64,000 nt of DNA from an uncultured Isosphaeraceae bacterium (GTDB lineage: Bacteria > Planctomycetota > Planctomycetia > Isosphaerales > Isosphaeraceae): NCBI GenBank assembly GCA_945957605.1, contig CAMFLR010000001.1:1054001-1118000 (forward strand). The letters run 5' to 3'. The stretch's first letter is position 1, and each line of letters begins with the position of its first letter. Both the position numbers and the translations under genes were made by a program. This document shows positions 1-64,000 of the stretch, one piece after another. Under the pieces are notes generated by a model. That model ran no database searches. It worked only from the letters and a program-made list of their open reading frames with translations, and was not told the DNA's origin.

Positions 1-40
1 ACGCGGCGGCTTCAAATTGTCATAATGGGAAACGTGGCTG

Positions 41-75
41 GTCGGGTGGTTCACATCCACCCGACTTTCTTTTTT
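41..75 (+). terminator. Intrinsic terminator or attenuator in the purH leader
   Basis: A perfect 9-bp stem, GTCGGGTGG (41-49) and CCACCCGAC (57-65), with a 7-nt loop, is followed directly by TTTCTTTTTT. This is a textbook rho-independent terminator on the plus strand. It lies only 31 nt upstream of the purH start. It may end an upstream gene outside the window or act as an attenuator of purH; the visible sequence cannot separate the two. Confidence 0.85.
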
Positions 76-105
76 GGGTCGCCTTGAAATCGAGGAAATG
101 CAGCG

Positions 106-1695
106 ATGGAAGATGTCCTCCCGATCCGCCGTGCTCTGCTGAGCGTGTCGGACAAGCGGGGCTTGCTGGAACTTGCCGGTGCGCTGGCTGCGCGCGGCGT
201 ACACCTGCTGGCGAGCGGCGGCACCAAAACCGCCCTGGAAAATGCCGGCCTCGCGGTGACTGAAGTTTCAAGCTACACCGGCCAGCCGGAAATTCTTGGC
301 GGACGCGTCAAAACTCTGCATCCCAAGCTGCACGGCGGCATCCTCGCCCGCCGCGACCTCGCCGAAGACCTCGCCGCACTCGAAGCGCAGGGCATCGAGC
401 CGATCGACCTCGTTGTCGTGAATCTTTACCCGTTCGAAGCCACCATCGCCAAGCCAAACGTCACTTTTGAAGACGCCGTCGAAAACATCGACATCGGCGG
501 TCCCAGCTTGATCCGAGGCGCGGCCAAGAACCATCCGTTCGTCGCCGTCCTCACCGATCCCGATCAGTATCAAACGTTGCTCGATCAACTCGCCAGCAAC
601 GGTGGCACCACGCTCGCCTTCCGGCGCGACCTCGCACGCGCCGTCTTCGAGCAAACAGCCCGCTACGATCGGATGATCGCCGACTACCTCACGAAAACGC
701 TTGCAACCGACACCGACGCCGAGTTCCCGCCGACGATCTCGCCGACCTTCGTCCGTCGCAACGTTCTCCGCTATGGCGAGAATCCGCACCAACGCGCCGC
801 GGTTTACGCCGAGCCCAAACCTGTCGGGCCGAACCTGCTCACCGCGAAGATCCGCCACGGCAAGGAACTCTCCTACAACAACCTCCTAGACCTCGACAGT
901 GCTCTGCGAATCGCCCGCATGTTCGCCGAACCGGCAGGCGTCGTGCTCAAGCACAACAACCCTTGCGGCGCTGCGACCGCAAGCACCATTTCCGAAGCCT
1001 TCGAACTCGCCTACGAAGGCGATCCCGTGAGTGCGTTCGGCGGAATCGTCGGCCTCAATCGCATCGTCGACCGCGCCACGGCCGAACGCCTTTGCGTCCC
1101 CGGCAGATTCATCGAAGCGATCGTCGCACCGGGATTCGACGACGAAGCCTTCGCGCTTCTCACCACCAAACCAAGCTGGAAAAACAGCGTCCGCCTGCTC
1201 GACCTCGGCGAGCCGCTCAGTCCCAACAGTTCGCCGGTCGGCTTCGACTTCCGGCGCATCGAAGGCGGCTTGCTGCTACAGGATTGGGATCAAGTCGAAC
1301 CCGAGCCCTCCAAAGGCAAAATCGCCACGCGCAGAGAGCCGACGACTCAGGAACGCGTGGGGCTCGACTTCGCCTGGCGCATTTGCCAGTCGGTCAAGTC
1401 GAACGCGATCGTCCTGGCGCGAGGTACGCAACTCGTGGGCGTGGGCGCGGGCCAGATGAGCCGGCTTGATTCGGTGAAGATCGCCGTCGAAAAGGCGGGC
1501 GACCGAGCCAAGGGCGCGGTGCTCGCCTCCGACGCATTCTTCCCGTTCCGCGACGGCCCGGACGTCGCGGCCAAGGCTGGTGTCACCGCGATCATTCAGC
1601 CCGGCGGTTCAAAGCGCGATGACGAAACGATTACTGCATGCGATGAGCAGAATCTCGCGATGATCCTCACGGGCCGCCGCCACTTCCGCCATTGA
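106..1695 (+). CDS. purH: Bifunctional AICAR formyltransferase / IMP cyclohydrolase
   Basis: PurH catalyses the last two steps of IMP synthesis in the cytoplasm: formylation of AICAR with 10-formyl-THF, then ring closure. The 529-residue length is normal. The N-terminal MGS-like cyclohydrolase domain (about 1-150) shows SGGTKTAL and GGRVKTLHPKLHGG (65-78). The transformylase half shows RYGENPHQ, LSYNNLLDLDSA and LKHNNPCGAA, which carries the catalytic Lys282-His283 pair, then CQSVKSNAIV, GAGQMSR and QPGGSKRD. The ATG is preceded by GAGGA with good spacing. It stands alone; no other pur gene is in the window. The hairpin terminator at 41-75 in its leader is notable. Identification is secure from conserved motifs along the whole length. 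Confidence 0.98.
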   Translation: MEDVLPIRRALLSVSDKRGLLELAGALAARGVHLLASGGTKTALENAGLAVTEVSSYTGQPEILGGRVKTLHPKLHGGILARRDLAEDLAALEAQGIEPIDLVVVNLYPFEATIAKPNVTFEDAVENIDIGGPSLIRGAAKNHPFVAVLTDPDQYQTLLDQLASNGGTTLAFRRDLARAVFEQTARYDRMIADYLTKTLATDTDAEFPPTISPTFVRRNVLRYGENPHQRAAVYAEPKPVGPNLLTAKIRHGKELSYNNLLDLDSALRIARMFAEPAGVVLKHNNPCGAATASTISEAFELAYEGDPVSAFGGIVGLNRIVDRATAERLCVPGRFIEAIVAPGFDDEAFALLTTKPSWKNSVRLLDLGEPLSPNSSPVGFDFRRIEGGLLLQDWDQVEPEPSKGKIATRREPTTQERVGLDFAWRICQSVKSNAIVLARGTQLVGVGAGQMSRLDSVKIAVEKAGDRAKGAVLASDAFFPFRDGPDVAAKAGVTAIIQPGGSKRDDETITACDEQNLAMILTGRRHFRH

Positions 1696-1724
1696 TTTGA
1701 AAGTTTGCTTGAATGCGAGATTCG

Positions 1725-1755
1725 AAGCGCCCCGGAATGAACTTCCGGGGCGCTT
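1725..1755. terminator. Bidirectional hairpin terminator between convergent genes
   Basis: Arms AAGCGCCCCGGAA (1725-1737) and TTCCGGGGCGCTT (1743-1755) form a perfect 13-bp stem with a 5-nt loop. It lies 30 nt past the purH stop and just before the stop of the convergent membrane-protein gene, so it can serve both strands. The U-tract is poor on both sides (TCGTTGTTG on plus). Confidence 0.8.
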
Positions 1756-1774
1756 TCGTTGTTGCGCAATGAGA

Positions 1775-2482
1775 TCAGCCCGCCATATCGCGGCCCGACA
1801 GGCGATCTTCGATGTCGAGACGCAGACCTCGCACGAGATTCGAATACGAAATGAATAAAACGAGTGCGAATATGCCGATCGCGAGAGCCGCCAGCCCAAG
1901 GAGTCCGGCGCCACCGGCGTTTGCATTGCCAGGCCCACCCGCGACGACGCCCAGCAGTCCGATCATCACCACAATGAACGAAATCCAGGCGCAAATCGAA
2001 CCCCACAGAACGAAATTCGCGCGGCCTATCTCGCGGTCGTTGTGTAGGAAAGCGGCGAGACGTTTCAGGAAAATCAGAAAACAGATCCAGCCCGCGGTCT
2101 GAAACAATGAGCCAACCTGCCCCGCAGCCGGCGGTACGATTTTCGCCTGACCTCCGATATTCAGGACGGTTCCCACAACATTCAGAGCGACGGCCGCATA
2201 GATAAAATTCGTTGCTCTTACTTTTTCAGGAACGTTGATGCAACTGATCTGGCCATAGATCGACAACCCTGTGCTCACCAGGATCGCTGCGCCTATTACC
2301 AGAATGACAGGCCCGATCTCGTTCTGGTCAACTTGGCGTCCCTCGGCAGCGGCCTTACCGCCCGCAATGCCACCGGCAAGCCCGCCGCCGAAAATCGATA
2401 GGACGAGGAGGAGCAAACTCGCATAAATACACTTCAAACCTGTGGCGACTTTGCCGAAGCGCTGAAAATTACTTTTGCCCAT
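1775..2482 (-). CDS. Multi-pass membrane protein, unknown function
   Basis: A 235-residue integral membrane protein. Six hydrophobic stretches are visible at about residues 17-41, 57-78, 91-113, 123-143, 156-182 and 193-215, with a short basic N-terminus (MGKSNFQRFGK) and a charged C-terminal tail. A Gly/Ala-rich segment sits between the first two helices. I recognise no catalytic motif or named family. The ATG has GGAG about 10 nt upstream. It lies 218 bp downstream of the Gly/Tyr-rich gene and is separated from it by a strong terminator, so it is probably transcribed alone from that intergenic gap. Its expression, composition and length fit an expressed gene, but no function can be inferred. 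Confidence 0.75.
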   Translation of the reverse strand: MGKSNFQRFGKVATGLKCIYASLLLLVLSIFGGGLAGGIAGGKAAAEGRQVDQNEIGPVILVIGAAILVSTGLSIYGQISCINVPEKVRATNFIYAAVALNVVGTVLNIGGQAKIVPPAAGQVGSLFQTAGWICFLIFLKRLAAFLHNDREIGRANFVLWGSICAWISFIVVMIGLLGVVAGGPGNANAGGAGLLGLAALAIGIFALVLFISYSNLVRGLRLDIEDRLSGRDMAG

Positions 2483-2625
2483 GGTCGTTGGACTCCGCAG
2501 AGCGGACGAAAGAACGGTGTCCGCTGGGGGGAAGATGATAGAGAAGGGAGGGCCGACGACTTATGTCTTATCCGAGCGGTCAACACGCTTCAATTGGTTT
2601 CTCCTGTTTTCACAAATGAACGTGA

Positions 2626-2664
2626 TAAAAACAAAACGGCCCGACGTTTCTCAACGCTGGGCCG
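2626..2664 (-). terminator. Rho-independent terminator of the WxxGxW / Gly-rich gene
   Basis: On the minus strand a stem with CGGCCC (2637-2642) and GGGCCG (2659-2664) arms plus an inner CGTT/AACG pairing is followed by TTTTGTTTTTATC. It lies about 40 nt past the stop codon of the minus-strand gene at 2701-5136. Stem followed by a T-rich run is the standard intrinsic signal. Confidence 0.75.
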
Positions 2665-2700
2665 CACAAAACCGCTTATTTGCTAATCGCGTTTATATTC

Positions 2701-5136
2701 TCAACGGTGACCGCCGCCTGCGTGTCCACCGCCGCCCGCGTGGCCCATGCCGCCGCCGCTGAACCCGCCTGAATGGCCTCCACTGAAGCCTCCGACGTGC
2801 CCGCCGCTGAAGCCGCCAACATGGCCCCCGCTATATCCGCCGACGTGCGACGGACTGAAACCGCCCACACCACTCATATGATGAGGCATGTTCGACGACC
2901 CCACGCCGCCAAAGCTTCCAGGCGAGTAGCTTCCGCCAAGCGTGCCGGGATGCGAAGCCCCGTACCCACCAATGTGCGTCTGTGTATATCCACCGGACAC
3001 TCCACCGATGTTATGTTGCGGAGCATACGCCGCCCCTGCGCTACCATAGCCGCCAATATGGCCCGGCATGCCGCCGATATTGCCGGAATGCATCGGCAAC
3101 GCGCTGGTCGATCCCAGGTGCGCAGGAAGATTATGGTTCGCCGATCCCAGACCACCAAGGTTATGGCTTGGATTCATCGACCCAATTCCACCAAGGTTAT
3201 GGGTGGGGCTCGTCGCTCCAAGATGGTTCGTCCCGTTCAGTCCCGAGATCGCGTGATTCGGAGTCGTCGCCATGTGCCCCAGGCTCGACGAATGCGTCAG
3301 CCCCGAGCCCGATGTCGCGCTATGCCCCATCACGTTGCTTCCATTGCCAAACGCCGGGCGCGAGACCTGATGGTTGGTCACGCTATGGTTCGTCACATTA
3401 TGGCTCACACCATTGAACCCCGCCGACCAGGAATGGCCGACAGGTCCAGAGTGCTGGGCCGCCGTTGTACTGCCATGGTGAGCGACGGTATTACCCGCGT
3501 TGTGACCATTGTGGAACGGGTTCGCGTAGGCATGTGAAGCAGGCGGAGCGATCATGCCGTTGTGACCAGCACGATGTGCCCCGTTTCCTGCGACGGCATG
3601 ATGAGCACCGGCCGCTCCCATCGCTCCGTGATTCGCCCCGCCAGCCACTGGGGCGCTGTGCAGATTGCCGCCGCGTGCACCGTTGTGCGCGACATTTCCG
3701 TTCCAGCCGTTCAATCGGCCGCGGTTGCCAGGAAAGAATGGATAGCAGCGGTTCCAACCACCGCCCCAGCCGCCACCCCATCCGCCGCCGAAGAAGCCAT
3801 AACCGCCGTAGTATCCGTAGAACGGGAAGCCGAACGGATAGCCGCCGTAGAGCCCGCCCAGTCCCGCGCCGAACGCAAAGCCGCCGAATCCAAGGCCGAA
3901 TCCCGAGTAGCCGAAGCCGCCGTAGGGATATCCATTAAACGGATATCCGTAATAGGGGAATCCATAGGGATATCCGCCGTACAGACCACCAACCAGGCCG
4001 GCCCCCGCACCAAAGCCAAAACCTAGCCCGCCGCCATATCCTCCATAGCCCCCGCCATAACCACCACCGTACCCCCCGCCATATCCTCCATAGCCGAGGC
4101 CAAATCCATAGCCCGAGGCCATGTACGGATAACCGTAACCGCCGGAGAACGGATAGTCGAGATAGCCGCCATAGGTGCCGATATTTCCATACGACCCATA
4201 TCCGTAATAGCGGCCGGCGTCGTCATAATAGACGCCCGGATAGCCGTCGTAGTTGGCATTGGGCCGTCCGAAGGCACCGTAAAGCAGGCCGTAATCTTGG
4301 GGCGAAACTTGCTGTAACGGCTGATAAACCGTCCCTGCCGGAAGAGCCGCGTTAGGATCGGCCGTTCCGGTCACCGCCGCGGGCGAGAAGAGCGTTCCGC
4401 GATCTTCGAGCGTGCGATCCCAGTAACCTTCCTGGAACGCCCAACCCTCGGGCTGACGAATCCACTGCGCGGGTACCCACGACCAGCCATCCTGAGCCTT
4501 CGCCCAGAACCCCTTGCGCCAGGCAACGCCGTCACCGTCGGGAACGTACACGCCGGGAACGTAGAAATGGCCAGGACCGGGCGATTCGGCGACTTCCTCT
4601 TCGGGACGGCCATCGGGCGGGCCATCTTTGCGGAAGTCGATTCGATCTGTCTTACGATCGCTCCAGAAGCCGTTCACGCGGAACCAGCCCTGATCGTCGC
4701 GCTTCCAGTAGCCGTTCACCCAGAATCGGCCTGGAGGCGGCACGCGCCAGGTGCCGGTCACCCATAGGTATTTTTGCTTTCCCGCTTCCCACTGCCAGTA
4801 GCCTTCGATCCACTGCGCTTTATCACTGGGCGGGTCGACGGCCGGCCGTTCGACGAGTGGTTCCGGGGGCGATTGCGCCGTATGCAACGGCACGCGATCT
4901 TTGGCGGTCGAGAGAAACGCTTCGTGGAGTGGTCCTTCGGTCAGAGGCTTTACTTCAGGCTTGTTGCCATTGGGGGTTGTCGCGGGGGGAGCGATCAAAG
5001 GGCCGGCGCTTGGGAGCGGCGGCGGAACAACATCATCTTCTCCCCACGCCGGTGCGGCGAAAACCGAACCAACACCGGCGAAGGCAGCGAACACAAGCCT
5101 TCTCAAACCAGATCGACCGCCACGAAGAGATACCAT
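2701..5136 (-). CDS. Secreted WxxGxW-repeat, Gly/Tyr/His-rich protein
   Basis: An 811-residue exported protein of strongly biased composition. Residues 1-32 form a signal peptide (basic start, hydrophobic core, AAPAWG near the likely cleavage site). Residues about 108-240 hold two clusters of W-x-x-G-x-W repeats (for example WVTGTW, WVNGYW, FRVNGFW, WRKGFW, FQEGYW), the pattern of the YXWGXW family. Residues about 290-500 are almost only Gly, Tyr, Phe and Pro (GYGGGYGGGYGG runs). Residues 500-811 are rich in Asn, His, Gly and Ser, with degenerate repeats such as HNLGGIGS and FSGGHVGG. The ATG at 5136 gives the best signal peptide; a TTG at 5145 is the alternative. A structural, adhesive or metal-binding envelope or matrix role is inference from composition only. 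Confidence 0.8.
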   Translation of the reverse strand: MVSLRGGRSGLRRLVFAAFAGVGSVFAAPAWGEDDVVPPPLPSAGPLIAPPATTPNGNKPEVKPLTEGPLHEAFLSTAKDRVPLHTAQSPPEPLVERPAVDPPSDKAQWIEGYWQWEAGKQKYLWVTGTWRVPPPGRFWVNGYWKRDDQGWFRVNGFWSDRKTDRIDFRKDGPPDGRPEEEVAESPGPGHFYVPGVYVPDGDGVAWRKGFWAKAQDGWSWVPAQWIRQPEGWAFQEGYWDRTLEDRGTLFSPAAVTGTADPNAALPAGTVYQPLQQVSPQDYGLLYGAFGRPNANYDGYPGVYYDDAGRYYGYGSYGNIGTYGGYLDYPFSGGYGYPYMASGYGFGLGYGGYGGGYGGGYGGGYGGYGGGLGFGFGAGAGLVGGLYGGYPYGFPYYGYPFNGYPYGGFGYSGFGLGFGGFAFGAGLGGLYGGYPFGFPFYGYYGGYGFFGGGWGGGWGGGWNRCYPFFPGNRGRLNGWNGNVAHNGARGGNLHSAPVAGGANHGAMGAAGAHHAVAGNGAHRAGHNGMIAPPASHAYANPFHNGHNAGNTVAHHGSTTAAQHSGPVGHSWSAGFNGVSHNVTNHSVTNHQVSRPAFGNGSNVMGHSATSGSGLTHSSSLGHMATTPNHAISGLNGTNHLGATSPTHNLGGIGSMNPSHNLGGLGSANHNLPAHLGSTSALPMHSGNIGGMPGHIGGYGSAGAAYAPQHNIGGVSGGYTQTHIGGYGASHPGTLGGSYSPGSFGGVGSSNMPHHMSGVGGFSPSHVGGYSGGHVGGFSGGHVGGFSGGHSGGFSGGGMGHAGGGGHAGGGHR

Positions 5137-5328
5137 CGTCTGCAAGCTCCGCGTGCGTCATGCGTGACATAGTCGCGGTGAAGAATCCTCTGGGTCAATT
5201 CTATACGCCCCACATGGCGCGATGGGGCATTTAATCTCCGAATTCGGTCGGGAATTACGGAATTCGCGACCAAATCTCGCGCAGCGAGCCTTCAATTTAC
5301 CAATTACGACAGGTTTTGCGGGTCAGTC

Positions 5329-7587
5329 TCAGTGTGACGAAGTTGCCAATCGCGCCCGTGTGGTCGATACGCCCGAAAGATCGGGATCGAGACGAGCCGC
5401 TCGCTTCAGCCAGATGGTGGCCGTCGCCTGATCTCCTCGCGCCTCAGCGAGCAAGCCATACAAAACACAAGTCGCCGGATTCGAGACCGACGAAGGCCCA
5501 ACATCGGCAACTGACTTGCCCTGTTTCATCGCCGCCAATGCGTTCCACGGCCCACGATCGAAAGCCATTGCCCGACCAAGTTCCACAAGCGCCACGCCAC
5601 CGCGATCATCCCGAGGCGCAACCAAGGTTCTCGTAAACAACGCTTCCTCGAACTCACGCTGCAATCGTTCCCGACGTAGCGAATCGAGACGCGCGAGGTC
5701 AAGCGTGATCAGATCCTGCGTGAGATAAGACTTGATCGCGTCATCGATCATTGCCGTGAGACCGCGGCCGTTCGCGCCATCACCGCGTCGCATCCGAATG
5801 TGCTCGCTCGACTTCGCGAATATATCGGCACGTTTTGCGGCATCAATCGCAAGATTGACCTGCTTCAGAGCATCGAGCGCACGGTCGCGTTTTTCGACGA
5901 GCGGCGGCTGCTCGTGAAAGTCGCTGGTGCTCGTTGCGAGTTGAGCGGTCTTGATGAAATTGTCGCGTGCCTCGATGAGACGCCCCTGCCCTGCGAGGCT
6001 GACACCCTCATCGATCCACCGCGAGAGCAGCATTAGCGTGCGTTGATGATCCTCGTGTGCCCGAATGACGGCATTCGCAAGGAAAACCCACGCGAGGCCG
6101 ATCAGACCGACGAGCACGATCGGCCACCGCCGACGTCTGGCGAACCGAATTGTTCGGCTAACGAGCGGTTCACGAGCGTGAACCAGCGGTTCGTCGTCGG
6201 CAACCGCCTGGAGGTCAAGTGCAAGGTCGGCCGCGGTTGCGTAGCGATCGGCAGGATCAACCGCCAGACATTTGAGCACAACCGATTCGAGCGACGTGGG
6301 AATCTCGGGATGTGTCTCACGAATCGTCGGCCGCGCCTCTCGGCGTTCGGCCGCTGCGCGATGGAGTGCCTCGGCGACCGACGTCGCGCCAGTGGGTACG
6401 CGATAGGGTCGCCGCCCCGTTAGCGTCTCGAACAGCAGCACGCCAAGCGAGAAAACATCGGCCCGCTCATCGACACTCTCGTCATGCCCTTCGGCAAGAG
6501 CGTCGAGATGTTCAGGCGACATATAAGCAAGAGTTCCACCCATCGACGGCCCGGCCGCTTCCGTGTTCGGATCACGCGCCAGGTTGAAGTCGAGCAACAT
6601 CGGCACGCCGTCGGCCGTCACCAGAACGTTCGAAGGCTTGATGTCGCGATGGAGCACGCCGCGCTCGTGAGCATGGGCAAGCGCCTCGGCCATCCGAGCG
6701 CCCCACCACGCCATCGCCCGTGCGAACGGCAAGCTCGCAAAAACTGACCGCGTCGCCGGCCGGACGCGCAGCGAGTTTGGCTCGAGCCGTTCCAGCACCA
6801 GCAAAACATCAGCCCCAGTGCGAGCCTTCGGCATTTGCGGATCGGCGAGCAAACGCTCGAGTGTCGTGCGTCCCCAGAACGGCATGCAGAGAAGGTGGAG
6901 ACCGGTCGCGACATCAGTGCGATAGGAGTGAACAGGGACAATATGCGTATGCTGCAACCGGGCGAGCGTTTGCGGCTCGCGCGAACCAGTCCGCGAAACT
7001 TTGAGTGCGACAGGACGATCGGCAAGCTGGCGTTCTTCCGCGCGAAACACCCGCGCAAAAGCTCCTCGCCCCAATTCTTCGAGCAAACGAAATCCGCCGG
7101 TGGTCTGTCCTGTCTCGGGAAACGGAACCTCTGGCGCAAATCGTTCGCGGAATGAGGTCGATCCGCTGCTGCCTACGAGCTCGTGAATATCAAAGACTCT
7201 GCGCAGACGGTCAGAGTACTCAGGCAGCCGGTCCTCATATTCGCGAGGGACAGGAGCATCGCCCCCCTGTTCTCGCAGGAGAAACTCCTCATACGCCAGT
7301 TCAACCACTGCTTCGGCAGGCAATTCGGGATACTGGTCGCGATAATGCTCGACAGTGGCACGCTCGGCGCCGTCCCATCGAAGACCTATTTCAACCAGGA
7401 GAATCGCTAGCAAAGCGGCGAGGCGTTCGTTCGCAGATTCCGGCAAGAACGCACGCGGATCGGGCCGTCGTCCAGGCTTCGATCGCTCCCACGCCGATTG
7501 GAACGAACTGGCTCGACGCGTCGCGCCTGGTGAATCAGCCCCTTCCCACGTTTTTGTTGAAGGAGCGTGCTCGCTGATCTCGGCCAT
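5329..7587 (-). CDS. Transmembrane Ser/Thr protein kinase
   Basis: A 752-residue PknB-type kinase. The N-terminal about 160 residues are a helical region common in planctomycete kinases next to ECF factors. The kinase domain (about 165-465) shows the Gly-rich loop GRGAFARVF (173-181), the ATP-binding Lys196 in VALKVS, the catalytic loop HRDIKPSN (313-320), a DFN in place of DFG (333-335), and APE-like SPEH (357-360). A single membrane helix (about 488-508) follows RRRRW and separates the cytoplasmic kinase from a C-terminal helical, TPR-like region (about 515-752) that would lie outside the cytoplasm. It starts 6 bp after the sigma-factor stop, so the two genes are co-transcribed, and the kinase probably acts in the same signalling pathway. 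DFN for DFG is common in this phylum and need not mean loss of activity. Confidence 0.95.
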   Translation of the reverse strand: MAEISEHAPSTKTWEGADSPGATRRASSFQSAWERSKPGRRPDPRAFLPESANERLAALLAILLVEIGLRWDGAERATVEHYRDQYPELPAEAVVELAYEEFLLREQGGDAPVPREYEDRLPEYSDRLRRVFDIHELVGSSGSTSFRERFAPEVPFPETGQTTGGFRLLEELGRGAFARVFRAEERQLADRPVALKVSRTGSREPQTLARLQHTHIVPVHSYRTDVATGLHLLCMPFWGRTTLERLLADPQMPKARTGADVLLVLERLEPNSLRVRPATRSVFASLPFARAMAWWGARMAEALAHAHERGVLHRDIKPSNVLVTADGVPMLLDFNLARDPNTEAAGPSMGGTLAYMSPEHLDALAEGHDESVDERADVFSLGVLLFETLTGRRPYRVPTGATSVAEALHRAAAERREARPTIRETHPEIPTSLESVVLKCLAVDPADRYATAADLALDLQAVADDEPLVHAREPLVSRTIRFARRRRWPIVLVGLIGLAWVFLANAVIRAHEDHQRTLMLLSRWIDEGVSLAGQGRLIEARDNFIKTAQLATSTSDFHEQPPLVEKRDRALDALKQVNLAIDAAKRADIFAKSSEHIRMRRGDGANGRGLTAMIDDAIKSYLTQDLITLDLARLDSLRRERLQREFEEALFTRTLVAPRDDRGGVALVELGRAMAFDRGPWNALAAMKQGKSVADVGPSSVSNPATCVLYGLLAEARGDQATATIWLKRAARLDPDLSGVSTTRARLATSSH

Positions 7588-7593
7588 GAGAGG

Positions 7594-8196
7594 TCAACCT
7601 TCCGTGTCGACGCGCCGCCGCAACTCTTCCACCACGCGCTGAACCGTGCGTTCGCTGATTCCTAGCCGTTCGCCAATCTCGCGACTCGACAGCCCCGCCG
7701 CCTTCAATTCCAGCAGCGCGCGCCGCTCCTCAGGCACCAGTTCGCGAAGCCGGCCGAATGCCTCATTTGCCACAGCGAGTTGGCTGGCCGTCTCAAGCTG
7801 CGCCGCAACGTCCCGCGGACGATCACCCTCGGTCCATAGCGGCTCTTCGCGACGCATATCTCCCTTTTGACTTCCAGCGCGACGGTACTCGTCGATCACC
7901 TTGTTCTTGGCCGCGCGGGCCAGGAACGCCACGAGATGGCGGCCGTCGTCAAACTCAGTGGGAGTCGTTTTGACGCGATGGAAAAAGCTGCCCCACACGC
8001 TCTGCAGAAAGTCGAGCGAATCGAAGCGTGAGCGGAGTAGTCGCGGAAGTTGCCTGCGCACGACGAGTCGGACTTCCGCTTCATAACGCAGAAGCAACTC
8101 GCGCGCAGCGTCTTCATCGCCGTCGTGAATCCGGCGGAGAAAATCACCGATATCGTCGCGTTGCCGTTCGGGCTTCGCCTGGCCCAAGCTGCTCAT
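7594..8196 (-). CDS. ECF sigma-70 family RNA polymerase sigma factor
   Basis: A 200-residue sigma factor with only regions 2 and 4. Region 2 is seen in the segment with SLDFLQSVWGSFF and FLARAAKNKVIDEYRR; region 4 carries the helix-turn-helix LSSREIGERLGISERTVQRV near the C-terminus. No anti-sigma gene is adjacent; the downstream partner is a transmembrane Ser/Thr kinase 6 bp away. This is the arrangement known for kinase-linked ECF groups in Planctomycetes, where phosphorylation is thought to replace anti-sigma control. The ATG at 8196 was chosen because GGAGG lies upstream at the right distance; the frame is open for about 80 more codons, but these are Arg-rich and not sigma-like. Confidence 0.93.
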   Translation of the reverse strand: MSSLGQAKPERQRDDIGDFLRRIHDGDEDAARELLLRYEAEVRLVVRRQLPRLLRSRFDSLDFLQSVWGSFFHRVKTTPTEFDDGRHLVAFLARAAKNKVIDEYRRAGSQKGDMRREEPLWTEGDRPRDVAAQLETASQLAVANEAFGRLRELVPEERRALLELKAAGLSSREIGERLGISERTVQRVVEELRRRVDTEG

Positions 8197-8646
8197 CGCG
8201 CGGCCTCCGTTCCTCAGGGTGCACTGCACGTGCGACGCGTTCTCATCCTCGCGGCCGTGTCTCCGACACCTCAACAACACTAACGCCCTGACCCTCGGCT
8301 TGGCAAGATGCCGCACCTGGCCTGGCGGATCGAACTCGCCTCGTATGAATTCAGCGCGGACCTTCCAGCGTTCGAGCCGGTCGAAAAGTGAGGCGGTCCC
8401 CATCGACCACTCCCTGCATCGGGATCGTGTGCACATAGCCTCATTAACCTTACTTACACGCCGGCGCTCGTCGCGATCCGGTCCGCACCGGTACCGCTCA
8501 TAGTGAATTTTTGATCATTATGCACACTCGACAACTATTGTCTAGACATTGGTTCAGTAACTCGCTACATTTTCTTTCAGTTCCACAGCCGGGCGATTGG
8601 AGCCGCAAAACTCAATCGCCTGGCGACTGAAGAGAGGAGGCGAACA
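8197..8646. other. Intergenic region between divergent genes (450 bp)
   Basis: This gap must hold the promoters of the ECF-kinase operon (minus) and the small hypothetical gene (plus). The part from about 8500 to 8580 is clearly more AT-rich than its surroundings and contains a 10-bp perfect palindrome TGTCTAGACA (8539-8548). No convincing -35/-10 pair or small gene was found. Confidence 0.5.
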
Positions 8647-9084
8647 ATGGCGGGCCCCGCGGAGCTTGTGGCGAGCCTTTCTGACCTATGCGAGCGGTTT
8701 GGGCCGAGGCTCAGCACCGACGACATCGTGGGATGGATCGACCGACACGGAGGATACGAGTCGGACGCCGAACTGATTCTCTTCGCCAAGAAAATGAAAG
8801 CACGCCAGTACGCGCGAATGCTGGCTTACCAGGACGAAGAATCGGGTGTTCGAATCAAACGCCTCTGGAGCGTGCGCGACCGCGAAAACGGCCGCCGTTC
8901 GTATGCGGACTTGCTCGATATGCCGCCCGAACGCCGCAAGGGAATCATCACGCAATACGCGCGGTTGCTCGAGCAGCAACGGGCGATACGGCGCGCGATG
9001 GCCGACTTCTTCGCGGGTCAGCAGTTCTTCGACTTTTACAACGAAGCCGAACCCGAAGAGGTCGAGTTGGATCCGTTCTCCTGA
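8647..9084 (+). CDS. Conserved hypothetical protein, small, charged
   Basis: A 145-residue soluble protein rich in Arg, Glu and Asp, without signal peptide or membrane helix. It looks mostly helical, with a very acidic end (EAEPEEVELDPFS). I do not recognise the family. A strong Shine-Dalgarno GAGGAGG lies about 7 nt before the ATG. It sits alone between the divergent ECF operon and trpBA, 101 bp ahead of trpB, which has its own candidate promoter. No cysteine clusters, nucleotide-binding loops or DNA-binding motifs are visible. A real gene by start signal and codon use; function unknown. Confidence 0.75.
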   Translation: MAGPAELVASLSDLCERFGPRLSTDDIVGWIDRHGGYESDAELILFAKKMKARQYARMLAYQDEESGVRIKRLWSVRDRENGRRSYADLLDMPPERRKGIITQYARLLEQQRAIRRAMADFFAGQQFFDFYNEAEPEEVELDPFS

Positions 9085-9100
9085 AACCCCAAGCCTGCCC

Positions 9101-9130
9101 TTGACCAGACGAACCCCGGAGCGGGACAAT
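9101..9130 (+). promoter_or_regulatory. Candidate sigma-70 promoter of trpBA
   Basis: TTGACC (9101-9106) and GACAAT (9125-9130) are separated by 18 bp, about 55 bp upstream of the trpB ATG. The -35 box is near consensus, the -10 moderate. No trp leader peptide or attenuator hairpin is seen between it and the start. Confidence 0.45.
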
Positions 9131-9185
9131 GCGGGGACCGCCGCTTCCGGGTGGCCTCGTTTCTCAGCCAAGGATCGATCGACTT

Positions 9186-10409
9186 ATGTCTGGAACCGCC
9201 GTATCGGGTCGCGCAGATACCAACTTGCCCGACGCTCTTGGGCGTTTTGGTGCGTTTGGCGGACGTTTCGTCCCCGAAACGCTCATGGATGCGCTCAACC
9301 GGCTGACCATCGCCTACGAAGAAGTGAAGAACGACGCGGCGTTTCAGAACCGGCTGAGCGGCTTACTTCGCGACTACGTGGGCCGGCCCTCGCCCCTCTT
9401 CCTCGCCCAGCGATTGAGCGATTCGTTAGGTGGCGCGTCGATTTATCTCAAACGCGAAGACCTGAATCACACCGGCGCGCACAAAATCAATAACGCGCTG
9501 GGACAGGTGCTCATCGCCGAGCGCATGGGCAAGAAACGCGTGATCGCCGAGACCGGTGCTGGTCAGCATGGCGTCGCCACGGCAACCGCGTGTGCTCTGC
9601 TCGGCCTCGAATGCACGGTCTACATGGGTGAAGAAGACATCAGGCGGCAGAAGCTCAACGTCTTCAACATGAGGACGCTGGGCGCCTCGGTCGTCCCGGT
9701 AACGACGGGTTCGCGCACGCTTCGCGACGCCACAAACGAAGCAATGCGCGACTGGATGGGATCGTCGAGCGAAACGCACTACACAATTGGCAGTGTCGTC
9801 GGCCCGCACCCATTCCCGATGATCGTTCGCGATTTCCAGGCAATCATCGGCCGCGAGGCCCGCGCTCAATGCCTTGAAAAGGTGGGACATCTGCCGCATA
9901 CGGTCGTCGCGTGCGTGGGCGGTGGATCGAACGCAGCCGGCATGTTCTTCCCGTTCATCAACGACGAAGCTGTCGAGCTCGTCGGCGCCGAGGCGGGTGG
10001 CCGCGGACCAGCTTCGGGCGACCATGCGTCCAGCCTGACACAAGGACGGCCCGGCGTGCTCCACGGCAGCCTCAGCTACGTCTTGCAAAACGACGACGGT
10101 CAGACCGAAGACGTTCACTCGATCTCGGCCGGCCTCGACTATCCTGGCGTCGGCCCCGAGCACAGCTACTGGAAAGACGCAGGCCGCGTTCGCTACGAGA
10201 GCATTACCGACGCAGAAGCGCTCTCCGCCTACGGCACGCTCGCGAAGCTCGAAGGCATTCTCCCCGCGCTCGAGTCGAGCCACGCCGTCGCCCAGGCGAT
10301 CAAGGAAGCTCCGCGGCTTGGCAAGGACAAGGTGCTTTTGATTTGCCTCTCCGGCCGTGGCGATAAGGACGCATTCGAAGTCGCGCGGTTGCGTGGCGAA
10401 CCGATGTAA
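9186..10409 (+). CDS. trpB: Tryptophan synthase beta chain
   Basis: TrpB condenses indole with L-serine to L-tryptophan using pyridoxal phosphate, in an alpha2-beta2 complex with TrpA. The 407-residue length is usual. The PLP-binding lysine is Lys100 in LNHTGAHK; also visible are GRFVPETLM near the N-terminus, [13 protein letters not shown], and the Gly-rich phosphate loop GGGSNAAG. The ATG at 9186 was chosen because AAGGA lies about 10 nt upstream and the family usually starts just before the [10 protein letters not shown] segment; a longer frame adds 19 unlikely residues. trpA follows 99 bp later, giving a minimal trpBA pair with no other trp gene in the window. Confidence 0.98.
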
Positions 10410-10508
10410 GTTTCGTTCCGCCTCTGATTTGCGGTGGCGTCAACGATCCCGCCGACGTTGCCGTTCTTTCTTCCCGTTTCCGAATCGCGAACGCCCTTCG
10501 AGAAGCCG

Positions 10509-11336
10509 ATGAATCGCATCGACGCGCTCTTTTCGTCGCTCAAACGCTCCAATCGTCAGGCGCTGATGCCTTTCATCACGGCAGGCGACCCCGACCTGCC
10601 TACCACCAAGGCGCTCGTTGAAGAACTCGTCGCCCGCGGCGCGGACATGGTCGAAATCGGCATCCCCTATTCCGACCCGATTGCCGATGGCCCCGTCATC
10701 GCCGCGAGTTACACCCGTGCATTGCAAAAGGGTGTGAAACATGCCGAGATTCTCGCGACCGTTCGCAAACTGAGAGACGAGGCCAAGGCAAGCAAGTCGG
10801 CAATTGATGGTACGCCGATCGTCGCCATGGTTTCGTACTCGATTCTTCACCGACAAGGGGTGAAAACGTTCCTCGAACAGGCCGCCCATGCGGGATTCGA
10901 CGGCGCAATCGTCCCCGACCTGCCTGTTGAAGAGTCGGCCCACGTCGCCAAAATCGCGACGGAACTCGGGCTGAAGCTCATCCAACTCATCACGCCGACA
11001 ACGCCGCGCGAGCGTGCACTCGCCATCGCAAAATCGACGACGGGATTCATCTACTACGTGTCGGTTGCCGGAATCACCGGCGAGCGCAAGAGCTTGCCGC
11101 CGGAACTTGCGGGCAACGTGGCGTGGTTGCGCACTCAGACCGACTTGCCGGTTTGCATCGGCTTTGGCATCGGTTCACCCGAGCAAATTCGCGAGCTTGC
11201 TCCGGTCGCCGACGGCCTAATTGTTGGCAGCGCACTCGTCAAGAGACTCGCGAACATCGGCGACACGCCGCGTTCCCAGGTCGTCGCCGACCTGGGGGGC
11301 TTCGTTGGCGAGCTCGCCGATGCTCTGAAATCGTAA
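10509..11336 (+). CDS. trpA: Tryptophan synthase alpha chain
   Basis: TrpA cleaves indole-3-glycerol phosphate to indole and glyceraldehyde 3-phosphate and passes indole through a tunnel to TrpB. This 275-residue TIM barrel keeps both catalytic acids, Glu49 in VEIGIPYSDP and Asp60 in IADGP, at exactly the textbook numbers when translation starts at the ATG at 10509, which supports that start. Other family marks are MPFITAGDPD near the N-terminus and IGFGIGSPEQ plus GLIVGSALV in the phosphate-binding end. It lies directly behind trpB on the same strand. The convergent metallo-hydrolase gene ends 19 bp after its stop. Confidence 0.98.
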   Translation: MNRIDALFSSLKRSNRQALMPFITAGDPDLPTTKALVEELVARGADMVEIGIPYSDPIADGPVIAASYTRALQKGVKHAEILATVRKLRDEAKASKSAIDGTPIVAMVSYSILHRQGVKTFLEQAAHAGFDGAIVPDLPVEESAHVAKIATELGLKLIQLITPTTPRERALAIAKSTTGFIYYVSVAGITGERKSLPPELAGNVAWLRTQTDLPVCIGFGIGSPEQIRELAPVADGLIVGSALVKRLANIGDTPRSQVVADLGGFVGELADALKS

Positions 11337-11355
11337 CGATCTGAAGACGAAAGCT

Positions 11356-12741
11356 TTACACCTCGTACGTTGCGAGCCGTTCAGGAATCACGACCGGCTC
11401 GATGACGTGCTTTTGCAAGAGCGGTGCGATCGCTTCGAGGCTTTCGGGCTCGCCGTGGACGGCGAACGCTTTCTTGATGCTTCCGCCGGTTTGCTCGAAC
11501 CACCAGGCGAGGTCGTTACGATCGGCGTGGCCTGAGAAGCCGTCGAGCACGTAAACCGCCGCATTCAGTTCGAACCACTGATCCATGATCTGGATCCGTT
11601 CGGCCCCTTCCGCGATCTGCCGCCCAAGCGTTTTTTCAGCCTGGTAGCTCACGATCACGATCGCGTTATCGGGATCTTCGACCGCATGCCGCAAGTGATG
11701 GCGGATTCGCCCCGCCTCGCACATGCCTGACGATGAGATGATTACCGCCGGCCCGGTCACATAATTGAGCCGGCGCGAGTCGTCCCAGGTTTCGCAGTAG
11801 TCAACGTACTTCGAGCCGAAATACGTCGGATCGGCATCCATCAACCGCTGGGCTTCGGGCGTGTAGGCTTGCGGATAGGTTCGATGAATGTCTGTTAGCC
11901 GAAGTGAAAGCGGGCTATCGACATAGATCGGAATTGGCCGCACTTTGTGAACCGCGAATAGTTCCTGGAGGCAGTACACCATGCGCTGGGTGCGGCCGAG
12001 GCTGAACGCGGGGATGATGATCTTCGACTGCAACCGCGTCGCGCGAGAAACGATCGCGTGCAGTTGTTTCATCAGTTTTTCGTAGGGGTCGAGCTCGCGT
12101 GCGCCATAGGTGCTTTCGGTGACGAGAACGTCGATCTCTTTGATGATCACCGGGTCGGGCAGCAGCCCCATCGACCGGCGTCCCAGGTCGCCGGTGAAGA
12201 CAAACCGCCGGGCGGTTCCATCTTCCTCGAAGTCGAGCTGAACGATCGCCGACCCGAGAATGTGGCCTGCGTTGTGGTACGTAAGCCGAATTCCCGGAAG
12301 GATTTCCACCGTTTGGCCGTACGACGTGCGCTGGAACCGCTCGACGACCCATTCGACGTCGATCAGCTCAAAAAGCGGTTCGACGGGTGGTCCGCCCGGT
12401 TCTCGAGGCGCGGCGTGGCGGGCATCGTCGCGCTGAATTCGCGCGCTATCGCGGAGCATCACATTAGTGATATCCGCCGTGGCGGGTGTGACGTAAATCG
12501 GGCCGTTGTAGCCGGCGCGAACGAGGCAAGGCAAGCGGCCAATGTGGTCGTTATGGGCGTGCGAAACGATTACCGCGTCAAGATCGCGTGGCTCGAACGT
12601 GAAATTCCGATTCGGTCCTTCAGGGTCCGAACGGTCGCCGTCGAAGAGGCCACAATCGAGCAGAATTCGCTGACCATTGATTTCGAGCAAATGGGAACTG
12701 CCGGTGACCTGCCCCGCAGCCCCATGAAACGTAATGCGCAA
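11356..12741 (-). CDS. Beta-CASP metallo-beta-lactamase-fold hydrolase (RNA-processing type)
   Basis: A 461-residue MBL-fold protein of the bacterial beta-CASP group related to CPSF-73 and RNase J-like nucleases. The zinc motif is HAHNDH (residues 61-66); further ligands lie in YHNAGHILGSA, FTGDLGRR and, near the end, FSGHADR. The beta-CASP region contains SSSGMCEAGRIRHHL, and KKAFAVHGEPE closes the fold. The best start is a TTG at 12741: it gives MRITFHGAAGQVTG, the usual family start, and has GGGAGG 9 nt upstream. A longer frame to 12834 lacks such support. RNA cleavage is the likely activity from family knowledge, but the substrate is unknown. Confidence 0.9.
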   Translation of the reverse strand: MRITFHGAAGQVTGSSHLLEINGQRILLDCGLFDGDRSDPEGPNRNFTFEPRDLDAVIVSHAHNDHIGRLPCLVRAGYNGPIYVTPATADITNVMLRDSARIQRDDARHAAPREPGGPPVEPLFELIDVEWVVERFQRTSYGQTVEILPGIRLTYHNAGHILGSAIVQLDFEEDGTARRFVFTGDLGRRSMGLLPDPVIIKEIDVLVTESTYGARELDPYEKLMKQLHAIVSRATRLQSKIIIPAFSLGRTQRMVYCLQELFAVHKVRPIPIYVDSPLSLRLTDIHRTYPQAYTPEAQRLMDADPTYFGSKYVDYCETWDDSRRLNYVTGPAVIISSSGMCEAGRIRHHLRHAVEDPDNAIVIVSYQAEKTLGRQIAEGAERIQIMDQWFELNAAVYVLDGFSGHADRNDLAWWFEQTGGSIKKAFAVHGEPESLEAIAPLLQKHVIEPVVIPERLATYEV

Positions 12742-13045
12742 CCGATCATTCCTCCCACGGCCACCCACCTCCGCTGCATTCGCGCTTCGGCCATGAAGCC
12801 GGTGGACGGCCGTTAACTCCTTGAACATGAACAAAGCGGTTCATGACATCGGAGAGTCTTCTCAATACATTCTTACCGTATTCGGTTTGAAAATCCATTG
12901 CACATCATGGATGAACGCCACAAAAGGCAGCATGAAGAAGCGCTCTGGCGTAATTCAGAACTCGGTCTATGATTTGCTTAGAGGTGGCGTGCCCGCCTCT
13001 CATTTCTCAATTCACCGTGTCCCAACTGGGTGAGGAGCACCCGTT
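12742..13045. other. Divergent intergenic region (304 bp)
   Basis: Separates the metallo-hydrolase (minus) from a hypothetical gene (plus). A small frame from 12821 lacks a ribosome binding site and was not accepted. A TTGAAA near 12886 has no good -10 partner. Nothing else is supported. Confidence 0.4.
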
Positions 13046-13582
13046 ATGACGCGAGCCATTTCCGATTCCCATCCTCTCCATCGTCTCTTCCGCGGTCTCA
13101 CCGAAAACACGTTCCTCAGCGAACTCGGCATCGGTGACCCGCATCTCGTCGGCTATATCGCCGATATGCTCGCCCGCTTCGTCGCAACCGCCGAGATCTG
13201 GCGGATTCGCGACGCTGAAGGCCGCCGCGTCAATCGAGTTACGTCGATGCTCGCGGAAGCCGAAACCTCGTGTGACGACCAGCACCGCTGCGTCTGTCAT
13301 CAGCACGTCGGCGATTTCACGCTGTTCTGGACCGGCGTTTATCCCGAGGCGGTCAATCGCCTCAAAGCGTCGGATTCGCCTGATCAACTCGTTGATTTCG
13401 CCGAACAAGGCAAGCGTTCGTATTATCTTGCGAGCCAGCTTACGAGCGAACAGCCCGCGGTCTTCCGGCGCTTGAGTGACCAGTTCGAGCTCTGTGCGTT
13501 CGGCCTGTCTCGAGTTCGCCACGGCTGGGAATCATCGGACAACGAGTGGCCAGAAGGACCAAGACGTCTGATCGTCGCCTGA
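13046..13582 (+). CDS. Conserved hypothetical protein
   Basis: A 178-residue soluble protein with no signal peptide or membrane helix. It contains a Cys/His cluster (CDDQHRCVCHQHVGDF, about residues 75-90) that could bind a metal or be structural, and the C-terminal half is helical (FAEQGKRSYYLASQL, VFRRLSDQFELCAFGL). The ATG is preceded by GAGGAG about 9 nt upstream. I cannot assign a family; the overall look is that of a conserved planctomycete hypothetical. It is flanked by the divergent metallo-hydrolase and the Ldh2-like gene 152 bp downstream, and neither suggests a function. Confidence 0.7.
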   Translation: MTRAISDSHPLHRLFRGLTENTFLSELGIGDPHLVGYIADMLARFVATAEIWRIRDAEGRRVNRVTSMLAEAETSCDDQHRCVCHQHVGDFTLFWTGVYPEAVNRLKASDSPDQLVDFAEQGKRSYYLASQLTSEQPAVFRRLSDQFELCAFGLSRVRHGWESSDNEWPEGPRRLIVA

Positions 13583-13734
13583 TCATAATGGTTGTGCCGG
13601 GTCTAACGGCGGCTCTGCCGGAATTGCCGGTTTTGGCTAAAGTCCCGAACGACGGAGCCCTTGCGGTCGAGTAAACTGGGTGATGTATTCGCCTAAATAT
13701 TCGACCGCGGGGGCGTCGTTTCGACGAAAGTCGC

Positions 13735-14544
13735 GTGGGACAGTTTCAGACCTATCCGTTCGACGCTCTTCGGCAAGTCGGCTTGCAGCTTCTCGTCGCG
13801 CGCGGAATTTCCGCCGATACCGCTGCGTCGTTCGTCGACGCACTGCTCTGGTACGACGCAGTCGCTGCCGGCCCAAATGGCATCGAATCGCTTCCGAACT
13901 GGCTTGCCGCGTTCGATCGTGCCGAAATCAATGCTCAAGGGACAGGCGACCTCGCCAAAGAATTCGCCGGCACTGCCGTGATCGATGGCAAGCAAGGCGC
14001 AGCGCCACTCGTGCTTAGCAAAGCAGCACGAATTGCTCAGGAGAAGGCGCGCGACGTCGGGGTCGGCGTCGTCATGGTGACAAATGTCGCCGGCCGTGGA
14101 ACGCCCGAATCGGCCTGTTCTGACATCGCGATCGGCCCCTATCTCGGGTGCATCTACGGTCCAGGCTCAGCCATTACAATCGCCGTTCCTAGCATGGGGA
14201 CTGTCCCGGCAGTCTTCAGCTCGGCGCTTGGTGAGGCCGATGCTCTAGTTCCGCCCTGGTCGCTTCAGCGCCTTCCGGCCTGGACATTCCCCTTCGCTGG
14301 GGAGGGCGACTGGCTCGTCGTTGCCTATTCGGTAACCGCCTTCGAGAGCCTGGAAACCTTCCACGAGCAGATTGATCGGCAACTCCACGCGCGGGCTCGA
14401 GTCGCTGGTGAGGTTCGCGCGGAAGACTGGTACGCCACGCGAAACGACCAGCACGAAAACGGCCTCACGATCTCGGCTGCGACGGCAAAGGCATTAGCGG
14501 ATGAAGCCGCTGCGCGTGAGATTGAGTTTCCGCAACCAATTTGA
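13735..14544 (+). CDS. Ldh2 (malate/L-lactate dehydrogenase type 2) family-like protein, short and probably non-catalytic
   Basis: The 269-residue product aligns by eye with the NAD(P)-dependent malate/lactate/ureidoglycolate dehydrogenase family (normally about 330-360 residues): an N-terminal helical part, AVIDGKQGAAPLVLSKA, then KARDVGVGVVMVTNV, and a C-terminal helical end. The usual catalytic SHG motif reads PNG (AAGPNGIESLPNWL), and the NSxHxG segment reads NVAGRGTPES, so both conserved histidines seem lost. The chain is also about 70 residues short, but there is no internal stop. Translation starts at a GTG; the in-frame TGA at 13681 excludes a much longer start. I infer a diverged paralog without the classical activity. 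A sequencing frameshift is unlikely since both halves are in one frame. Confidence 0.6.
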   Translation: MGQFQTYPFDALRQVGLQLLVARGISADTAASFVDALLWYDAVAAGPNGIESLPNWLAAFDRAEINAQGTGDLAKEFAGTAVIDGKQGAAPLVLSKAARIAQEKARDVGVGVVMVTNVAGRGTPESACSDIAIGPYLGCIYGPGSAITIAVPSMGTVPAVFSSALGEADALVPPWSLQRLPAWTFPFAGEGDWLVVAYSVTAFESLETFHEQIDRQLHARARVAGEVRAEDWYATRNDQHENGLTISAATAKALADEAAAREIEFPQPI

Positions 14545-14560
14545 GGCGATACTCTTCCGC

Positions 14561-15289
14561 TCAGCTCGTTGTCGAGAGGAGCGGACTCAATTCGGGCGAT
14601 TCGCTCACCAGCAAGGGCGAATCCTGCTCAAGCACGCGCGTCTTCGAATCGCGCCGCGATTCCCTCACGCGCGACGCACGGGACACCCGTTCGAGCGTGA
14701 TGCCGACGGCGTGAAGCGCAATGAACCAGGACAGGCCGTAAATCAAATAGGCCTCGCGAGGCAACACGGCAATCAGCATCGCGGTGAGCGACATCTGCAC
14801 GGCGGGCACCAGGAACCACAGGCTTACGATCCAGGCCAGCATCGCGAAACCAAACGTGCTGAGCGTCCCCCAAACTGGCTTGAACCACTCCGGCGGCATG
14901 CCCGTCAAACGGTTCAGTGAGGCGACGCTCAATCCCAAAATGATGAACGTGATCCAAACGCGTGCCAGCAGGCCGACCAGCGGCGGAGCTTTGCGCCGAC
15001 CGTTCGCGGTCACAATCCGGCGCAGCATCAACGCCACCACGACGAATTCGACCATCCAAAGCGCAACGTACGGCGGCGGATCGAGTCGGCCCGCGCGATA
15101 CATCGCGTAGCATACAAGGAACGTGGCCAGATGCACCCAACCGATCGCCATCAGGCCGAGGCCCCACCGGTCGCGAAACACGGCTCGCTTCAACTCGTCG
15201 AGGTCGGCCATCAGCCCCGGCGGCCTCACAGCGCGACGCGCGGACTCTTCCGCCATTCCCGGTTCTCCGTCAAAATCAGTCCGCTGCAT
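14561..15289 (-). CDS. Multi-pass membrane protein, unknown function
   Basis: A 242-residue integral membrane protein with about six hydrophobic segments (starting around GLGLMAIGWVHLATFLVCY, then YVALWMVEFVVVALML, VWITFIILGLSVASL, TFGFAMLAWIVSLWFLV, and a last pair around LTAMLIAVLP and WFIALHAVGI). The N-terminal 45 residues and C-terminal 40 residues are polar and charged. The ATG at 15289 has GAGGGG about 7 nt upstream; a TTG 10 codons earlier is less likely. It converges with the Ldh2-like gene (16 bp between stops) and is divergent from the aldo/keto reductase. No transporter or enzyme motif is recognised. Confidence 0.7.
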   Translation of the reverse strand: MQRTDFDGEPGMAEESARRAVRPPGLMADLDELKRAVFRDRWGLGLMAIGWVHLATFLVCYAMYRAGRLDPPPYVALWMVEFVVVALMLRRIVTANGRRKAPPLVGLLARVWITFIILGLSVASLNRLTGMPPEWFKPVWGTLSTFGFAMLAWIVSLWFLVPAVQMSLTAMLIAVLPREAYLIYGLSWFIALHAVGITLERVSRASRVRESRRDSKTRVLEQDSPLLVSESPELSPLLSTTS

Positions 15290-15346
15290 CCGCTTTCCCC
15301 TCGAAGTGTCTTCTCTCAATAGTATAAACGATAACGACAGGGCAAG

Positions 15347-16339
15347 ATGATGAAACAGCGAAAGATGGGCCGAACTGGGTTGAAGGTATCGGAACTATGC
15401 CTTGGGACGATGACGTTTGCCGGTCAGTGCAACGAGGAGACGTCGATTCGCATCATGGATCGCGCGGCTGACGCGGGCGTGACGTTCGTCGACACCGCAG
15501 ACATCTACCCGCTTCCCGCCGATCCCGACACCGCCGGCCGCACCGAGGAAGTCGTCGGCCGCTGGCTCGCTCAGTCGAATCGTCGGCAGAAGTTCGTGCT
15601 GGCGACCAAGTGCAGGATGCGCGTCGGGCATGGGCCAAACGATCACGGGTTGTCGCGCCGGCACATCCTCGCGGCTTGCGAGGCGAGCCTCAAACGCTTG
15701 AAAACCGATGTCATCGACCTCTACTATGCCCATTCGCCCGATCCTGAAACTCCGATTGAGGAAACCCTTCGCGCCTTCGACGATCTCGTGCGTTCGGGAA
15801 AGGTGCGTTACGTTGGCTGCTCGAATTTCGCCGCGTGGCAAACGGCCCTTGCACTTGGAGTCAGCGAGCGGAACGGTCTCGCGCGATTCGATTGCGTCCA
15901 ACCGCGCTACAACTTGCTCTACCGCGAAATGGAAACCGAACTGCTGCCGCTCTGCCGCGACCAGGGCCTCGGCGTGGCGATTTACAACCCGATCGCCGGT
16001 GGACTGCTAAGCGGCAAGCACGACAAATCGGGGGGACCAACTCCCGGTACGCGCTTTACCCTCGGCGCTTCGGGCGAACTTTATCGCGACCGTTACTGGC
16101 AAGATTCCCAGTTCGAAGCGGTGAGCCGGCTGAAGGCCTATTTCGACGGTCGAGGCATTTCCCTTCCTCAGGCCGCAGTCGCGTGGACACTTGGGCGCGA
16201 CGGAATCACCTCGTCCATCATCGGCGCCAGCCACCCCGATCAATTAGCGCCGACACTCGCCGCGACCGAACTCGTGCTCGACGACGAGGCTCGGGCAATT
16301 TGTGAGGCCGCCTGGTGGACTTTGCCCCGCCGCCCCTGA
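15347..16339 (+). CDS. Aldo/keto reductase
   Basis: A 330-residue NADPH-dependent oxidoreductase of the AKR superfamily (TIM barrel), reducing carbonyl groups; substrate unknown. The catalytic tetrad is intact: Asp49 and Tyr54 in FVDTADIY, Lys88 in LATKC, and His129 in YYAHSPD. Family signatures MGRTGLKVSELCLGTMTFAG at the N-terminus, GKVRYVGCSNF in the middle and the cofactor-binding end SIIGASHPDQL are all present. It resembles the YajO / voltage-channel beta-like subgroup. Monocistronic: divergent from a membrane protein (57 bp) and followed by the stress-protein gene after 100 bp. Confidence 0.95.
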   Translation: MMKQRKMGRTGLKVSELCLGTMTFAGQCNEETSIRIMDRAADAGVTFVDTADIYPLPADPDTAGRTEEVVGRWLAQSNRRQKFVLATKCRMRVGHGPNDHGLSRRHILAACEASLKRLKTDVIDLYYAHSPDPETPIEETLRAFDDLVRSGKVRYVGCSNFAAWQTALALGVSERNGLARFDCVQPRYNLLYREMETELLPLCRDQGLGVAIYNPIAGGLLSGKHDKSGGPTPGTRFTLGASGELYRDRYWQDSQFEAVSRLKAYFDGRGISLPQAAVAWTLGRDGITSSIIGASHPDQLAPTLAATELVLDDEARAICEAAWWTLPRRP

Positions 16340-16439
16340 CGCTATAGTGAGTTGACCGCCAGTCTTTTGTGAATCAACGGCAAGGTATTTGCCTATGGAA
16401 ATACCGAGCCGATTCATCGATCTGGCGGAGGAATCAACG

Positions 16440-16877
16440 ATGGCAACCGAAACAGGATTGACCGCGGAGCACACGTTCGTACCCCAGGATAACTCGCTGA
16501 CTGCGGTTTTCGGGGCGGCGTCTGCGGCGCGCGAAGCGAAGCCAAAGCTCTCGGAAATGGGGTTCAATTCCGATCAAGTTGGGCTCGTTATTGGCGTCAA
16601 GAATTCCGAAGCGGCGCAGGAATCTCCCGGCATCGCGCAAGAGACACGCAGTCCCGAAGAGGCGCTCGACGAGATCCTTCACTCTGTGACCGAGAGCTTT
16701 TCCGATGACGATAAAGTTTATGTTACTTTTGACCGTGTTCTTGCGGGCGGCGGTGCTCTGCTCAATATTGCTATGACGGGGCACGAAGACTCTCGCACCG
16801 AGCTCGCCAAGTTCCTGCGAGACAATGGCGCAGCCGCAGTCTACTACTGGGGACCGCTCGCCACCGAGCGTCTCTAA
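16440..16877 (+). CDS. YflT-like general stress protein domain
   Basis: A 145-residue acidic cytoplasmic protein. The segment NSLTAVFGAASAAREAKPKL followed by SEMGFNSDQVGLVIG resembles the heat-induced YflT / general stress protein 17M domain, where an Ala-rich helix pairs with an antiparallel sheet; this is a by-eye similarity. The ATG at 16440 was chosen because GGAGGAAT lies 8 nt upstream; an in-frame ATG 15 codons earlier has no such site. The C-terminal half (ILHSVTESFSDDDKVYVTFDRVLAGGGALLNI) suggests a second alpha/beta unit. No catalytic residues are evident. It converges on the di-heme cytochrome gene, 22 bp between stops. Confidence 0.55.
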   Translation: MATETGLTAEHTFVPQDNSLTAVFGAASAAREAKPKLSEMGFNSDQVGLVIGVKNSEAAQESPGIAQETRSPEEALDEILHSVTESFSDDDKVYVTFDRVLAGGGALLNIAMTGHEDSRTELAKFLRDNGAAAVYYWGPLATERL

Positions 16878-16899
16878 GCGTCAAACCGAAGCAAAATCG

Positions 16900-17964
16900 T
16901 CATTTCAACTCATGTGGCATTGATTCGATCCACGATCGGACCAATGCCACTCCTTCGTCATGGACAAGCCGTTTTCCCAATTCCGGCATCATGATTCCAG
17001 GATGTGTCGACGCAATCCGAAACATCAGGATCGACTCGTCCGGCTTTCCAGGAACGATATCAAAACTCCGTCCACCAGTTCCCGGCCCTGCCGCGACCGG
17101 CGACTTCATCACTCCGAGCGCCACCGGTTGATTCTGACTGAAACGCAGGTCTAGTCCCGAGTTCCTAGCCGGACCATCGGGCCGATGGCAATGTGCGCAG
17201 TTGATTTCCAGCCAGGCGCGGGCACGTTCTTCAACTGTTCCTGATTTGGGTTCATCCCAAACGGCCAGCTTCGGCGCATTCGACAAATTCGCGAGCAAAC
17301 CTTCATTCGCCCAGTGCTTCAACTGATTGTCGCGCCCATTTTCGTAGGCGAAGTCGCGGTTCAATTGTCGAGCTGTGGGACCAATCGGCTGCATCATTTC
17401 GCCGATTTTGTGACATCCCTTGCACTGGTTTGCATTGGGAACGATGTAGTTATTCGTTCTCTTGTTACCGTCTCGATGAACCCACGAGACATCAACAGCA
17501 CCACCCGCAAGTTCCAATCTGGCCTCGGTCTGCTCGTCATTCCAGACGTAAGGCAATCCCACCCAACCGTCGCTTTCATGAATGAGCAAACGGGTTTCAA
17601 TGAGCCTTCGTCCTAGCGACGGATCGCGCGCATCGACCGGATACGCAAACGTCTTCGCAATGATCGTCCCGACGGGAAATTGAAACACGTCTTCCGCTTG
17701 GAACTGCACGTTCGTTCCGGCCGGCAGCTTGATGAACCGGTACTTGTCGGTGTAGTCGCTGAAGAGCGGAGTATTGAGATCGTATGGGATCACACCAGAT
17801 GCGGGACGCAGTTCGCGCAATTCTCCAGCAAACAGTTTGTATGACGAAAGCAGCGCGGGCGGCTCGGCCCTGCGATCGGCAATTTTCTCTTCCGCCGCAG
17901 GCTTACCGCAGCCGGATGCAAGCCCCATAGCAATCAAAGCCAGCACGCGTACAACGTTGCGCAT
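16900..17964 (-). CDS. Di-heme c-type cytochrome lipoprotein (SO2930 / HNE_0200 type)
   Basis: A 354-residue exported lipoprotein: basic start, hydrophobic core and lipobox LASGC with Cys19. The mature part begins with PALLSSYKLF and IPYDLNTPLFSDYTDKYRF, which marks a conserved family named for Shewanella SO2930. Two heme c motifs are present, CKGCH (181-185) and CAHCH (256-260). The protein would carry electrons or act as an oxidoreductase in the periplasm; its reaction is unknown. It lies 2 bp after the stop of the parallel beta-helix lipoprotein gene, with its Shine-Dalgarno inside that gene, so the two are translated together. This pairing is a known two-gene module of unknown function. 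Confidence 0.88.
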   Translation of the reverse strand: MRNVVRVLALIAMGLASGCGKPAAEEKIADRRAEPPALLSSYKLFAGELRELRPASGVIPYDLNTPLFSDYTDKYRFIKLPAGTNVQFQAEDVFQFPVGTIIAKTFAYPVDARDPSLGRRLIETRLLIHESDGWVGLPYVWNDEQTEARLELAGGAVDVSWVHRDGNKRTNNYIVPNANQCKGCHKIGEMMQPIGPTARQLNRDFAYENGRDNQLKHWANEGLLANLSNAPKLAVWDEPKSGTVEERARAWLEINCAHCHRPDGPARNSGLDLRFSQNQPVALGVMKSPVAAGPGTGGRSFDIVPGKPDESILMFRIASTHPGIMMPELGKRLVHDEGVALVRSWIESMPHELK

Positions 17965-17966
17965 GC

Positions 17967-19250
17967 TCAATTCAACCCTTCGAGCTTCACTTCGGGAAGC
18001 GAGGGGATTTCCCCGGCGTAACCTTTTAAGTCACGTACAATCTTGGGCTTTTTTCCGGTGAGCATGTTCTTGGGATCAATCGAAGCGGCGTCGAAGTTCG
18101 CAAACGTCGCCGATCCATTCTCGCGAACGGAGAGCGAATTCGCCCGGTCTGTCTCGCTGAGTTTCGGATCGGTCAATCCATCGTAAAGAATATCAGGAAA
18201 TGGCTTACCCATTACGAGCATCAGAATCGTCGCCAACGACCCCTGCGGTTTCGCACCATTGTTCGCAAATTGGTTGCTATGAATCGAAATTCCCGCGCAG
18301 TAAGGGTTGTACCCTTCGTCCTTGATTGGCCGCTGCGTCACAAGAAAGCTCACCACCGAAACGCCAGTTGTGTCATTTCCTTCGATCGTATTCTCGAATA
18401 CCTCGACACGGTCGTTCGCCATGATCATCATGCCGGTTCCCGGCGGAACGCTCGCGACGATGTTCCCCTTCGGCGCGAAGTTTGGGTGATTGTTGCCGGC
18501 AAGCTTGTTGCGAAACACGCGGCAGTTCGTGCCGTCCTTTTTGGGGAGATTCGGCAACGTGAACACCAACACGCCGCCGGAATTGTTCGTCGCCGTATTG
18601 TCGTAAACGTCAGCGTCAGTCGAATTCTCAACTTCGATTCCGGCGACATTTTCTTCGACCGTATTGCCCCGGATCACGATGTTCGTCGACTGTCCGACGT
18701 AAATCCCCGAATCCGCTGCGCCGGAAACGTGGCAGCTTTCAATGAGTACGTTTTTCGACTGCACCGGATAGATCCCATATCCGCCGTTCGTTTCCTTGGG
18801 ACCGTTGCTCCAACCCACGTGGACGTTTCGGAACACCACGCGATTAGTGCCATTCACCTTGATGCCATCGCCCTTCGCATCGACAATTGCCAGGTCGTGA
18901 AGCGTGAACTTTTCCTTGCTAGTGACCAGAATCCCCTCGCCACCTGTCCCCTGCCCCTGTTCCTTGAAACTGAGGATCGTGGCTTCCGGCCCTTTGCCGC
19001 GAATCGTCACGTCGTTCACATCGAGTGAAAGTGTCGACTTGAATTCAAATGTTCCCACGCCAAATTCGACAATGTCGCCCGGCTTCGCCAGAATAAGCGC
19101 CTCCTGCGCCCGCTTTGCGGCGTCAACTCCCGGCTCGATTTGCACAACCCGCGTGGCCGGCGCTTTCGGCGCGACCGATGGCGCAGGCCGATCGCATCCG
19201 GCCGTAATTCCCATTAACACAATAACAAGCCAGTAAGTCTTGAATCGCAA
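17967..19250 (-). CDS. Parallel beta-helix repeat lipoprotein
   Basis: A 427-residue exported protein with lipobox ITAGC (Cys19) after a short hydrophobic signal. The body has right-handed beta-helix repeats (for example GIKVNGTNRVVFRNVHVG, KNVLIESCHVSGAADSGIYVG, TNIVIRGNTVEENVAGIEVE), as in pectate-lyase-like and NosD/CASH folds, and fits the beta_helix_1 family. A TTG at 19250 with AAGGGGA 6 nt upstream is the best start; the frame is open upstream but that part is Arg-rich and not signal-like. It is paired with the di-heme cytochrome gene directly downstream; the two families recur together in many genomes. The role is unknown; binding of a polysaccharide or a surface partner is inference. 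Confidence 0.87.
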   Translation of the reverse strand: MRFKTYWLVIVLMGITAGCDRPAPSVAPKAPATRVVQIEPGVDAAKRAQEALILAKPGDIVEFGVGTFEFKSTLSLDVNDVTIRGKGPEATILSFKEQGQGTGGEGILVTSKEKFTLHDLAIVDAKGDGIKVNGTNRVVFRNVHVGWSNGPKETNGGYGIYPVQSKNVLIESCHVSGAADSGIYVGQSTNIVIRGNTVEENVAGIEVENSTDADVYDNTATNNSGGVLVFTLPNLPKKDGTNCRVFRNKLAGNNHPNFAPKGNIVASVPPGTGMMIMANDRVEVFENTIEGNDTTGVSVVSFLVTQRPIKDEGYNPYCAGISIHSNQFANNGAKPQGSLATILMLVMGKPFPDILYDGLTDPKLSETDRANSLSVRENGSATFANFDAASIDPKNMLTGKKPKIVRDLKGYAGEIPSLPEVKLEGLN

Positions 19251-19389
19251 GCGCAATCCCCTTCTTCGGGACAGTTCGTCGGCATGATCCGAACTTCCAT
19301 CATGAAGAACACGCCTCGCCAGGTCCAGGGCTGTGCTCAACCGCCAAAACTGAATTCGTTCATTTTTTCCGCGATGGCCTTGCGGAAGA

Positions 19390-19418
19390 TTGAAATCCAA
19401 CGTCTAATACCGCATATC
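19390..19418 (+). promoter_or_regulatory. Weak candidate promoter of the ABC-2 permease gene
   Basis: TTGAAA (19390-19395) and CATATC (19413-19418) with 17-bp spacing lie 32 bp before the ATG. The -35 is close to consensus, the -10 weak. Confidence 0.3.
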
Positions 19419-19450
19419 TTACAAAAGTCGTAGCCTTTGGGATTTGTGCG

Positions 19451-21358
19451 ATGGATTTGGCTCCGTTTATCAGGCGCGAGCATATCAAGGCCGTGCGCCG
19501 CGGTGAGGCCTGGAAGAGCCGAGGGTGGACCATCGCATTCGGCGGAATCTTTATCGCCGGCCATTTTGTGCTGTGGGACTGGTCGTCGATGGACCGGCTC
19601 TCTGTCGGCGGTGCCCAGAAATTTGCTCTGCAACTGTTCGCGTCGCTCATGGCGGTCCAGGCGCTCGGGATACTCGGCGGCATTCCGGTCATGGTCGCGC
19701 CCATGATCGCGGGTGAGCGCGACCGCAAATCGCTCGACGCCGTGCTTGCTTCTTCGTTCACCTCGGCCGAGATGGTGCTGGGACCACTCTGCGCGGCCAT
19801 GCTTCGCTACCTTGACGGGTTGGTTGCGATGGTTCCGCTCTCCGTCCTAATCATGATCGCCGGTGGAATTGATCCCGCTTTGTTAATCGTTGGCGCTCTG
19901 GCACTTTTCAGTACAGCGCTTGTGATCGCGACCATTTCGATATTCATCTCGATCCACGCACGAACTGGCCCCAAGGCCACGTCGTCGGCAGTGGGCTACT
20001 CGATTTTTTGGATCGCGTTCCCATTCCCCACGCTGATCCTTCTCCCTCGGTTCTATCCTCAGTTTGCGTCCTGGGTCTCGCCGGTCTTGCGTGTGATGCT
20101 CGACAGCAGTCCGCTTGCACCGCTCACGCATCTCGCCGGCATCGTTCCGCGCGGCACTCTGGCCGAGGTACTCGCGCGCATGATTGGCTATCAGGCGATC
20201 ATGACGGTGACAATCCTTGCGCTCGCAATCTTTCAGCTCCGAAAGGCATCGCGCGCGGTCTACGACGCCGAAGGGCGGAGCATCTTGAAACGGCTGCTGA
20301 GCGGACGCTGGCGCAAGCGTCCCCCCTGCGGCGACGACCCGCTAATCTGGCGCGAGTTGTACTCTGTCCGACGACGGACAGGCATCCTCGTAATCATCGA
20401 TCGCATTGCGACGCTGACATGGATCGGATGCTTCGTTTACGCCACCTCGCTGTTCGCGATTCCCGCGTTCAACGACTTGCTCAAAACGGGCTACACCGCG
20501 AGTCCCGGCCACGTCACGCTCCCCGACCTCAATCCGATGGCACGCGTCCTGGTGCAAAAGGTTTCGCCGGGGACTGTGAATTTCACCGTCGACCATCCCC
20601 GGCTCGAGTTCAACGTGATGATTCGCCAGTTAACGGGGGTATTCGAGTTTGTCCTCGTCCTTATGATCGCTGGTGTTGCCGCAGAGGGAGTGATCATCGA
20701 ACGCGAGCGCGACACCTGGCTCGGTCTAATCGCAACACCCGTTTCAGGCTGGGAAATCGTTCGCGCCAAGATGTTCGGCGCGTTCTGGACGACCCGGACT
20801 GTAACGATTTCGTTCCTCGCACTCTGGATCACGGGACTCGTCACCGGAGCAGTTCATCCCATCGGATTCTTGGCGGTCGTTGCCGAGCTCATCGTCACCT
20901 GTTGGCTGCTTTCCGCCATCGGGGTAATGGCGTCCCTCCGCGCCCGCGATCGCTCTCAGGCAACCAGCCGGGCCGTCGGTCCCCTACTAATCTTGTCGTC
21001 TCTCGGCATTCTGCCGTGGATGTTCCCGGGAATTGCAGCCGCTGTGTTTGCGAGCTTCGTCTCCATCCCGTTTCAAATGTGGGCGTCTTTTCTGTCGTAC
21101 GAGGACGTTCGCGCACTCGTTGAAGGACGAACGCCGCCGCAGTATACGACGATCGTCTCCAACGGACGTCATGCATGGATTCTCGTTGGATCGCTGCTCA
21201 CAAACATTGGTTGCATCATTGCGTTAGCCTTCGTCATCACACGCCACATGGTGCGCACCTTTGACGCCGTCATCGGCCGGCCCGTCCAACCGAAGCAGCC
21301 ACCGCAGGCGATCGCCGAGATCGTTCCCCCCGCGCCAAAGTTCGCGCAAGCGTCTTAA
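19451..21358 (+). CDS. ABC-2 type transporter permease, double-length
   Basis: A 635-residue membrane protein with two copies of an ABC-2 permease-like block. The first half has about six helices and the characteristic IAGERDRKSLDAVLASSFTSAEMVLG; the second repeats this as IERERDTWLGLIATPVSGWEIVRAK, again followed by about six helices. Between them is a cytoplasmic linker with PLIWRELYSVRRRTG. These ER-D/E-x-x-T/S elements are coupling-helix signatures of the ABC-2 superfamily. No ATPase gene lies beside it, so the ATP-binding subunit must be encoded elsewhere. Substrate unknown. The ATG lies in the divergent gap with the beta-helix gene; no strong Shine-Dalgarno is seen. Confidence 0.85.
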   Translation: MDLAPFIRREHIKAVRRGEAWKSRGWTIAFGGIFIAGHFVLWDWSSMDRLSVGGAQKFALQLFASLMAVQALGILGGIPVMVAPMIAGERDRKSLDAVLASSFTSAEMVLGPLCAAMLRYLDGLVAMVPLSVLIMIAGGIDPALLIVGALALFSTALVIATISIFISIHARTGPKATSSAVGYSIFWIAFPFPTLILLPRFYPQFASWVSPVLRVMLDSSPLAPLTHLAGIVPRGTLAEVLARMIGYQAIMTVTILALAIFQLRKASRAVYDAEGRSILKRLLSGRWRKRPPCGDDPLIWRELYSVRRRTGILVIIDRIATLTWIGCFVYATSLFAIPAFNDLLKTGYTASPGHVTLPDLNPMARVLVQKVSPGTVNFTVDHPRLEFNVMIRQLTGVFEFVLVLMIAGVAAEGVIIERERDTWLGLIATPVSGWEIVRAKMFGAFWTTRTVTISFLALWITGLVTGAVHPIGFLAVVAELIVTCWLLSAIGVMASLRARDRSQATSRAVGPLLILSSLGILPWMFPGIAAAVFASFVSIPFQMWASFLSYEDVRALVEGRTPPQYTTIVSNGRHAWILVGSLLTNIGCIIALAFVITRHMVRTFDAVIGRPVQPKQPPQAIAEIVPPAPKFAQAS

Positions 21359-21757
21359 CACGCACGTCCTTTCTCGATTTTTGGATATCTTCAATTATCG
21401 CAACGATTCTGACTCACGGGTTCAGTGAATTTATGATAGCTTACATGCGTGGAAGTCTGAATCGTTTCGTATGATATGATTCCGGCATTTGCACGACATC
21501 TGTCTCTTGCCTCGTTTCGGCCGTCGTCATATGATCGCATTTCTCCGTTGCGGCTAGGGTCTTGCGCAACGGGTTTGCAGTGCTTGCCGCAGACGAGTCG
21601 CGGTTTCGTCATCATTCGATCGGCTCACTACTCGTCGTGCGACAGCGAGAAGAATTCCGCCCGGCATTTTTCTCTCAAATCATTCCGTGCGGATCGCCCT
21701 CCTCTCGCTAGTGATTGCGTATTCCTTCCCCTTACGACTTCTCTCTGGGAGGCTCCC
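21359..21757. other. Leader region of the DUF1559 gene (399 bp)
   Basis: Holds an imperfect inverted repeat: AACGATTCTGAC (21402-21413) and GTCTGAATCGTT (21455-21466), 11 of 12 positions complementary, 41 nt apart. A candidate promoter with CTGACT (21409-21414) and TATGAT (21432-21437), 17 bp spacing, lies within it. The rest is GC-rich without a gene: the frame runs on into DUF1559 from 21476, but a perfect GGGAGG decides the internal GTG start. Confidence 0.4.
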
Positions 21758-22819
21758 GTGCGCAGACGAAGTGCATTCACCCTGATCGAACTCCTCGTCG
21801 TGATCGCAATCATTGCGGTGCTCATCGCACTGCTGCTTCCCGCCGTTCAGTCGGCTCGTGAAGCCGCCCGACGCGCCCAGTGCGTGAACAATCTCAAGCA
21901 AATCGCGCTCGCCACGCACAACTACGCGTCGAGCACCGGTGTTTTTCCCGCGCAGTCACTCGCCAATCGCGGTGACGCCACCACCTCTTGGTCTGTGTCG
22001 TGGGGCGACCTGCTCCTGAACCAGATCGAAGGCGGCTCGATGTACAACGCGCTCAACTTTAGCTGGGAAATGACCGCCGGCGCTAACACGACCGTCGGCT
22101 ACTCGTTCTTCGCCGCGTACCTTTGCCCCTCGGAAAGCGTGCTCTCTCGTCCGGGTGCTCCCTGGGCTCCTGGTAGCTACGCCGCGAACGTCGGCGGCCC
22201 TGGCACCATCTCGCAGTGGTCGGGCACGATCGTTCCGGGCACGAATCCCTGGTACAACAACAGCAACAACTCGTCAGCAATCTCGTTCGCCGCTATCACC
22301 GACGGCACCTCGAACACCGCGATGTTCAGCGAACACCTGATCGGCACTGGTGATGGTTCGAGCAGCGGTCCCCTCGTGCTCCGCAACGACGACAAGGCCC
22401 GTCGCGCCATGTTCATGGTTGCAATGAGCCTGACACCCAGCGACCCGGTTAACGGCGTTACCAACGCGACCAAGTTCTCCCAGGCCTGCGCCACGATTCC
22501 TGGTTCGACCCAGTCGCTCGGCACCCGCAACGTCGGCACGCACTGGCAGCTCGGCATGGCTTACTCCTTGCCGAACAATGCCTACAACCACGTGAATGCG
22601 CCGAACAACCCCCGCTGCACTTACTCAAACAGCGAAGACTCGACCTACTGGTGCGGTACGCTCTGCAGCGTCGCCCCGACGAGCAACCACTCGGGCGGCG
22701 TGAATATGGCGATGGCCGACGGTTCGGTTAAGTTCATCAAGAACACGATCGCCACTGCGACTTGGTGGGCGATCGGCACCCGTTCCGGCAATGAAATCAT
22801 CAGCGCCGACGCTTATTGA
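21758..22819 (+). CDS. DUF1559 protein with prepilin-type N-terminal methylation motif
   Basis: A 353-residue planctomycete DUF1559 protein. The N-terminus [17 protein letters not shown] is a type IV prepilin cleavage/methylation signal followed by a long helix; [24 protein letters not shown] is the hallmark next segment. The C-terminus has [18 protein letters not shown], the H-x9-DG region typical of the family. Start is a GTG at 21758 with GGGAGG 5-6 nt upstream; the in-frame open region upstream is not signal-like. Such proteins occur in tens of copies per planctomycete genome and are believed to be pseudopilin-like secreted or surface proteins; the precise role is unknown. A small lipoprotein gene follows, and a hairpin ends the pair. 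Confidence 0.95.
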
Positions 22820-22943
22820 TTGCAGCCCGCCGATCAGGCTTAACGAATTGAGAGCATCGACGCGATTCTCAGAGGTCGACCTGCGCGGGTTGACCTCTGA
22901 TCGCATTTTCTTTCCCCCACAGCAACCAAGGAATTCTCGCACC

Positions 22944-23177
22944 ATGCGTTCCACTGTTCTGCGAGCCGCTTTCGCCTTTGTCGCCCTGCTTATCGCCATG
23001 CCCGGTTGCGATGGTGGCGGAGATATGGAAAAACCCGGCCCCAAGGCCGAAGGCGCGCCTGACATGTCGGCCATGCCAGGTTATAACGACATGCAGGATA
23101 AGATGAAAAAGGGCGGCAAGGCTGCTCCGAAGGCTGCACCCAAGGCCGACGAGAAGGCCACTCCTCCCGCCAAGTAA
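22944..23177 (+). CDS. Small Lys/Ala/Pro-rich lipoprotein
   Basis: A 77-residue lipoprotein. Residues 1-21 form a signal peptide ending in MPGC with lipid-bearing Cys22. The mature tail is short and low-complexity: acidic/Gly first, then KKGGKAAPKAAPKADEKATPPAK. It lies 124 bp behind the DUF1559 gene and a similar tiny lipoprotein often follows DUF1559 genes in planctomycetes. A longer frame from 22791 is possible but the ATG gives the signal peptide and AAGGA lies 11 nt upstream. Function unknown. Confidence 0.75.
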   Translation: MRSTVLRAAFAFVALLIAMPGCDGGGDMEKPGPKAEGAPDMSAMPGYNDMQDKMKKGGKAAPKAAPKADEKATPPAK

Positions 23178-23187
23178 TGGCAAACGT

Positions 23188-23231
23188 CCAGCACGCGAGC
23201 TCTGGTCTATCGACTGTTTCTCGCGTGCTGG
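23188..23231 (+). terminator. Hairpin terminator after the DUF1559-lipoprotein pair
   Basis: A perfect 12-bp inverted repeat, CCAGCACGCGAG (23188-23199) and CTCGCGTGCTGG (23220-23231), with a 20-nt loop, 10 nt past the lipoprotein stop. No clear U-tract follows, so termination efficiency is uncertain. Confidence 0.6.
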
Positions 23232-23263
23232 AATCGCATCTGAACACCTCAATGACGTGAACC

Positions 23264-24502
23264 TTGCGTAAGAAGCAACTTCTTGGTCTCGTTGTTTTTG
23301 GATTGGTTGCCGCCGGCGGCTTTGTTGCCTGGCAGAGGCCGGCTTGGCAGGTCTCGAGTGAAGTAAGAAACGCGCTCTCCGCAGGCCGATACGCTGACGC
23401 CGCCGCGGGAATCGACCGCTGGTTGCAGTTAAGACCATCTTCCGGCGAAGCGCAGTTTTACCGGGCGAAGGCTGCGCTCGCTCTTGGTAAATCGAACGAC
23501 ATTGCCGACGGACTTCGACAGGCCGAGCGATTAGGCTATCCAGCCGATGAAATTGCTGTGATTCACGCGCTGATTAGCGCTCAACGCGGCCGTGCAGGCG
23601 TGGCGCTCCCGGTCCTGACACAAGCATTCGAACGCCTCATCGCGCCCGATCCGATGGTCGAGGAAGCGCTCGCTCGCGTATTGATTGATACATACGACTT
23701 CGAGCGAGCCATTCCCGTGCTGAATCGCTGGGCGAATGACTGCCCCACCGACGCCCGTCCGCCGCTTTGGCGTGGTCTCGTTCACCGCCGCCAGGGGAAC
23801 GAACCCAAGGTCAACGTCGAGGATTTTCGCGAAGCGCTCGCCCGCAACCCCAACGACGCCGACGCAATGCTCGCCACCGCGGAAGAGCTTACAAAACTTC
23901 ACGCGATCGACGAGGCCACCCCACTGTTTGAACGCTACATCACCCTGAGACCAAACGACCCGGCCGGCCACATTGGCGCAGGGCGTTGCGCGTTCGAGCA
24001 GGGAAACCTGAAACTTGCCGCACAAGAATATGAACGAACCATTGCACTGAGTGCCAGCAACGCGGATGCGCACATCGAACTCTCAAAAGTGCTCCAACTC
24101 CAGGGCGACGACGCGGGCACGCTTACTCATGTGGAGCAAGCGATCGCGCTGAAGCCGTACGACGATTCGCTCAGGTACACACGCGTGCTGACTCTGAATC
24201 GTTTGGGACGCCGTGACGAGGCTGCAAAAGAGCAACTGGAACTCGATCGCGTGAAGCGAGAAATCGCGCAAGTCGATGCGATTCAGGATGCGCTCGCCAA
24301 GTCGCCTAAAGATGAAACATTGCAGACGCAACTTGTCTCCTGGATGTTCAACCATGGATATACCGAAGAAGGCCTGAAATGGGCCCGCAAGGTGTTGATG
24401 GACCATCCTGGGCATCCTGCTGTGTGCAACCTCCTCGCCAACCATTTTGACAGTATCGGCGACGCCGCACAGGCCAGCTTTTTCCGATCGCAAATCCGTT
24501 AG
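23264..24502 (+). CDS. TPR-repeat protein with N-terminal membrane anchor
   Basis: A 412-residue protein. A basic start (RKK) and one hydrophobic helix (about residues 6-23) anchor it in the membrane or form a signal; the rest is tetratricopeptide repeats, e.g. ALARNPNDADAMLATAEEL, RYITLRPNDPAGHIGAGRCAFEQG, IALSASNADAHIELSKVLQLQGD. These repeats form a helical scaffold for protein binding. The likely start is a TTG at 23264; no ATG or GTG in frame is nearer and no strong ribosome site is visible. It follows the DUF1559 pair after a hairpin terminator, so separate transcription is likely. No partner is evident. Confidence 0.8.
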   Translation: MRKKQLLGLVVFGLVAAGGFVAWQRPAWQVSSEVRNALSAGRYADAAAGIDRWLQLRPSSGEAQFYRAKAALALGKSNDIADGLRQAERLGYPADEIAVIHALISAQRGRAGVALPVLTQAFERLIAPDPMVEEALARVLIDTYDFERAIPVLNRWANDCPTDARPPLWRGLVHRRQGNEPKVNVEDFREALARNPNDADAMLATAEELTKLHAIDEATPLFERYITLRPNDPAGHIGAGRCAFEQGNLKLAAQEYERTIALSASNADAHIELSKVLQLQGDDAGTLTHVEQAIALKPYDDSLRYTRVLTLNRLGRRDEAAKEQLELDRVKREIAQVDAIQDALAKSPKDETLQTQLVSWMFNHGYTEEGLKWARKVLMDHPGHPAVCNLLANHFDSIGDAAQASFFRSQIR

Positions 24503-24572
24503 CCGATCATTCAAACAATTGAATAGAATTGCATGCGGCGAATCCACTCACCTCGCGCGGTGGCAAATCACA

Positions 24573-24899
24573 ATGCCAATGGATGAGCAACTCAACACAC
24601 GGATTCGCGCGATCTTGTCGGGCAATTTCGGCATCGAAGAAAAACGCATGTTCGGCGGGATTGCTTTCCTGCTGTACGGCAATCTCCTCGTCGGCGCGTC
24701 GCGCAGAGGCTTGCTGGTCCGTGTCGGTCCTGAGGCTGCAGCAAAGGCATTGAAAGATCCTCGAGCCAGTCAGTTCGAGAATAACGGCCGACCGATGAAG
24801 GGTTGGCTGATGGTTGAAACCGACGGACTCTCCGACGACGCGATTCGAAGTTGGCTCGAACGTGCGCTTGCATTCGTCACAACATTGCCGGCGAAGTAA
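24573..24899 (+). CDS. TfoX/Sxy N-terminal domain protein
   Basis: A 108-residue protein matching the TfoX N-terminal domain: RMFGGIAFLLYGNLLVGAS, followed by LLVRVGPEAAAKAL and RPMKGWLMVETDGLSDDAI. In gamma-proteobacteria TfoX/Sxy is a competence activator, but stand-alone short homologs are widespread in other phyla and their role is unknown. The ATG at 24573 was chosen because it begins just before the domain; another ATG lies two codons later. It lies 70 bp after the TPR gene and converges with the Moco oxidoreductase gene (4 bp between stops). Competence genes are absent from the window. Confidence 0.85.
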   Translation: MPMDEQLNTRIRAILSGNFGIEEKRMFGGIAFLLYGNLLVGASRRGLLVRVGPEAAAKALKDPRASQFENNGRPMKGWLMVETDGLSDDAIRSWLERALAFVTTLPAK

Positions 24900-24903
24900 T
24901 TGA

Positions 24904-26133
24904 TCACGCCTTGATCGAAATCGGAATCGACTCAATCTCGGCATAGCCCGACTTGCGGAAAGGCCGAGGCATCGGCTGTGCGTGACCTTGCGCATCGATG
25001 GTCCGGCAGCGGAAAGTGTATTCACCCGCTGGCAATCCCGGTAGAACCGCGGCCCAGTGAGCGTTCGTCAGCCGCATCGGCCAGGTGCTTGGTTTGCCGG
25101 TGGCGTCGAACCCATGCGTTTTGGGTGGGATCACAAATCCCCACCGCTCGGGCGCGGCGAGAATTTCAGCATCAATCCAAGGCGCCTTGGCAAAATGCGG
25201 GTCGTTCTCGGGTCGCGCGCTGTTCAGCTCAATCGAAACCTGCACCTTCGCCAATCCCGCCATTCCCACCTGCGCATAGCCTGAAACGCCGATCGGCTGC
25301 CCCGGTTTCACCTGAGCCGGCACCGACAGACTTGCGGCAAACGTTTTCAGCGGGCTATCAACATCATTGTTTTGTTCGGCGTACGTATCGTTCGCATGCG
25401 CCAAGTTGGTCAAAACGACATGCGTCAACCACTTGATCGACTTGAAACCATACGCCTCGGGCACCACCAACCGCACCGGCCCACCACGCTCCGGACTGAG
25501 CCACTCTCCGTTCAACTTGTAGCAGAGAATGACAGGCGGCAGGTCGAATGGATCTTCGAGGACGCGCCCGACCGGTAGCGAGCTGCGAAACATTTGCGCC
25601 GGATCATCGTTATGATATCCATAGTAAAACACGCGACGCAGATTGTCGCGCGGCTGAGTCAGCCAGATCACCTCGCGAAGCGGCACGCCTTCCCACAACC
25701 CCATCCCCAGCGGACAGCCCAGGTTGAGGCACGTCATCACCTTGGGAAACCGCACGGCGTGCTTTTCACCGAGGGCAAGCAAGGCGCGGAAGTCGAGCGC
25801 CGTGTTTTCTGCGCGCGTTAGCGGCTTGCGCAATCGCGATGGTGCTGCGGTATCGGCGATCACTTCGAGTTTCCAAGTCTCTCGCGTCAACCCAACTTGC
25901 TTGCGCTTCTCTTCCGGAAGACTGTGCGGCAGCGGCTTCCCGCGCGAGACGTCGAAAAACTCCTCATGCGGCGTGAAATAAGGGGCGGGACGCACGCCAG
26001 CCTTAGGCGGTTTGATTTTCGGCAAGGATTGCGCGCGAACGATTGAAGTCGCGGCGATTCCGAGCACTCCCGCGCGGAGAAAATAACGCCGAGTCAATTT
26101 TGCGTGGTCCTGCCAGAACAATTCACCATGCAT
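24904..26133 (-). CDS. Sulfite-oxidase-like molybdopterin oxidoreductase, Tat-exported
   Basis: A 409-residue enzyme with a twin-arginine signal (TRRYFLRAGVLGIAAT, about residues 14-29) for folded export. The molybdopterin domain contains VMTCLNLGCPLGMGLWEGVPL, in which Cys135 is the likely molybdenum ligand, and RGGPVRLVVPEAYGFKSIKWL, a classical sulfite-oxidase/YedY-family motif. A C-terminal immunoglobulin-like dimerisation domain follows (IGVSGYAQVGMAG to the end). The physiological substrate, sulfite or another S/N-oxide, cannot be told. The ATG at 26133 leaves a compact Tat signal; GGAGG lies about 12 nt upstream. No heme subunit is directly adjacent. Confidence 0.9.
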   Translation of the reverse strand: MHGELFWQDHAKLTRRYFLRAGVLGIAATSIVRAQSLPKIKPPKAGVRPAPYFTPHEEFFDVSRGKPLPHSLPEEKRKQVGLTRETWKLEVIADTAAPSRLRKPLTRAENTALDFRALLALGEKHAVRFPKVMTCLNLGCPLGMGLWEGVPLREVIWLTQPRDNLRRVFYYGYHNDDPAQMFRSSLPVGRVLEDPFDLPPVILCYKLNGEWLSPERGGPVRLVVPEAYGFKSIKWLTHVVLTNLAHANDTYAEQNNDVDSPLKTFAASLSVPAQVKPGQPIGVSGYAQVGMAGLAKVQVSIELNSARPENDPHFAKAPWIDAEILAAPERWGFVIPPKTHGFDATGKPSTWPMRLTNAHWAAVLPGLPAGEYTFRCRTIDAQGHAQPMPRPFRKSGYAEIESIPISIKA

Positions 26134-26527
26134 GGCCCCACGCACCTCCGCGCTTAGATCCGATGGACTTGTTGCGCACACTCTACTTTGCGCACCACGC
26201 CAACCGCCACAGAAATGTGATGTTGCCGCAATTCAACATCATTTGCTCGGTGATGATTGCAAAACTACAAATCAGCGATCTCAAACGAGTTTGATTAACT
26301 CCATGTTCAATCGACCTTTGCGACAACGTCAAAATCACATGCACAGTTGTTAGTTCCGGAAATTGACTTGCCGGCGATTTTTGAGGCTGATAAAGGGGCG
26401 TATGTGATCGACGAAGTGGAGCAATTCGCATGAAGCGAACGAAACCACAGCGTCGAGAAAACGTCGTGCGTTGCAATGTGTGGCGCACGGATCCCCCGCG
26501 TCGATCACATCAAATTGGGAGTCAAGC
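26134..26527. other. Divergent intergenic region (394 bp)
   Basis: Separates the Moco oxidoreductase (minus) from the PEP-CTERM gene (plus). The part from about 26200 to 26400 is AT-rich. A TTGACT near 26364 is followed by GATAAA at 19-20 bp, too far for a good promoter. Short frames here lack start signals. No RNA gene was found. Confidence 0.4.
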
Positions 26528-27313
26528 ATGCCACAGTACCCCCCGCGTCGTCTTCGCGGCTTGGCCGCCGCATTCATTCTCCTGACGGCCTTCGGCACGC
26601 ATTCCGCCAGCGCAAACCCGGTCTACTGGACCGACTGGCAAACTGGCGACATTTCGAACGGTTTCACTGGTACCGGCCAGATCACAACGGCCACCACAAC
26701 CGTCGACGTCACCTACCACAACGGTCGGGGGATTGGATTCTACCTCACGGGCGCGGCTGGCGAACCCGATTACTGGACAAGCCAGGGTGTGCGCGACCCA
26801 CTCCACTCCCCTTACACAAGCGCACTCGTCGATAACATCCCCACCGGCACCGATATGATTGCCTTGCAATACGCCGGTACGCAAACGCTTACGTTTTCGC
26901 AGGCAATCGCGAATCCCGTTTTCTCGTACATCAGCCTCAATGGAAACGGCTACGCCTTCGATCAGGACTTCGACATTCTTAGCTTTGGCGATAGTTCGAC
27001 CAGTGACGGTATCGTGCACACGCCGGGCTACTATGGATACGGAACGTCTTACAAGAACGTCGTCGACCTTGGCGGCGGACAGTTCGAATACCAGTTGCTC
27101 GGAACGGGCGAGCCGCACGGTACGATTCGCTTCAAAGGCTCGTTCGACAGCGTGAGCTGGCGAAGCCTTTCCAACGAATACTGGAATGGATTTACCGTGG
27201 GCGTTCAGGGAACCGCTGCCGAAATCTTCACGCCCGAACCGTCGAGCATCGTCGCGGCGGCATTCGGCGTCTTCGCTGGCGTGGCGATTCTTCGCAAGCG
27301 CCGTAGCAACTAA
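26528..27313 (+). CDS. PEP-CTERM sorting-domain protein
   Basis: A 261-residue exported protein. It has an N-terminal signal peptide (cleaved near SASA-NP) and a C-terminal PEP-CTERM anchor: PEPSS, a hydrophobic helix (AAAFGVFAGVAIL), and a basic tail (RKRRSN). Such tags are cut by an exosortase and the protein goes to the cell surface or exopolysaccharide. The body begins VYWTDWQTGDISNGFTGTG and is rich in Gly, Tyr and Thr, as in other PEP-CTERM proteins of unknown role. GGGAG lies 8 nt before the ATG. No exosortase gene is in the window. Confidence 0.9.
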   Translation: MPQYPPRRLRGLAAAFILLTAFGTHSASANPVYWTDWQTGDISNGFTGTGQITTATTTVDVTYHNGRGIGFYLTGAAGEPDYWTSQGVRDPLHSPYTSALVDNIPTGTDMIALQYAGTQTLTFSQAIANPVFSYISLNGNGYAFDQDFDILSFGDSSTSDGIVHTPGYYGYGTSYKNVVDLGGGQFEYQLLGTGEPHGTIRFKGSFDSVSWRSLSNEYWNGFTVGVQGTAAEIFTPEPSSIVAAAFGVFAGVAILRKRRSN

Positions 27314-27476
27314 TCGGTCATCCTGCGTCGACTTCGCTGGCTCGCCTGAGACGTACCTGTCCTGGGCGGGCCAACGTTATTTTCAAGGCGCTGGCATCGG
27401 TGCGGCGGTTGGAGTAGCTTACGCGAGGTCTGGTCTCTCCGCTGCTACGCTTCCACCCGCCGGAGTTTTGCATCCC

Positions 27477-28766
27477 ATGCGCTCGTTCCGCCCGCTGATT
27501 GCAATCCTCGCGCTCGTCTGGATCACGGCGGTTCAGGCCGCGCCTCGGATCAAGGTCGAGCTCGACCGTCCCTCGGGAATCTACCAGCCGGGCGAGTTCG
27601 TCAAATGGACCGTAACCGTAACCGACGGCGACAAGCCCGCGACCGGCATGGTTGACTTCGCGATTCTCAAGGGCGGCCTTACGCGCCATAACCAGGGGTT
27701 GCTTGAACTTGCCGGCGGGAAAGCGGACATTGCTGCGACCCGTGACGATCCCGGCGTTCTCCTCTTCACCGCCAAATACAAACCTGCCGCGAAAGACGCG
27801 AAGGAAGTTGTCGCGCACGCGGGTGCCGCGTTCGCTCCTCGGAAAATCAAACCATCGCAACCTGTTCCCGATGACTTCGACGCCTTTTGGAAAGCGAAAA
27901 TCGCGGAACTCGACGCGATTCCGATGAATGTAAAGCTCGAGCCGGTCGACGTCGGCGACAAGCGTGTCGAATACTTCAAAATTACGCTTGAGAATATCAA
28001 CGGGCGCAAGATCTACGGTCAGATCGCCAAACCGGCCGGCAAGACAGACCTGCCCGCCTTGCTCCAGGTTCAATGGGCGGGAGTCTATCCGCTGCACCGC
28101 GACTGGGTGCTCGGCTATGCACGCGGCGGCTGGCTCGCCATGAACATCAGCGCTCACGACTTGCCAATCGACAAGCCCGACGCCTTTTATGCTGAAAAGG
28201 CGAACAAGGAATTGAATGATTATCCCGGTATCGGTAATGAAGATCGTGAAACAAGCTATTTTCTGCCGATGTTTCTCTCCTGCCGCCGTGCAGTCGATTA
28301 CCTCACGCAACGTCCCGATTGGAACAAGCGCACGCTCGTGGTTCATGGCGCCAGCCAGGGCGGCTATCAGGCCCTGGTAACGGCCGGCATTCATCCGGCG
28401 GTGACTGCTCTGGCTGCAAATGTGCCCGCCGGCTGCGATCACACCGGCAAATCGGCAGGACGCGCCGCAGGCTGGCCCGCCTGGGCGAGCCGAACCTGGC
28501 AGGGCAAGAACGAAGAGAAGATGCTCAAAACCTCGCGTTATTTCGACGCGATGAACTTCGCCACTCGCATCAAGTGCCCCGCCCTCGTCGGCCTCGGACT
28601 CGCCGACACCACCTGCCCCGCTGAAGGTGTTCTTGCGACCTGCAACAATATCAACGCGCCCAAAACGCTCGTTATCATGCCGCTTGCCGATCACGGTGGT
28701 GATCACTCAGCATTCAACATTGCGATCCGGTCGTTCCTCGAAGAGCAGAAGAAACGCGAGAAGTGA
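27477..28766 (+). CDS. Acetylxylan-esterase-like alpha/beta hydrolase, secreted
   Basis: A 429-residue exported hydrolase (signal peptide 1-22, AVQAA). An N-terminal beta-sandwich (about 25-115) precedes the catalytic domain with FDAFWKAKIAEL, the mark of the acetylxylan esterase / cephalosporin-C deacetylase family (AXE1). The nucleophile is Ser293 in VHGASQGGYQAL; Asp377 in GLADTTCP and His406 in PLADHGG complete a plausible triad. It probably deacetylates plant or algal polysaccharides. The next gene (ceramidase-like) begins within 24 bp of its stop, pointing to an operon for degrading exogenous substrates. The ATG at 27477 begins the signal peptide; a longer frame upstream crosses the preceding gene. 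Confidence 0.88.
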   Translation: MRSFRPLIAILALVWITAVQAAPRIKVELDRPSGIYQPGEFVKWTVTVTDGDKPATGMVDFAILKGGLTRHNQGLLELAGGKADIAATRDDPGVLLFTAKYKPAAKDAKEVVAHAGAAFAPRKIKPSQPVPDDFDAFWKAKIAELDAIPMNVKLEPVDVGDKRVEYFKITLENINGRKIYGQIAKPAGKTDLPALLQVQWAGVYPLHRDWVLGYARGGWLAMNISAHDLPIDKPDAFYAEKANKELNDYPGIGNEDRETSYFLPMFLSCRRAVDYLTQRPDWNKRTLVVHGASQGGYQALVTAGIHPAVTALAANVPAGCDHTGKSAGRAAGWPAWASRTWQGKNEEKMLKTSRYFDAMNFATRIKCPALVGLGLADTTCPAEGVLATCNNINAPKTLVIMPLADHGGDHSAFNIAIRSFLEEQKKREK

Positions 28767-28789
28767 TCTCGCCGCGCCAGGATTTCAAC

Positions 28790-30295
28790 ATGCCTGCAAT
28801 GCTTCGATCGTTCTGCTTTCTGCTTGTTGTGATGAACGCGGCGAGCGCATTACACGCTGCCGAACTTCGAGCTGGCGTTGCGCGCGTAGACATCACCGAC
28901 CGCACCGCGGGCCCCGTGAACGACCCGCTCTTCGCCAAGGCGCTCGTTCTCAAGAGCGATGAGACGACTGCCGTGCTCATCACAATCGACGCGGTGGCGA
29001 TCGGCGAAATCGGCCGTATCAAGAACGAATTCCTCCCGCGGGTTCGCAAGCGATTAGAGCTCGAAACCGGCATCACGCCGGCCAACGTCGTGATCAACGC
29101 GAGCCACTGTCATGGCATCGTACGCGCCGACCTCGAAGACCTTGTGATCAAAGCGGTAAAGGAAGCAGCACAAGGACTGGTGCCAGTTCGTAGCGGCACA
29201 GCAACGAGCAGCGAGTCAAGGATTAGCGAAAATCGCCGGCTCAAGATGAAGGATGGCAGCGAGATCGACATGCGGCGTGCCTATTCGCTGCCGCGCGACA
29301 ACGAGATCGCCGCGGTTGGACCTATCGACCCCCAGGTCGGCGTCTTGCGACTCGATCGACTCGACGGCCAACCGCTCGCCGTGCTTTACACGTTTGCCTG
29401 CCACCCGATCATGAACCCGCCGAGTAAAGGAAACTCCGCCGACTATCCCGGTTTCGCTTCGAAGGCCATAGAAGAATCGCTGGGCGGTGGCGCAGTTGCG
29501 TTTTTCGTGCAAGGTTGCGGTGGCGATATCAATCCTGTGCGTTACAAAGAAGTCACCCGCCCCGCCGACGCCGAACCGCTAGGAAACATGCTCGGCCTCT
29601 GCGTTTTACGTACGAGTCGGCAAATTGCGACAACACCAAATTCAAAGCTCGCGATCAAAAATGAAACGATCTCCTTGCCGCGCGGAGCCGACCTTGAAAA
29701 ACGGATCGCGTGCATCGAAGCCGAACAAGTGCAACTCGTCGCAGCGCTCAAGCCAACGAATATCAACTTCAAATCATTCTTGCCGCTTTTGATTCAGGAA
29801 AAACTCGCGCCCGATTTTCCTTCGCATCACGCGCAGAGTTATTTGCACGATCAAATGCTCAAGCGAGAAGCGCTTGCACAACTCGATGCCGATAATCGCC
29901 AGAGCGTGCAGGCCTATCTCGAAAACATCGACGTCATGGAACGGATGACACGGCTCAACACCAATCTCGCGCTGTTGAAAATGCACCTCGCTCAGAACAA
30001 GGCCGCCGCGAAGCCAACCATCGATGCTGAGATTACTGCACTGTGTATTGGCGATTTCAAACTCGTCACATTCCCGGGCGAGTTGACTGTACAAGTCGGG
30101 CTGAACATCAAGAAAGCCGCCGGCGAACCGAACGCTTTTGTCGCCGGTTACACCAACGGCTACATCTATTACACGCCAACTGTCGAGCAGCGCAACAACA
30201 CCGGCTTTGCCCAGGAAGATTGCGACTGCATCGTCGCTCCAGAATGGCAGCACGTTTTCGAGTCAAAGGCAATTGCCCTGCTGAAGTCGCTTTGA
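28790..30295 (+). CDS. Neutral/alkaline ceramidase-like secreted protein
   Basis: A 501-residue exported protein: signal peptide MPAMLRSFCFLLVVMNAASALHA, then ELRAGVARVDITDR, the typical start of the neutral/alkaline non-lysosomal ceramidase N-terminal domain. INASHCHGI and YTFACHPIM supply histidines expected to bind zinc; VQGCGGDINPV and LVTFPGELTVQVG are further family marks. Many planctomycetes carry multiple copies; the true substrate is usually unknown and need not be ceramide. It follows the esterase gene closely (24 bp) with AGGA upstream of the ATG; a GTG overlapping the esterase stop is the alternative. It converges on the DUF1501 gene. Confidence 0.85.
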   Translation: MPAMLRSFCFLLVVMNAASALHAAELRAGVARVDITDRTAGPVNDPLFAKALVLKSDETTAVLITIDAVAIGEIGRIKNEFLPRVRKRLELETGITPANVVINASHCHGIVRADLEDLVIKAVKEAAQGLVPVRSGTATSSESRISENRRLKMKDGSEIDMRRAYSLPRDNEIAAVGPIDPQVGVLRLDRLDGQPLAVLYTFACHPIMNPPSKGNSADYPGFASKAIEESLGGGAVAFFVQGCGGDINPVRYKEVTRPADAEPLGNMLGLCVLRTSRQIATTPNSKLAIKNETISLPRGADLEKRIACIEAEQVQLVAALKPTNINFKSFLPLLIQEKLAPDFPSHHAQSYLHDQMLKREALAQLDADNRQSVQAYLENIDVMERMTRLNTNLALLKMHLAQNKAAAKPTIDAEITALCIGDFKLVTFPGELTVQVGLNIKKAAGEPNAFVAGYTNGYIYYTPTVEQRNNTGFAQEDCDCIVAPEWQHVFESKAIALLKSL

Positions 30296-30304
30296 TTCGC
30301 ATGC

Positions 30305-31591
30305 CTACGCGAGCAATTCGGCGATCGGTTTCGCTCCCTTTTCGACTATGCGAATCGGCCGGCCGATCGCCGTTTGATTCTCCTTCGTGTAATCGACGCC
30401 GAGAATGCTACACACCGTCGCCAGGAAGTCGATGCCAGAAACTGGGCGTTCAACGACTTCGGCCCCTTCTTTGTCAGTCTTACCGATCACCTGTCCACCC
30501 TTGATGCCTCCGCCGAACATCACGCTCGTCCACGCTCGCGGATAATGGTTACGCCCGGCAGTTCCCGCGTTGCTCGTGATCTTCGGGGTACGGCCGAATT
30601 CGCCCATCCAGATAACTAGCGTCGAGTCGAGTAAGCCCCGCGATTTGAGATCGCTGAGCAGCGTCGAGATCGCGCCGTCCATCTGGCCCGAAAGCGTCTT
30701 CACGCGAGGGAAATTGTCTTTGTGCGTGTCCCATCCGCCCAAAAACACTTCGACGAACGGCACGCCAATTTCAACGAGCCGACGTGCCATCAAGCAGCCT
30801 TTGCCGAAATCGGTCTCGCCATAGGCGCCGCGCATCGCCGCATTTTCACGCGAGATATCAAACGCCTGCGCCTCTTTCGACCGCATGAGCGCAATCGTCC
30901 GGCGGTATGTCGAATTGTGATCGACGCCGACATCGGTGCGTGACGTGCGCAGCAATCCATTTTCGAGCTGGTTGAGCAGGCCAATCCGTCGATCAAATCG
31001 CGACGAACCTAGCGGCGCACTCAGGCTTTCAACTCCTTTCGATGGATCTTCAACAATCAGCGGTTGATGCCTTACACCCAGAAAACCGGCTCCAAACGCA
31101 GCCTTTCCGCCGACTGAAACGAAGTTCGGCACTGGAAAATCAGCTTTTCCCAACTCGGCCGACACGAGCGATCCGATACTCGGATGCGCCAATCCCCCAC
31201 TTCCTTCGCGATAGCCCGTATGCATGTAATAGCGCGCCGGGCCATGTGCGCCCTGGCTTGTGCTCATGCTTCGAATCACCGCCGCGTGTTGCATTTGCTT
31301 TGCCAGTTTTGGCAGATGCTCGCTGATTTCCAGCCCCTGCACCGTTGTGGCGATCGGCTTGAACTCACCCGCATCTTTCGTCCCCGGCTTGAGGTCGAAT
31401 GTATCCTTGTGGCTCGGACCGCCTTCCATCCAGAGCAAAATGCACGACTTGCGCGGTTTTGTTTTGGTCTCAGCGGCGTTGGCCGCGAGCACATCGAGCC
31501 AACCCGAGAGCGAGACGAGCGAAGCTCCCGCGACACCTGCTCGCAGGAAGTCGCGCCGGGAGTTTTCCCAATCCGATCGTGATCCAGCCAT
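30305..31591 (-). CDS. DUF1501 protein, Tat-exported
   Basis: A 428-residue protein of the DUF1501 family, with an alkaline-phosphatase-like fold (sulfatase-like). It has a twin-arginine signal (RRDFLRAGVAGASLVS) and family marks WMEGGPSHKDTFDLKPG, TAGRNHYPRAWTSVMFGGGIKGG, and GIDFLATVCSILGVD. It lies 18 bp downstream of the DUF1549/DUF1553 gene; the pair is a hallmark two-gene unit of Planctomycetes, frequently next to carbohydrate or sulfatase genes. The function is unproven; surface polysaccharide processing is a common guess. GGAGAG lies 8 nt before the ATG. Confidence 0.95.
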   Translation of the reverse strand: MAGSRSDWENSRRDFLRAGVAGASLVSLSGWLDVLAANAAETKTKPRKSCILLWMEGGPSHKDTFDLKPGTKDAGEFKPIATTVQGLEISEHLPKLAKQMQHAAVIRSMSTSQGAHGPARYYMHTGYREGSGGLAHPSIGSLVSAELGKADFPVPNFVSVGGKAAFGAGFLGVRHQPLIVEDPSKGVESLSAPLGSSRFDRRIGLLNQLENGLLRTSRTDVGVDHNSTYRRTIALMRSKEAQAFDISRENAAMRGAYGETDFGKGCLMARRLVEIGVPFVEVFLGGWDTHKDNFPRVKTLSGQMDGAISTLLSDLKSRGLLDSTLVIWMGEFGRTPKITSNAGTAGRNHYPRAWTSVMFGGGIKGGQVIGKTDKEGAEVVERPVSGIDFLATVCSILGVDYTKENQTAIGRPIRIVEKGAKPIAELLA

Positions 31592-31609
31592 GAAACACTC
31601 TCCGATCGT

Positions 31610-33214
31610 TCAATGATTCAGGGCGAATTCGCTCGAATTGAGCAAGACCCACAAGATATCGATGTAAGCAGCGCGTAGATTTTGCGGCTCTGATTTCAAG
31701 AATGCCCTGAGCTTCGCCATTTCCGCCTGGCTCGGACGGCGTGAGAGCGTCGCGAAGTAGAGACGTTCGACGCCCTGTTCAGGAGGCAACTTCGCGTCGA
31801 TCAACTCGTCAACAATCTTCGCGTTGCGATTCATCGGCGACGAGTTCATAAGCTGCAACACTTGCGGAATACCCGTCGTGTATTCGGTTGTATCGGCACC
31901 GTCGGGAACGTCGAAAAACTCGATAAACTTGGCGCGAGAGAAGGTCACTTCCGCCTTCTTGCCGCCCTTCCGCTCCCGCCCCTCGCGAAGTGTACCCAGC
32001 ACGGTCGCGAGCGAGTCGTAAAGTTGTTCGGGAGTTAACGGCTTTACCGCCATCCGAGCATAGTTTGCGTGATCGCCCGCCGCACTAGATCCACTTGCGC
32101 GTTGATATGCATTGCTGTAGCAGATTCCACGGATCAGCATTTTGAGGTCGAACCCGTTCTCGGCGAATTCCATCGCAAGCTGGTCAAACAATTCGGGGTG
32201 CGACTTATCGCTCGAGTCAGAGACGTTGTCGACCGGATTCACCAATCCTCTGCCAAAAAACTGCGACCACGTACGATTCACCATCGCCTTCGCGAAGAAT
32301 GGATTCGCACGCGTCGTCAACCAGGCCGCCAGCACCGGCCGATACGGCTCGTTTCTCTTTATTGTTGGCCGGTCGCCGCCCAGGAATTTTGGCGCGAGCT
32401 TGAGGGCCGAGTCGGGGTCGGGCGCCTTCTTGCCCAATCCATCCTCGTTCACCGATTCGACGCCGTTCTTGGCAATGCCGACCTTTTTCCCACCCGCACG
32501 AACTTTGGAAAAGAACGCAGCTGTGCTCCAGTAATCGTCGCGTTTCCACGACGCGAACGGATGATCGTGACACTGGGCACATTGAAGTTGCACGCCCATG
32601 AATAGTCGCGTCACCTGGTCTGTCAACTTCTCGGGAGTTCGTAGCGCGATGTAGAACGTCGCCGCGCCGTTTTCTTCTTGCGTTCCAGTCACGGTGAGCA
32701 GGTCGCGCACCATTTCATCCCATCGCTGGTTCTTGTTGAATCGCTCGGCAAGCCAGTCGTAAAACGGCTGACTTTTGAGCCGCTTGTTCGTCGAGTCGCG
32801 AAGCATCAGCAGGTTTTCCCACTGGTCGGCGAGATGCTCGCCGAACTTCGGACTGGCGACCAATTCGTCGATCACCTTGGACCGCTTGTTAGGGTCGGTG
32901 CTCGCGAGAAAACCGGCGACCTTCTCGACCGGCGGAATGACACCCGTCAAATCGAGATAGACTCGTCGCAGAAACTCACCATCGTCCGCGCGACCGGCAG
33001 GTGTAACCTTGTCGCGAACGAGCTGGGCGTCGATCTGGCGGTCGATGAGGTTGGCGATAAGTTGAGCGCGCGGGCCGTTAGCAGTTGTAGATTTGGGCGA
33101 ATCGTCCTTCCGCGTGCGATCGGCAGCGAAGCCGACCTGGCTAATCTCGCCGAGAATCAGCACAAAAGCGGCGGTGAACGCGATCGCGCCGCCGGATCGA
33201 CCTGCTCTGGCCAT
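31610..33214 (-). CDS. DUF1549 and DUF1553 domain protein
   Basis: A 534-residue exported planctomycete protein. After a signal peptide (MARAGRSGGAIAFTAAFVLILGE) the DUF1549 domain shows YLDLTGVIPPVEKVAGFL and QLQCAQCHDHPF, whose CAQCH could bind a heme or be a Cys-rich relic; the DUF1553 domain shows NRTWSQFFGRGLVNPVDN, FDLKMLIRGICYSNAYQ and, near the end, a hallmark (LNSSEFALNH). It forms an operon with the DUF1501 gene downstream. GAGGGGGG precedes the ATG at 33214. Role unknown; surface processing together with DUF1501 is inference. Confidence 0.95.
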   Translation of the reverse strand: MARAGRSGGAIAFTAAFVLILGEISQVGFAADRTRKDDSPKSTTANGPRAQLIANLIDRQIDAQLVRDKVTPAGRADDGEFLRRVYLDLTGVIPPVEKVAGFLASTDPNKRSKVIDELVASPKFGEHLADQWENLLMLRDSTNKRLKSQPFYDWLAERFNKNQRWDEMVRDLLTVTGTQEENGAATFYIALRTPEKLTDQVTRLFMGVQLQCAQCHDHPFASWKRDDYWSTAAFFSKVRAGGKKVGIAKNGVESVNEDGLGKKAPDPDSALKLAPKFLGGDRPTIKRNEPYRPVLAAWLTTRANPFFAKAMVNRTWSQFFGRGLVNPVDNVSDSSDKSHPELFDQLAMEFAENGFDLKMLIRGICYSNAYQRASGSSAAGDHANYARMAVKPLTPEQLYDSLATVLGTLREGRERKGGKKAEVTFSRAKFIEFFDVPDGADTTEYTTGIPQVLQLMNSSPMNRNAKIVDELIDAKLPPEQGVERLYFATLSRRPSQAEMAKLRAFLKSEPQNLRAAYIDILWVLLNSSEFALNH

Positions 33215-33313
33215 TCGCAAGCCCCCCTCACTCAACACACTCGATCGCCCTGGAACGATTTAACCCCGGCTTACCCTGGTTGGTTTCGCGCACTGTGCAT
33301 TCCGTCGTATCAC

Positions 33314-33342
33314 GTGAAATTTCAGCCGCAACCGTTTATGAT
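33314..33342 (+). promoter_or_regulatory. Candidate promoter of a secreted hypothetical gene
   Basis: GTGAAA (33314-33319) and TATGAT (33337-33342) with a 17-bp spacer lie 47 bp upstream of the ATG. The -10 is 5 of 6 to consensus. Confidence 0.45.
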
Positions 33343-33389
33343 CAAAGCGCAAGCACTCGCTTTCAATTCTCTACTTCAGGAGCGGTCGC

Positions 33390-34205
33390 ATGCTGCCAAT
33401 TCTGTTTGCGCTTGCATTTTTTACCGCGACTCAGGACGAGCCAAAACCGGTCAATGAAGCGGAACTCCAGCGCGTCACCGAGCGAGGCCGACTTCTGCAC
33501 GAGTACGATCAGGCTGCCTGGCACGCAAGCGATGCCCTGATGGCTGCGAAGCCGCCGCTCGTCGAAGGTTCGATCACAGGCTACATCGCCCGCAAAACCG
33601 ATAAGGGTTGGGTCGTCGCGTTTGGTCGCTTGGATGAATCAAAGTCGAAGTATCTGATCGTACACGAGCTAACTCAGGGCAAAATGCCTCATGAGTTCGC
33701 GCTCAAGAATTTTGATCCTCCACAAGTCGAGTCCAAGTTTTTTCCCCAGGCCGTCAAGGCACGAGAAACGGCGCTTGCCGAATTTGTCGCCAACTTCAGC
33801 GGCCAGCGTCGCCGTTACAACGCCGCAGTACTTCCCGCCGAGAACGACGAGTTCTGGGTCTATCTCTTGCCTGCGGCCACCGTCAACGGCGTTTGGCCTT
33901 TGGGCGCGGATGTGCGTTACAGAATCTCAGCCGATGGAACAAAGGTTCTCGCCAAACGGCAAATGCACAGATCGGTCATCGAAGCAAAAATGGACGAACT
34001 GAAAGGTAACAACAACAAACTTGCCGCCAGAATTCACACACATGTGATCACCGAGGAACCCGAAGACAGCGATGTCTTTCACGTCCTCAGCCGCAAGCCG
34101 ACAGCGCCCGAGATCATCTTGACCAAGGAGTTTGTCTACTCTGTTGAAAACGACGGCCACGTCAAGCTGATCGGCAAAAAGAAGGATTTCAAACTCGGTC
34201 CATGA
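33390..34205 (+). CDS. Secreted hypothetical protein
   Basis: A 271-residue protein with a short signal peptide (MLPILFALAFFTATQ). The mature chain is mixed charged, with FWVYLLPAATVNGVWPLGADVRYRISADG suggesting a beta-rich domain and KMDELKGNNNKLAARIHTHV a helical part. No catalytic motif or known domain is recognised. AGGAG lies about 6 nt before the ATG, and a candidate promoter and a strong bidirectional terminator frame it as a single-gene unit. Probably periplasmic. Confidence 0.7.
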   Translation: MLPILFALAFFTATQDEPKPVNEAELQRVTERGRLLHEYDQAAWHASDALMAAKPPLVEGSITGYIARKTDKGWVVAFGRLDESKSKYLIVHELTQGKMPHEFALKNFDPPQVESKFFPQAVKARETALAEFVANFSGQRRRYNAAVLPAENDEFWVYLLPAATVNGVWPLGADVRYRISADGTKVLAKRQMHRSVIEAKMDELKGNNNKLAARIHTHVITEEPEDSDVFHVLSRKPTAPEIILTKEFVYSVENDGHVKLIGKKKDFKLGP

Positions 34206-34224
34206 TTTTTCATCCACCTTCCAA

Positions 34225-34262
34225 CAACAAAGCCACGCTCCATGGGGAGCGTGGCTTTGTTG
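34225..34262. terminator. Perfect 17-bp bidirectional terminator hairpin
   Basis: CAACAAAGCCACGCTCC (34225-34241) and GGAGCGTGGCTTTGTTG (34246-34262) are perfect complements with a 4-nt loop, between two convergent genes. A-rich and T-rich outer ends suit both directions. Confidence 0.9.
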
Positions 34263-34284
34263 GCGTGATTGGGTGAACAATCAC

Positions 34285-36150
34285 TTACTTGGTGAAGTTC
34301 AGCCCAGGTGCGGGCGAGTTATCGCCGATCGCGCGGAAGGTGATGTGGTTGGCGTCGTCCCAGCCCACCCGGCCGACGATCGGCGGCATGTTTTCAGGAA
34401 CGAGCGTCAGGATTCCGTTCGCGAACGTCGACGTACCAGTGAACTGGCGCGATTGATCCTTCGCCTTGAGATCCCAGGTGAACGTTCCGTCCGGCTTGAT
34501 TGCCATGTTCACGTTTGTGTCGGCACTCGGCTTGGCGTTCCAGGCTCCATTGATCGTCGCGCCTTGCGGCACGGTGGTGTTCATCGGAACGGTCGTCGTC
34601 GAGGTCGGGTTGAGCGCATTCGGCGGTTGGTTCGGCGCCGGCGGTTGCTGGTTTCCCGCGGGAGCTTGACCGCCGAGCTGTTGCAGCAATGCGTTCGCAA
34701 CTGCGTCGGTCGGCTTGAGTGCGACCACTTCCTTGAGCTGGCGAATCGCCGAGTCGTTGAAGCCTTCCGTCAGGTACTGATAGGCCAGCACGAAGCGGCT
34801 CGACGATGACTGCGGGTGAGACGTCGTGTAGGCCTCGAGGCTTCGAAGTTGCGACGTGTAGACGCTCGGGTCGCCGTACAGGCCGATCAGCGTGGGCCAA
34901 TCCCAGCCGGGGCCGGCGGCGAGCACTGCATAGAGCGGCACGGCTGCGTCGTCATAGCGGCCCATCGCGAAAAGCGTGAGGGCGCGGAACTCGTGGAGCG
35001 ACGTATCGTTCGGCGATTGCGCAAGCGCGGCGTCGGCTCCTTGAAGTGCGAGCGGATAGTTGCCCGCGGTGAACGCGTCGCGAGCCTGGACAAACAAGGT
35101 GTTCGAGTCGTTTGCCGGGGCTACTGCGGTATCGGTTGCGACCGTGGCGATCGGCTGGCTGTAGTCATACGGCAAAGTCGAATAGCCGGTCGTGACGTAC
35201 GGGTTCACATACGACGAGTAGCCGTAGCTCGACCCGTAACCGTAACTGGGATAACCCCACGACGAGTAACCGCCATAGCCCCCATATCCGCCGTAACCGC
35301 CATAGCCACCATACCCGCCGTAACCGCCATAACCGCCGTAGCCAAAGCCACCACCAAGGCCCAGCCCGAGAAGCAAGCCCAGCGGGAAGCCGTAGCCCCC
35401 ATAACCAAAGCCGCCATAACCCAGACCGTAGCCGAGGCCGCCATAACCGAGGCCATAGCCCAGGCCGCGATAGCCGTAACCACCGTACCCGTAGCCCCTT
35501 CCGTATCCGCCGTATCCCCCGTACCCGCCGTAGCTGTGGCGATAGTTCCCATTTCCACCTCGATTGAAGTTCGTCCGGTTGATGTTGTTATTGATATTGG
35601 TAACGCGGTTGCCGCCAATGAATCCCTGATTGCCGAACGAGCGGTTGTTGATGCCGCCGAACTGGCCACGATTCACCGCGGTGTGGTTCACAGCCGTCAG
35701 GCCGCGATTGCCACCGAATGCTCCCGAGTTGCCAAACGAACGATTTGCGACGTTATTCATCGGCGCACGTGCGGCGAATCCTCCGCGACCTGCGACGCCG
35801 GCACCACCAATGTGCGTCGGCCCCATCGCGCGAGCGGCGCCGACACCGCCTCGCGACGCAAAACCGCGCGACGACATCGCTGGTGCACGCATGGCCGGCG
35901 CTCTCATTGCGGGAGCACGCATGGCCGGGGCGCGCATTGCGGGTGCATGCACGGCGCCGCCGCGGAATCCACCTCCGCCACCACGGAAGCCGCCGCCACC
36001 GCCGACATGACCACCGCCCATATGCCCGCCGCCGCCGTGTCCGCCACCTCCGTGACCACCACCGCCGCCGCGTGCGAAGACCGGAGCCACGCCGGCCGTC
36101 ATGGCCAGAATCGCGCCCGCGGTCAAAAGAGACATGAAGTTGCGACGCAT
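34285..36150 (-). CDS. Secreted Gly/Tyr-rich protein with TPR repeats
   Basis: A 621-residue exported protein built as a mosaic. A signal peptide (MRRNFMSLLTAGAILAMTAG, cleaved near VFA-RG) is followed by a Gly/His tract (GGGGHGGGGHMGGGHVGGGG), five copies of the pentapeptide MRAPA, an Asn/Gly-rich part (NRSFGN repeats), and a Gly/Tyr tract of GYGG repeats. Then come TPR-like repeats (TLFVQARDAFTAGNYPLALQ, HEFRALTLFAMGRYDDAA) and a final beta-rich domain about 100 residues long starting at GAWNAKPSADTNV. The ATG at 36150 gives the signal; the frame is open 122 codons further but is not signal-like. A role in the envelope or extracellular matrix is inferred from composition; the end domain may bind a ligand. 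Confidence 0.8.
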   Translation of the reverse strand: MRRNFMSLLTAGAILAMTAGVAPVFARGGGGGHGGGGHGGGGHMGGGHVGGGGGFRGGGGGFRGGAVHAPAMRAPAMRAPAMRAPAMRAPAMSSRGFASRGGVGAARAMGPTHIGGAGVAGRGGFAARAPMNNVANRSFGNSGAFGGNRGLTAVNHTAVNRGQFGGINNRSFGNQGFIGGNRVTNINNNINRTNFNRGGNGNYRHSYGGYGGYGGYGRGYGYGGYGYRGLGYGLGYGGLGYGLGYGGFGYGGYGFPLGLLLGLGLGGGFGYGGYGGYGGYGGYGGYGGYGGYGGYSSWGYPSYGYGSSYGYSSYVNPYVTTGYSTLPYDYSQPIATVATDTAVAPANDSNTLFVQARDAFTAGNYPLALQGADAALAQSPNDTSLHEFRALTLFAMGRYDDAAVPLYAVLAAGPGWDWPTLIGLYGDPSVYTSQLRSLEAYTTSHPQSSSSRFVLAYQYLTEGFNDSAIRQLKEVVALKPTDAVANALLQQLGGQAPAGNQQPPAPNQPPNALNPTSTTTVPMNTTVPQGATINGAWNAKPSADTNVNMAIKPDGTFTWDLKAKDQSRQFTGTSTFANGILTLVPENMPPIVGRVGWDDANHITFRAIGDNSPAPGLNFTK

Positions 36151-36809
36151 GTTGACCTCTCTCTGGGTTGAATCAACCCGTTCTATCTCATAGCTCGCCC
36201 CTCCGATCCGGGGCGGGAGTCGATTCTCCGCGCCATCCGGCCTCGTCTTACCATTCTTCGAGGCCCGGACCAGATTTGTGCGAGCGCTTTGCCAGATATC
36301 ACTTTGCGAGCAATTCTCATTCCCTCTTAAGCGACTGATGTTCAGTTTATCTAACACCGGTAAGCGTAATTGTGTCGGTCGAAGTTGCGCTTGCTCGCAC
36401 TCCAGTTTAGCTCGTCCCACAATCAGGTCGCTAAAACCGCAAATCAATCGTCCCGAAATCGCTGGACAAATTCTGTCTCCATGCAGAATTGAAACTCCAA
36501 GATAAGGCGAGAACAATGTCGAGCCTTACGGTGAGCGGCAAACCGATGAAGCGTTTCGTTACCTTTGTTTCCTCGCTATTCAAACTTTTACAAAGAGCAT
36601 GCATCCTCATAAGCACTCGGTGGGTGAGAATCGCGCGGGAAAAGGACGACTCTGAACTCCGGTCAACATCGCTGGGAAAATGAAACGCAAAGCCGTCGAA
36701 ATTTTGTGGCGTCTCGCCTTCGCACCGATTAGCGTGCACGTCGCCTGACGTAATTAAGCTGAATCGAACTGAAGTTCCCTAATCATGCGTCCCGTTGCCG
36801 AGGCAACTT
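36151..36809. other. Divergent intergenic region (659 bp)
   Basis: The longest gene-free stretch in the window, between the Gly/Tyr-rich gene (minus) and the RoxA-like cytochrome gene (plus). The codon pattern and composition look non-coding: there are only short frames without ribosome sites, and it is more AT-rich than its surroundings. It must carry both promoters; no convincing -35/-10 pair stands out. No tRNA-like or known RNA motif was found. Confidence 0.45.
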
Positions 36810-38762
36810 ATGAATCCGGCGCCCCGTACTTCCGGCTTGGCTCGACTCGTTTGCTGGCTGGCGATTTGCCTTTCGTTTCTGACGCTTGCTGGCGCAATCA
36901 CATTAGCGGTTTACGAACACTCTCTCCCTAAACCAACGTGGTTCCAATCAAATCAGGCCGTTTTTGTTGCAGGAAACATCGGAACTGAGTTCATCCCACT
37001 GCCCGTTCTTGAAGTGCTTCCCAAGATCTTTCCCGAACGCTTTCCGCCCACCGAGGAAGATAAGGTCACGGGCGCACTCAAAGGTGGCTGGATCGCTCGC
37101 TACGGATTTCTCGAGCGCCGCGGAGCCGACGAGCCAACCTTCCCTCGCAGCGAAAGCGAGTTGGCCGGTTTGCTGAAATCGAGCGAGCTTCATCGCAAGT
37201 TTCCAGTTGGTTTCACGTTCTCGAACTATCGCCCCTTCACGCCCGACCCATCGCCCGTGACATTCGTCGGCCTCGCATGCGCGGGCTGTCATTCGAATCG
37301 AATGCCGAACTGGGGGCCGGGCGGAAAACTGATCTATGGCGCCGGGAATACGCGGCTCGACTTGATCGGCTTCTTCGAATCCTTCCGCGCCACGCTTCTC
37401 GAAAAAGAACCAATCCCCGGCCTGACCGCCAATCAAACGAAAAACTATTCGCTTATCGAAGGGCCAGATCTTACGCCTCAGCAGCAACAATATCGGCTCA
37501 CGATGGCAAGCATCGCGCAGGCGCGAGTCGATCTCAAGCTGCCTCCCATGAACTTCGCCGAAGAAAAGATGGTCGCCGTCTGGCTGAGTGGAGCGCACGC
37601 CGCGGCCGAACGAACCGCAGTGCGCGACGACCTCCCCGCCGATATGAGTCAACTGATGACTCCCGAATACAACCCGGTCGGCCCCGGCCGCACCGAGCCG
37701 TTTGTGACGCTCGACCACGAAATGTTCGACCTGCCGGCGAAGCACAACTTCGGCTATTCCAAGATTCCCGCCGTGTTTCGCGAGAAGTACCGCGAGTGGG
37801 CACAATTCGACGGCAGCGTGAAATTCCCTCGAACCAGGTCGGGACTCGCCGCGATGACGGCCGGCGGTTCGGTTGACAACCTGAGCGGTCTGGGCGTCGC
37901 GCGCAACATCCTCGCCGCAGCGACTTACACCGTCGACGACCTCGTCGGTCCAACATGGAACGACATCTTCCCGCCGGGATCGAAGCCAACGACGCCAAGT
38001 CCATCGGACCTCGATCCGACCGATCGCGAGGGCATCGCTCTCACGTCTCGCCAGCGTGAAGGGCGTGCTGTCTATCGCAAACAATGTGCAAGTTGTCACG
38101 GCCAGCCCGACCCAACGGATCCCGCCCGCTGGCAAACCGACACGGCAAAATTCCCCGAGTTCGGCAAAATCGTGCCAACGGTCGATCCCTTTCAGTTCGA
38201 CACGTCAAAATGGCCCGATTACTGGTACAAATTCCGCACGCGTGACGAGTGGCAGAAGCAAACCGTCGACCCCGAACGCGTCGTTTTTCGCGACGGCAGC
38301 CGTATCCCGTTCGTGCTTTTCACCTATTTCGATCGCGCCTATCCGCAAAAAATCACTGGCGAGTATTTTCCGCTCCAGCACCCGCTCGCGACCGACCGGC
38401 AGCATATTCGCAACTCGGGCGGCTACATCAACGGCCCGCTCGACTCGCTCTTCGTTCGAGCGCCCTATCTACACAACGCAAGCATTCCGACACTTGAACA
38501 ACTTCTTAACCTTCAGGATCGTCCTGCGACGTTCCTTCGCGGACTCAACGATTACGATCGCGACGCCGTCGGCCTCAAGGCACCAACGACCGCTCCCGAA
38601 ACCATCAAGCTCGACGATCCGCTCTTCTGGCTCTTCGACACGCGTCCCAAGGGAAATCACAACACCGGACATAATTACCCTTGGACGCGCGAAGAAATGA
38701 AGGCAAGCTCCGATTTCCAGGCACAAACACGTGCGTTGCTGGAATATCTCAAAACGTTTTGA
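36810..38762 (+). CDS. RoxA-like di-heme c-type cytochrome / peroxidase family
   Basis: A 650-residue protein with an N-terminal hydrophobic segment (about residues 10-33) that exports or anchors it. It carries two heme c motifs, CAGCH (157-161) and CASCH (426-430), about 270 residues apart, and the segment APYLHNASIPTLEQLL (551-566) typical of the cytochrome c peroxidase / MauG / RoxA superfamily. Length and heme spacing fit rubber-oxygenase-like RoxA proteins rather than the 330-residue CcpA peroxidases. Reaction unknown: peroxide reduction or oxidative cleavage are the candidates. GAGG lies 6 nt before the ATG. It heads a three-gene same-strand cassette with a membrane protein and a membrane ATPase. 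Confidence 0.82.
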   Translation: MNPAPRTSGLARLVCWLAICLSFLTLAGAITLAVYEHSLPKPTWFQSNQAVFVAGNIGTEFIPLPVLEVLPKIFPERFPPTEEDKVTGALKGGWIARYGFLERRGADEPTFPRSESELAGLLKSSELHRKFPVGFTFSNYRPFTPDPSPVTFVGLACAGCHSNRMPNWGPGGKLIYGAGNTRLDLIGFFESFRATLLEKEPIPGLTANQTKNYSLIEGPDLTPQQQQYRLTMASIAQARVDLKLPPMNFAEEKMVAVWLSGAHAAAERTAVRDDLPADMSQLMTPEYNPVGPGRTEPFVTLDHEMFDLPAKHNFGYSKIPAVFREKYREWAQFDGSVKFPRTRSGLAAMTAGGSVDNLSGLGVARNILAAATYTVDDLVGPTWNDIFPPGSKPTTPSPSDLDPTDREGIALTSRQREGRAVYRKQCASCHGQPDPTDPARWQTDTAKFPEFGKIVPTVDPFQFDTSKWPDYWYKFRTRDEWQKQTVDPERVVFRDGSRIPFVLFTYFDRAYPQKITGEYFPLQHPLATDRQHIRNSGGYINGPLDSLFVRAPYLHNASIPTLEQLLNLQDRPATFLRGLNDYDRDAVGLKAPTTAPETIKLDDPLFWLFDTRPKGNHNTGHNYPWTREEMKASSDFQAQTRALLEYLKTF

Positions 38763-38827
38763 CGATCTGCTTGCCAGTCGGGCATAACCTAATCGCTAAC
38801 TTCATTTACCCGTCGGAGCGTGCGTTC

Positions 38828-39505
38828 ATGTCAGCGGAATTTCTCGCGCCGCCGCCGAATCGAGCGCCGGTCACGCTCGTCCAATTTACATGGACTTTTG
38901 TGCCATTTGCTTTGCTGGTGGCCACCGCGCTCATTTATGCGGAGCTATCGCAAAACCTCAGGCTTTTCCGGACAATTTACCTGATTCGCGCGTCGCTAGT
39001 GCTCTCGGCACCAGCACTGGCTTTGCTACCGTTCTTGCATCACGGCGCAGCCGCACGCAATCTCTGGCGGCTCTTCTGGACGTTCGGCCTACTCGCGCAT
39101 CTCGCCCACCTCGCCTACGCGGTCTTCTTCGTGTTTGGCGACCAGGTCGACACTGCGCGAATTCACTCCGACCTTTATGGCCTGAGTAAAGACAACGTCT
39201 CGATCTACAGCATGATCGTCGAACAACAAACAGCGCCAGTCGTTTGGGGCAATATCGCCGCGACGGTCGTTTGGCTAGTCGACGTACTACTCGGCTGGTT
39301 CGGCAATTATGAGAGTCGCAAGGTCGCGATTTTTCACTGGTTCACGTGGTTGGCGGTGCTTGTCGCGTTTCTGATCAGCACGGTTTACTTCTACAAGAAT
39401 CCCGTCTCCTACAACCTCGGAATTGGCCTGGCTGCGGTGGTCGCGCTCGGCCTCGTGGTGCGTCTCTTCTGGCGTGCTCCAGCGTCAAACACCTCGGCCA
39501 ATTGA
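38828..39505 (+). CDS. Multi-pass membrane protein in RoxA-like cassette
   Basis: A 225-residue integral membrane protein with about six helices (around 17-40, 48-70, 79-104, 133-156, 167-187, 193-214). The loop between helices 3 and 4 is polar (QVDTARIHSDLYGLSKDNVS). A few histidines near membrane boundaries (FLHHGAAA, LAHLAHLAY) could bind heme or metal; this is inference. The ATG at 38828 has GGAG about 9 nt upstream. It lies 65 bp after the RoxA-like gene and 15 bp before the ATPase gene. I do not recognise the family. Confidence 0.7.
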   Translation: MSAEFLAPPPNRAPVTLVQFTWTFVPFALLVATALIYAELSQNLRLFRTIYLIRASLVLSAPALALLPFLHHGAAARNLWRLFWTFGLLAHLAHLAYAVFFVFGDQVDTARIHSDLYGLSKDNVSIYSMIVEQQTAPVVWGNIAATVVWLVDVLLGWFGNYESRKVAIFHWFTWLAVLVAFLISTVYFYKNPVSYNLGIGLAAVVALGLVVRLFWRAPASNTSAN

Positions 39506-39520
39506 TAGGAAATCCCCCCA

Positions 39521-40693
39521 ATGAGCCAGAACTCGAACGACCCGCTTGCCAGTCCCAAGCCTCCCGGCATTGGCGATGTCATTAGCCAGCTAAAACGAGA
39601 CCTGTTCGGTAAAGATGTCGAAAACGCGGCGACCTACACCTACGGTTGGCTGGCCGACCAGGTGGGGCACTTTTCGCTCGGCTTCGTCGGCACGCTGATG
39701 CTGACGTGGTTAGTCGGAAGCTGCCTCACACCCTCTCTGTTCACATGCGGTTGGTTCTGGGCCGGGGCGATTTGCCTGCTGTTCGTTGGCATCGAAACGG
39801 CCGACTTCATCTGGCAACTCCGCGAATACAACGCTTCGAGTAAAACATTCAAGTTCAATGGGTTTGAAGTGCTGGGCAATTGCTTCATCGCGGTCTACTA
39901 CATTGCGATCGGCGCAGTCGTCGCAGCCTTCGGTACGCAACATCCGCTGTGCGGTGTCATCGCGTTTCTGGTGGGTGCTGTTTTCTTTGCCGTTCCGGCT
40001 GTGGGCTGGCTCGAGCAGAAGATCCGCTTCCAGCAAGCGGGATTGCCGATCTACTATCGCCTGGCGTTTTTCAAGAACGACATCACGCCCGACAACGCCA
40101 AGTTCATCGCCGACCTCAGCCATCCCGAGTGCGGAACTCCCACGCCCAGCACCGCCCGGCATTTGATCATCGCCGGCCCGCTCTCCTCGGGCAAAAGCAC
40201 GCTGGCCGCGGCAATCGGCACCGAGTTCGCCGTGCGTGGCAAACAGGGCATTGGCCGCTACATGACGTTTGCCAAACTCGTGCAAACCGTCGTGGCGGAA
40301 GCGACGGGTGATGACGGCGTCGCTGATGAAGGCCGGATTCTTTGGCCGTGGCAAACGTCCGACATGCTGATTGTCGATGATGTCGACGTGATCACTCAGC
40401 ACACAACGATCGATCACCCCGAGACGATCGACGAGGTGAGCATCGCCCACTCGCGTGCGAATGTGATCATCAAACTGATTCCGCCGGAGATTCGCGATCA
40501 TTTGAAATACCGTCGCACGATCTGGGTGATCGGCAACGTCGACGATGGTCAGCTCGACCGCTGGAAGCAGGTGATCGGCAACGTCATCGAGATCGACTAC
40601 AAGACGATCAACGTCTGCAAATTCAAGCAGCCGATTCACAAGCTCGACAAGGATCGGCCCAGGCCGGAAGCCGCACAACGGGCGAAGCTGTAA
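39521..40693 (+). CDS. Membrane-anchored P-loop ATPase (AAA+, IstB/DnaC-like core)
   Basis: A 390-residue protein with an unusual layout. Residues about 45-165 hold about four membrane helices. A cytoplasmic ATPase domain follows: Walker A GPLSSGKST (219-227), Walker B MLIVDDVD (282-289), sensor-like TIWVIGNVDD (333-342). The core order (RYMTFAKLVQTVV, then WPWQTSDMLIVDDVD) resembles IstB/DnaC-like AAA+ proteins by eye. An ATPase fused to membrane helices suggests an energised membrane or assembly role rather than DNA replication. It starts with AGGAAA before the ATG, 15 bp after the membrane protein, so the two are translated together. Function unknown. Confidence 0.75.
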   Translation: MSQNSNDPLASPKPPGIGDVISQLKRDLFGKDVENAATYTYGWLADQVGHFSLGFVGTLMLTWLVGSCLTPSLFTCGWFWAGAICLLFVGIETADFIWQLREYNASSKTFKFNGFEVLGNCFIAVYYIAIGAVVAAFGTQHPLCGVIAFLVGAVFFAVPAVGWLEQKIRFQQAGLPIYYRLAFFKNDITPDNAKFIADLSHPECGTPTPSTARHLIIAGPLSSGKSTLAAAIGTEFAVRGKQGIGRYMTFAKLVQTVVAEATGDDGVADEGRILWPWQTSDMLIVDDVDVITQHTTIDHPETIDEVSIAHSRANVIIKLIPPEIRDHLKYRRTIWVIGNVDDGQLDRWKQVIGNVIEIDYKTINVCKFKQPIHKLDKDRPRPEAAQRAKL

Positions 40694-40696
40694 GCG

Positions 40697-41713
40697 TCAC
40701 GATTTCGGCTCGACCGGAAGCGCGAGCATTAGCGCGGCAGTGGACCAGCCCGTCGCGGCGATCGAGATGAACTGGTCCTTGCCGTGCGGAAACCCGGTCT
40801 CGAAGTATTTCTGAACGATCACCTTCGTACGGCTCTTCACATACCAGGTGCCGTCGGGCTTCTGCGTTTTGAGCAAGAAAGCGATGCCCTTACGATAAGC
40901 CGGATCGTCGGTGCCTATTCCACCCGCCTGTGCGAGCGCAACCAGCACAGTGCCGGTCGCGTACGCGTCAGATTCCATCCCTTCGTCGAGCTGAGCCCAG
41001 CCGCCGTCGGCTCGTTGAGCCTTGACCAATGTCTCTGCGGCGATTTTTAGCTCTTCTGGAGTCGCGCCAGCGGCATGCAATCCACGAAGCCGGAAGACGC
41101 GATCCTCAGTTTCGCGGCCAGGATGATCGAGCAGCCATTTTTTGGCGCCTGCGATCAGTTTCTCCGATTTTTCGCGCTCAGACGCTGGTGCGTACGCTTT
41201 GAGACCGCGGATTGCGACGTAAGTCGACGTAAAGTCGCTCCCTTCGGACGGAACGCGATTCGATGAAGCCCGCCAGTGGTCACCGTTCGCCGGGCTTTTG
41301 AGCAGAAACGCAATCGCCGCGGCCGTTGTTTCGTTCGCCGGCCGTTTGCCGAGATCGAGCGTCATCAGCGAGTAACCAACTGTCGTCACCCCGCCGCCAA
41401 TCGGCTTCCCCTGCTTCAGCACTTCCGCCCCGCGCTTGAGTTGGGCTTCGGCAAGATCGAGACTCTCAGCAACCTCGGCGGCATCGAACTCAAATCCACG
41501 ATCCTTGCCCAGAGTCGCCACGATCGTTCCCATCGCATGATGATGGCACGAGAAGCAATCCCGTTGCCCCGAATGGCCACGGATGCCGGCCTCCATCGGC
41601 GGAATCGCTCGTCGAATCGCGGCGCGAATCGTGTCGGGCGATGGTTCTTCGGCCGCGAAACCAGAGGACGTTACCAGCACCAGCGCGAGCGTGGAAAGAC
41701 TTCTCGTGAGCAT
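40697..41713 (-). CDS. Secreted c-heme protein with terpene-cyclase-like toroid
   Basis: A 338-residue exported protein. After a signal peptide (cleaved near GFA-AEE) a heme c motif CFSCH (53-57) is followed by His58 and His59. The rest looks like an alpha/alpha toroid of the prenyltransferase / squalene-hopene-cyclase repeat type: QRADGGWAQLDEGMESDAYA and QKPDGTWYVKSR are QW-type motifs. No DxDD cyclase motif is evident, so cyclase activity is unlikely. A heme near the toroid suggests an electron-transfer or redox-linked scaffold; this is inference. GAGG lies before the ATG at 41713. It lies downstream of the DUF442 gene on the same strand. Confidence 0.78.
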   Translation of the reverse strand: MLTRSLSTLALVLVTSSGFAAEEPSPDTIRAAIRRAIPPMEAGIRGHSGQRDCFSCHHHAMGTIVATLGKDRGFEFDAAEVAESLDLAEAQLKRGAEVLKQGKPIGGGVTTVGYSLMTLDLGKRPANETTAAAIAFLLKSPANGDHWRASSNRVPSEGSDFTSTYVAIRGLKAYAPASEREKSEKLIAGAKKWLLDHPGRETEDRVFRLRGLHAAGATPEELKIAAETLVKAQRADGGWAQLDEGMESDAYATGTVLVALAQAGGIGTDDPAYRKGIAFLLKTQKPDGTWYVKSRTKVIVQKYFETGFPHGKDQFISIAATGWSTAALMLALPVEPKS

Positions 41714-41779
41714 GGAAAACGCCTCGGAGGGGGTGCAGCGCAAGCCGAGATCCGCTCTATTGACGCCGAACCAGCCCCG

Positions 41780-42235
41780 TCATTCAACCTTGCGGTGGTC
41801 GTCGAGGTAGGTTTCGACCATCACCCGGAGGTTGCCGTCGACATCGAGGCCCATCGCTTTCCCCTTCGCCGCAGCTTCGGCCGTAGTCCATCCATGTGCA
41901 AGCGCCTGTTGTAGCAGGACAATCGCCGCCGCGCGGCCGCCTTTGCGGCAATGGACGAGAACCTTGCCGTCGGCGTGTGCTTCGATGAACTTGCAAACCT
42001 CGTCGACCTTGCTTTCGAGCAACGGTGCGCTGCCGACGCCCATGTGGATGTAGTCGACGCCGATTTCGTTGAGGATCTCGCCTTCGGTTTCCGTGTCGAT
42101 CGGTTGCTCCGGCTCGCCGTCGTTACGCAGGTTGACGACCCCGACGAAGCCCTGCAACTTGAGCGCAGCGAGATCGGCGTCGGTCGGTTGGTCGGCGATG
42201 ACGATCGAGGGAGTGATTGTCTTTGTGAAGTTCAT
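41780..42235 (-). CDS. DUF442 / beta-lactamase hydrolase-like phosphatase-fold protein
   Basis: A 151-residue protein of the DUF442 family, related to tyrosine-phosphatase-like folds. The family cysteine loop is VLVHCRKGGRAAA with Cys96 and Arg101, the shortened CxxxxR form typical of DUF442. The N-terminus TPSIVIADQPTDADL and VGVVNLRNDGE are also characteristic. Substrates are unknown; some homologs are linked to sulfide oxidation or to MBL domains (Blh), but no MBL domain is fused here. It lies 10 bp downstream of the glycosyltransferase stop on the same strand, suggesting co-transcription. Confidence 0.85.
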   Translation of the reverse strand: MNFTKTITPSIVIADQPTDADLAALKLQGFVGVVNLRNDGEPEQPIDTETEGEILNEIGVDYIHMGVGSAPLLESKVDEVCKFIEAHADGKVLVHCRKGGRAAAIVLLQQALAHGWTTAEAAAKGKAMGLDVDGNLRVMVETYLDDHRKVE

Positions 42236-42245
42236 GACGATGATC

Positions 42246-43415
42246 TCAGTTTCGAGGGATCAGCGATAAAACGTGTTCGGAAACGATACGGCAGGTGTGC
42301 TGTCTCGCGTAGTCGAGCCGCGCCTGGGCACGGCCGTCGTCGCTGCCGTTGTCGATGATTTCGCTTACGGCGTTCAGGAACTCTTCGCGCGATGGCACCA
42401 CGCGAATCAGGTTCTCATATAACAAGCATTCCGGCAGAGCGGTGGTCACAATCGGCCGCGCGGTCGCCATGCAATCCATTATCTTGGTGGGACTGCACGC
42501 GCGATTGAACGGATGCTCGGGCAGATAAGGAATCAGGCAAACGTCAAACGCCTGATTATAACTGTGAATGCTCCACTGCGGACGCCACCCCAGCGCATGA
42601 ACGTTTGGCAACGCGAGGGCTCGCGCTCGTTGAGCGCCCCATCCGTCTTCGGGTGCGCCTCCAGGATGCCCAACCAGAACGATCGAAGCGTCGGGCCGCG
42701 CCTGCGCGAGTTGAGCGACAAGCTCCCAGTCAACCCGATCCTCCATGTTGCCCACATAGCCGAGAAGCGGACGTGGCAGGTGTGCAATGTCGGCAGGCGC
42801 GGGCATCGGTCCATCGGTCGCACTCGGGGCCAGCGCGCTCGAAGGGGCCCCGTGCGGCACGTGGAAAATCTTCCCCGCCGCCGAGGGCGCCAGACGTTTC
42901 AATTCCTCGGCACGGAGCCGACTGACGCACACCGTCACGTCGGCTTCTTCGACGACTTGCAGCTCGATCTGCCGCACTTCTTCGGCACGTTCGGGCCAGT
43001 AAAGCGTGTAGTCATCGACATTATAGTAGAGCTGATAGTCGGGCTTCACCTGCCGACTGAGAAAGCGATAGTGGGGATAGGTCATCACCAGCGCAAGCGG
43101 CGACGTCCGCCCAACTCGTCGGTGCCAGGCGCGGATGCCACTCGCCATCGGCCGCATACCAATCCTCGGAAAGCTCTTCATCCAACCCGAGGGGAGCACG
43201 AATTCGCGCTCCCAGTGGCCCGGCTTCACGTTGAGCGTGCGGCGCCCCCACTTCCAGGGTGGTTGACCTTTGCGCCAGGCGTTCAGGAAGTCCATCGCCT
43301 TGATCGAAAGCGTGTCGGCAACCTCTTCGGGCACTTCGCGAAATAGGTTTTCGGTGGTGAACCACATGGCGTCGGCCACGGCCACCGCCAGGCGTCGTTC
43401 CTTCTGTTGCGGCAT
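42246..43415 (-). CDS. Glycosyltransferase, GT-B fold
   Basis: A 389-residue cytoplasmic protein of GT4-like type. The C-terminal Rossmann half shows PLLGYVGNMEDRVDWELVA, SIVLVGHPGGAPED and ACSPTKIMDCMATARPIVTT, corresponding to the donor-binding region (an E-x7-E-like site is replaced by SPTKIMD). The N-terminal half contains DYTLYWPERAEEVRQIELQVVEEADVTVCVS. It probably adds a sugar to a polysaccharide or lipid; donor and acceptor are unknown. The ATG at 43415 is the natural start. No other polysaccharide genes are near, except a DUF442 gene downstream. Confidence 0.88.
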   Translation of the reverse strand: MPQQKERRLAVAVADAMWFTTENLFREVPEEVADTLSIKAMDFLNAWRKGQPPWKWGRRTLNVKPGHWEREFVLPSGWMKSFPRIGMRPMASGIRAWHRRVGRTSPLALVMTYPHYRFLSRQVKPDYQLYYNVDDYTLYWPERAEEVRQIELQVVEEADVTVCVSRLRAEELKRLAPSAAGKIFHVPHGAPSSALAPSATDGPMPAPADIAHLPRPLLGYVGNMEDRVDWELVAQLAQARPDASIVLVGHPGGAPEDGWGAQRARALALPNVHALGWRPQWSIHSYNQAFDVCLIPYLPEHPFNRACSPTKIMDCMATARPIVTTALPECLLYENLIRVVPSREEFLNAVSEIIDNGSDDGRAQARLDYARQHTCRIVSEHVLSLIPRN

Positions 43416-43566
43416 CCCTGGCTCTCAACGCCCCCTGGTGGTTCCGACTTCGCCGCTCCACGCGGCCCCTAGAAGGTAACGTGGCGTACCCAGCCTGCCA
43501 ACTGGCGCGCGGCCAACTGAATCTTTGAGCATAACCCGCATCACCCGCGAAGGCGCAAAACTCGGC

Positions 43567-43595
43567 TTGATCAATTTCGCGATCTCACCGATAAT
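43567..43595 (+). promoter_or_regulatory. Promoter of the TetR-RND operon
   Basis: TTGATC (43567-43572) and GATAAT (43590-43595) with an exact 17-bp spacer. The operator palindrome at 43594-43611 overlaps the -10 and the expected start, so repressor binding would block transcription. Confidence 0.65.
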
Positions 43596-43611
43596 ACCTA
43601 CCGGTCGGTAT
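43594..43611. promoter_or_regulatory. TetR-family operator palindrome
   Basis: ATACCTACCGGTCGGTAT is an 18-bp palindrome with only one mismatched pair (T43599 against C43606). It contains ACCGGT at the centre and resembles the TACCNACCGGTNGGTA type of TetR operators. It lies about 30 bp upstream of the TetR start. Confidence 0.75.
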
Positions 43612-43637
43612 ATGATCTCAAATGAAGGAATTCAGCG

Positions 43638-44288
43638 TTGAAGCCTCGTTCGGCGATCGACACCACGGAAAACGTTCCGGAGAACGAAGCGGCCCGGCAT
43701 CTTGCCCAGGTTGCCGCCCGGCTGTTCGCGGAGCAAGGGTACGACGCCACGTCGATCCGCAATATCGTCGAGGCAGCGGGCGTCACAAAGCCGACGCTCT
43801 ACTACCACTTCGGAAGTAAGGAAGGGCTGGCTCAGGCACTCCTGACGCGGCCGATGACCAACTTCGTGGCCCGCCTGCGCGATTGCCTGACGCAGTCGGA
43901 CGACCCGGTGGCGAACCTGATCGCCCAGGTCGACGCCCACATCGAATTCATCCGCGAGGACGCCGACCGAGGCCGATTCTACTACGCACTCTGTTTCGGG
44001 CCGCTCGGGTCGAGCCTGTCGAGCGAATTTTCGCATTTCACCGCGCAGCTCAGCGAAGCCTTCGTCGCGGGTGTGAACCAGGTTGTGAACTCCGGTGTCG
44101 TCGATCCCGCGCGTGCGTCCAGCTTCGGCATGGCGTGCCGCGGCGCGATCGTCATTCACACCATGGAATATCTCTACAAATTTAAAGGGCCGTGCGGCCA
44201 CCCGTCGGCGGACGAAAGCCCCGACCTGGCCAGCCGGATCGTTCTGGACTTAATTCGAGGCTTCGGCGCGTCGCCGGCTTCGCACTGA
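43638..44288 (+). CDS. TetR/AcrR family transcriptional repressor
   Basis: A 216-residue regulator. The N-terminal helix-turn-helix domain reads AARLFAEQGYDATSIRNIVEAAGVTKPTLYYHFGSKEGLAQALL, the canonical TetR pattern with its recognition helix (KPTLYYHF). The C-terminal about 150 residues form a ligand-binding, dimerising helical domain. The start is TTG at 43638, with AAGGA 8 nt upstream; there is no better ATG in frame. It stands at the head of a RND efflux operon (16 bp to the adaptor gene) and has a palindromic operator over its own promoter, so autorepression and control of the pump are the likely function. The inducer is unknown. Confidence 0.95.
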   Translation: MKPRSAIDTTENVPENEAARHLAQVAARLFAEQGYDATSIRNIVEAAGVTKPTLYYHFGSKEGLAQALLTRPMTNFVARLRDCLTQSDDPVANLIAQVDAHIEFIREDADRGRFYYALCFGPLGSSLSSEFSHFTAQLSEAFVAGVNQVVNSGVVDPARASSFGMACRGAIVIHTMEYLYKFKGPCGHPSADESPDLASRIVLDLIRGFGASPASH

Positions 44289-44304
44289 TTACGGGACACC
44301 TCTC

Positions 44305-45603
44305 ATGCCCACGTCTGTTCGCAAAGCCATACCTTCGCTCGCCGTGCTCGCCTTGCTTTCCGCTTCAAGCGGCTGCAGCCAGAAACAAGAAGCACCAGCC
44401 GAAGCCAAGAAACCGGTCGAAAGTCCGCCGACGATCGTCACCGTCGCGCCCGTAACTCCGAGGCGCGTGGTCCGAACGGTCGAAGCCGAAGGGAATCTCA
44501 AGGGTTGGGAAGAAGTCACGGTCGGCAACAAGCGGATGGGCCGCGTGCTCCGCGTCTATCACGACATGGGCGACCGCGTTCGTGCCGGCGAGCCGCTCGT
44601 TGACCTCGATCCAACTGATCTCGATCTCGCCATCTCTCAGGCCGAACGAAGCCTTGCCGCTCAGCTTGAACAGGTGGGCCTGAAAGAGATTCCCAAAACA
44701 ACCTTCGACGAATCAAGAGTACCCGCCGTCGAGCAGACGTTCGCAGCGCTCGAAAAGGCGCAGCAGAACCTCGCCCGGGAGCGCAATCTCCGCCAGCGCG
44801 GAGCAAATACGCAGACCGACTATCAGAACGCCGAGCTAGACGAACGCGCAGCCGACGCCGCCTACAAGGCCGCGAAACAAACCGCGCGAGCCACGCTCGC
44901 AACGGCGATGGTGAACAAGGTGATGCTCGACGTCGCCAGGCAAAACCGCGCCGATATGTCGATTCGTGCCCCGATTCCGACAAAGCTCGCGACCACCGTC
45001 GCGGCCGCCACTCCTTACGCCGTCGCCAAGCGTTCCGTGGCCGAAGGGCAGATGCTCAAAGAGGGTGAGGCGGTTGTCCAGCTCGTGATCGACAACCCGC
45101 TCAAACTCTGGGCGACCGTTGGCGAGCGCTACGTTAACGAAGTGAAGGTCGGCCAGAATGTGCAAATCGCCGTGCCATCGTTCCCTGGTCAGTTCTTCCA
45201 GGGAAAAGTGACGCGCGTGAATCCGCTGGTTGACGCCTCGAACCGAACGTTTCAAGTCGAAGCGGTTGTGCCCAACGACGATCGCAAGCTACATCCGGGC
45301 GGATTCGCCAAGGCGTCGATCATCGTGAAGCAAGAGGATTCGGCGATCACCGTGCCGCTGCTTTCAGTCGTCACCGAACACGGCATCTCGAAGGTGTTTA
45401 TCGCGGGCGACGACAAGAAGGCTCGCTCGATTCCCGTCGAGCTTGGGCTGGGCGGCAAGGATTGGATCGAAGTCATCGGCGCTGTTCCCGCGGGCGCCAA
45501 AGTGGTCGTGACGGGTCAATCGAAGCTGTTCGACGGCAAGACGATCGAAATTCGCGATCCCAAGGCCGAGCCGGCCGCGCCCGTCAAAACGGCGGGCAAC
45601 TAA
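44305..45603 (+). CDS. RND efflux membrane-fusion (adaptor) lipoprotein
   Basis: A 432-residue periplasmic adaptor. A signal with lipobox SSGC (Cys24) anchors it in the inner membrane. It has the usual order: beta-barrel/lipoyl start (VAPVTPRRVVRTVEAEGNLKGWEEVTVGNKRMGRVLRVYHDMGDRVRAGEPLVDLD), a long helical hairpin (IAQAERSLAAQLEQ-like region through KQTARATLATAMVNK), then lipoyl and beta-barrel return segments including VTRVNPLVDASNRTFQVEAVV, and a membrane-proximal end. It links the pump to an outer-membrane channel. It lies 16 bp after TetR and 88 bp before the pump gene, in one operon. Confidence 0.93.
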   Translation: MPTSVRKAIPSLAVLALLSASSGCSQKQEAPAEAKKPVESPPTIVTVAPVTPRRVVRTVEAEGNLKGWEEVTVGNKRMGRVLRVYHDMGDRVRAGEPLVDLDPTDLDLAISQAERSLAAQLEQVGLKEIPKTTFDESRVPAVEQTFAALEKAQQNLARERNLRQRGANTQTDYQNAELDERAADAAYKAAKQTARATLATAMVNKVMLDVARQNRADMSIRAPIPTKLATTVAAATPYAVAKRSVAEGQMLKEGEAVVQLVIDNPLKLWATVGERYVNEVKVGQNVQIAVPSFPGQFFQGKVTRVNPLVDASNRTFQVEAVVPNDDRKLHPGGFAKASIIVKQEDSAITVPLLSVVTEHGISKVFIAGDDKKARSIPVELGLGGKDWIEVIGAVPAGAKVVVTGQSKLFDGKTIEIRDPKAEPAAPVKTAGN

Positions 45604-45691
45604 CCAGAATTGGTCCGGCCGAGACAACCCTCGTGTCCCGCTCGCGCGGCGCTTCCTCATTCGCCCTCGACCCTGGTTAATGTGATATTCC

Positions 45692-48838
<3,147 letters not shown>

Positions 48839-48945
48839 AGTAGCCGCGCCGATTCGGCCGATCCGAATACTAGCGTGGTTCATCCTTACCTTGGCATAAT
48901 GGCAGCCCTTGATCTGCCAACAATGACATAATCAGGATGATTTCG

Positions 48946-49851
48946 ATGATGAAGTCCTCGGAGTATCACGAAGAATCGACCCGCGAATTCCGCCCCCAGT
49001 TGGAACCGCAGGTCGAGCCGAGGACTCATCTAGAAATTGGCGCTGTAACTCATCCGGGACTTTGCCGCCGCAAGAACGAAGATAATTACCTGGCGGCTAA
49101 GCTCTCGCAGTCGAATGGTGTCGAAAACTCAAACGTGCCCTCAGCTAACGGAACTTCCCGTTCCCCGGCCGAAGGGCACGTTCTCGTTGTGGCGGATGGA
49201 ATGGGCGGAGTCGCCGGCGGCGAGCGAGCCAGCGCGATCGCCATTGAGTCGCTCGAAACCTACCTCCGCGACGACTATCGCGCATTCCTGCATACAGGAC
49301 ACGTCGACGACCCTACGTTTTTCCGCGAGCTCAAGGGCGGAATCGAACGAGCCGACCTCGCCGTCTTCGCGGCGGTTGAATCCGAGCCACAGCTCACCGG
49401 GATGGGTACGACCGTCGTCATGGCCTACTGCCTCGGTGCGCGTGTCCACCTGATGCACGTCGGCGACTCTCGCGCCTATCTATGGCACGACAACGGACTT
49501 CAGCAAATCACCAGCGATCACACGCTCGTGCAAATGATGGTCGACGACGGCGTTCTCACCCGCGAAGACGCCCGAATTCACGCCAAGCGCAACGTGGTGA
49601 CGAACATCGTCGGCGGTCCCGAACCAGGCTTCTACGCCGAGTTCCACCGCCTCTACCTGAGCGACGGCGACATCCTGATGCTCTGCTCCGATGGCCTCAC
49701 CGAGGCCGTCGAGGATTCGACGATTGCGTCGATTCTCAAGACCGACCGGCCCGCGGCTGAACTGTCGACTGAACTGGTGGAAGCCGCCCTCGCTCGCGGC
49801 GGGCCGGATAACGTCACCGTGATCGTCGCCAAAGCACATCACATTATCTAA
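48946..49851 (+). CDS. PP2C-type Ser/Thr protein phosphatase
   Basis: A 301-residue PPM/PP2C phosphatase. Metal-binding motifs are NEDN (44-47), VVADGMGG (82-88) and, near the end, CSDGLTEAV and GGPDNVTVIV; TGMGTTVVMAYC and HVGDSRAYLW are further family marks. It removes phosphate from Ser/Thr, opposing kinases like the one at 5.3-7.6 kb (no linkage is proven). The domain is preceded by a polar extension of about 30 residues, and residues about 53-77 form an insertion rich in Ser and Asn. The ATG at 48946 has AGGA 8 nt upstream; another ATG lies three codons earlier. Confidence 0.94.
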   Translation: MMKSSEYHEESTREFRPQLEPQVEPRTHLEIGAVTHPGLCRRKNEDNYLAAKLSQSNGVENSNVPSANGTSRSPAEGHVLVVADGMGGVAGGERASAIAIESLETYLRDDYRAFLHTGHVDDPTFFRELKGGIERADLAVFAAVESEPQLTGMGTTVVMAYCLGARVHLMHVGDSRAYLWHDNGLQQITSDHTLVQMMVDDGVLTREDARIHAKRNVVTNIVGGPEPGFYAEFHRLYLSDGDILMLCSDGLTEAVEDSTIASILKTDRPAAELSTELVEAALARGGPDNVTVIVAKAHHII

Positions 49852-49889
49852 ATCGCCTGAATCTCCCGCATTACGAGGCCGTTCGCGAC

Positions 49890-49952
49890 ATCCGGGGCTG
49901 AGGTTGCCGGAAACCGGCATTCGTGTGACAATCGCCACACGACACCCCGGAT
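49890..49952 (+). ncRNA. Candidate three-stem structured RNA upstream of the M16 peptidase
   Basis: Three perfect stems fold in 63 nt: P1 ATCCGGGG (49890-49897) with CCCCGGAT (49945-49952), P2 TGCCGG / CCGGCA (49905-49910 and 49914-49919, AAA loop), P3 CGTGTG / CACACG (49922-49927 and 49936-49941, 8-nt loop). P1 encloses P2 and P3, giving a three-way-junction-like shape 28 nt upstream of the M16 ATG. It may be a leader RNA or a terminator of the upstream gene. The stems are seen in the sequence; the function is inference. Confidence 0.4.
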
Positions 49953-49979
49953 TTGGTCCGTCGCGAAGGACTTACGTCA

Positions 49980-52766
49980 ATGCCGCAGCGAATCGCCGCA
50001 GTCCTCTGCCTGCTGGTTTTCCCTTCGTTTGCGCGAGCGGCCGAGCCCGCGCTCCCCTCGCTGCCAATCGATTCGTTCGTGCTGCCGAACGGTTTGAAGG
50101 TCGTGCTGCATCGCGACGCATCGGTCCCTCGCGTGACAGTTTGCATCGCCTTTCACGTCGGCTCGAAAGACGAACGCGCCGGCCGCACCGGCTTCGCGCA
50201 TTTCTTCGAACACATGATGTTCCGAGGTACAAAAAACGTACCTAACTATGATATTCCGCTTCAAGAAACCGGCGGACAATCGAACGCGTTCACAAACGAA
50301 GATGTGACCGTCTATTACGAAACCGTTCCCACCGCATTTCTCGAACGTGCTCTCTACCTCGAAGCCGAACGCCTGGCGCACCTGCCTTCGGCACTCGACC
50401 AGGAGAAGTTCGACACCGAACGCGAGGTGGTGAAGAACGAGCGTCGTCAGCGGAACGAGAATGTGCCCTACGGCCTGGCCGAGGAAACGCTCCTCGCGCA
50501 CGTCTTTCCCAAGGGTCATCCCTACTCGTGGTCGGTCATCGGTTCGATGGACGACCTCAATCGGGCGTCGCTCAAGGATTTGAAGCGGTTCTTCCTCGAG
50601 TTCTATCTTCCTTCAAACGCGACGCTCTGCCTCTCGGGCGATTTCGACCCCGCCGCCGCCAAGAAGCTGATCACAACCTACTTCAGCCCGATTCCCTCGA
50701 CGCCAGCGCCAACGCATCCCAAGCCAACCGCCGTCAAACCGGTTTCCGCCAGACTGAAGCAGGCCGACCGCGTAAGCCTGCCGCGCGTTTACTGGGCCTG
50801 GCCGACGGTGCCGGACGAACACCCCGACACCCCCGCGCTCGACTTGCTCGCCGATATCCTCACGCAAGGCGAGGCTTCTCGCCTGCACAAGGCGCTCGTG
50901 CTCGATTCGCGCATGGCGACCGACGTCTCGGCCCATAACGAAACGTACGAAATTGGCGGGATGTTTCGCATCGAGGCTACTGCCGCTGAAGGCAAAACTC
51001 TGGTGGATGTCGAGGCAGTTCTCAAGCGCGAACTCGATCGCCTGAAAACCTCGCCGATCACGCAAGCTGAACTGACTCGCGCGATTGCCAAGCACGAGAA
51101 ATCAACCTACAGCCAGCTTACGCCTCCGCTCAATCGCGCGTTCATCCTGGCGATCGGGTCGCTCGAAAAGAATGATCCCGCCTATTACCGGCACGACCTC
51201 GCGCGGCACTTCAACGTGACGGTCGCCGATATCGCCCGAGTCGCCGCAACGTATCTCACGCCGGAAAAAGTGGTTCTCGAAGTCAACCCGATGCAACCGG
51301 GCGAACCCAAGACTCCCGCCACCAAGGCCGGCCCGTTGGCTTCGACATCGGCCGATCCCGAACTCGCCGACCATGGACCGGCGAATGGTCCCGACTGGAC
51401 GAAGCTTCCCGGCTCATCGACCGGCGCGGCGTTCACTCCGCCCAGTTATGTGCGCAAGACGCTCTCGAACGGCATCGAGCTTTGGGTTGCCCCATGGAAA
51501 ACGCTGCCCATCGTCACAGGTCAGGTCATTGTTCCCGTCGGCACTGGCGATGATCCTCAAGCCAAGGCCGGGCTCGCTCGTTTGACCGCGACGCTGCTCA
51601 CTCAGGGGACGCAGGACAATTCGGCGACCGAACTCGCCGAGGCACTTGAAACGCTGGGTGTCAGCTACTCGAGCGCCGCCGACAATGATGATACGACGCT
51701 CGGTTTCAGCGTGCTCTCGCGCAACCTCGGCGAGACGCTCAAACTGATCGCGCCGACAGTTATCAGTCCGCGTTTCGACGCGACTGATTTCTCCCGCGAG
51801 CGCGACCTCGCCGTCGCCGAATTGCTGCAGGGCCCCGATCATCTCGACTGGCTCGCGCAACGTGCATTTCGCGCGGTGCTGTTCTCGCAGAATCATCCTT
51901 ACGGCCGACCAGCCGACGGTTTCGCCGAGACTTTGAAGTCGATCACGCTCGACGATGTGAAAGCCTTTCACGCAGCCAAATTTGCGGCGAATCGAACGAA
52001 GATTGTGGTTGTGGGCGACGTTGAACCCGACGCGCTCGCCGCCTTGCTCGAATCGACGTTTGGTGCCTGGAAGACCAAGGGCGACGCCCCCGCCGCTCGA
52101 CCGAAGCACGAGCAAACGCGAGCCGAGAATGTGATCTATCTCGTCGACAAACCGGGCGCTGTGCAAAGTGCGTTGCGGGTTGGTCGCGACTGGGTCGATC
52201 GGAATGATCCCAGCTACTTCACGACGGCGATTGGCAATCACGTTTTTGGCGTCGATTTCCTCAGCCGCTTGAACAGAAACTTGCGCGAAAAGAATGGCTT
52301 CACATACGGCGCGACTTCGATGTTTGCATACCGCCGCACCGGCAGCGTCTGGATCGCGGCGACCTCGGTGCGCGGCGATGCAACGGCTCCGGCGTTGAAG
52401 GAAATGCTCGGCGAGCTTGAAGGGATCGGTGGCAAGCAGCCGTTCACCGACGAGGAAATCGAACTGGGGCGAACCGCGCTTGAACGATCGTTCCCCGAGG
52501 GGTTCGAAGATCCCAGCTCGATCGCCGGCGTCCTCGAATCGATGGCGGTTTACAACCTGCCCAGCAACTACCTCGAAACCTATCTCAAGAACGTGAAAGC
52601 CGTTTCCGACCAGGCCGTGCGCGCGACATTCACCACGCTCGCCGCGCCTGCGAAACGAGTCGTGCTCGTGGTGGGCGATCGCCGCACCATTGAGCCCAAA
52701 ATCAAGGCTTTGAAGCTCGGCGAAATTCGGGTGATCGACTACGACGGCAAGCCGAAAGCGGATTGA
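49980..52766 (+). CDS. M16 family zinc peptidase, tandem domains, secreted
   Basis: A 928-residue exported protein (signal peptide MPQRIAAVLCLLVFPSFARA-AE) with two M16 halves. The first half has the inverted zinc motif HFFEH (74-78) and the third ligand region YLEAERLAHL. The second half (from about residue 480, SNGIELWVAPWKTLPIVTGQVIVPVG) lacks the motif and is the non-catalytic partner, as in other tandem M16B proteins. It would be a periplasmic metallopeptidase that clears peptides. AAGGA lies 10 nt before the ATG. An unusual folded element precedes it (49890-49952). The AsmA-like gene follows 63 bp later on the same strand. Confidence 0.95.
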   Translation: MPQRIAAVLCLLVFPSFARAAEPALPSLPIDSFVLPNGLKVVLHRDASVPRVTVCIAFHVGSKDERAGRTGFAHFFEHMMFRGTKNVPNYDIPLQETGGQSNAFTNEDVTVYYETVPTAFLERALYLEAERLAHLPSALDQEKFDTEREVVKNERRQRNENVPYGLAEETLLAHVFPKGHPYSWSVIGSMDDLNRASLKDLKRFFLEFYLPSNATLCLSGDFDPAAAKKLITTYFSPIPSTPAPTHPKPTAVKPVSARLKQADRVSLPRVYWAWPTVPDEHPDTPALDLLADILTQGEASRLHKALVLDSRMATDVSAHNETYEIGGMFRIEATAAEGKTLVDVEAVLKRELDRLKTSPITQAELTRAIAKHEKSTYSQLTPPLNRAFILAIGSLEKNDPAYYRHDLARHFNVTVADIARVAATYLTPEKVVLEVNPMQPGEPKTPATKAGPLASTSADPELADHGPANGPDWTKLPGSSTGAAFTPPSYVRKTLSNGIELWVAPWKTLPIVTGQVIVPVGTGDDPQAKAGLARLTATLLTQGTQDNSATELAEALETLGVSYSSAADNDDTTLGFSVLSRNLGETLKLIAPTVISPRFDATDFSRERDLAVAELLQGPDHLDWLAQRAFRAVLFSQNHPYGRPADGFAETLKSITLDDVKAFHAAKFAANRTKIVVVGDVEPDALAALLESTFGAWKTKGDAPAARPKHEQTRAENVIYLVDKPGAVQSALRVGRDWVDRNDPSYFTTAIGNHVFGVDFLSRLNRNLREKNGFTYGATSMFAYRRTGSVWIAATSVRGDATAPALKEMLGELEGIGGKQPFTDEEIELGRTALERSFPEGFEDPSSIAGVLESMAVYNLPSNYLETYLKNVKAVSDQAVRATFTTLAAPAKRVVLVVGDRRTIEPKIKALKLGEIRVIDYDGKPKAD

Positions 52767-52829
52767 CGGTTCGCCAACGGCGGCCCGCGCTGCGTTCCGA
52801 CTCGACTCCTCAGGAGGAGGCTTCGATCG

Positions 52830-55800
52830 ATGAAATCGAACGCACGACGATGGTGGAAACGCGGGCTCGTCTTCGCGCTGATCCTCGTTTCGACGGCCGT
52901 TTTCGCGGTGCGCACGTGGGTTGTCCCACGCATCCTGGCGAACACGCTCACTGCGAAGCTGCACGGCACCGCCCGTCTTAGCAACTGGTGGATCGGCAAA
53001 TCGGCGGGTATTGAAGGACTGATCCTCGCCGAATCGACCGACTACGGTTCGCCCGTCTGGCTCACGACCGAGCGCATCAGCGCCGACATTTCTCTCCTCG
53101 GTCTGCTTCGCGGCCAGTTTGCGCCGCGGCATGTCGTGATCGATCACGCCAAGATCCATCTGCGATTCAACGCGAAGGGAGATCTGCTCACGAAGGGGCC
53201 GTTCGTGGGAGGTGGTGAGTCGGCGACGACGATTTTGCCCGACATCACGATCAACCGCGCCGATGTGACGATCGATCAACAAGGCCGCCCGCCCTTCACG
53301 ATCACGGGCCTCACCGGCGAGCTCGATCGCGAACCAGGCGGTGAAAAGCTCGAACTCGTGAGCGACGATCCCACCTGGGGCAAGTGGCGCATCGCCGGCG
53401 AGTTTCAGCCCGATTTCAAGGCAGGAAACGTCAAACTCAACTCGGGTGATGGATTCAAAATCAGCCATGAACTGGTCGATCGAATCCCGTTCGTCCCGCG
53501 AGAAGTTTGGACGAACACCGGAGCGAACGGCCCAATCAGCGCCGAAGTCAAGCTGACGATGAGCGACCGCAAAGAGTCGCCGCTTCACGTGACCACGTCG
53601 CTCGAACTCAATGGTCTGGAAGCGTCGCTTCATTTGCTTGGTCTGATCAGCAAGAACTCGCATGGTCATGTCGAGATTGAAGACGGTCGCGTTACGATCA
53701 CGAATTTCGAGGGTCAAACGCTCTCGGGCACGATCAAGGCGGCGGGAACGCTCGACTTCACCTTGCCCGCACCTCGCATCGACATGCTACTAGGACTCGA
53801 GAATATCGATGTTTCGCAAGCTCCTAAAAAGTGGCAACTCGACGAACTCGACGCCACTGGCCGCCTGACTGGAAACGCGCATTTGCTCGTGAGTTTGAAC
53901 CCGCGCGGGCCGGATCTCACCGGTTCGACTGGAATTGCCCACATCGACGACGGCATGCGGCAAGGAATTCCGATCAAGTCGCTCGACCTCGTGATGCACG
54001 CCACTGGTGATGACATTCAGTTCGAGCCCAAGGTCGCCAACCTCTCGAACGGCAAACAGGTGCTGGCCGAAACGCGCGTTGAAGGGCCTCCAGGTCTCCG
54101 ACTTCCTCAGGCTGTTTCGACGCGTATCGAGCTCGCCGACGTGAATCTCACGAAGCTCCTTGGCCAGCTCGAAGTGCTGACCGGCATCAAGATGCCTGTT
54201 CCCATTTCGGGGCACCTCGCACTCAAAGCGCAGGCGACGATTCCGCTCGGCCAGCTCGCCAACCTTAAGGGTTACACCGTGCGCGGCGAGGCAACGCTCA
54301 CTTCGGCGTCGATCGACGGCGTGCACCTGGGACGCGTCGGCAGCAAGTTCGACCTGAACCAGGGCGTGCTTGTGCTCGATAGCCTGCAAGGACAACTCGT
54401 CGAACGTACTGTTGATCCGCCGCCCGCAACGGCTGTGCTTGCCACCGATGCTCCGCTCGTCCCTGGCGCGTTTCGCGGCAAGTTGCGAGTAGAGCTTGTT
54501 CCCAGCGGAAACCTCACGGCCCATTTTGATGGCGCCGAGCTACCGATCGCCGAAATCCTTGCTCCCTATTTTTCTCAGACGAGTCCGGTCATCGGCCGTC
54601 TCACAACCAGCTTTGATGCATCGGCCGAAGTGTCGAATCTTGGTAATGCGAGAGCATGGTTTGCAAAGGGGAAGCTTTCGAGCAAGGGAATTGGCTACCT
54701 CGGCGCGACGCTCGACTCGATCGACACCGACTTTGCAATCGACAAGGGACACGTCAGCCTGCCCGATTTGGACGCCAAGCTGGGCGGACACCCCCTGAAT
54801 GCCGACCTTCGCGTCGATATGGACGCGCCTCGCGAGTTTTCGGCGAAGGTTGATCTTTCCAACTGGTCGGCCCAGCGCCTACTCGCCATGATTCCCGACA
54901 TTTCTACACGTTTACCAATTCAGGGCATGATTGACGGTCACGTTGTCGTTTCGGGCACGCTCCTGCCGCGCAAGGTACGCGCGGACGGCAAGGTTGTCAT
55001 TCGCCAGATGGCATACGACGCGATCCCCTTCGGCGACGTCTCGGCCACATGGCAAACCGAAGGCGACGAGATCCGCTTCCGGCCGATCGAGGCGAAGCCG
55101 TTTGGTGGGCGAGTGACAGGCGTGGCAAGCGTGCCAATCTCGCCGGGTCCGCCGATCAAACTGGAAGTCGAGGTCGCCCAGATCGACTCATCACGTCTCG
55201 CCGCGCTCGCGGGAAAGGGAAAAATCGCACTCGAAGGTACAGCCTCGGGCAAGCTCGTCGCGTCGATTCCTGGTGACGGCGATCTCAAGAATTTGACCGC
55301 CTCGCTCACGTTGAAGTCTCCTTCGCTCAAGGTTCAGGGCGTGCCAACGGGAGTCGTCACCGCAAGTCTAAAAGGCCAGGAAGGGCTGCTCGTTTACGAG
55401 GCGCGAGCCGACGGTCCCGATGGCAAAGTTCGGTTCAACGGCAACTTGCCGCTCACGGGACCGCCGGCCGATCGTGCTGCGAATGCCGAGCTGCGTGCCG
55501 CGGGATTTACACTTGCCGACGTCTGGAATCTTGTCGGACTGAAGGGAACACCCAATCAATTGCGTGGGCTGGCGGCGATCGACGCGAATTTGCGGGCACG
55601 GTCGGGCCCCGATCCCACGCTCGGGGTTCACGGCATCATTGAAGTGCGCGACCTTCGCTGGGGGCCTCACTATCCACTCGGAAATCTTCGCGGAGTGCTC
55701 GCCCGCACGCCGCAGGCGTTCCGGCTCGATTCGCTTCAGGGCGATCTCTTCGGCGGCGCGTTCCGTGGCATCGTCTGGGGCGAAACGCCCGCGAATGGTC

Positions 55801-56765
55801 CTGTCGGAATGAATTTCGAGCTGCAGACCGACCGAGCCGCGCTTCATCGGTTATTCGCGTTCGCACCCGATTTGAACAAGCGGCTCGATGGTACCAGCTC
55901 GGTGCGGCTCACCGGCCGTATGGACGACTCATTACGTGCCAACGCCGAGATCACCGTTCCGCAGGCAAAGTTCTACGGTCTGCCGATCAATGACCTGCGA
56001 ATTCCCGCGGAATTGAATGTGCATCTCGCCGCGGCGAACGGCTTGCTCAGCGTTCGGCGATGGACTGCTCGTCTCTCGGGCGGCCGCGTCCAAGGCTCGG
56101 CGACGATGCGTGTTGGTTTCGATCGATCGTACAACGTCGATGTGAATCTCACTGATATTGATATCGAAACTTTTTCGCGTGCCGAGTCAAATGATGGCCG
56201 GCCTGGGTCGGGCAAGATCAACGGCCGGATCAGTCTTTCGGGTCCAGATCCCACGCTCCCGCAACGGCTGCGAGGGAAGGTCGAGCTCAGCTTGAATGAT
56301 GCGTCGCTCGGCGAGATTCCGGTGATTCGCGAGCTCGATCGCTTTTTGGGTGCTGCCCGCGGGGGCGTTGTCGAGGAAGGCTCGATGTTGGCGACGATTG
56401 GCGATCGCCAGATCTCGATCGACCAACTGACGCTCGCCGGCCGCGTGATTCAGGTTCACGCAACCGGTCTGGTCTCGTTCGACGGCGGCCTCGATCTGGC
56501 CGTGCTGGTGAACACGAACCAGATCATCTCGCAATCGGGCCAGAGCTTGATCGGCCTGATCCCTGGTCTCAGAAACGCCCTTGGCCGAAATCAGGAGGCA
56601 CTCATGCGCGTCTCGACGTATCTCTCGAGCCGCCTCCTGAAGTTCCGCATCAGTGGGACGATCAAGAATCCCACGGTCGCGATCGACCCAGGCGTCAGCG
56701 TCGGCGATTCTGCCACCGGCTTCTTTGCCGACGCTCTCAAACTGCCGCTCGGCCGCGGGCGGTAA
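52830..56765 (+). CDS. AsmA/DUF3971-like giant membrane-anchored protein
   Basis: A 1311-residue protein with one N-terminal membrane helix (about 11-30, after RRWWKR) and a huge periplasmic part of repeated beta-rich segments (e.g. ARLSNWWIGKSAGIEGLIL, AGTLDFTLPAPRIDMLLGLENI, VDVNLTDIDIETFSRAES, KFRISGTIKNPTVAIDPG near the end). This is the pattern of the AsmA/TamB/YhdP superfamily, which bridges inner and outer membranes and transports or organises lipids. It has a strong AGGAGGAGG upstream of the ATG. It lies 63 bp after the M16 peptidase gene, possibly in one unit. Function in a planctomycete is unproven; lipid transport is inference. Confidence 0.85.
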   Translation: MKSNARRWWKRGLVFALILVSTAVFAVRTWVVPRILANTLTAKLHGTARLSNWWIGKSAGIEGLILAESTDYGSPVWLTTERISADISLLGLLRGQFAPRHVVIDHAKIHLRFNAKGDLLTKGPFVGGGESATTILPDITINRADVTIDQQGRPPFTITGLTGELDREPGGEKLELVSDDPTWGKWRIAGEFQPDFKAGNVKLNSGDGFKISHELVDRIPFVPREVWTNTGANGPISAEVKLTMSDRKESPLHVTTSLELNGLEASLHLLGLISKNSHGHVEIEDGRVTITNFEGQTLSGTIKAAGTLDFTLPAPRIDMLLGLENIDVSQAPKKWQLDELDATGRLTGNAHLLVSLNPRGPDLTGSTGIAHIDDGMRQGIPIKSLDLVMHATGDDIQFEPKVANLSNGKQVLAETRVEGPPGLRLPQAVSTRIELADVNLTKLLGQLEVLTGIKMPVPISGHLALKAQATIPLGQLANLKGYTVRGEATLTSASIDGVHLGRVGSKFDLNQGVLVLDSLQGQLVERTVDPPPATAVLATDAPLVPGAFRGKLRVELVPSGNLTAHFDGAELPIAEILAPYFSQTSPVIGRLTTSFDASAEVSNLGNARAWFAKGKLSSKGIGYLGATLDSIDTDFAIDKGHVSLPDLDAKLGGHPLNADLRVDMDAPREFSAKVDLSNWSAQRLLAMIPDISTRLPIQGMIDGHVVVSGTLLPRKVRADGKVVIRQMAYDAIPFGDVSATWQTEGDEIRFRPIEAKPFGGRVTGVASVPISPGPPIKLEVEVAQIDSSRLAALAGKGKIALEGTASGKLVASIPGDGDLKNLTASLTLKSPSLKVQGVPTGVVTASLKGQEGLLVYEARADGPDGKVRFNGNLPLTGPPADRAANAELRAAGFTLADVWNLVGLKGTPNQLRGLAAIDANLRARSGPDPTLGVHGIIEVRDLRWGPHYPLGNLRGVLARTPQAFRLDSLQGDLFGGAFRGIVWGETPANGPVGMNFELQTDRAALHRLFAFAPDLNKRLDGTSSVRLTGRMDDSLRANAEITVPQAKFYGLPINDLRIPAELNVHLAAANGLLSVRRWTARLSGGRVQGSATMRVGFDRSYNVDVNLTDIDIETFSRAESNDGRPGSGKINGRISLSGPDPTLPQRLRGKVELSLNDASLGEIPVIRELDRFLGAARGGVVEEGSMLATIGDRQISIDQLTLAGRVIQVHATGLVSFDGGLDLAVLVNTNQIISQSGQSLIGLIPGLRNALGRNQEALMRVSTYLSSRLLKFRISGTIKNPTVAIDPGVSVGDSATGFFADALKLPLGRGR

Positions 56766-56767
56766 AA

Positions 56768-57607
56768 TTACGACCTGCGTTTGGGCGGCTGAGCAGCGTT
56801 TTCGCTGAGGACCGTTGGACGCCCGGTCGCCGCACCTTTGCGACGGTTGGCGATCACCGCCTCGCGGAAGCTTGTCTTCGCTTCGTCGCGGGCGATCGAC
56901 TTCGTGGCGGCCACGTCGACGGCCCAGTTGGGATAGGTTTCGACGAGTCGGCCCATTAGCGAAACGAAAAGTCCCGCTTCCTGCACCTGGTCTTCGAGAA
57001 CCTTTTCCAGAATCGGCCGTACGGTTCGCGCCAGGGTCTTCCAGCCCTTGCTGTCGACCTTCACATAGGCTTCAACGTCATGATGAACGTACGGCTCGCC
57101 GTTCGTTTCACGATAGAAGCCAGAGCGAACGATCAGTACGATTCGCCCTTGAAGATGCGCGTTGCCACGCGGGCTCATATATTCAAGTGAGCTATAGAGC
57201 ACGTGCATCTTGGGCGATCGGTATGCGAACTCCCAAGTCGCAGTCGCGCCGTTGCCGTCGCTACCGGTGTAGCGGCCGGGGGCAAGCTCACGCAGTTGGA
57301 CGGGGGACTCGGCGAGATCTTTCCAGAGCGCAAGCGTAATCGCCGGCTCGTTGATCAGGCTGAGGTAGACCTGTGAATTGCACGGGAACGAGTCGGGCGT
57401 TCCCTTCTTGTGCAAGGTATGGTCGCGAATCACCTCGGCGATTGCGGCCTGGTGTGCGGGCGCCATTTGAGAGAGCGGCACAATTTGGGCGGGATCGACG
57501 GGGCGACCGCCGATTGCATACGCCGACCTGGGGCCTGCGACCGAGGCGCAAACACAGAGTCCAAGCAACGAAGTCGCCAGGCGCCTTCGGGTGACGCGAG
57601 GGGGCAT
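56768..57607 (-). CDS. Secreted hypothetical protein
   Basis: A 279-residue exported protein (TRRRLATSLLGLCVCASVA; Tat-like RRR but no full twin-arginine consensus). The mature chain begins GGRPVDPAQIVPLSQMAPAHQAAIAEVI, has a central beta-rich part (WEFAYRSPKMHVLYSSLEYMSPRGNAHLQGRIVLIVRSGFY), then a helical segment. No catalytic motif is recognised. GGAAGGAG precedes the ATG at 57607, deciding against a start 19 codons earlier. It converges with the AsmA-like gene (2 bp between stops). The C-terminus is basic and Pro-rich. Confidence 0.72.
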   Translation of the reverse strand: MPPRVTRRRLATSLLGLCVCASVAGPRSAYAIGGRPVDPAQIVPLSQMAPAHQAAIAEVIRDHTLHKKGTPDSFPCNSQVYLSLINEPAITLALWKDLAESPVQLRELAPGRYTGSDGNGATATWEFAYRSPKMHVLYSSLEYMSPRGNAHLQGRIVLIVRSGFYRETNGEPYVHHDVEAYVKVDSKGWKTLARTVRPILEKVLEDQVQEAGLFVSLMGRLVETYPNWAVDVAATKSIARDEAKTSFREAVIANRRKGAATGRPTVLSENAAQPPKRRS

Positions 57608-58031
57608 GGGGGCTCCTTCCGGAACTCGAGCGGCTCGGCATCCTATCCGAACTTCGCGTGGCATCGCTCGTATACCACGCTCTCCGCATCCTTAAGATCG
57701 GCCAGATCGCCCCGATTTTTGAACATCACCCACGCTCGATCCCGCCATTTCTGGACCGGTCGAAACGATAAGGTACTCTGCATAATCCTGGCGAGATGAT
57801 TGGGTGACCAAGGTCAATCGGCACCCAACCGCAGCGGCTTTCGAGCCCAAAAACTTGAGCGAATCGCTAAGTCGAACGCCGGCCACCGCATGCGAACGGT
57901 TTTTGACGCGGCGGGAGCGTGGAACTGCTCTTGTCCGTTCGACGCGACCGACTATCATGTCGCGCCGATGGATTCGGCTCGAAGGATTCGCACTTCGCTC
58001 GCACCTACCGGAATTGCACGGAGGCTTTTCG
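57608..58031. other. Divergent intergenic region (424 bp)
   Basis: Separates the secreted hypothetical (minus) from the HEAT lipoprotein (plus). A weak inverted repeat TTGGGTG (57800-57806) / CACCCAA (57822-57828) is present. The plus frame is open from 57804, but the ribosome site and lipobox support the start at 58032. No RNA gene or convincing promoter was found. Confidence 0.4.
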
Positions 58032-59240
58032 ATGGCAGCGCGACGTCGGACAACTTGGGTAACCAGCGGCCTGATGGGCCTCGCGACGACCGCGGGCCTG
58101 GTCTTTAGCGGCGGGTGCGGCGGATCGGCCAAACCGGGAGACGCGGCAGTTACGCCTGCGAATTCCACCGCAGGCGCGACTCAGACAGACACATCACTCC
58201 CCGCGATGGCGGAGAAATTACGTCAAAGCGACATCGCGACGCTTTCGGCACTCGCGAAAATTCTCGAACCCAGCACGGCCCCGGCTCCGCACGCTCTGAG
58301 CGAAGCCGAGGCCGCAGAATGGCTGCTCGTAGTCAAAGGACTGCGCGGCGGCTATCTCAACTTCACTCCCCAGGGCCGCGCTCTGGCCGTTGATGCGGCC
58401 GAGCATGTGCTTCGCAAGTTCGCGATCGAACCGGCGCCCCCGGCGTGGATCGAGACCCTCACGCCGTTCCGCGACATCGTCTGCACCGGCCTGGCCGATC
58501 GCGACGTGGATGTTCGTGCGTCGGCTCTCGCGTCGGTCGGCCGTATTTGGGGCTGGTATCCCGGCCGCAGCATGCTTCCAGTCGAAGAAGAACAGCTTGG
58601 CGAATGGAAGAACGCCTTCCAGACGCAGGTTGCGCTCCGCCTGGCCGACCCGATGCCGAAGTGCCGCGCCGCCGCGATTGCCTGCCTCGGCCTCGTGCCG
58701 ATCGACCGCCTCGCCGAGCCGGCGATCAAGTATGTCGACGACCCGTCGAGCGGCTATGTGCGTAATCAGGTGCTCGTCTCATTCGCCAACCGGCCCAGCC
58801 TGTTGACGGAAGAGATGATCCTCAAGCGCCTGCACGACACCGAACCCGGCTTGCCGCAGGTCGCCGAAATCGTCCTCAAAACTCGCGGGCTCACGCAGGA
58901 CCAGATCGTTCTGGGCAAGCTGATCACCAGCCCGAAGCCCGAGCTTCGTGCATCGGTGATTCCGCTCCTCAAGGAGCACCCGGATCTCGACCCCGTTGTC
59001 TGGCTGCTCAAGCTTTCGCAGGACACCGACGAGCTCGTGCGGACGAAGTCGGTCGAAGCGATGACCGGCCGCAACGTCCCCGAAGTTCTCGCGCGGCTTC
59101 GCGAAATGGCCGCGAAGGATAGCTCGGCCACCGTCCGCGCCGCGGCCGGCAAGCTCGTCGCGACTCTGGCAACCGCCGGTTCGACGGCCGCATTGCCGCC
59201 CCTGCCCGGCTCGCCAAGCCTCACGCCCAAGGCCAACTGA
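58032..59240 (+). CDS. HEAT-repeat lipoprotein
   Basis: A 402-residue lipoprotein: signal peptide ending in FSGGC with lipid-bearing Cys29, then a polar linker and a helical-repeat body (e.g. LADRDVDVRASALASVGRIWG, LADPMPKCRAAAIACLGLV, RTKSVEAMTGRNVPEVLARL) resembling HEAT/Armadillo-type repeats. Such folds bind partner proteins. Translation starts at an ATG at 58032 with GGAGG upstream; an open region extends further but is not signal-like. It is a single-gene unit converging on an NTF2-like gene. Function unknown. Confidence 0.8.
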   Translation: MAARRRTTWVTSGLMGLATTAGLVFSGGCGGSAKPGDAAVTPANSTAGATQTDTSLPAMAEKLRQSDIATLSALAKILEPSTAPAPHALSEAEAAEWLLVVKGLRGGYLNFTPQGRALAVDAAEHVLRKFAIEPAPPAWIETLTPFRDIVCTGLADRDVDVRASALASVGRIWGWYPGRSMLPVEEEQLGEWKNAFQTQVALRLADPMPKCRAAAIACLGLVPIDRLAEPAIKYVDDPSSGYVRNQVLVSFANRPSLLTEEMILKRLHDTEPGLPQVAEIVLKTRGLTQDQIVLGKLITSPKPELRASVIPLLKEHPDLDPVVWLLKLSQDTDELVRTKSVEAMTGRNVPEVLARLREMAAKDSSATVRAAAGKLVATLATAGSTAALPPLPGSPSLTPKAN

Positions 59241-59270
59241 GGCCAGCGTCACGATTCGTTAGAACAAACC

Positions 59271-59314
59271 AACGAGGATTGGACCGTTGCATTCGCAGCA
59301 GCCTGATCCTCGTT
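59271..59314. terminator. Possible bidirectional terminator stem
   Basis: AACGAGGAT (59271-59279) and ATCCTCGTT (59306-59314) form a 9-bp perfect stem with a 26-nt loop between the HEAT lipoprotein and the convergent NTF2-like gene. No strong U-tract. Weak evidence. Confidence 0.35.
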
Positions 59315-59339
59315 TCATTTACGTCTTCAATGAACTCGC

Positions 59340-59798
59340 TTACTTCGATTCAAGGAAAAGCTGCATGCTGGTGATGAGCCACTTGCCATCTTGCTTGAAA
59401 CGCACCTGAGTGAAGCCGACTTTCACATCGACGCCGAGATCAGGATCGAACTCACCGGTGATGATCAGGAAATCGCCGTGCAGCCGTGCGTGCTCAACAG
59501 TGTTCTTGGAATTGATCGTGTCGCGATCCTTCCAGAGCTTCTCGTAGCCCTTTTCGATCTCTGCGCGGCCGATGGTCGTTTCGAGCTTGAGCGATCCGTT
59601 GTCTTTGTCCTTGCTGTACATCGTGATCACGCCGTCTTCGACGTAGGTCTCGGCCAGCCCTTTGGCATCCTTCTTGTTGAAGAGCGCGGCACCGTCGGTC
59701 GTCAGCTTGACCGCGATCTTGGTCGCCTCGTCGTTCTTGTTGTCAAAATTGGCGTGCGGCAGAAGCAGCGAAAAAACGACCGCGGCAAGAGCAGTCAT
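59340..59798 (-). CDS. NTF2-like (SgcJ/DUF4440-type) secreted protein
   Basis: A 152-residue exported protein with a short signal (MTALAAVVFSLLLPHA). The body has the SnoaL/DUF4440 NTF2-like pattern: a helical start (AVKLTTDGAALFNKKDAKGLAETYVEDGVITMYS), a polar loop, and a beta-rich end (VEHARLHGDFLIITGEFDPD, VGFTQVRFKQDGKWLITSMQLFLE). Such folds bind small ligands or catalyse simple reactions; nothing specific can be said here. The ATG at 59798 has AGGA about 9 nt upstream. It is convergent with the HEAT lipoprotein gene. Confidence 0.8.
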   Translation of the reverse strand: MTALAAVVFSLLLPHANFDNKNDEATKIAVKLTTDGAALFNKKDAKGLAETYVEDGVITMYSKDKDNGSLKLETTIGRAEIEKGYEKLWKDRDTINSKNTVEHARLHGDFLIITGEFDPDLGVDVKVGFTQVRFKQDGKWLITSMQLFLESK

Positions 59799-60096
59799 GG
59801 AATGCGTCCTTTTCCTCGAGAGGTGAGAGTCGTCGCAACCCTCGCACTTTGGCGCGCTCAAGGTTACGAATCAAGCCCCACGCACAGGCGAACACCATCG
59901 TTCCGTCTTGCAACGGCGTCTTGACGTACCGTCACAGGCGGCTGATGATCGTAGTAGATTTCGATGTGAGACGTTCCCTGCGTTCAGCTCCCCCCCGCGC
60001 TGTCCCAAAAAAGTTCGATACTTCTCCCGCCTTACCCCACTCTCTTCTTCTATGGTTGAGAGTGCCCTCTCGGAAATTCGTGTTGGAGAACGCGCG

Positions 60097-60987
60097 ATGA
60101 GTAAAGCGACGCTGCTGATCGCCTCGTCGATTGGCTCCCTTTTCGTGTTTCTCACCATCAGCGACCTGCGAGCGGACGACAAGCGCCCCGTCGTTCCCAC
60201 AGCAGAAACCAAATCCCCCACGTCCACTCAGCCCAAGACTGATGCGCCGAAGGCCGACGCCCTCAAAGAAGACGCGCCCAAAGCCGACGACGCTGTAACC
60301 GGTCCTGAAAAGGCTCTCGTCGACAAAGGCTTGAAGCGAGACGACCGCAAGTTCCTGCTCGACGAGGCGGCATCCGTCGATAAATACAAGCAGTGCAAGA
60401 ACTTGCTGGAAGATTATCAAAAGGCGATGGTCCGCCTCAACACGATGGCGCAGTACGACGAAGGCTTGCAGAGCATGCAAATGGACCAGCAAGCGCTTCA
60501 GGAGCAGGTGAACATGCTCAACGCGCAGATCAACGGCAGCAACCGGGCTGGCATCGGCCGGATGCGGACGTTGATCAACGCTCAGTTGGCGCCGCTTCGG
60601 GCTCAGCAAGCACAGGCGCAGCAACAACTTAATCAGATGAACGCCCAGATCAAGGCGGCAGGCGCTCAGGCCCCGAAAACGCTCGACCGGCAGGTGATCC
60701 CCGCCGAGGTTGAAAAGACGCGCAACGCCTATGTCGCGGGAGTTCGCGAACTCGAAACAATGATCACGCCGTTGCTCGCCAAGTACCACGAGTTGCATCT
60801 CGACAAGTCGGTGCTTCAAGCTCTTGCCGACATGAAGCGCAGGAACTCGTTGAACTACAAGCTCGGCCCGTCGGACGATTTGAACGCCGCGGCGGCGATG
60901 GTGAAAGACGTCAAGCGCAACGCGCCGTCCACCAAAGCGACGACCAAGGGCGCCACCAAGAAGAAAGCCAAGACCAAGGGGTCTTAA
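60097..60987 (+). CDS. Secreted coiled-coil protein, Lys/Ala-rich
   Basis: A 296-residue exported protein. After a signal peptide (KATLLIASSIGSLFVFLTIS) comes a low-complexity Lys/Asp/Ala/Pro linker, then helical stretches rich in Gln and Met (SMQMDQQALQEQVNMLNAQI, QAQQQLNQMNAQI) that look like coiled coil. The end is strongly basic (KATTKGATKKKAKTKGS). No known domain is recognised; a structural envelope role is inference. GGAGA precedes the ATG at 60097. A hairpin terminator follows, shared with the convergent MFS gene. Confidence 0.72.
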   Translation: MSKATLLIASSIGSLFVFLTISDLRADDKRPVVPTAETKSPTSTQPKTDAPKADALKEDAPKADDAVTGPEKALVDKGLKRDDRKFLLDEAASVDKYKQCKNLLEDYQKAMVRLNTMAQYDEGLQSMQMDQQALQEQVNMLNAQINGSNRAGIGRMRTLINAQLAPLRAQQAQAQQQLNQMNAQIKAAGAQAPKTLDRQVIPAEVEKTRNAYVAGVRELETMITPLLAKYHELHLDKSVLQALADMKRRNSLNYKLGPSDDLNAAAAMVKDVKRNAPSTKATTKGATKKKAKTKGS

Positions 60988-61013
60988 GGCGTTGCAAGGC
61001 TAGACGTGAACGA

Positions 61014-61054
61014 GAACGGGCCGGCTCTCCCAATATGGAGAAGCCGGCCCGTTC
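61014..61054. terminator. Bidirectional hairpin terminator
   Basis: Arms at 61014-61030 (GAACGGGCCGGCTCTCC) and 61037-61054 pair with one bulge, leaving a 6-nt loop, between the coiled-coil gene and the convergent MFS gene. Strongly GC-rich stem; no long U-tract. Confidence 0.7.
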
Positions 61055-61075
61055 ACTTACTTGTTTCGAGCGGGT

Positions 61076-62497
61076 TTAGTGGAAGGCGACCGGCAATTCA
61101 GTTTCACCGCTGCTCGCTTCACGGGCCTTACGCTCGTCTTCCGGCAGATATCGGGCACCGACGAGGTAGAAGAAAGCCCCAAGCGCGAGCATCGGCACAA
61201 CCGAAAGCATGCCGACGGTCAGGTTGGTCACTTCCATCTTGTCGGTGGTCGGAGATGCTCCGATCGAGTCGAAGAATTTGCCGATGGGCGATTCGATGAT
61301 CTGGGCACTGCCAAACAGCTTGGAAATCTCGCCAATCAACCAGGGCGAGCTGATATCGCCGAAGAGGTGGACGAGGAAGATACAGATGGCGTACCCTGCC
61401 GCGCGACGATTTGCCGGAACAACGTTCGCCGTGATCGTGTTGCTCGGTGCCAGAACCGACGCCATCATCACCGACGCTACGAACAAATAAACGAGCGAGG
61501 GATTCTTCACTGGTTCGAGCAATGCGAACGTCGCGAACGGCGCAGCGATCGCCACGGCCAGAAACGGCCAAATGAAGTACGCTCGCCTCGTGACCTTGCG
61601 GATCAGGTCGGGCACGAACATCCCGAGAATGATCCCCACCGCCCCCGCGGCAGCAGTGAGCACACCAATGTCACGACCAACGACGTTGAGATCCATTCCC
61701 CGCACGCGATTGTAAAACGTCGCTCCCCAAACCGCGTAAGCGCCGATCGCAAATGTGACAGCCGCTTGCCCCGCGGTATTGAAAAGGAAACTCGGCGTCT
61801 TGAAGATCTCGAAATAATCGCGCATCGTCGGCTTCTGACCACCTGCCTTCGATGCGTCCGACCCTTCCGAAGCGCCACGGCCCGGGTCGTGCATCAATAG
61901 ACCCGCGAACGCCGCGATCAAGCCCGGGATACCAACAACCCAGAAGGCATGTCGCCAAGCGCCAGTATGGGCGAAATGCCCGCCGATCAGGTATCCAATC
62001 GCACCGCCCACAGGGAGAGCAAAGTAATAGAGCCCCATCACTCGTCCGCGCGACTTTACCTTGAAAAGGTCGGCAAGCAACGCAGGCGCGATGCTTCCAT
62101 AGCTCGCCTCGCCTATACCGAGCAAAGCACGCCAAAAGAACATATCATAATAACCGCGTGCGAATGCCGTGCCGACGGTGGCGATACTCCAGAGGCCGAC
62201 GCCGAATGCCAGGAGACGCTTTCGGTTATAGCGATCGCCGACGTAGCCGACGAACGGCGAGACGATCGTATAAACGATCATGAACGAAACGCTGAGCTGA
62301 CCAAACTGGGGATCCGAGAAGTGGAGTTCTTCGCAGATTTCTGGCCCTGCCGAGAAAAACACATAGCGGTCGACATAGTTCAGCAAGTTCATGCTGAACA
62401 GGACCGCTAGAGCGAATATCGGGCTGGCAAATATCGACGGCCGTGCCGAAGGGGGAGCGACCCCGCCGGCTGCGGAGTGTGACGTGGATGACGACAT
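61076..62497 (-). CDS. MFS transporter (spinster-like)
   Basis: A 473-residue major facilitator with about 12 helices and a central polar loop (GRGASEGSDASKAGGQKPTM). The motif A region reads GYVGDRYNRKRLLAFG after helix 2; LLNYVDRY in the first helix and ASYGSIAPALLADLF are typical of the spinster-like subgroup. It exchanges or exports small molecules, possibly lipids or anions, across the inner membrane. The ATG at 62497 is chosen over one 20 codons upstream since the polar N-terminus is then short; GAAGG lies about 10 nt upstream. No co-transcribed partner is clear. Confidence 0.88.
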   Translation of the reverse strand: MSSSTSHSAAGGVAPPSARPSIFASPIFALAVLFSMNLLNYVDRYVFFSAGPEICEELHFSDPQFGQLSVSFMIVYTIVSPFVGYVGDRYNRKRLLAFGVGLWSIATVGTAFARGYYDMFFWRALLGIGEASYGSIAPALLADLFKVKSRGRVMGLYYFALPVGGAIGYLIGGHFAHTGAWRHAFWVVGIPGLIAAFAGLLMHDPGRGASEGSDASKAGGQKPTMRDYFEIFKTPSFLFNTAGQAAVTFAIGAYAVWGATFYNRVRGMDLNVVGRDIGVLTAAAGAVGIILGMFVPDLIRKVTRRAYFIWPFLAVAIAAPFATFALLEPVKNPSLVYLFVASVMMASVLAPSNTITANVVPANRRAAGYAICIFLVHLFGDISSPWLIGEISKLFGSAQIIESPIGKFFDSIGASPTTDKMEVTNLTVGMLSVVPMLALGAFFYLVGARYLPEDERKAREASSGETELPVAFH

Positions 62498-62670
62498 GCG
62501 TCGATTGGCCTTCGCGGACAATGAATGCGGAAAACGATTCTTTGTTATACCCCGCAAACCGCCGCGACGCGACCCCCGTCCCCGAATCCAGCCGCCACAA
62601 ATGTACAGAAAGCCAGAGCCTTGCCGGCACTGGCTTTCGGAAAGTCATCAGTTTGTAATGCGGTTGCGTT

Positions 62671-63852
62671 TTATCGCGGGTCGCGCCGGGCCGACTTTTT
62701 GACGGGCGCTTCGTCGTCCAGTTCCACATCCACGAATACGAGCAACTCGGTGCCCGTCGGAACGGTCCCGGGAATCTTCATGTTGAAGAGTCCGCCCTTC
62801 GACTGGAGAATCCCCGGCTGAATGCCGCCGGAGATCAGCAGCGTTTGACCGATCGGCCAGCCCTTGACGGTCTGATTGAGGCGAGTCTCGGAGACCTCGG
62901 GAACGTCGAGTCTCACTTCGCCCGGCCCTACCTCGCGCGGGGCGAGCACCTTGGTTTGGTGATAGTTCCGCACGGTGTTCGTCGTCAATTCGATGGCGGC
63001 ATCGAGCGTATCGCCGTCGTACGAAAGCAACGGACTGATGCGCAGGGTAACACCTTCTTCGAGTTGCTCGGTCTTTGGCTGGAACCCCTGGCCCACCGCG
63101 CTATCGCGCTGAATGCCGCCGGTAAACGGACGGGGCGCCGACGTCTTCACCAGCAAGGTCTGACCATTGACCATGCGGTGTGCCTGGTTGGCGATGTTCT
63201 GAAAGCCCTGCCAGACTTGCATCTGGGTCAGAACCATTGCAGAGTCATCGGTTTTGAGGCTCCAGATCTGCTGGCCCTGCGGGCCTGAGCCGATCGGATT
63301 GAGCCGCTTGTAAACCGCATAGCGCCAGCGAGTATCGGCCGCAGCCACGAATCGAACATGAATCTTCAGATAGTTCGATTGCGCGTCGGTGAATCGCTCG
63401 ACGACTTCGGCAACCTGATCCAGCACCTTGGCGTTGTGGTAGGCCCGGATCTTGCTTCGGCTGGCAGAAAGGACGGCGATCTTGTCGCCGTGCCAGGGGG
63501 CCGTCGTGGTGCGGCGGAAGATCCAGTCGACAATACTGTTTTGCGGGTTCGGATCGTCGTGCGTGAGACTTGTATACTTCGAGATATCAAAGGTTTGCCA
63601 CTTTTGTCCTGCCTCGGTCGGCAGGTTGGGCGGAACCTCATCGCGACTTGGCGCGTTTTCCGTCGGTTCGTCGAGCGATTCCTCATCGTCGTTGCGCGCA
63701 GTGCGCGGAACGTCTTCGGCGTTTCGACGTGAGCGCGACGATGAATTTGGAACCGCTTTACCACTGCGGCGCGACGGCTCTTGGGCAAGCAGCCGAAACG
63801 GCGCGAGACCTCCTAGCAGCGTCGAGATAAGCAAAAGCGAGCGTCGATTCAT
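62671..63852 (-). CDS. Secreted secretin-like domain protein
   Basis: A 393-residue exported protein (signal MNRRSLLLISTLLGGLAPFRLLA). A Ser/Arg-rich acidic linker (about 25-80) is followed by a mixed domain (SRSKIRAYHNAKVLDQVAEVVERFTDAQSN) that resembles secretin/short N-domains, and the C-terminus (EEGVTLRISPLLSYDGDTLDAAIELTTN, QTVKGWPIGQTLLISGGIQPG) looks like a secretin beta-domain by eye. Real secretins are longer and belong to secretion operons; no such genes are nearby, so this may be a lone or truncated homolog. GGGAGG lies 8 nt before the ATG. Confidence 0.6.
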   Translation of the reverse strand: MNRRSLLLISTLLGGLAPFRLLAQEPSRRSGKAVPNSSSRSRRNAEDVPRTARNDDEESLDEPTENAPSRDEVPPNLPTEAGQKWQTFDISKYTSLTHDDPNPQNSIVDWIFRRTTTAPWHGDKIAVLSASRSKIRAYHNAKVLDQVAEVVERFTDAQSNYLKIHVRFVAAADTRWRYAVYKRLNPIGSGPQGQQIWSLKTDDSAMVLTQMQVWQGFQNIANQAHRMVNGQTLLVKTSAPRPFTGGIQRDSAVGQGFQPKTEQLEEGVTLRISPLLSYDGDTLDAAIELTTNTVRNYHQTKVLAPREVGPGEVRLDVPEVSETRLNQTVKGWPIGQTLLISGGIQPGILQSKGGLFNMKIPGTVPTGTELLVFVDVELDDEAPVKKSARRDPR

Positions 63853-63969
63853 GCCAGTGGCCTCCCTGCCGGTCTGGCGTCGTGTCGATCAAGAATGGAG
63901 CAACTCTGGCGCGAGGGCGGCCGGTGCGTACGTGGATCATCCGTGATACACACCGACCGAGGCGCGAGT

Positions 63970-63998
63970 TTTCTATCAGGACTCGAAAAAAGACTCAA
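63970..63998 (-). promoter_or_regulatory. Candidate promoter of the secretin-like gene
   Basis: On the minus strand TTGAGT (63993-63998) and TAGAAA (63970-63975) are 17 bp apart, about 120 bp upstream of the ATG at 63852. Moderate match to consensus. Confidence 0.35.
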
Positions 63999-64000
63999 GC

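What the first reader, a model, noticed from the sequence alone, without database searches (positions are those of the whole stretch)
36810..40693. Cassette of RoxA-like di-heme cytochrome, polytopic membrane protein and membrane-anchored AAA+ ATPase
Three same-strand genes (gaps 65 and 15 bp) join a 650-aa exported cytochrome with hemes at CAGCH and CASCH, a 6-TM protein and an ATPase with four membrane helices plus an IstB/DnaC-like P-loop core. An ATPase fused to membrane helices next to a RoxA-like oxidase is not a set I recognise; it could be a membrane redox or maturation system.
Basis: partly seen in the sequence, partly recalled or inferred. Interest (0 to 1): 0.55.

Follow-up and report, generated by a model that had tools for sequence, protein, structure and literature searches.

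The report
Membrane haem enzyme with ATPase operon
A rare three-gene operon in a few planctomycete bacteria joins a two-haem enzyme, possibly one that handles oxidised lipids, to an undescribed membrane partner and a membrane-bound ATPase; the enzyme-partner pair also occurs beside a likely fatty-acid oxygenase in plant-associated Rhizobium.

Summary
CYT (36810-38762, 650 aa, two CxxCH), TM6 (38828-39505, six helices) and ATP (39521-40693, four helices plus an IstB/DnaC-type AAA+ core) form a same-strand unit. The same order recurs in G024 and G033 (gaps -1 to 65 bp). It was found in 3 of 45 family genomes and not in the same-genus G007.

A relative on Rhizobium phaseoli plasmids splits the set. 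CYT and TM6 are adjacent there, without ATP, just downstream of a catalase-like/fatty-acid alpha-dioxygenase fusion. TM6 was seen only beside CYT (4 distinct loci). ATP relatives also occur in four genomes where no CYT was detected, and one triad copy lacks the Walker-A lysine. So CYT-TM6 looks like the core and ATP an add-on.

CYT carries a RoxA-like signature, but RoxA's dioxygen-holding phenylalanines appear replaced and the inter-haem Trp is Phe (weak alignment). It resembles fatty-acid enzymes PA2077/PA2078 more than rubber oxygenases. Best reading: a membrane-anchored di-haem enzyme for lipid hydroperoxides, with TM6 as membrane subunit and ATP as assembly or regulatory factor. Gene order and conservation are shown; anchoring and topology are predicted; substrate and roles are inferred. 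New variant of a known kind.

The parts
36810..38762 (+). CYT: RoxA-like di-haem cytochrome c, predicted membrane-anchored (650 aa; hydrophobic segment 13-31; CAGCH 157; CASCH 426)
   Evidence: relatives at 69% and 52% in G024 and G033 and about 32-38% on R. phaseoli plasmids
37278..37292 (+). haem-binding motif 1 (CAGCH, residues 157-161)
   Evidence: C157, C160, H161 invariant in the four CYT sequences aligned
38085..38099 (+). haem-binding motif 2 (CASCH, residues 426-430)
   Evidence: C426, C429, H430 invariant in the four CYT sequences aligned
38421..38534 (+). RoxA-like C-terminal motif (PF21419, residues 538-575, GYINGP...APYLHN)
38828..39505 (+). TM6: six-helix membrane protein of a family without a curated model (225 aa), seen only beside CYT here
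   Evidence: no Pfam or NCBIfam match at cut-off
39521..40693 (+). ATP: four membrane helices plus IstB/DnaC/DnaA-type AAA+ core (390 aa)
40175..40198 (+). Walker A, GPLSSGKS (residues 219-226)
   Evidence: lysine intact here and in G024, Arg in G033
40367..40387 (+). Walker B, LIVDDVD (residues 283-289)
   Evidence: sequence; I284, D286, D287 invariant in the 7 relatives aligned

Best explanation
CYT and TM6 form a periplasm-facing, membrane-anchored di-haem oxidoreductase of the RoxA-like/fatty-acid cytochrome c peroxidase group. It most likely reduces, isomerises or otherwise processes hydroperoxides of membrane or free fatty acids, made by a fatty-acid oxygenase or by oxidative damage. TM6 is its membrane subunit: it holds the enzyme at the bilayer and shapes substrate access or electron supply. 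In the planctomycete version a third protein, ATP, sits in the same membrane with its AAA+ core in the cytosol and helps assemble, remodel or regulate the complex, as AAA+ chaperones do for other metalloenzymes (analogy recalled). Shown: gene order, conservation, haem motifs. Predicted: membrane topology, AAA+ fold. Inferred: lipid hydroperoxide substrate, TM6 as subunit, ATP as assembly or regulatory factor.
For: Conserved operon in 3 planctomycete loci: CYT-TM6 gaps 65, 18, 45 bp; TM6-ATP gaps 15, 31, -1 bp, the last a TGATG stop/start overlap. CYT-TM6 pair kept on R. phaseoli plasmids: CYT 32% over 93% in 10 near-identical records; TM6 34% identity, hhalign probability 99, gap 16 bp; by coordinates TM6 follows CYT in all 10 of these records. 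There, 10 bp upstream of CYT, lies a fusion of a catalase-like domain and a part closest to plant fatty-acid alpha-dioxygenase (4kvj, E 2.2e-99; Pfam). Of ten CYT-group plasmid loci read, five have a lipid-linked neighbour: this one; P. yeei, with a COX-2-like protein; S. fredii NGR234 and CCBAU 25509, with an annotated patatin-like gene (one kind of locus); B. barranii, with annotated oleate hydratase about 3 kb upstream. The position of RoxA F301 is Gln in CYT, as PMC4496055 reports for the fatty-acid enzymes PA2077 and PA2078 (passages). ATP core matches DnaC/IstB/DnaA: DnaC E 6.5e-10; Z 12-13, rmsd 3.4-3.9 over 153-172 residues for the DnaA and DnaC rows.
Against: No fatty-acid oxygenase was recognised among eight genes examined around the window's operon, and the R. 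phaseoli fusion protein finds nothing in the window by tblastn; the rest of the genome was not searched for one. Of the ten plasmid loci read, four show no lipid-linked gene by annotation and one only a P450; several hold hypothetical genes that I did not examine. Apart from R. phaseoli these proteins match CYT over 17-58% of its length. The P. yeei 'catalase family' protein had no match in solved structures at 1e-5 or in Pfam at 0.001. NF040606 rang in none of 14 control genomes (names not shown), so a link of that family to the P. aeruginosa enzymes was not seen here. The RoxA residue mapping rests on a stretch scoring -1.1 bits, anchored on DGS. ATP's Walker-A lysine is Arg in G033, so ATP hydrolysis may not be needed.
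Confidence: 0.4

Rival explanations
1. A RoxA-type oxygenase that cleaves isoprenoids or rubber-like polymers outside the cell, with TM6 and ATP helping secretion.
For: PF21419 RoxA-like motif above its cut-off; two CxxCH; size near the RoxA chain (650 against 662 residues).
Against: RoxA/B/C models score 25-38 bits against cut-offs of 900-1000. RoxA F301 and W302 align to Q332 and F333, and F317 to A348 if the ungapped stretch is extended by one residue (-1.1 bits). PMC6797691 passages report F317 and F301 as important for holding dioxygen.
Confidence: 0.12
2. A di-haem enzyme that removes hydrogen peroxide or oxidises a protein or small molecule (classical CCP or MauG-like), with TM6 delivering electrons from the quinone pool or cytosol.
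For: Closest curated family is NF040606 di-haem-cytochrome C peroxidase (111.3 bits). TM6's best structural neighbours are the transmembrane parts of STEAP and NADPH oxidases (Z up to 11.8, rmsd 4.3 over 158 residues).
Against: CYT does not reach the NF040606 cut-off of 150. Only one His (H94) is invariant in the four TM6 sequences, so no conserved bis-His haem site. For helical bundles such Z values can be chance (tool note). The inter-haem Trp of RoxA aligns to Phe (weak).
Confidence: 0.28
3. The ATPase is unrelated to the redox pair and merely sits downstream; the three-gene unit is a chance neighbourhood carried on an accessory island.
For: ATP relatives occur in four genomes with no CYT detected; the R. 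phaseoli pair has no ATP beside it; the cassette is not found in the same-genus genome G007.
Against: ATP is third in line in 3 of 3 planctomycete loci with the pair, down to 23% identity, with a 1-bp overlap in G033.
Confidence: 0.15

Closest known systems
P. aeruginosa PA2077/PA2078 oleate 10S-dioxygenase and diol synthase (FadCcp; PMC4496055: outline with abstract, passages and section 21 read)
   Same: Large RoxA-like di-haem cytochrome c peroxidase with two CxxCH; Gln reported at the RoxA F301 position; lipid-linked genes recur beside part of CYT's group.
   Different: The parts of the paper that I read mention no membrane partner or ATPase; CYT has a predicted membrane anchor; inter-haem residue is Phe (Trp in PA2077, Ser in PA2078 per that paper). 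No sequence comparison with PA2077/PA2078 was run here.
RoxA/RoxB rubber oxygenases (4b2n)
   Same: C-terminal GY..PL....APY.HN.S.P motif, two c-haems, similar length.
   Different: Equivalog scores far below cut-off; F301, W302 and F317 appear replaced (weak alignment); no partner genes of this kind known to me (recalled).
NF040606 di-haem-cytochrome C peroxidase subfamily
   Same: Best curated match of CYT (111.3 bits); its R. phaseoli relative passes the cut-off (163.7 against 150).
   Different: CYT itself stays below the cut-off; the two small neighbours of other plasmid relatives that I translated (NGR234 and B11) do not look like TM6 by eye; the remaining neighbours were judged by annotation only.
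IstB / DnaC / DnaI helicase-loader type AAA+ ATPases
   Same: P-loop, Walker B, fold of the AAA+ core.
   Different: Fused to a four-helix membrane domain with its own conserved residues (G30, D32, Y41, W43, Q47, H50, G54); no transposase or replication gene beside it.
STEAP / NOX transmembrane domains
   Same: Six-helix arrangement of the TM6 model resembles them.
   Different: No conserved pair of His; no flavin domain; similarity may be chance.

Membership tests
RoxA/RoxB rubber oxygenase | two CxxCH haem motifs | tested here: met
RoxA/RoxB rubber oxygenase | RoxA-like C-terminal motif | tested here: met
   PF21419 41.2 bits, cut-off 26.7
RoxA/RoxB rubber oxygenase | curated full-length model score (NF050033 RoxA, NF050034 RoxB) | tested here: not met
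   25.3 and 25.8 bits against 1000 and 900
RoxA/RoxB rubber oxygenase | conserved Phe317 (and Phe301) at the distal haem pocket | tested here: inconclusive
   aligned residues A348 and Q332, but the stretch scores only -1.1 bits
NF040606 di-haem-cytochrome C peroxidase | score above curated cut-off 150 | tested here: not met
   111.3 bits; R. phaseoli relative 163.7
Fatty-acid di-haem Ccp (FadCcp) | RoxA-like di-haem protein with Gln at the RoxA F301 position | tested here: inconclusive
   Q332 by the weak alignment; Q332-F333-D334-G335 invariant in the four CYT sequences aligned
Fatty-acid di-haem Ccp (FadCcp) | oxygenation or isomerisation of unsaturated fatty acids | not testable with these tools
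   needs biochemistry
IstB/DnaC-type AAA+ ATPase | Pfam IstB_IS21 gathering score | tested here: not met
   window 16 bits, cut-off 24.1; relatives L038 (G033), L043 and L041 score 26.5, 28.5 and 25.0, while L042, L045 and L046 stay below
IstB/DnaC-type AAA+ ATPase | fold of the AAA+ core and Walker motifs | tested here: met
   (model pLDDT 70.2)
IS21 helper ATPase IstB | adjacent IstA transposase and NF038214 score | tested here: not met
   24.7 bits against 200; neighbours are TM6 and a squalene-cyclase-like repeat protein
STEAP/NOX-type haem membrane domain (TM6) | conserved His pair for haem | tested here: not met
   only H94 invariant in 4 sequences
STEAP/NOX-type haem membrane domain (TM6) | fold | tested here: inconclusive
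   Foldseek best E 0.044; Z 11.8, rmsd 4.3 over 158 residues; model pLDDT 70.5 from 3 sequences
MoxR/NorQ/CoxD-type metalloenzyme chaperones | sequence membership | not tested
   used only as a functional analogy, recalled

The most novel reading that the evidence does not exclude
A previously undescribed three-protein membrane complex in which a cytosolic AAA+ engine, fused to its own membrane domain, drives or gates a di-haem lipid-peroxide enzyme on the other side of the membrane through a new six-helix subunit. It would be an ATP-controlled oxylipin or membrane-repair system.
Probability: 0.2. Interest if true: 0.65.

Novelty: new variant of a known kind. Interest (0 to 1): 0.42.

Why it matters
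RoxA-like di-haem enzymes are known (recalled, and PMC4496055, PMC6797691 and PMC6311187 in part) as proteins acting on rubber or fatty acids. Here one is tied to a membrane protein family without a curated model and, in planctomycetes, to a membrane-bound helicase-loader-type ATPase. The CYT-TM6 pair next to an alpha-dioxygenase-like gene in Rhizobium gives a testable route to the substrate of proteins now named only 'di-heme-cytochrome C peroxidase'. If the ATPase belongs to the complex, it would put an AAA+ fold of the DNA-replication clade to use in membrane redox chemistry.

Tried and rejected
Rubber oxygenase reading: lowered, because model scores and probably key residues do not fit. 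IS21 element: rejected, no transposase beside it and scores far below cut-off. Defence system: only weak PADLOC matches, most to the P-loop part (E 0.0012 or worse). Mobile or phage origin: no ATP match in plasmids, phages or viral contigs; no CYT match in phages; no window-TM6 match in plasmids. TM6 in phages, and CYT and TM6 in viral contigs, were not searched. A guess, recalled, that ATP's membrane domain is VanZ/DUF2279-like: hmmscan of the domain alone in 7 relatives gave no such match, only weak unrelated ones below cut-off (best E 0.0059). Composition: GC of the cassette (about 0.57) is within the range of the window. TM6 profile against solved-structure sequences: no match. STEAP/NOX likeness of TM6: kept only as a lead.

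Literature: searches (10 of 17 listed; 10 of 88; 5 of 6; 6 of 6; 4 of 4; 1 of 1; 8 of 11) listed no paper that by title or start of abstract describes this gene set. Beyond listings I saw parts of three papers: PMC4496055 (outline with abstract, passages, section 21), PMC6797691 (passages) and PMC6311187 (passages).

Limits: the genome search draws samples, so absences in the phylum and Pseudomonadota are not exhaustive. Searches had no positive control in the searched set, and sought only CYT, not TM6. The genome-contig scan used two short peptide patterns. In one search, 34 of 45 genomes matched CYT, but only 3 near full length; the other 31 matched over a C-terminal stretch and I dropped them from the count. 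The single-sequence ATP search found 2 of 45 in the family and missed G033; the profile found 5 of 45, two of them over the AAA core only. The R. phaseoli TM6 was found by looking beside CYT, so that case is not independent of the pairing.
Full report
Observation. Start codons at 36810, 38828 and 39521 each follow a purine-rich stretch (seen directly). The unit is isolated: both neighbours (34285-36324 and 40697-41743) are on the minus strand, and no terminator excess is seen in the region (4 found, mean 5.6 in shuffles).

Conservation. In 45 genomes of the family, near-full-length CYT occurs in 3 (34 of 45 have some match, the other 31 over a C-terminal stretch), TM6 in 3 and full-length ATP in 3 (5 of 45 match, two of them only over the AAA core; the single sequence found 2 of 45). 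These are the same three genomes: the window's own, G024 and G033. The same-genus genome G007 (94% complete) has no TM6, no ATP and only partial CYT matches. Order and strand are kept in all three loci. Gaps are 65/15, 18/31 and 45/-1 bp; in G033 TM6 and ATP overlap as TGATG, which suggests translational coupling. Identities to the window fall in the same order for the three genes: CYT 69 and 52%, TM6 62 and 37%, ATP 55 and 23%. The G024 contig is only 3852 bp and holds little but the triad, so its flanks are unknown. In samples of the phylum, TM6 was found in 1 of 392 genomes, the window's own. ATP as a single sequence was found in 3 of 392 (the window's, G308, and one match to the core only), and as a profile in 6 of 304, full length in 2 (the window's and G308). 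In a Pseudomonadota sample CYT was found in 0 of 378 at E 1e-25 (no positive control) and ATP in 2 of 339 (the centre genome itself and one core-only match).

Taking the set apart. tblastn of CYT in 72,556 plasmids gives 50 records; 10 near-identical Rhizobium records match over 93% at 32% identity. In the R. phaseoli record examined the next gene is a TM6 relative (34% identity, hhalign probability 99). tblastn finds that TM6 in 10 Rhizobium records, and by coordinates it follows CYT in all 10. The gene after it is not ATP but a 454-aa protein without a Pfam match. Conversely, ATP relatives with an alignable membrane domain before the AAA core occur in G308, a Bacteroidota, an Alphaproteobacteria and a Defluviicoccus genome (hydropathy at my threshold marks 1 to 3 helices in that domain), and no CYT was detected in those four. 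The Bacteroidota contig ends just after ATP, so its downstream side is unseen. TM6 was therefore seen only beside CYT, in 4 distinct loci of 4 (three found by independent searches, the R. phaseoli one by looking beside CYT), while ATP is separable.

What CYT is. PF21419 (RoxA-like) passes its cut-off. The nearest curated family is NF040606 di-haem-cytochrome C peroxidase, at 111.3 bits below its cut-off of 150, and the RoxA, RoxB and RoxC models score 25-38 bits. NF040606 rang in 0 of 14 control genomes and twice in the own genome, both below cut-off. The only solved relative by profile is RoxA 4b2n (E 4e-4). In that alignment RoxA F301, W302 and A316 fall on Q332, F333 and A347, so F317 would fall on A348. 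The stretch scores -1.1 bits but is anchored on DGS, and Q332-F333-D334-G335-S336 is invariant in the four CYT sequences aligned. PMC4496055 (passages) reports F301Q for the fatty-acid enzymes PA2077 and PA2078. PMC6797691 (passages) reports that F317 and F301 are important for stable dioxygen binding in RoxA. So CYT fits the fatty-acid branch better than rubber cleavage, on weak residue evidence.

Lipid link. In R. phaseoli, 10 bp upstream of CYT, lies a 942-aa fusion whose C-terminal part is closest to plant fatty-acid alpha-dioxygenase (4kvj, E 2.2e-99) and whose N-terminal part matches Pfam Catalase just over its cut-off (28.1 against 25). Ten CYT-group plasmid loci were read in all, one record each. 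Lipid-linked neighbours are present in five: R. phaseoli; P. yeei, with the cytochrome, an annotated catalase-family protein (no match) and a COX-2-like protein (5kir, E 2.4e-60) in a row; S. fredii NGR234 and CCBAU 25509, with an annotated patatin-like gene (the NGR234 one scores 26.0 against a Pfam cut-off of 27.7); B. barranii, with annotated oleate hydratase about 3 kb away. Against it: the two flavin/GMC loci, Geminocystis and R. ruizarguesonis show none by annotation, and Methylobacterium only a P450; hypothetical genes there were not examined. Apart from R. phaseoli these proteins match CYT over 17-58% of its length, and the choice of records was mine. The window's own neighbours show no fatty-acid oxygenase.

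TM6. No family match at cut-off and none in solved-structure sequences. AlphaFold model pLDDT 70.5 from three sequences, six long helices. The best structural neighbours are STEAP and NOX membrane domains (Foldseek E 0.044; Z 11.8, rmsd 4.3, 158 residues), which for a helical bundle may be chance. Of the histidines only H94 is invariant, so a two-His haem is not supported.

ATP. Four membrane helices, then an AAA+ core (model pLDDT 70.2). Profile search: DnaC E 6.5e-10, IstB 5.5e-8. Structure: DnaA, IstB and DnaC on top (Z 12-13 with rmsd 3.4-3.9 over 153-172 residues for the DnaA and DnaC rows). The membrane domain carries invariant G30, D32, Y41, W43, Q47, H50 and G54 in the 7 relatives aligned and reaches no Pfam cut-off. 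Walker A is intact in the window, G024, L043 and L046; the lysine is Arg in G033 and L041, and L045 keeps the lysine in an altered loop. A role that does not need hydrolysis in all members must stay open.

Mechanism offered. CYT is held at the outer face of the inner membrane by its N-terminal helix and by TM6, takes oxidised lipid from the bilayer and converts it at the N-terminal haem. TM6 shapes access or electron supply. ATP, from the cytosolic side, helps assembly or regulates it. Only the gene set, its operon layout and its conservation are shown; topology and folds are predicted; substrate and roles are inferred, with the lipid link resting on neighbours in other bacteria.

Noticed in passing
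window 40697-41743 (-): Convergent neighbour, ending 3 bp from ATP, has squalene-cyclase-like repeats (PF13243) and a CFSCH haem-type motif (sequence): a possible c-haem protein with a terpene-cyclase-like toroid.
   Followed up: no
window 31610-33238 (-): PSCyt2/PSD1 (DUF1549/DUF1553) protein with a CAQCH motif.
   Followed up: no
L043 3694-6767: In a Bacteroidota contig the ATP relative follows, by 17 bp and on the same strand, a 7TMR-DISM sensor with a SpoIIE domain; the ATP family may have a signalling role there.
   Followed up: partly
L047 3018-9534: R. phaseoli plasmid cluster: catalase-like/alpha-dioxygenase fusion, CYT, TM6 and a 454-aa protein without a Pfam match; CYT and TM6 present in 10 Rhizobium records.
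   Followed up: partly
L050 5014-11249 and L049 5341-11573: Rhizobial clusters with three cytochrome-type genes in near succession between an NADH:flavin oxidoreductase and a GMC oxidoreductase; in L050 the first two match NF040606 (204.7 and 116.9 bits) and the third has two CxxCH.
   Followed up: partly
L040, last 162 bases (G024:C870:9119-9280): A second N-terminal fragment of CYT (61% to residues 6-59) at a contig end in G024: a possible second copy or the missing end of the triad contig.
   Followed up: no
window 34285-36324 (-): Divergent neighbour is a very Gly/Tyr-rich protein with a TPR region, with long ORFs in other frames that are probably not genes.
   Followed up: no
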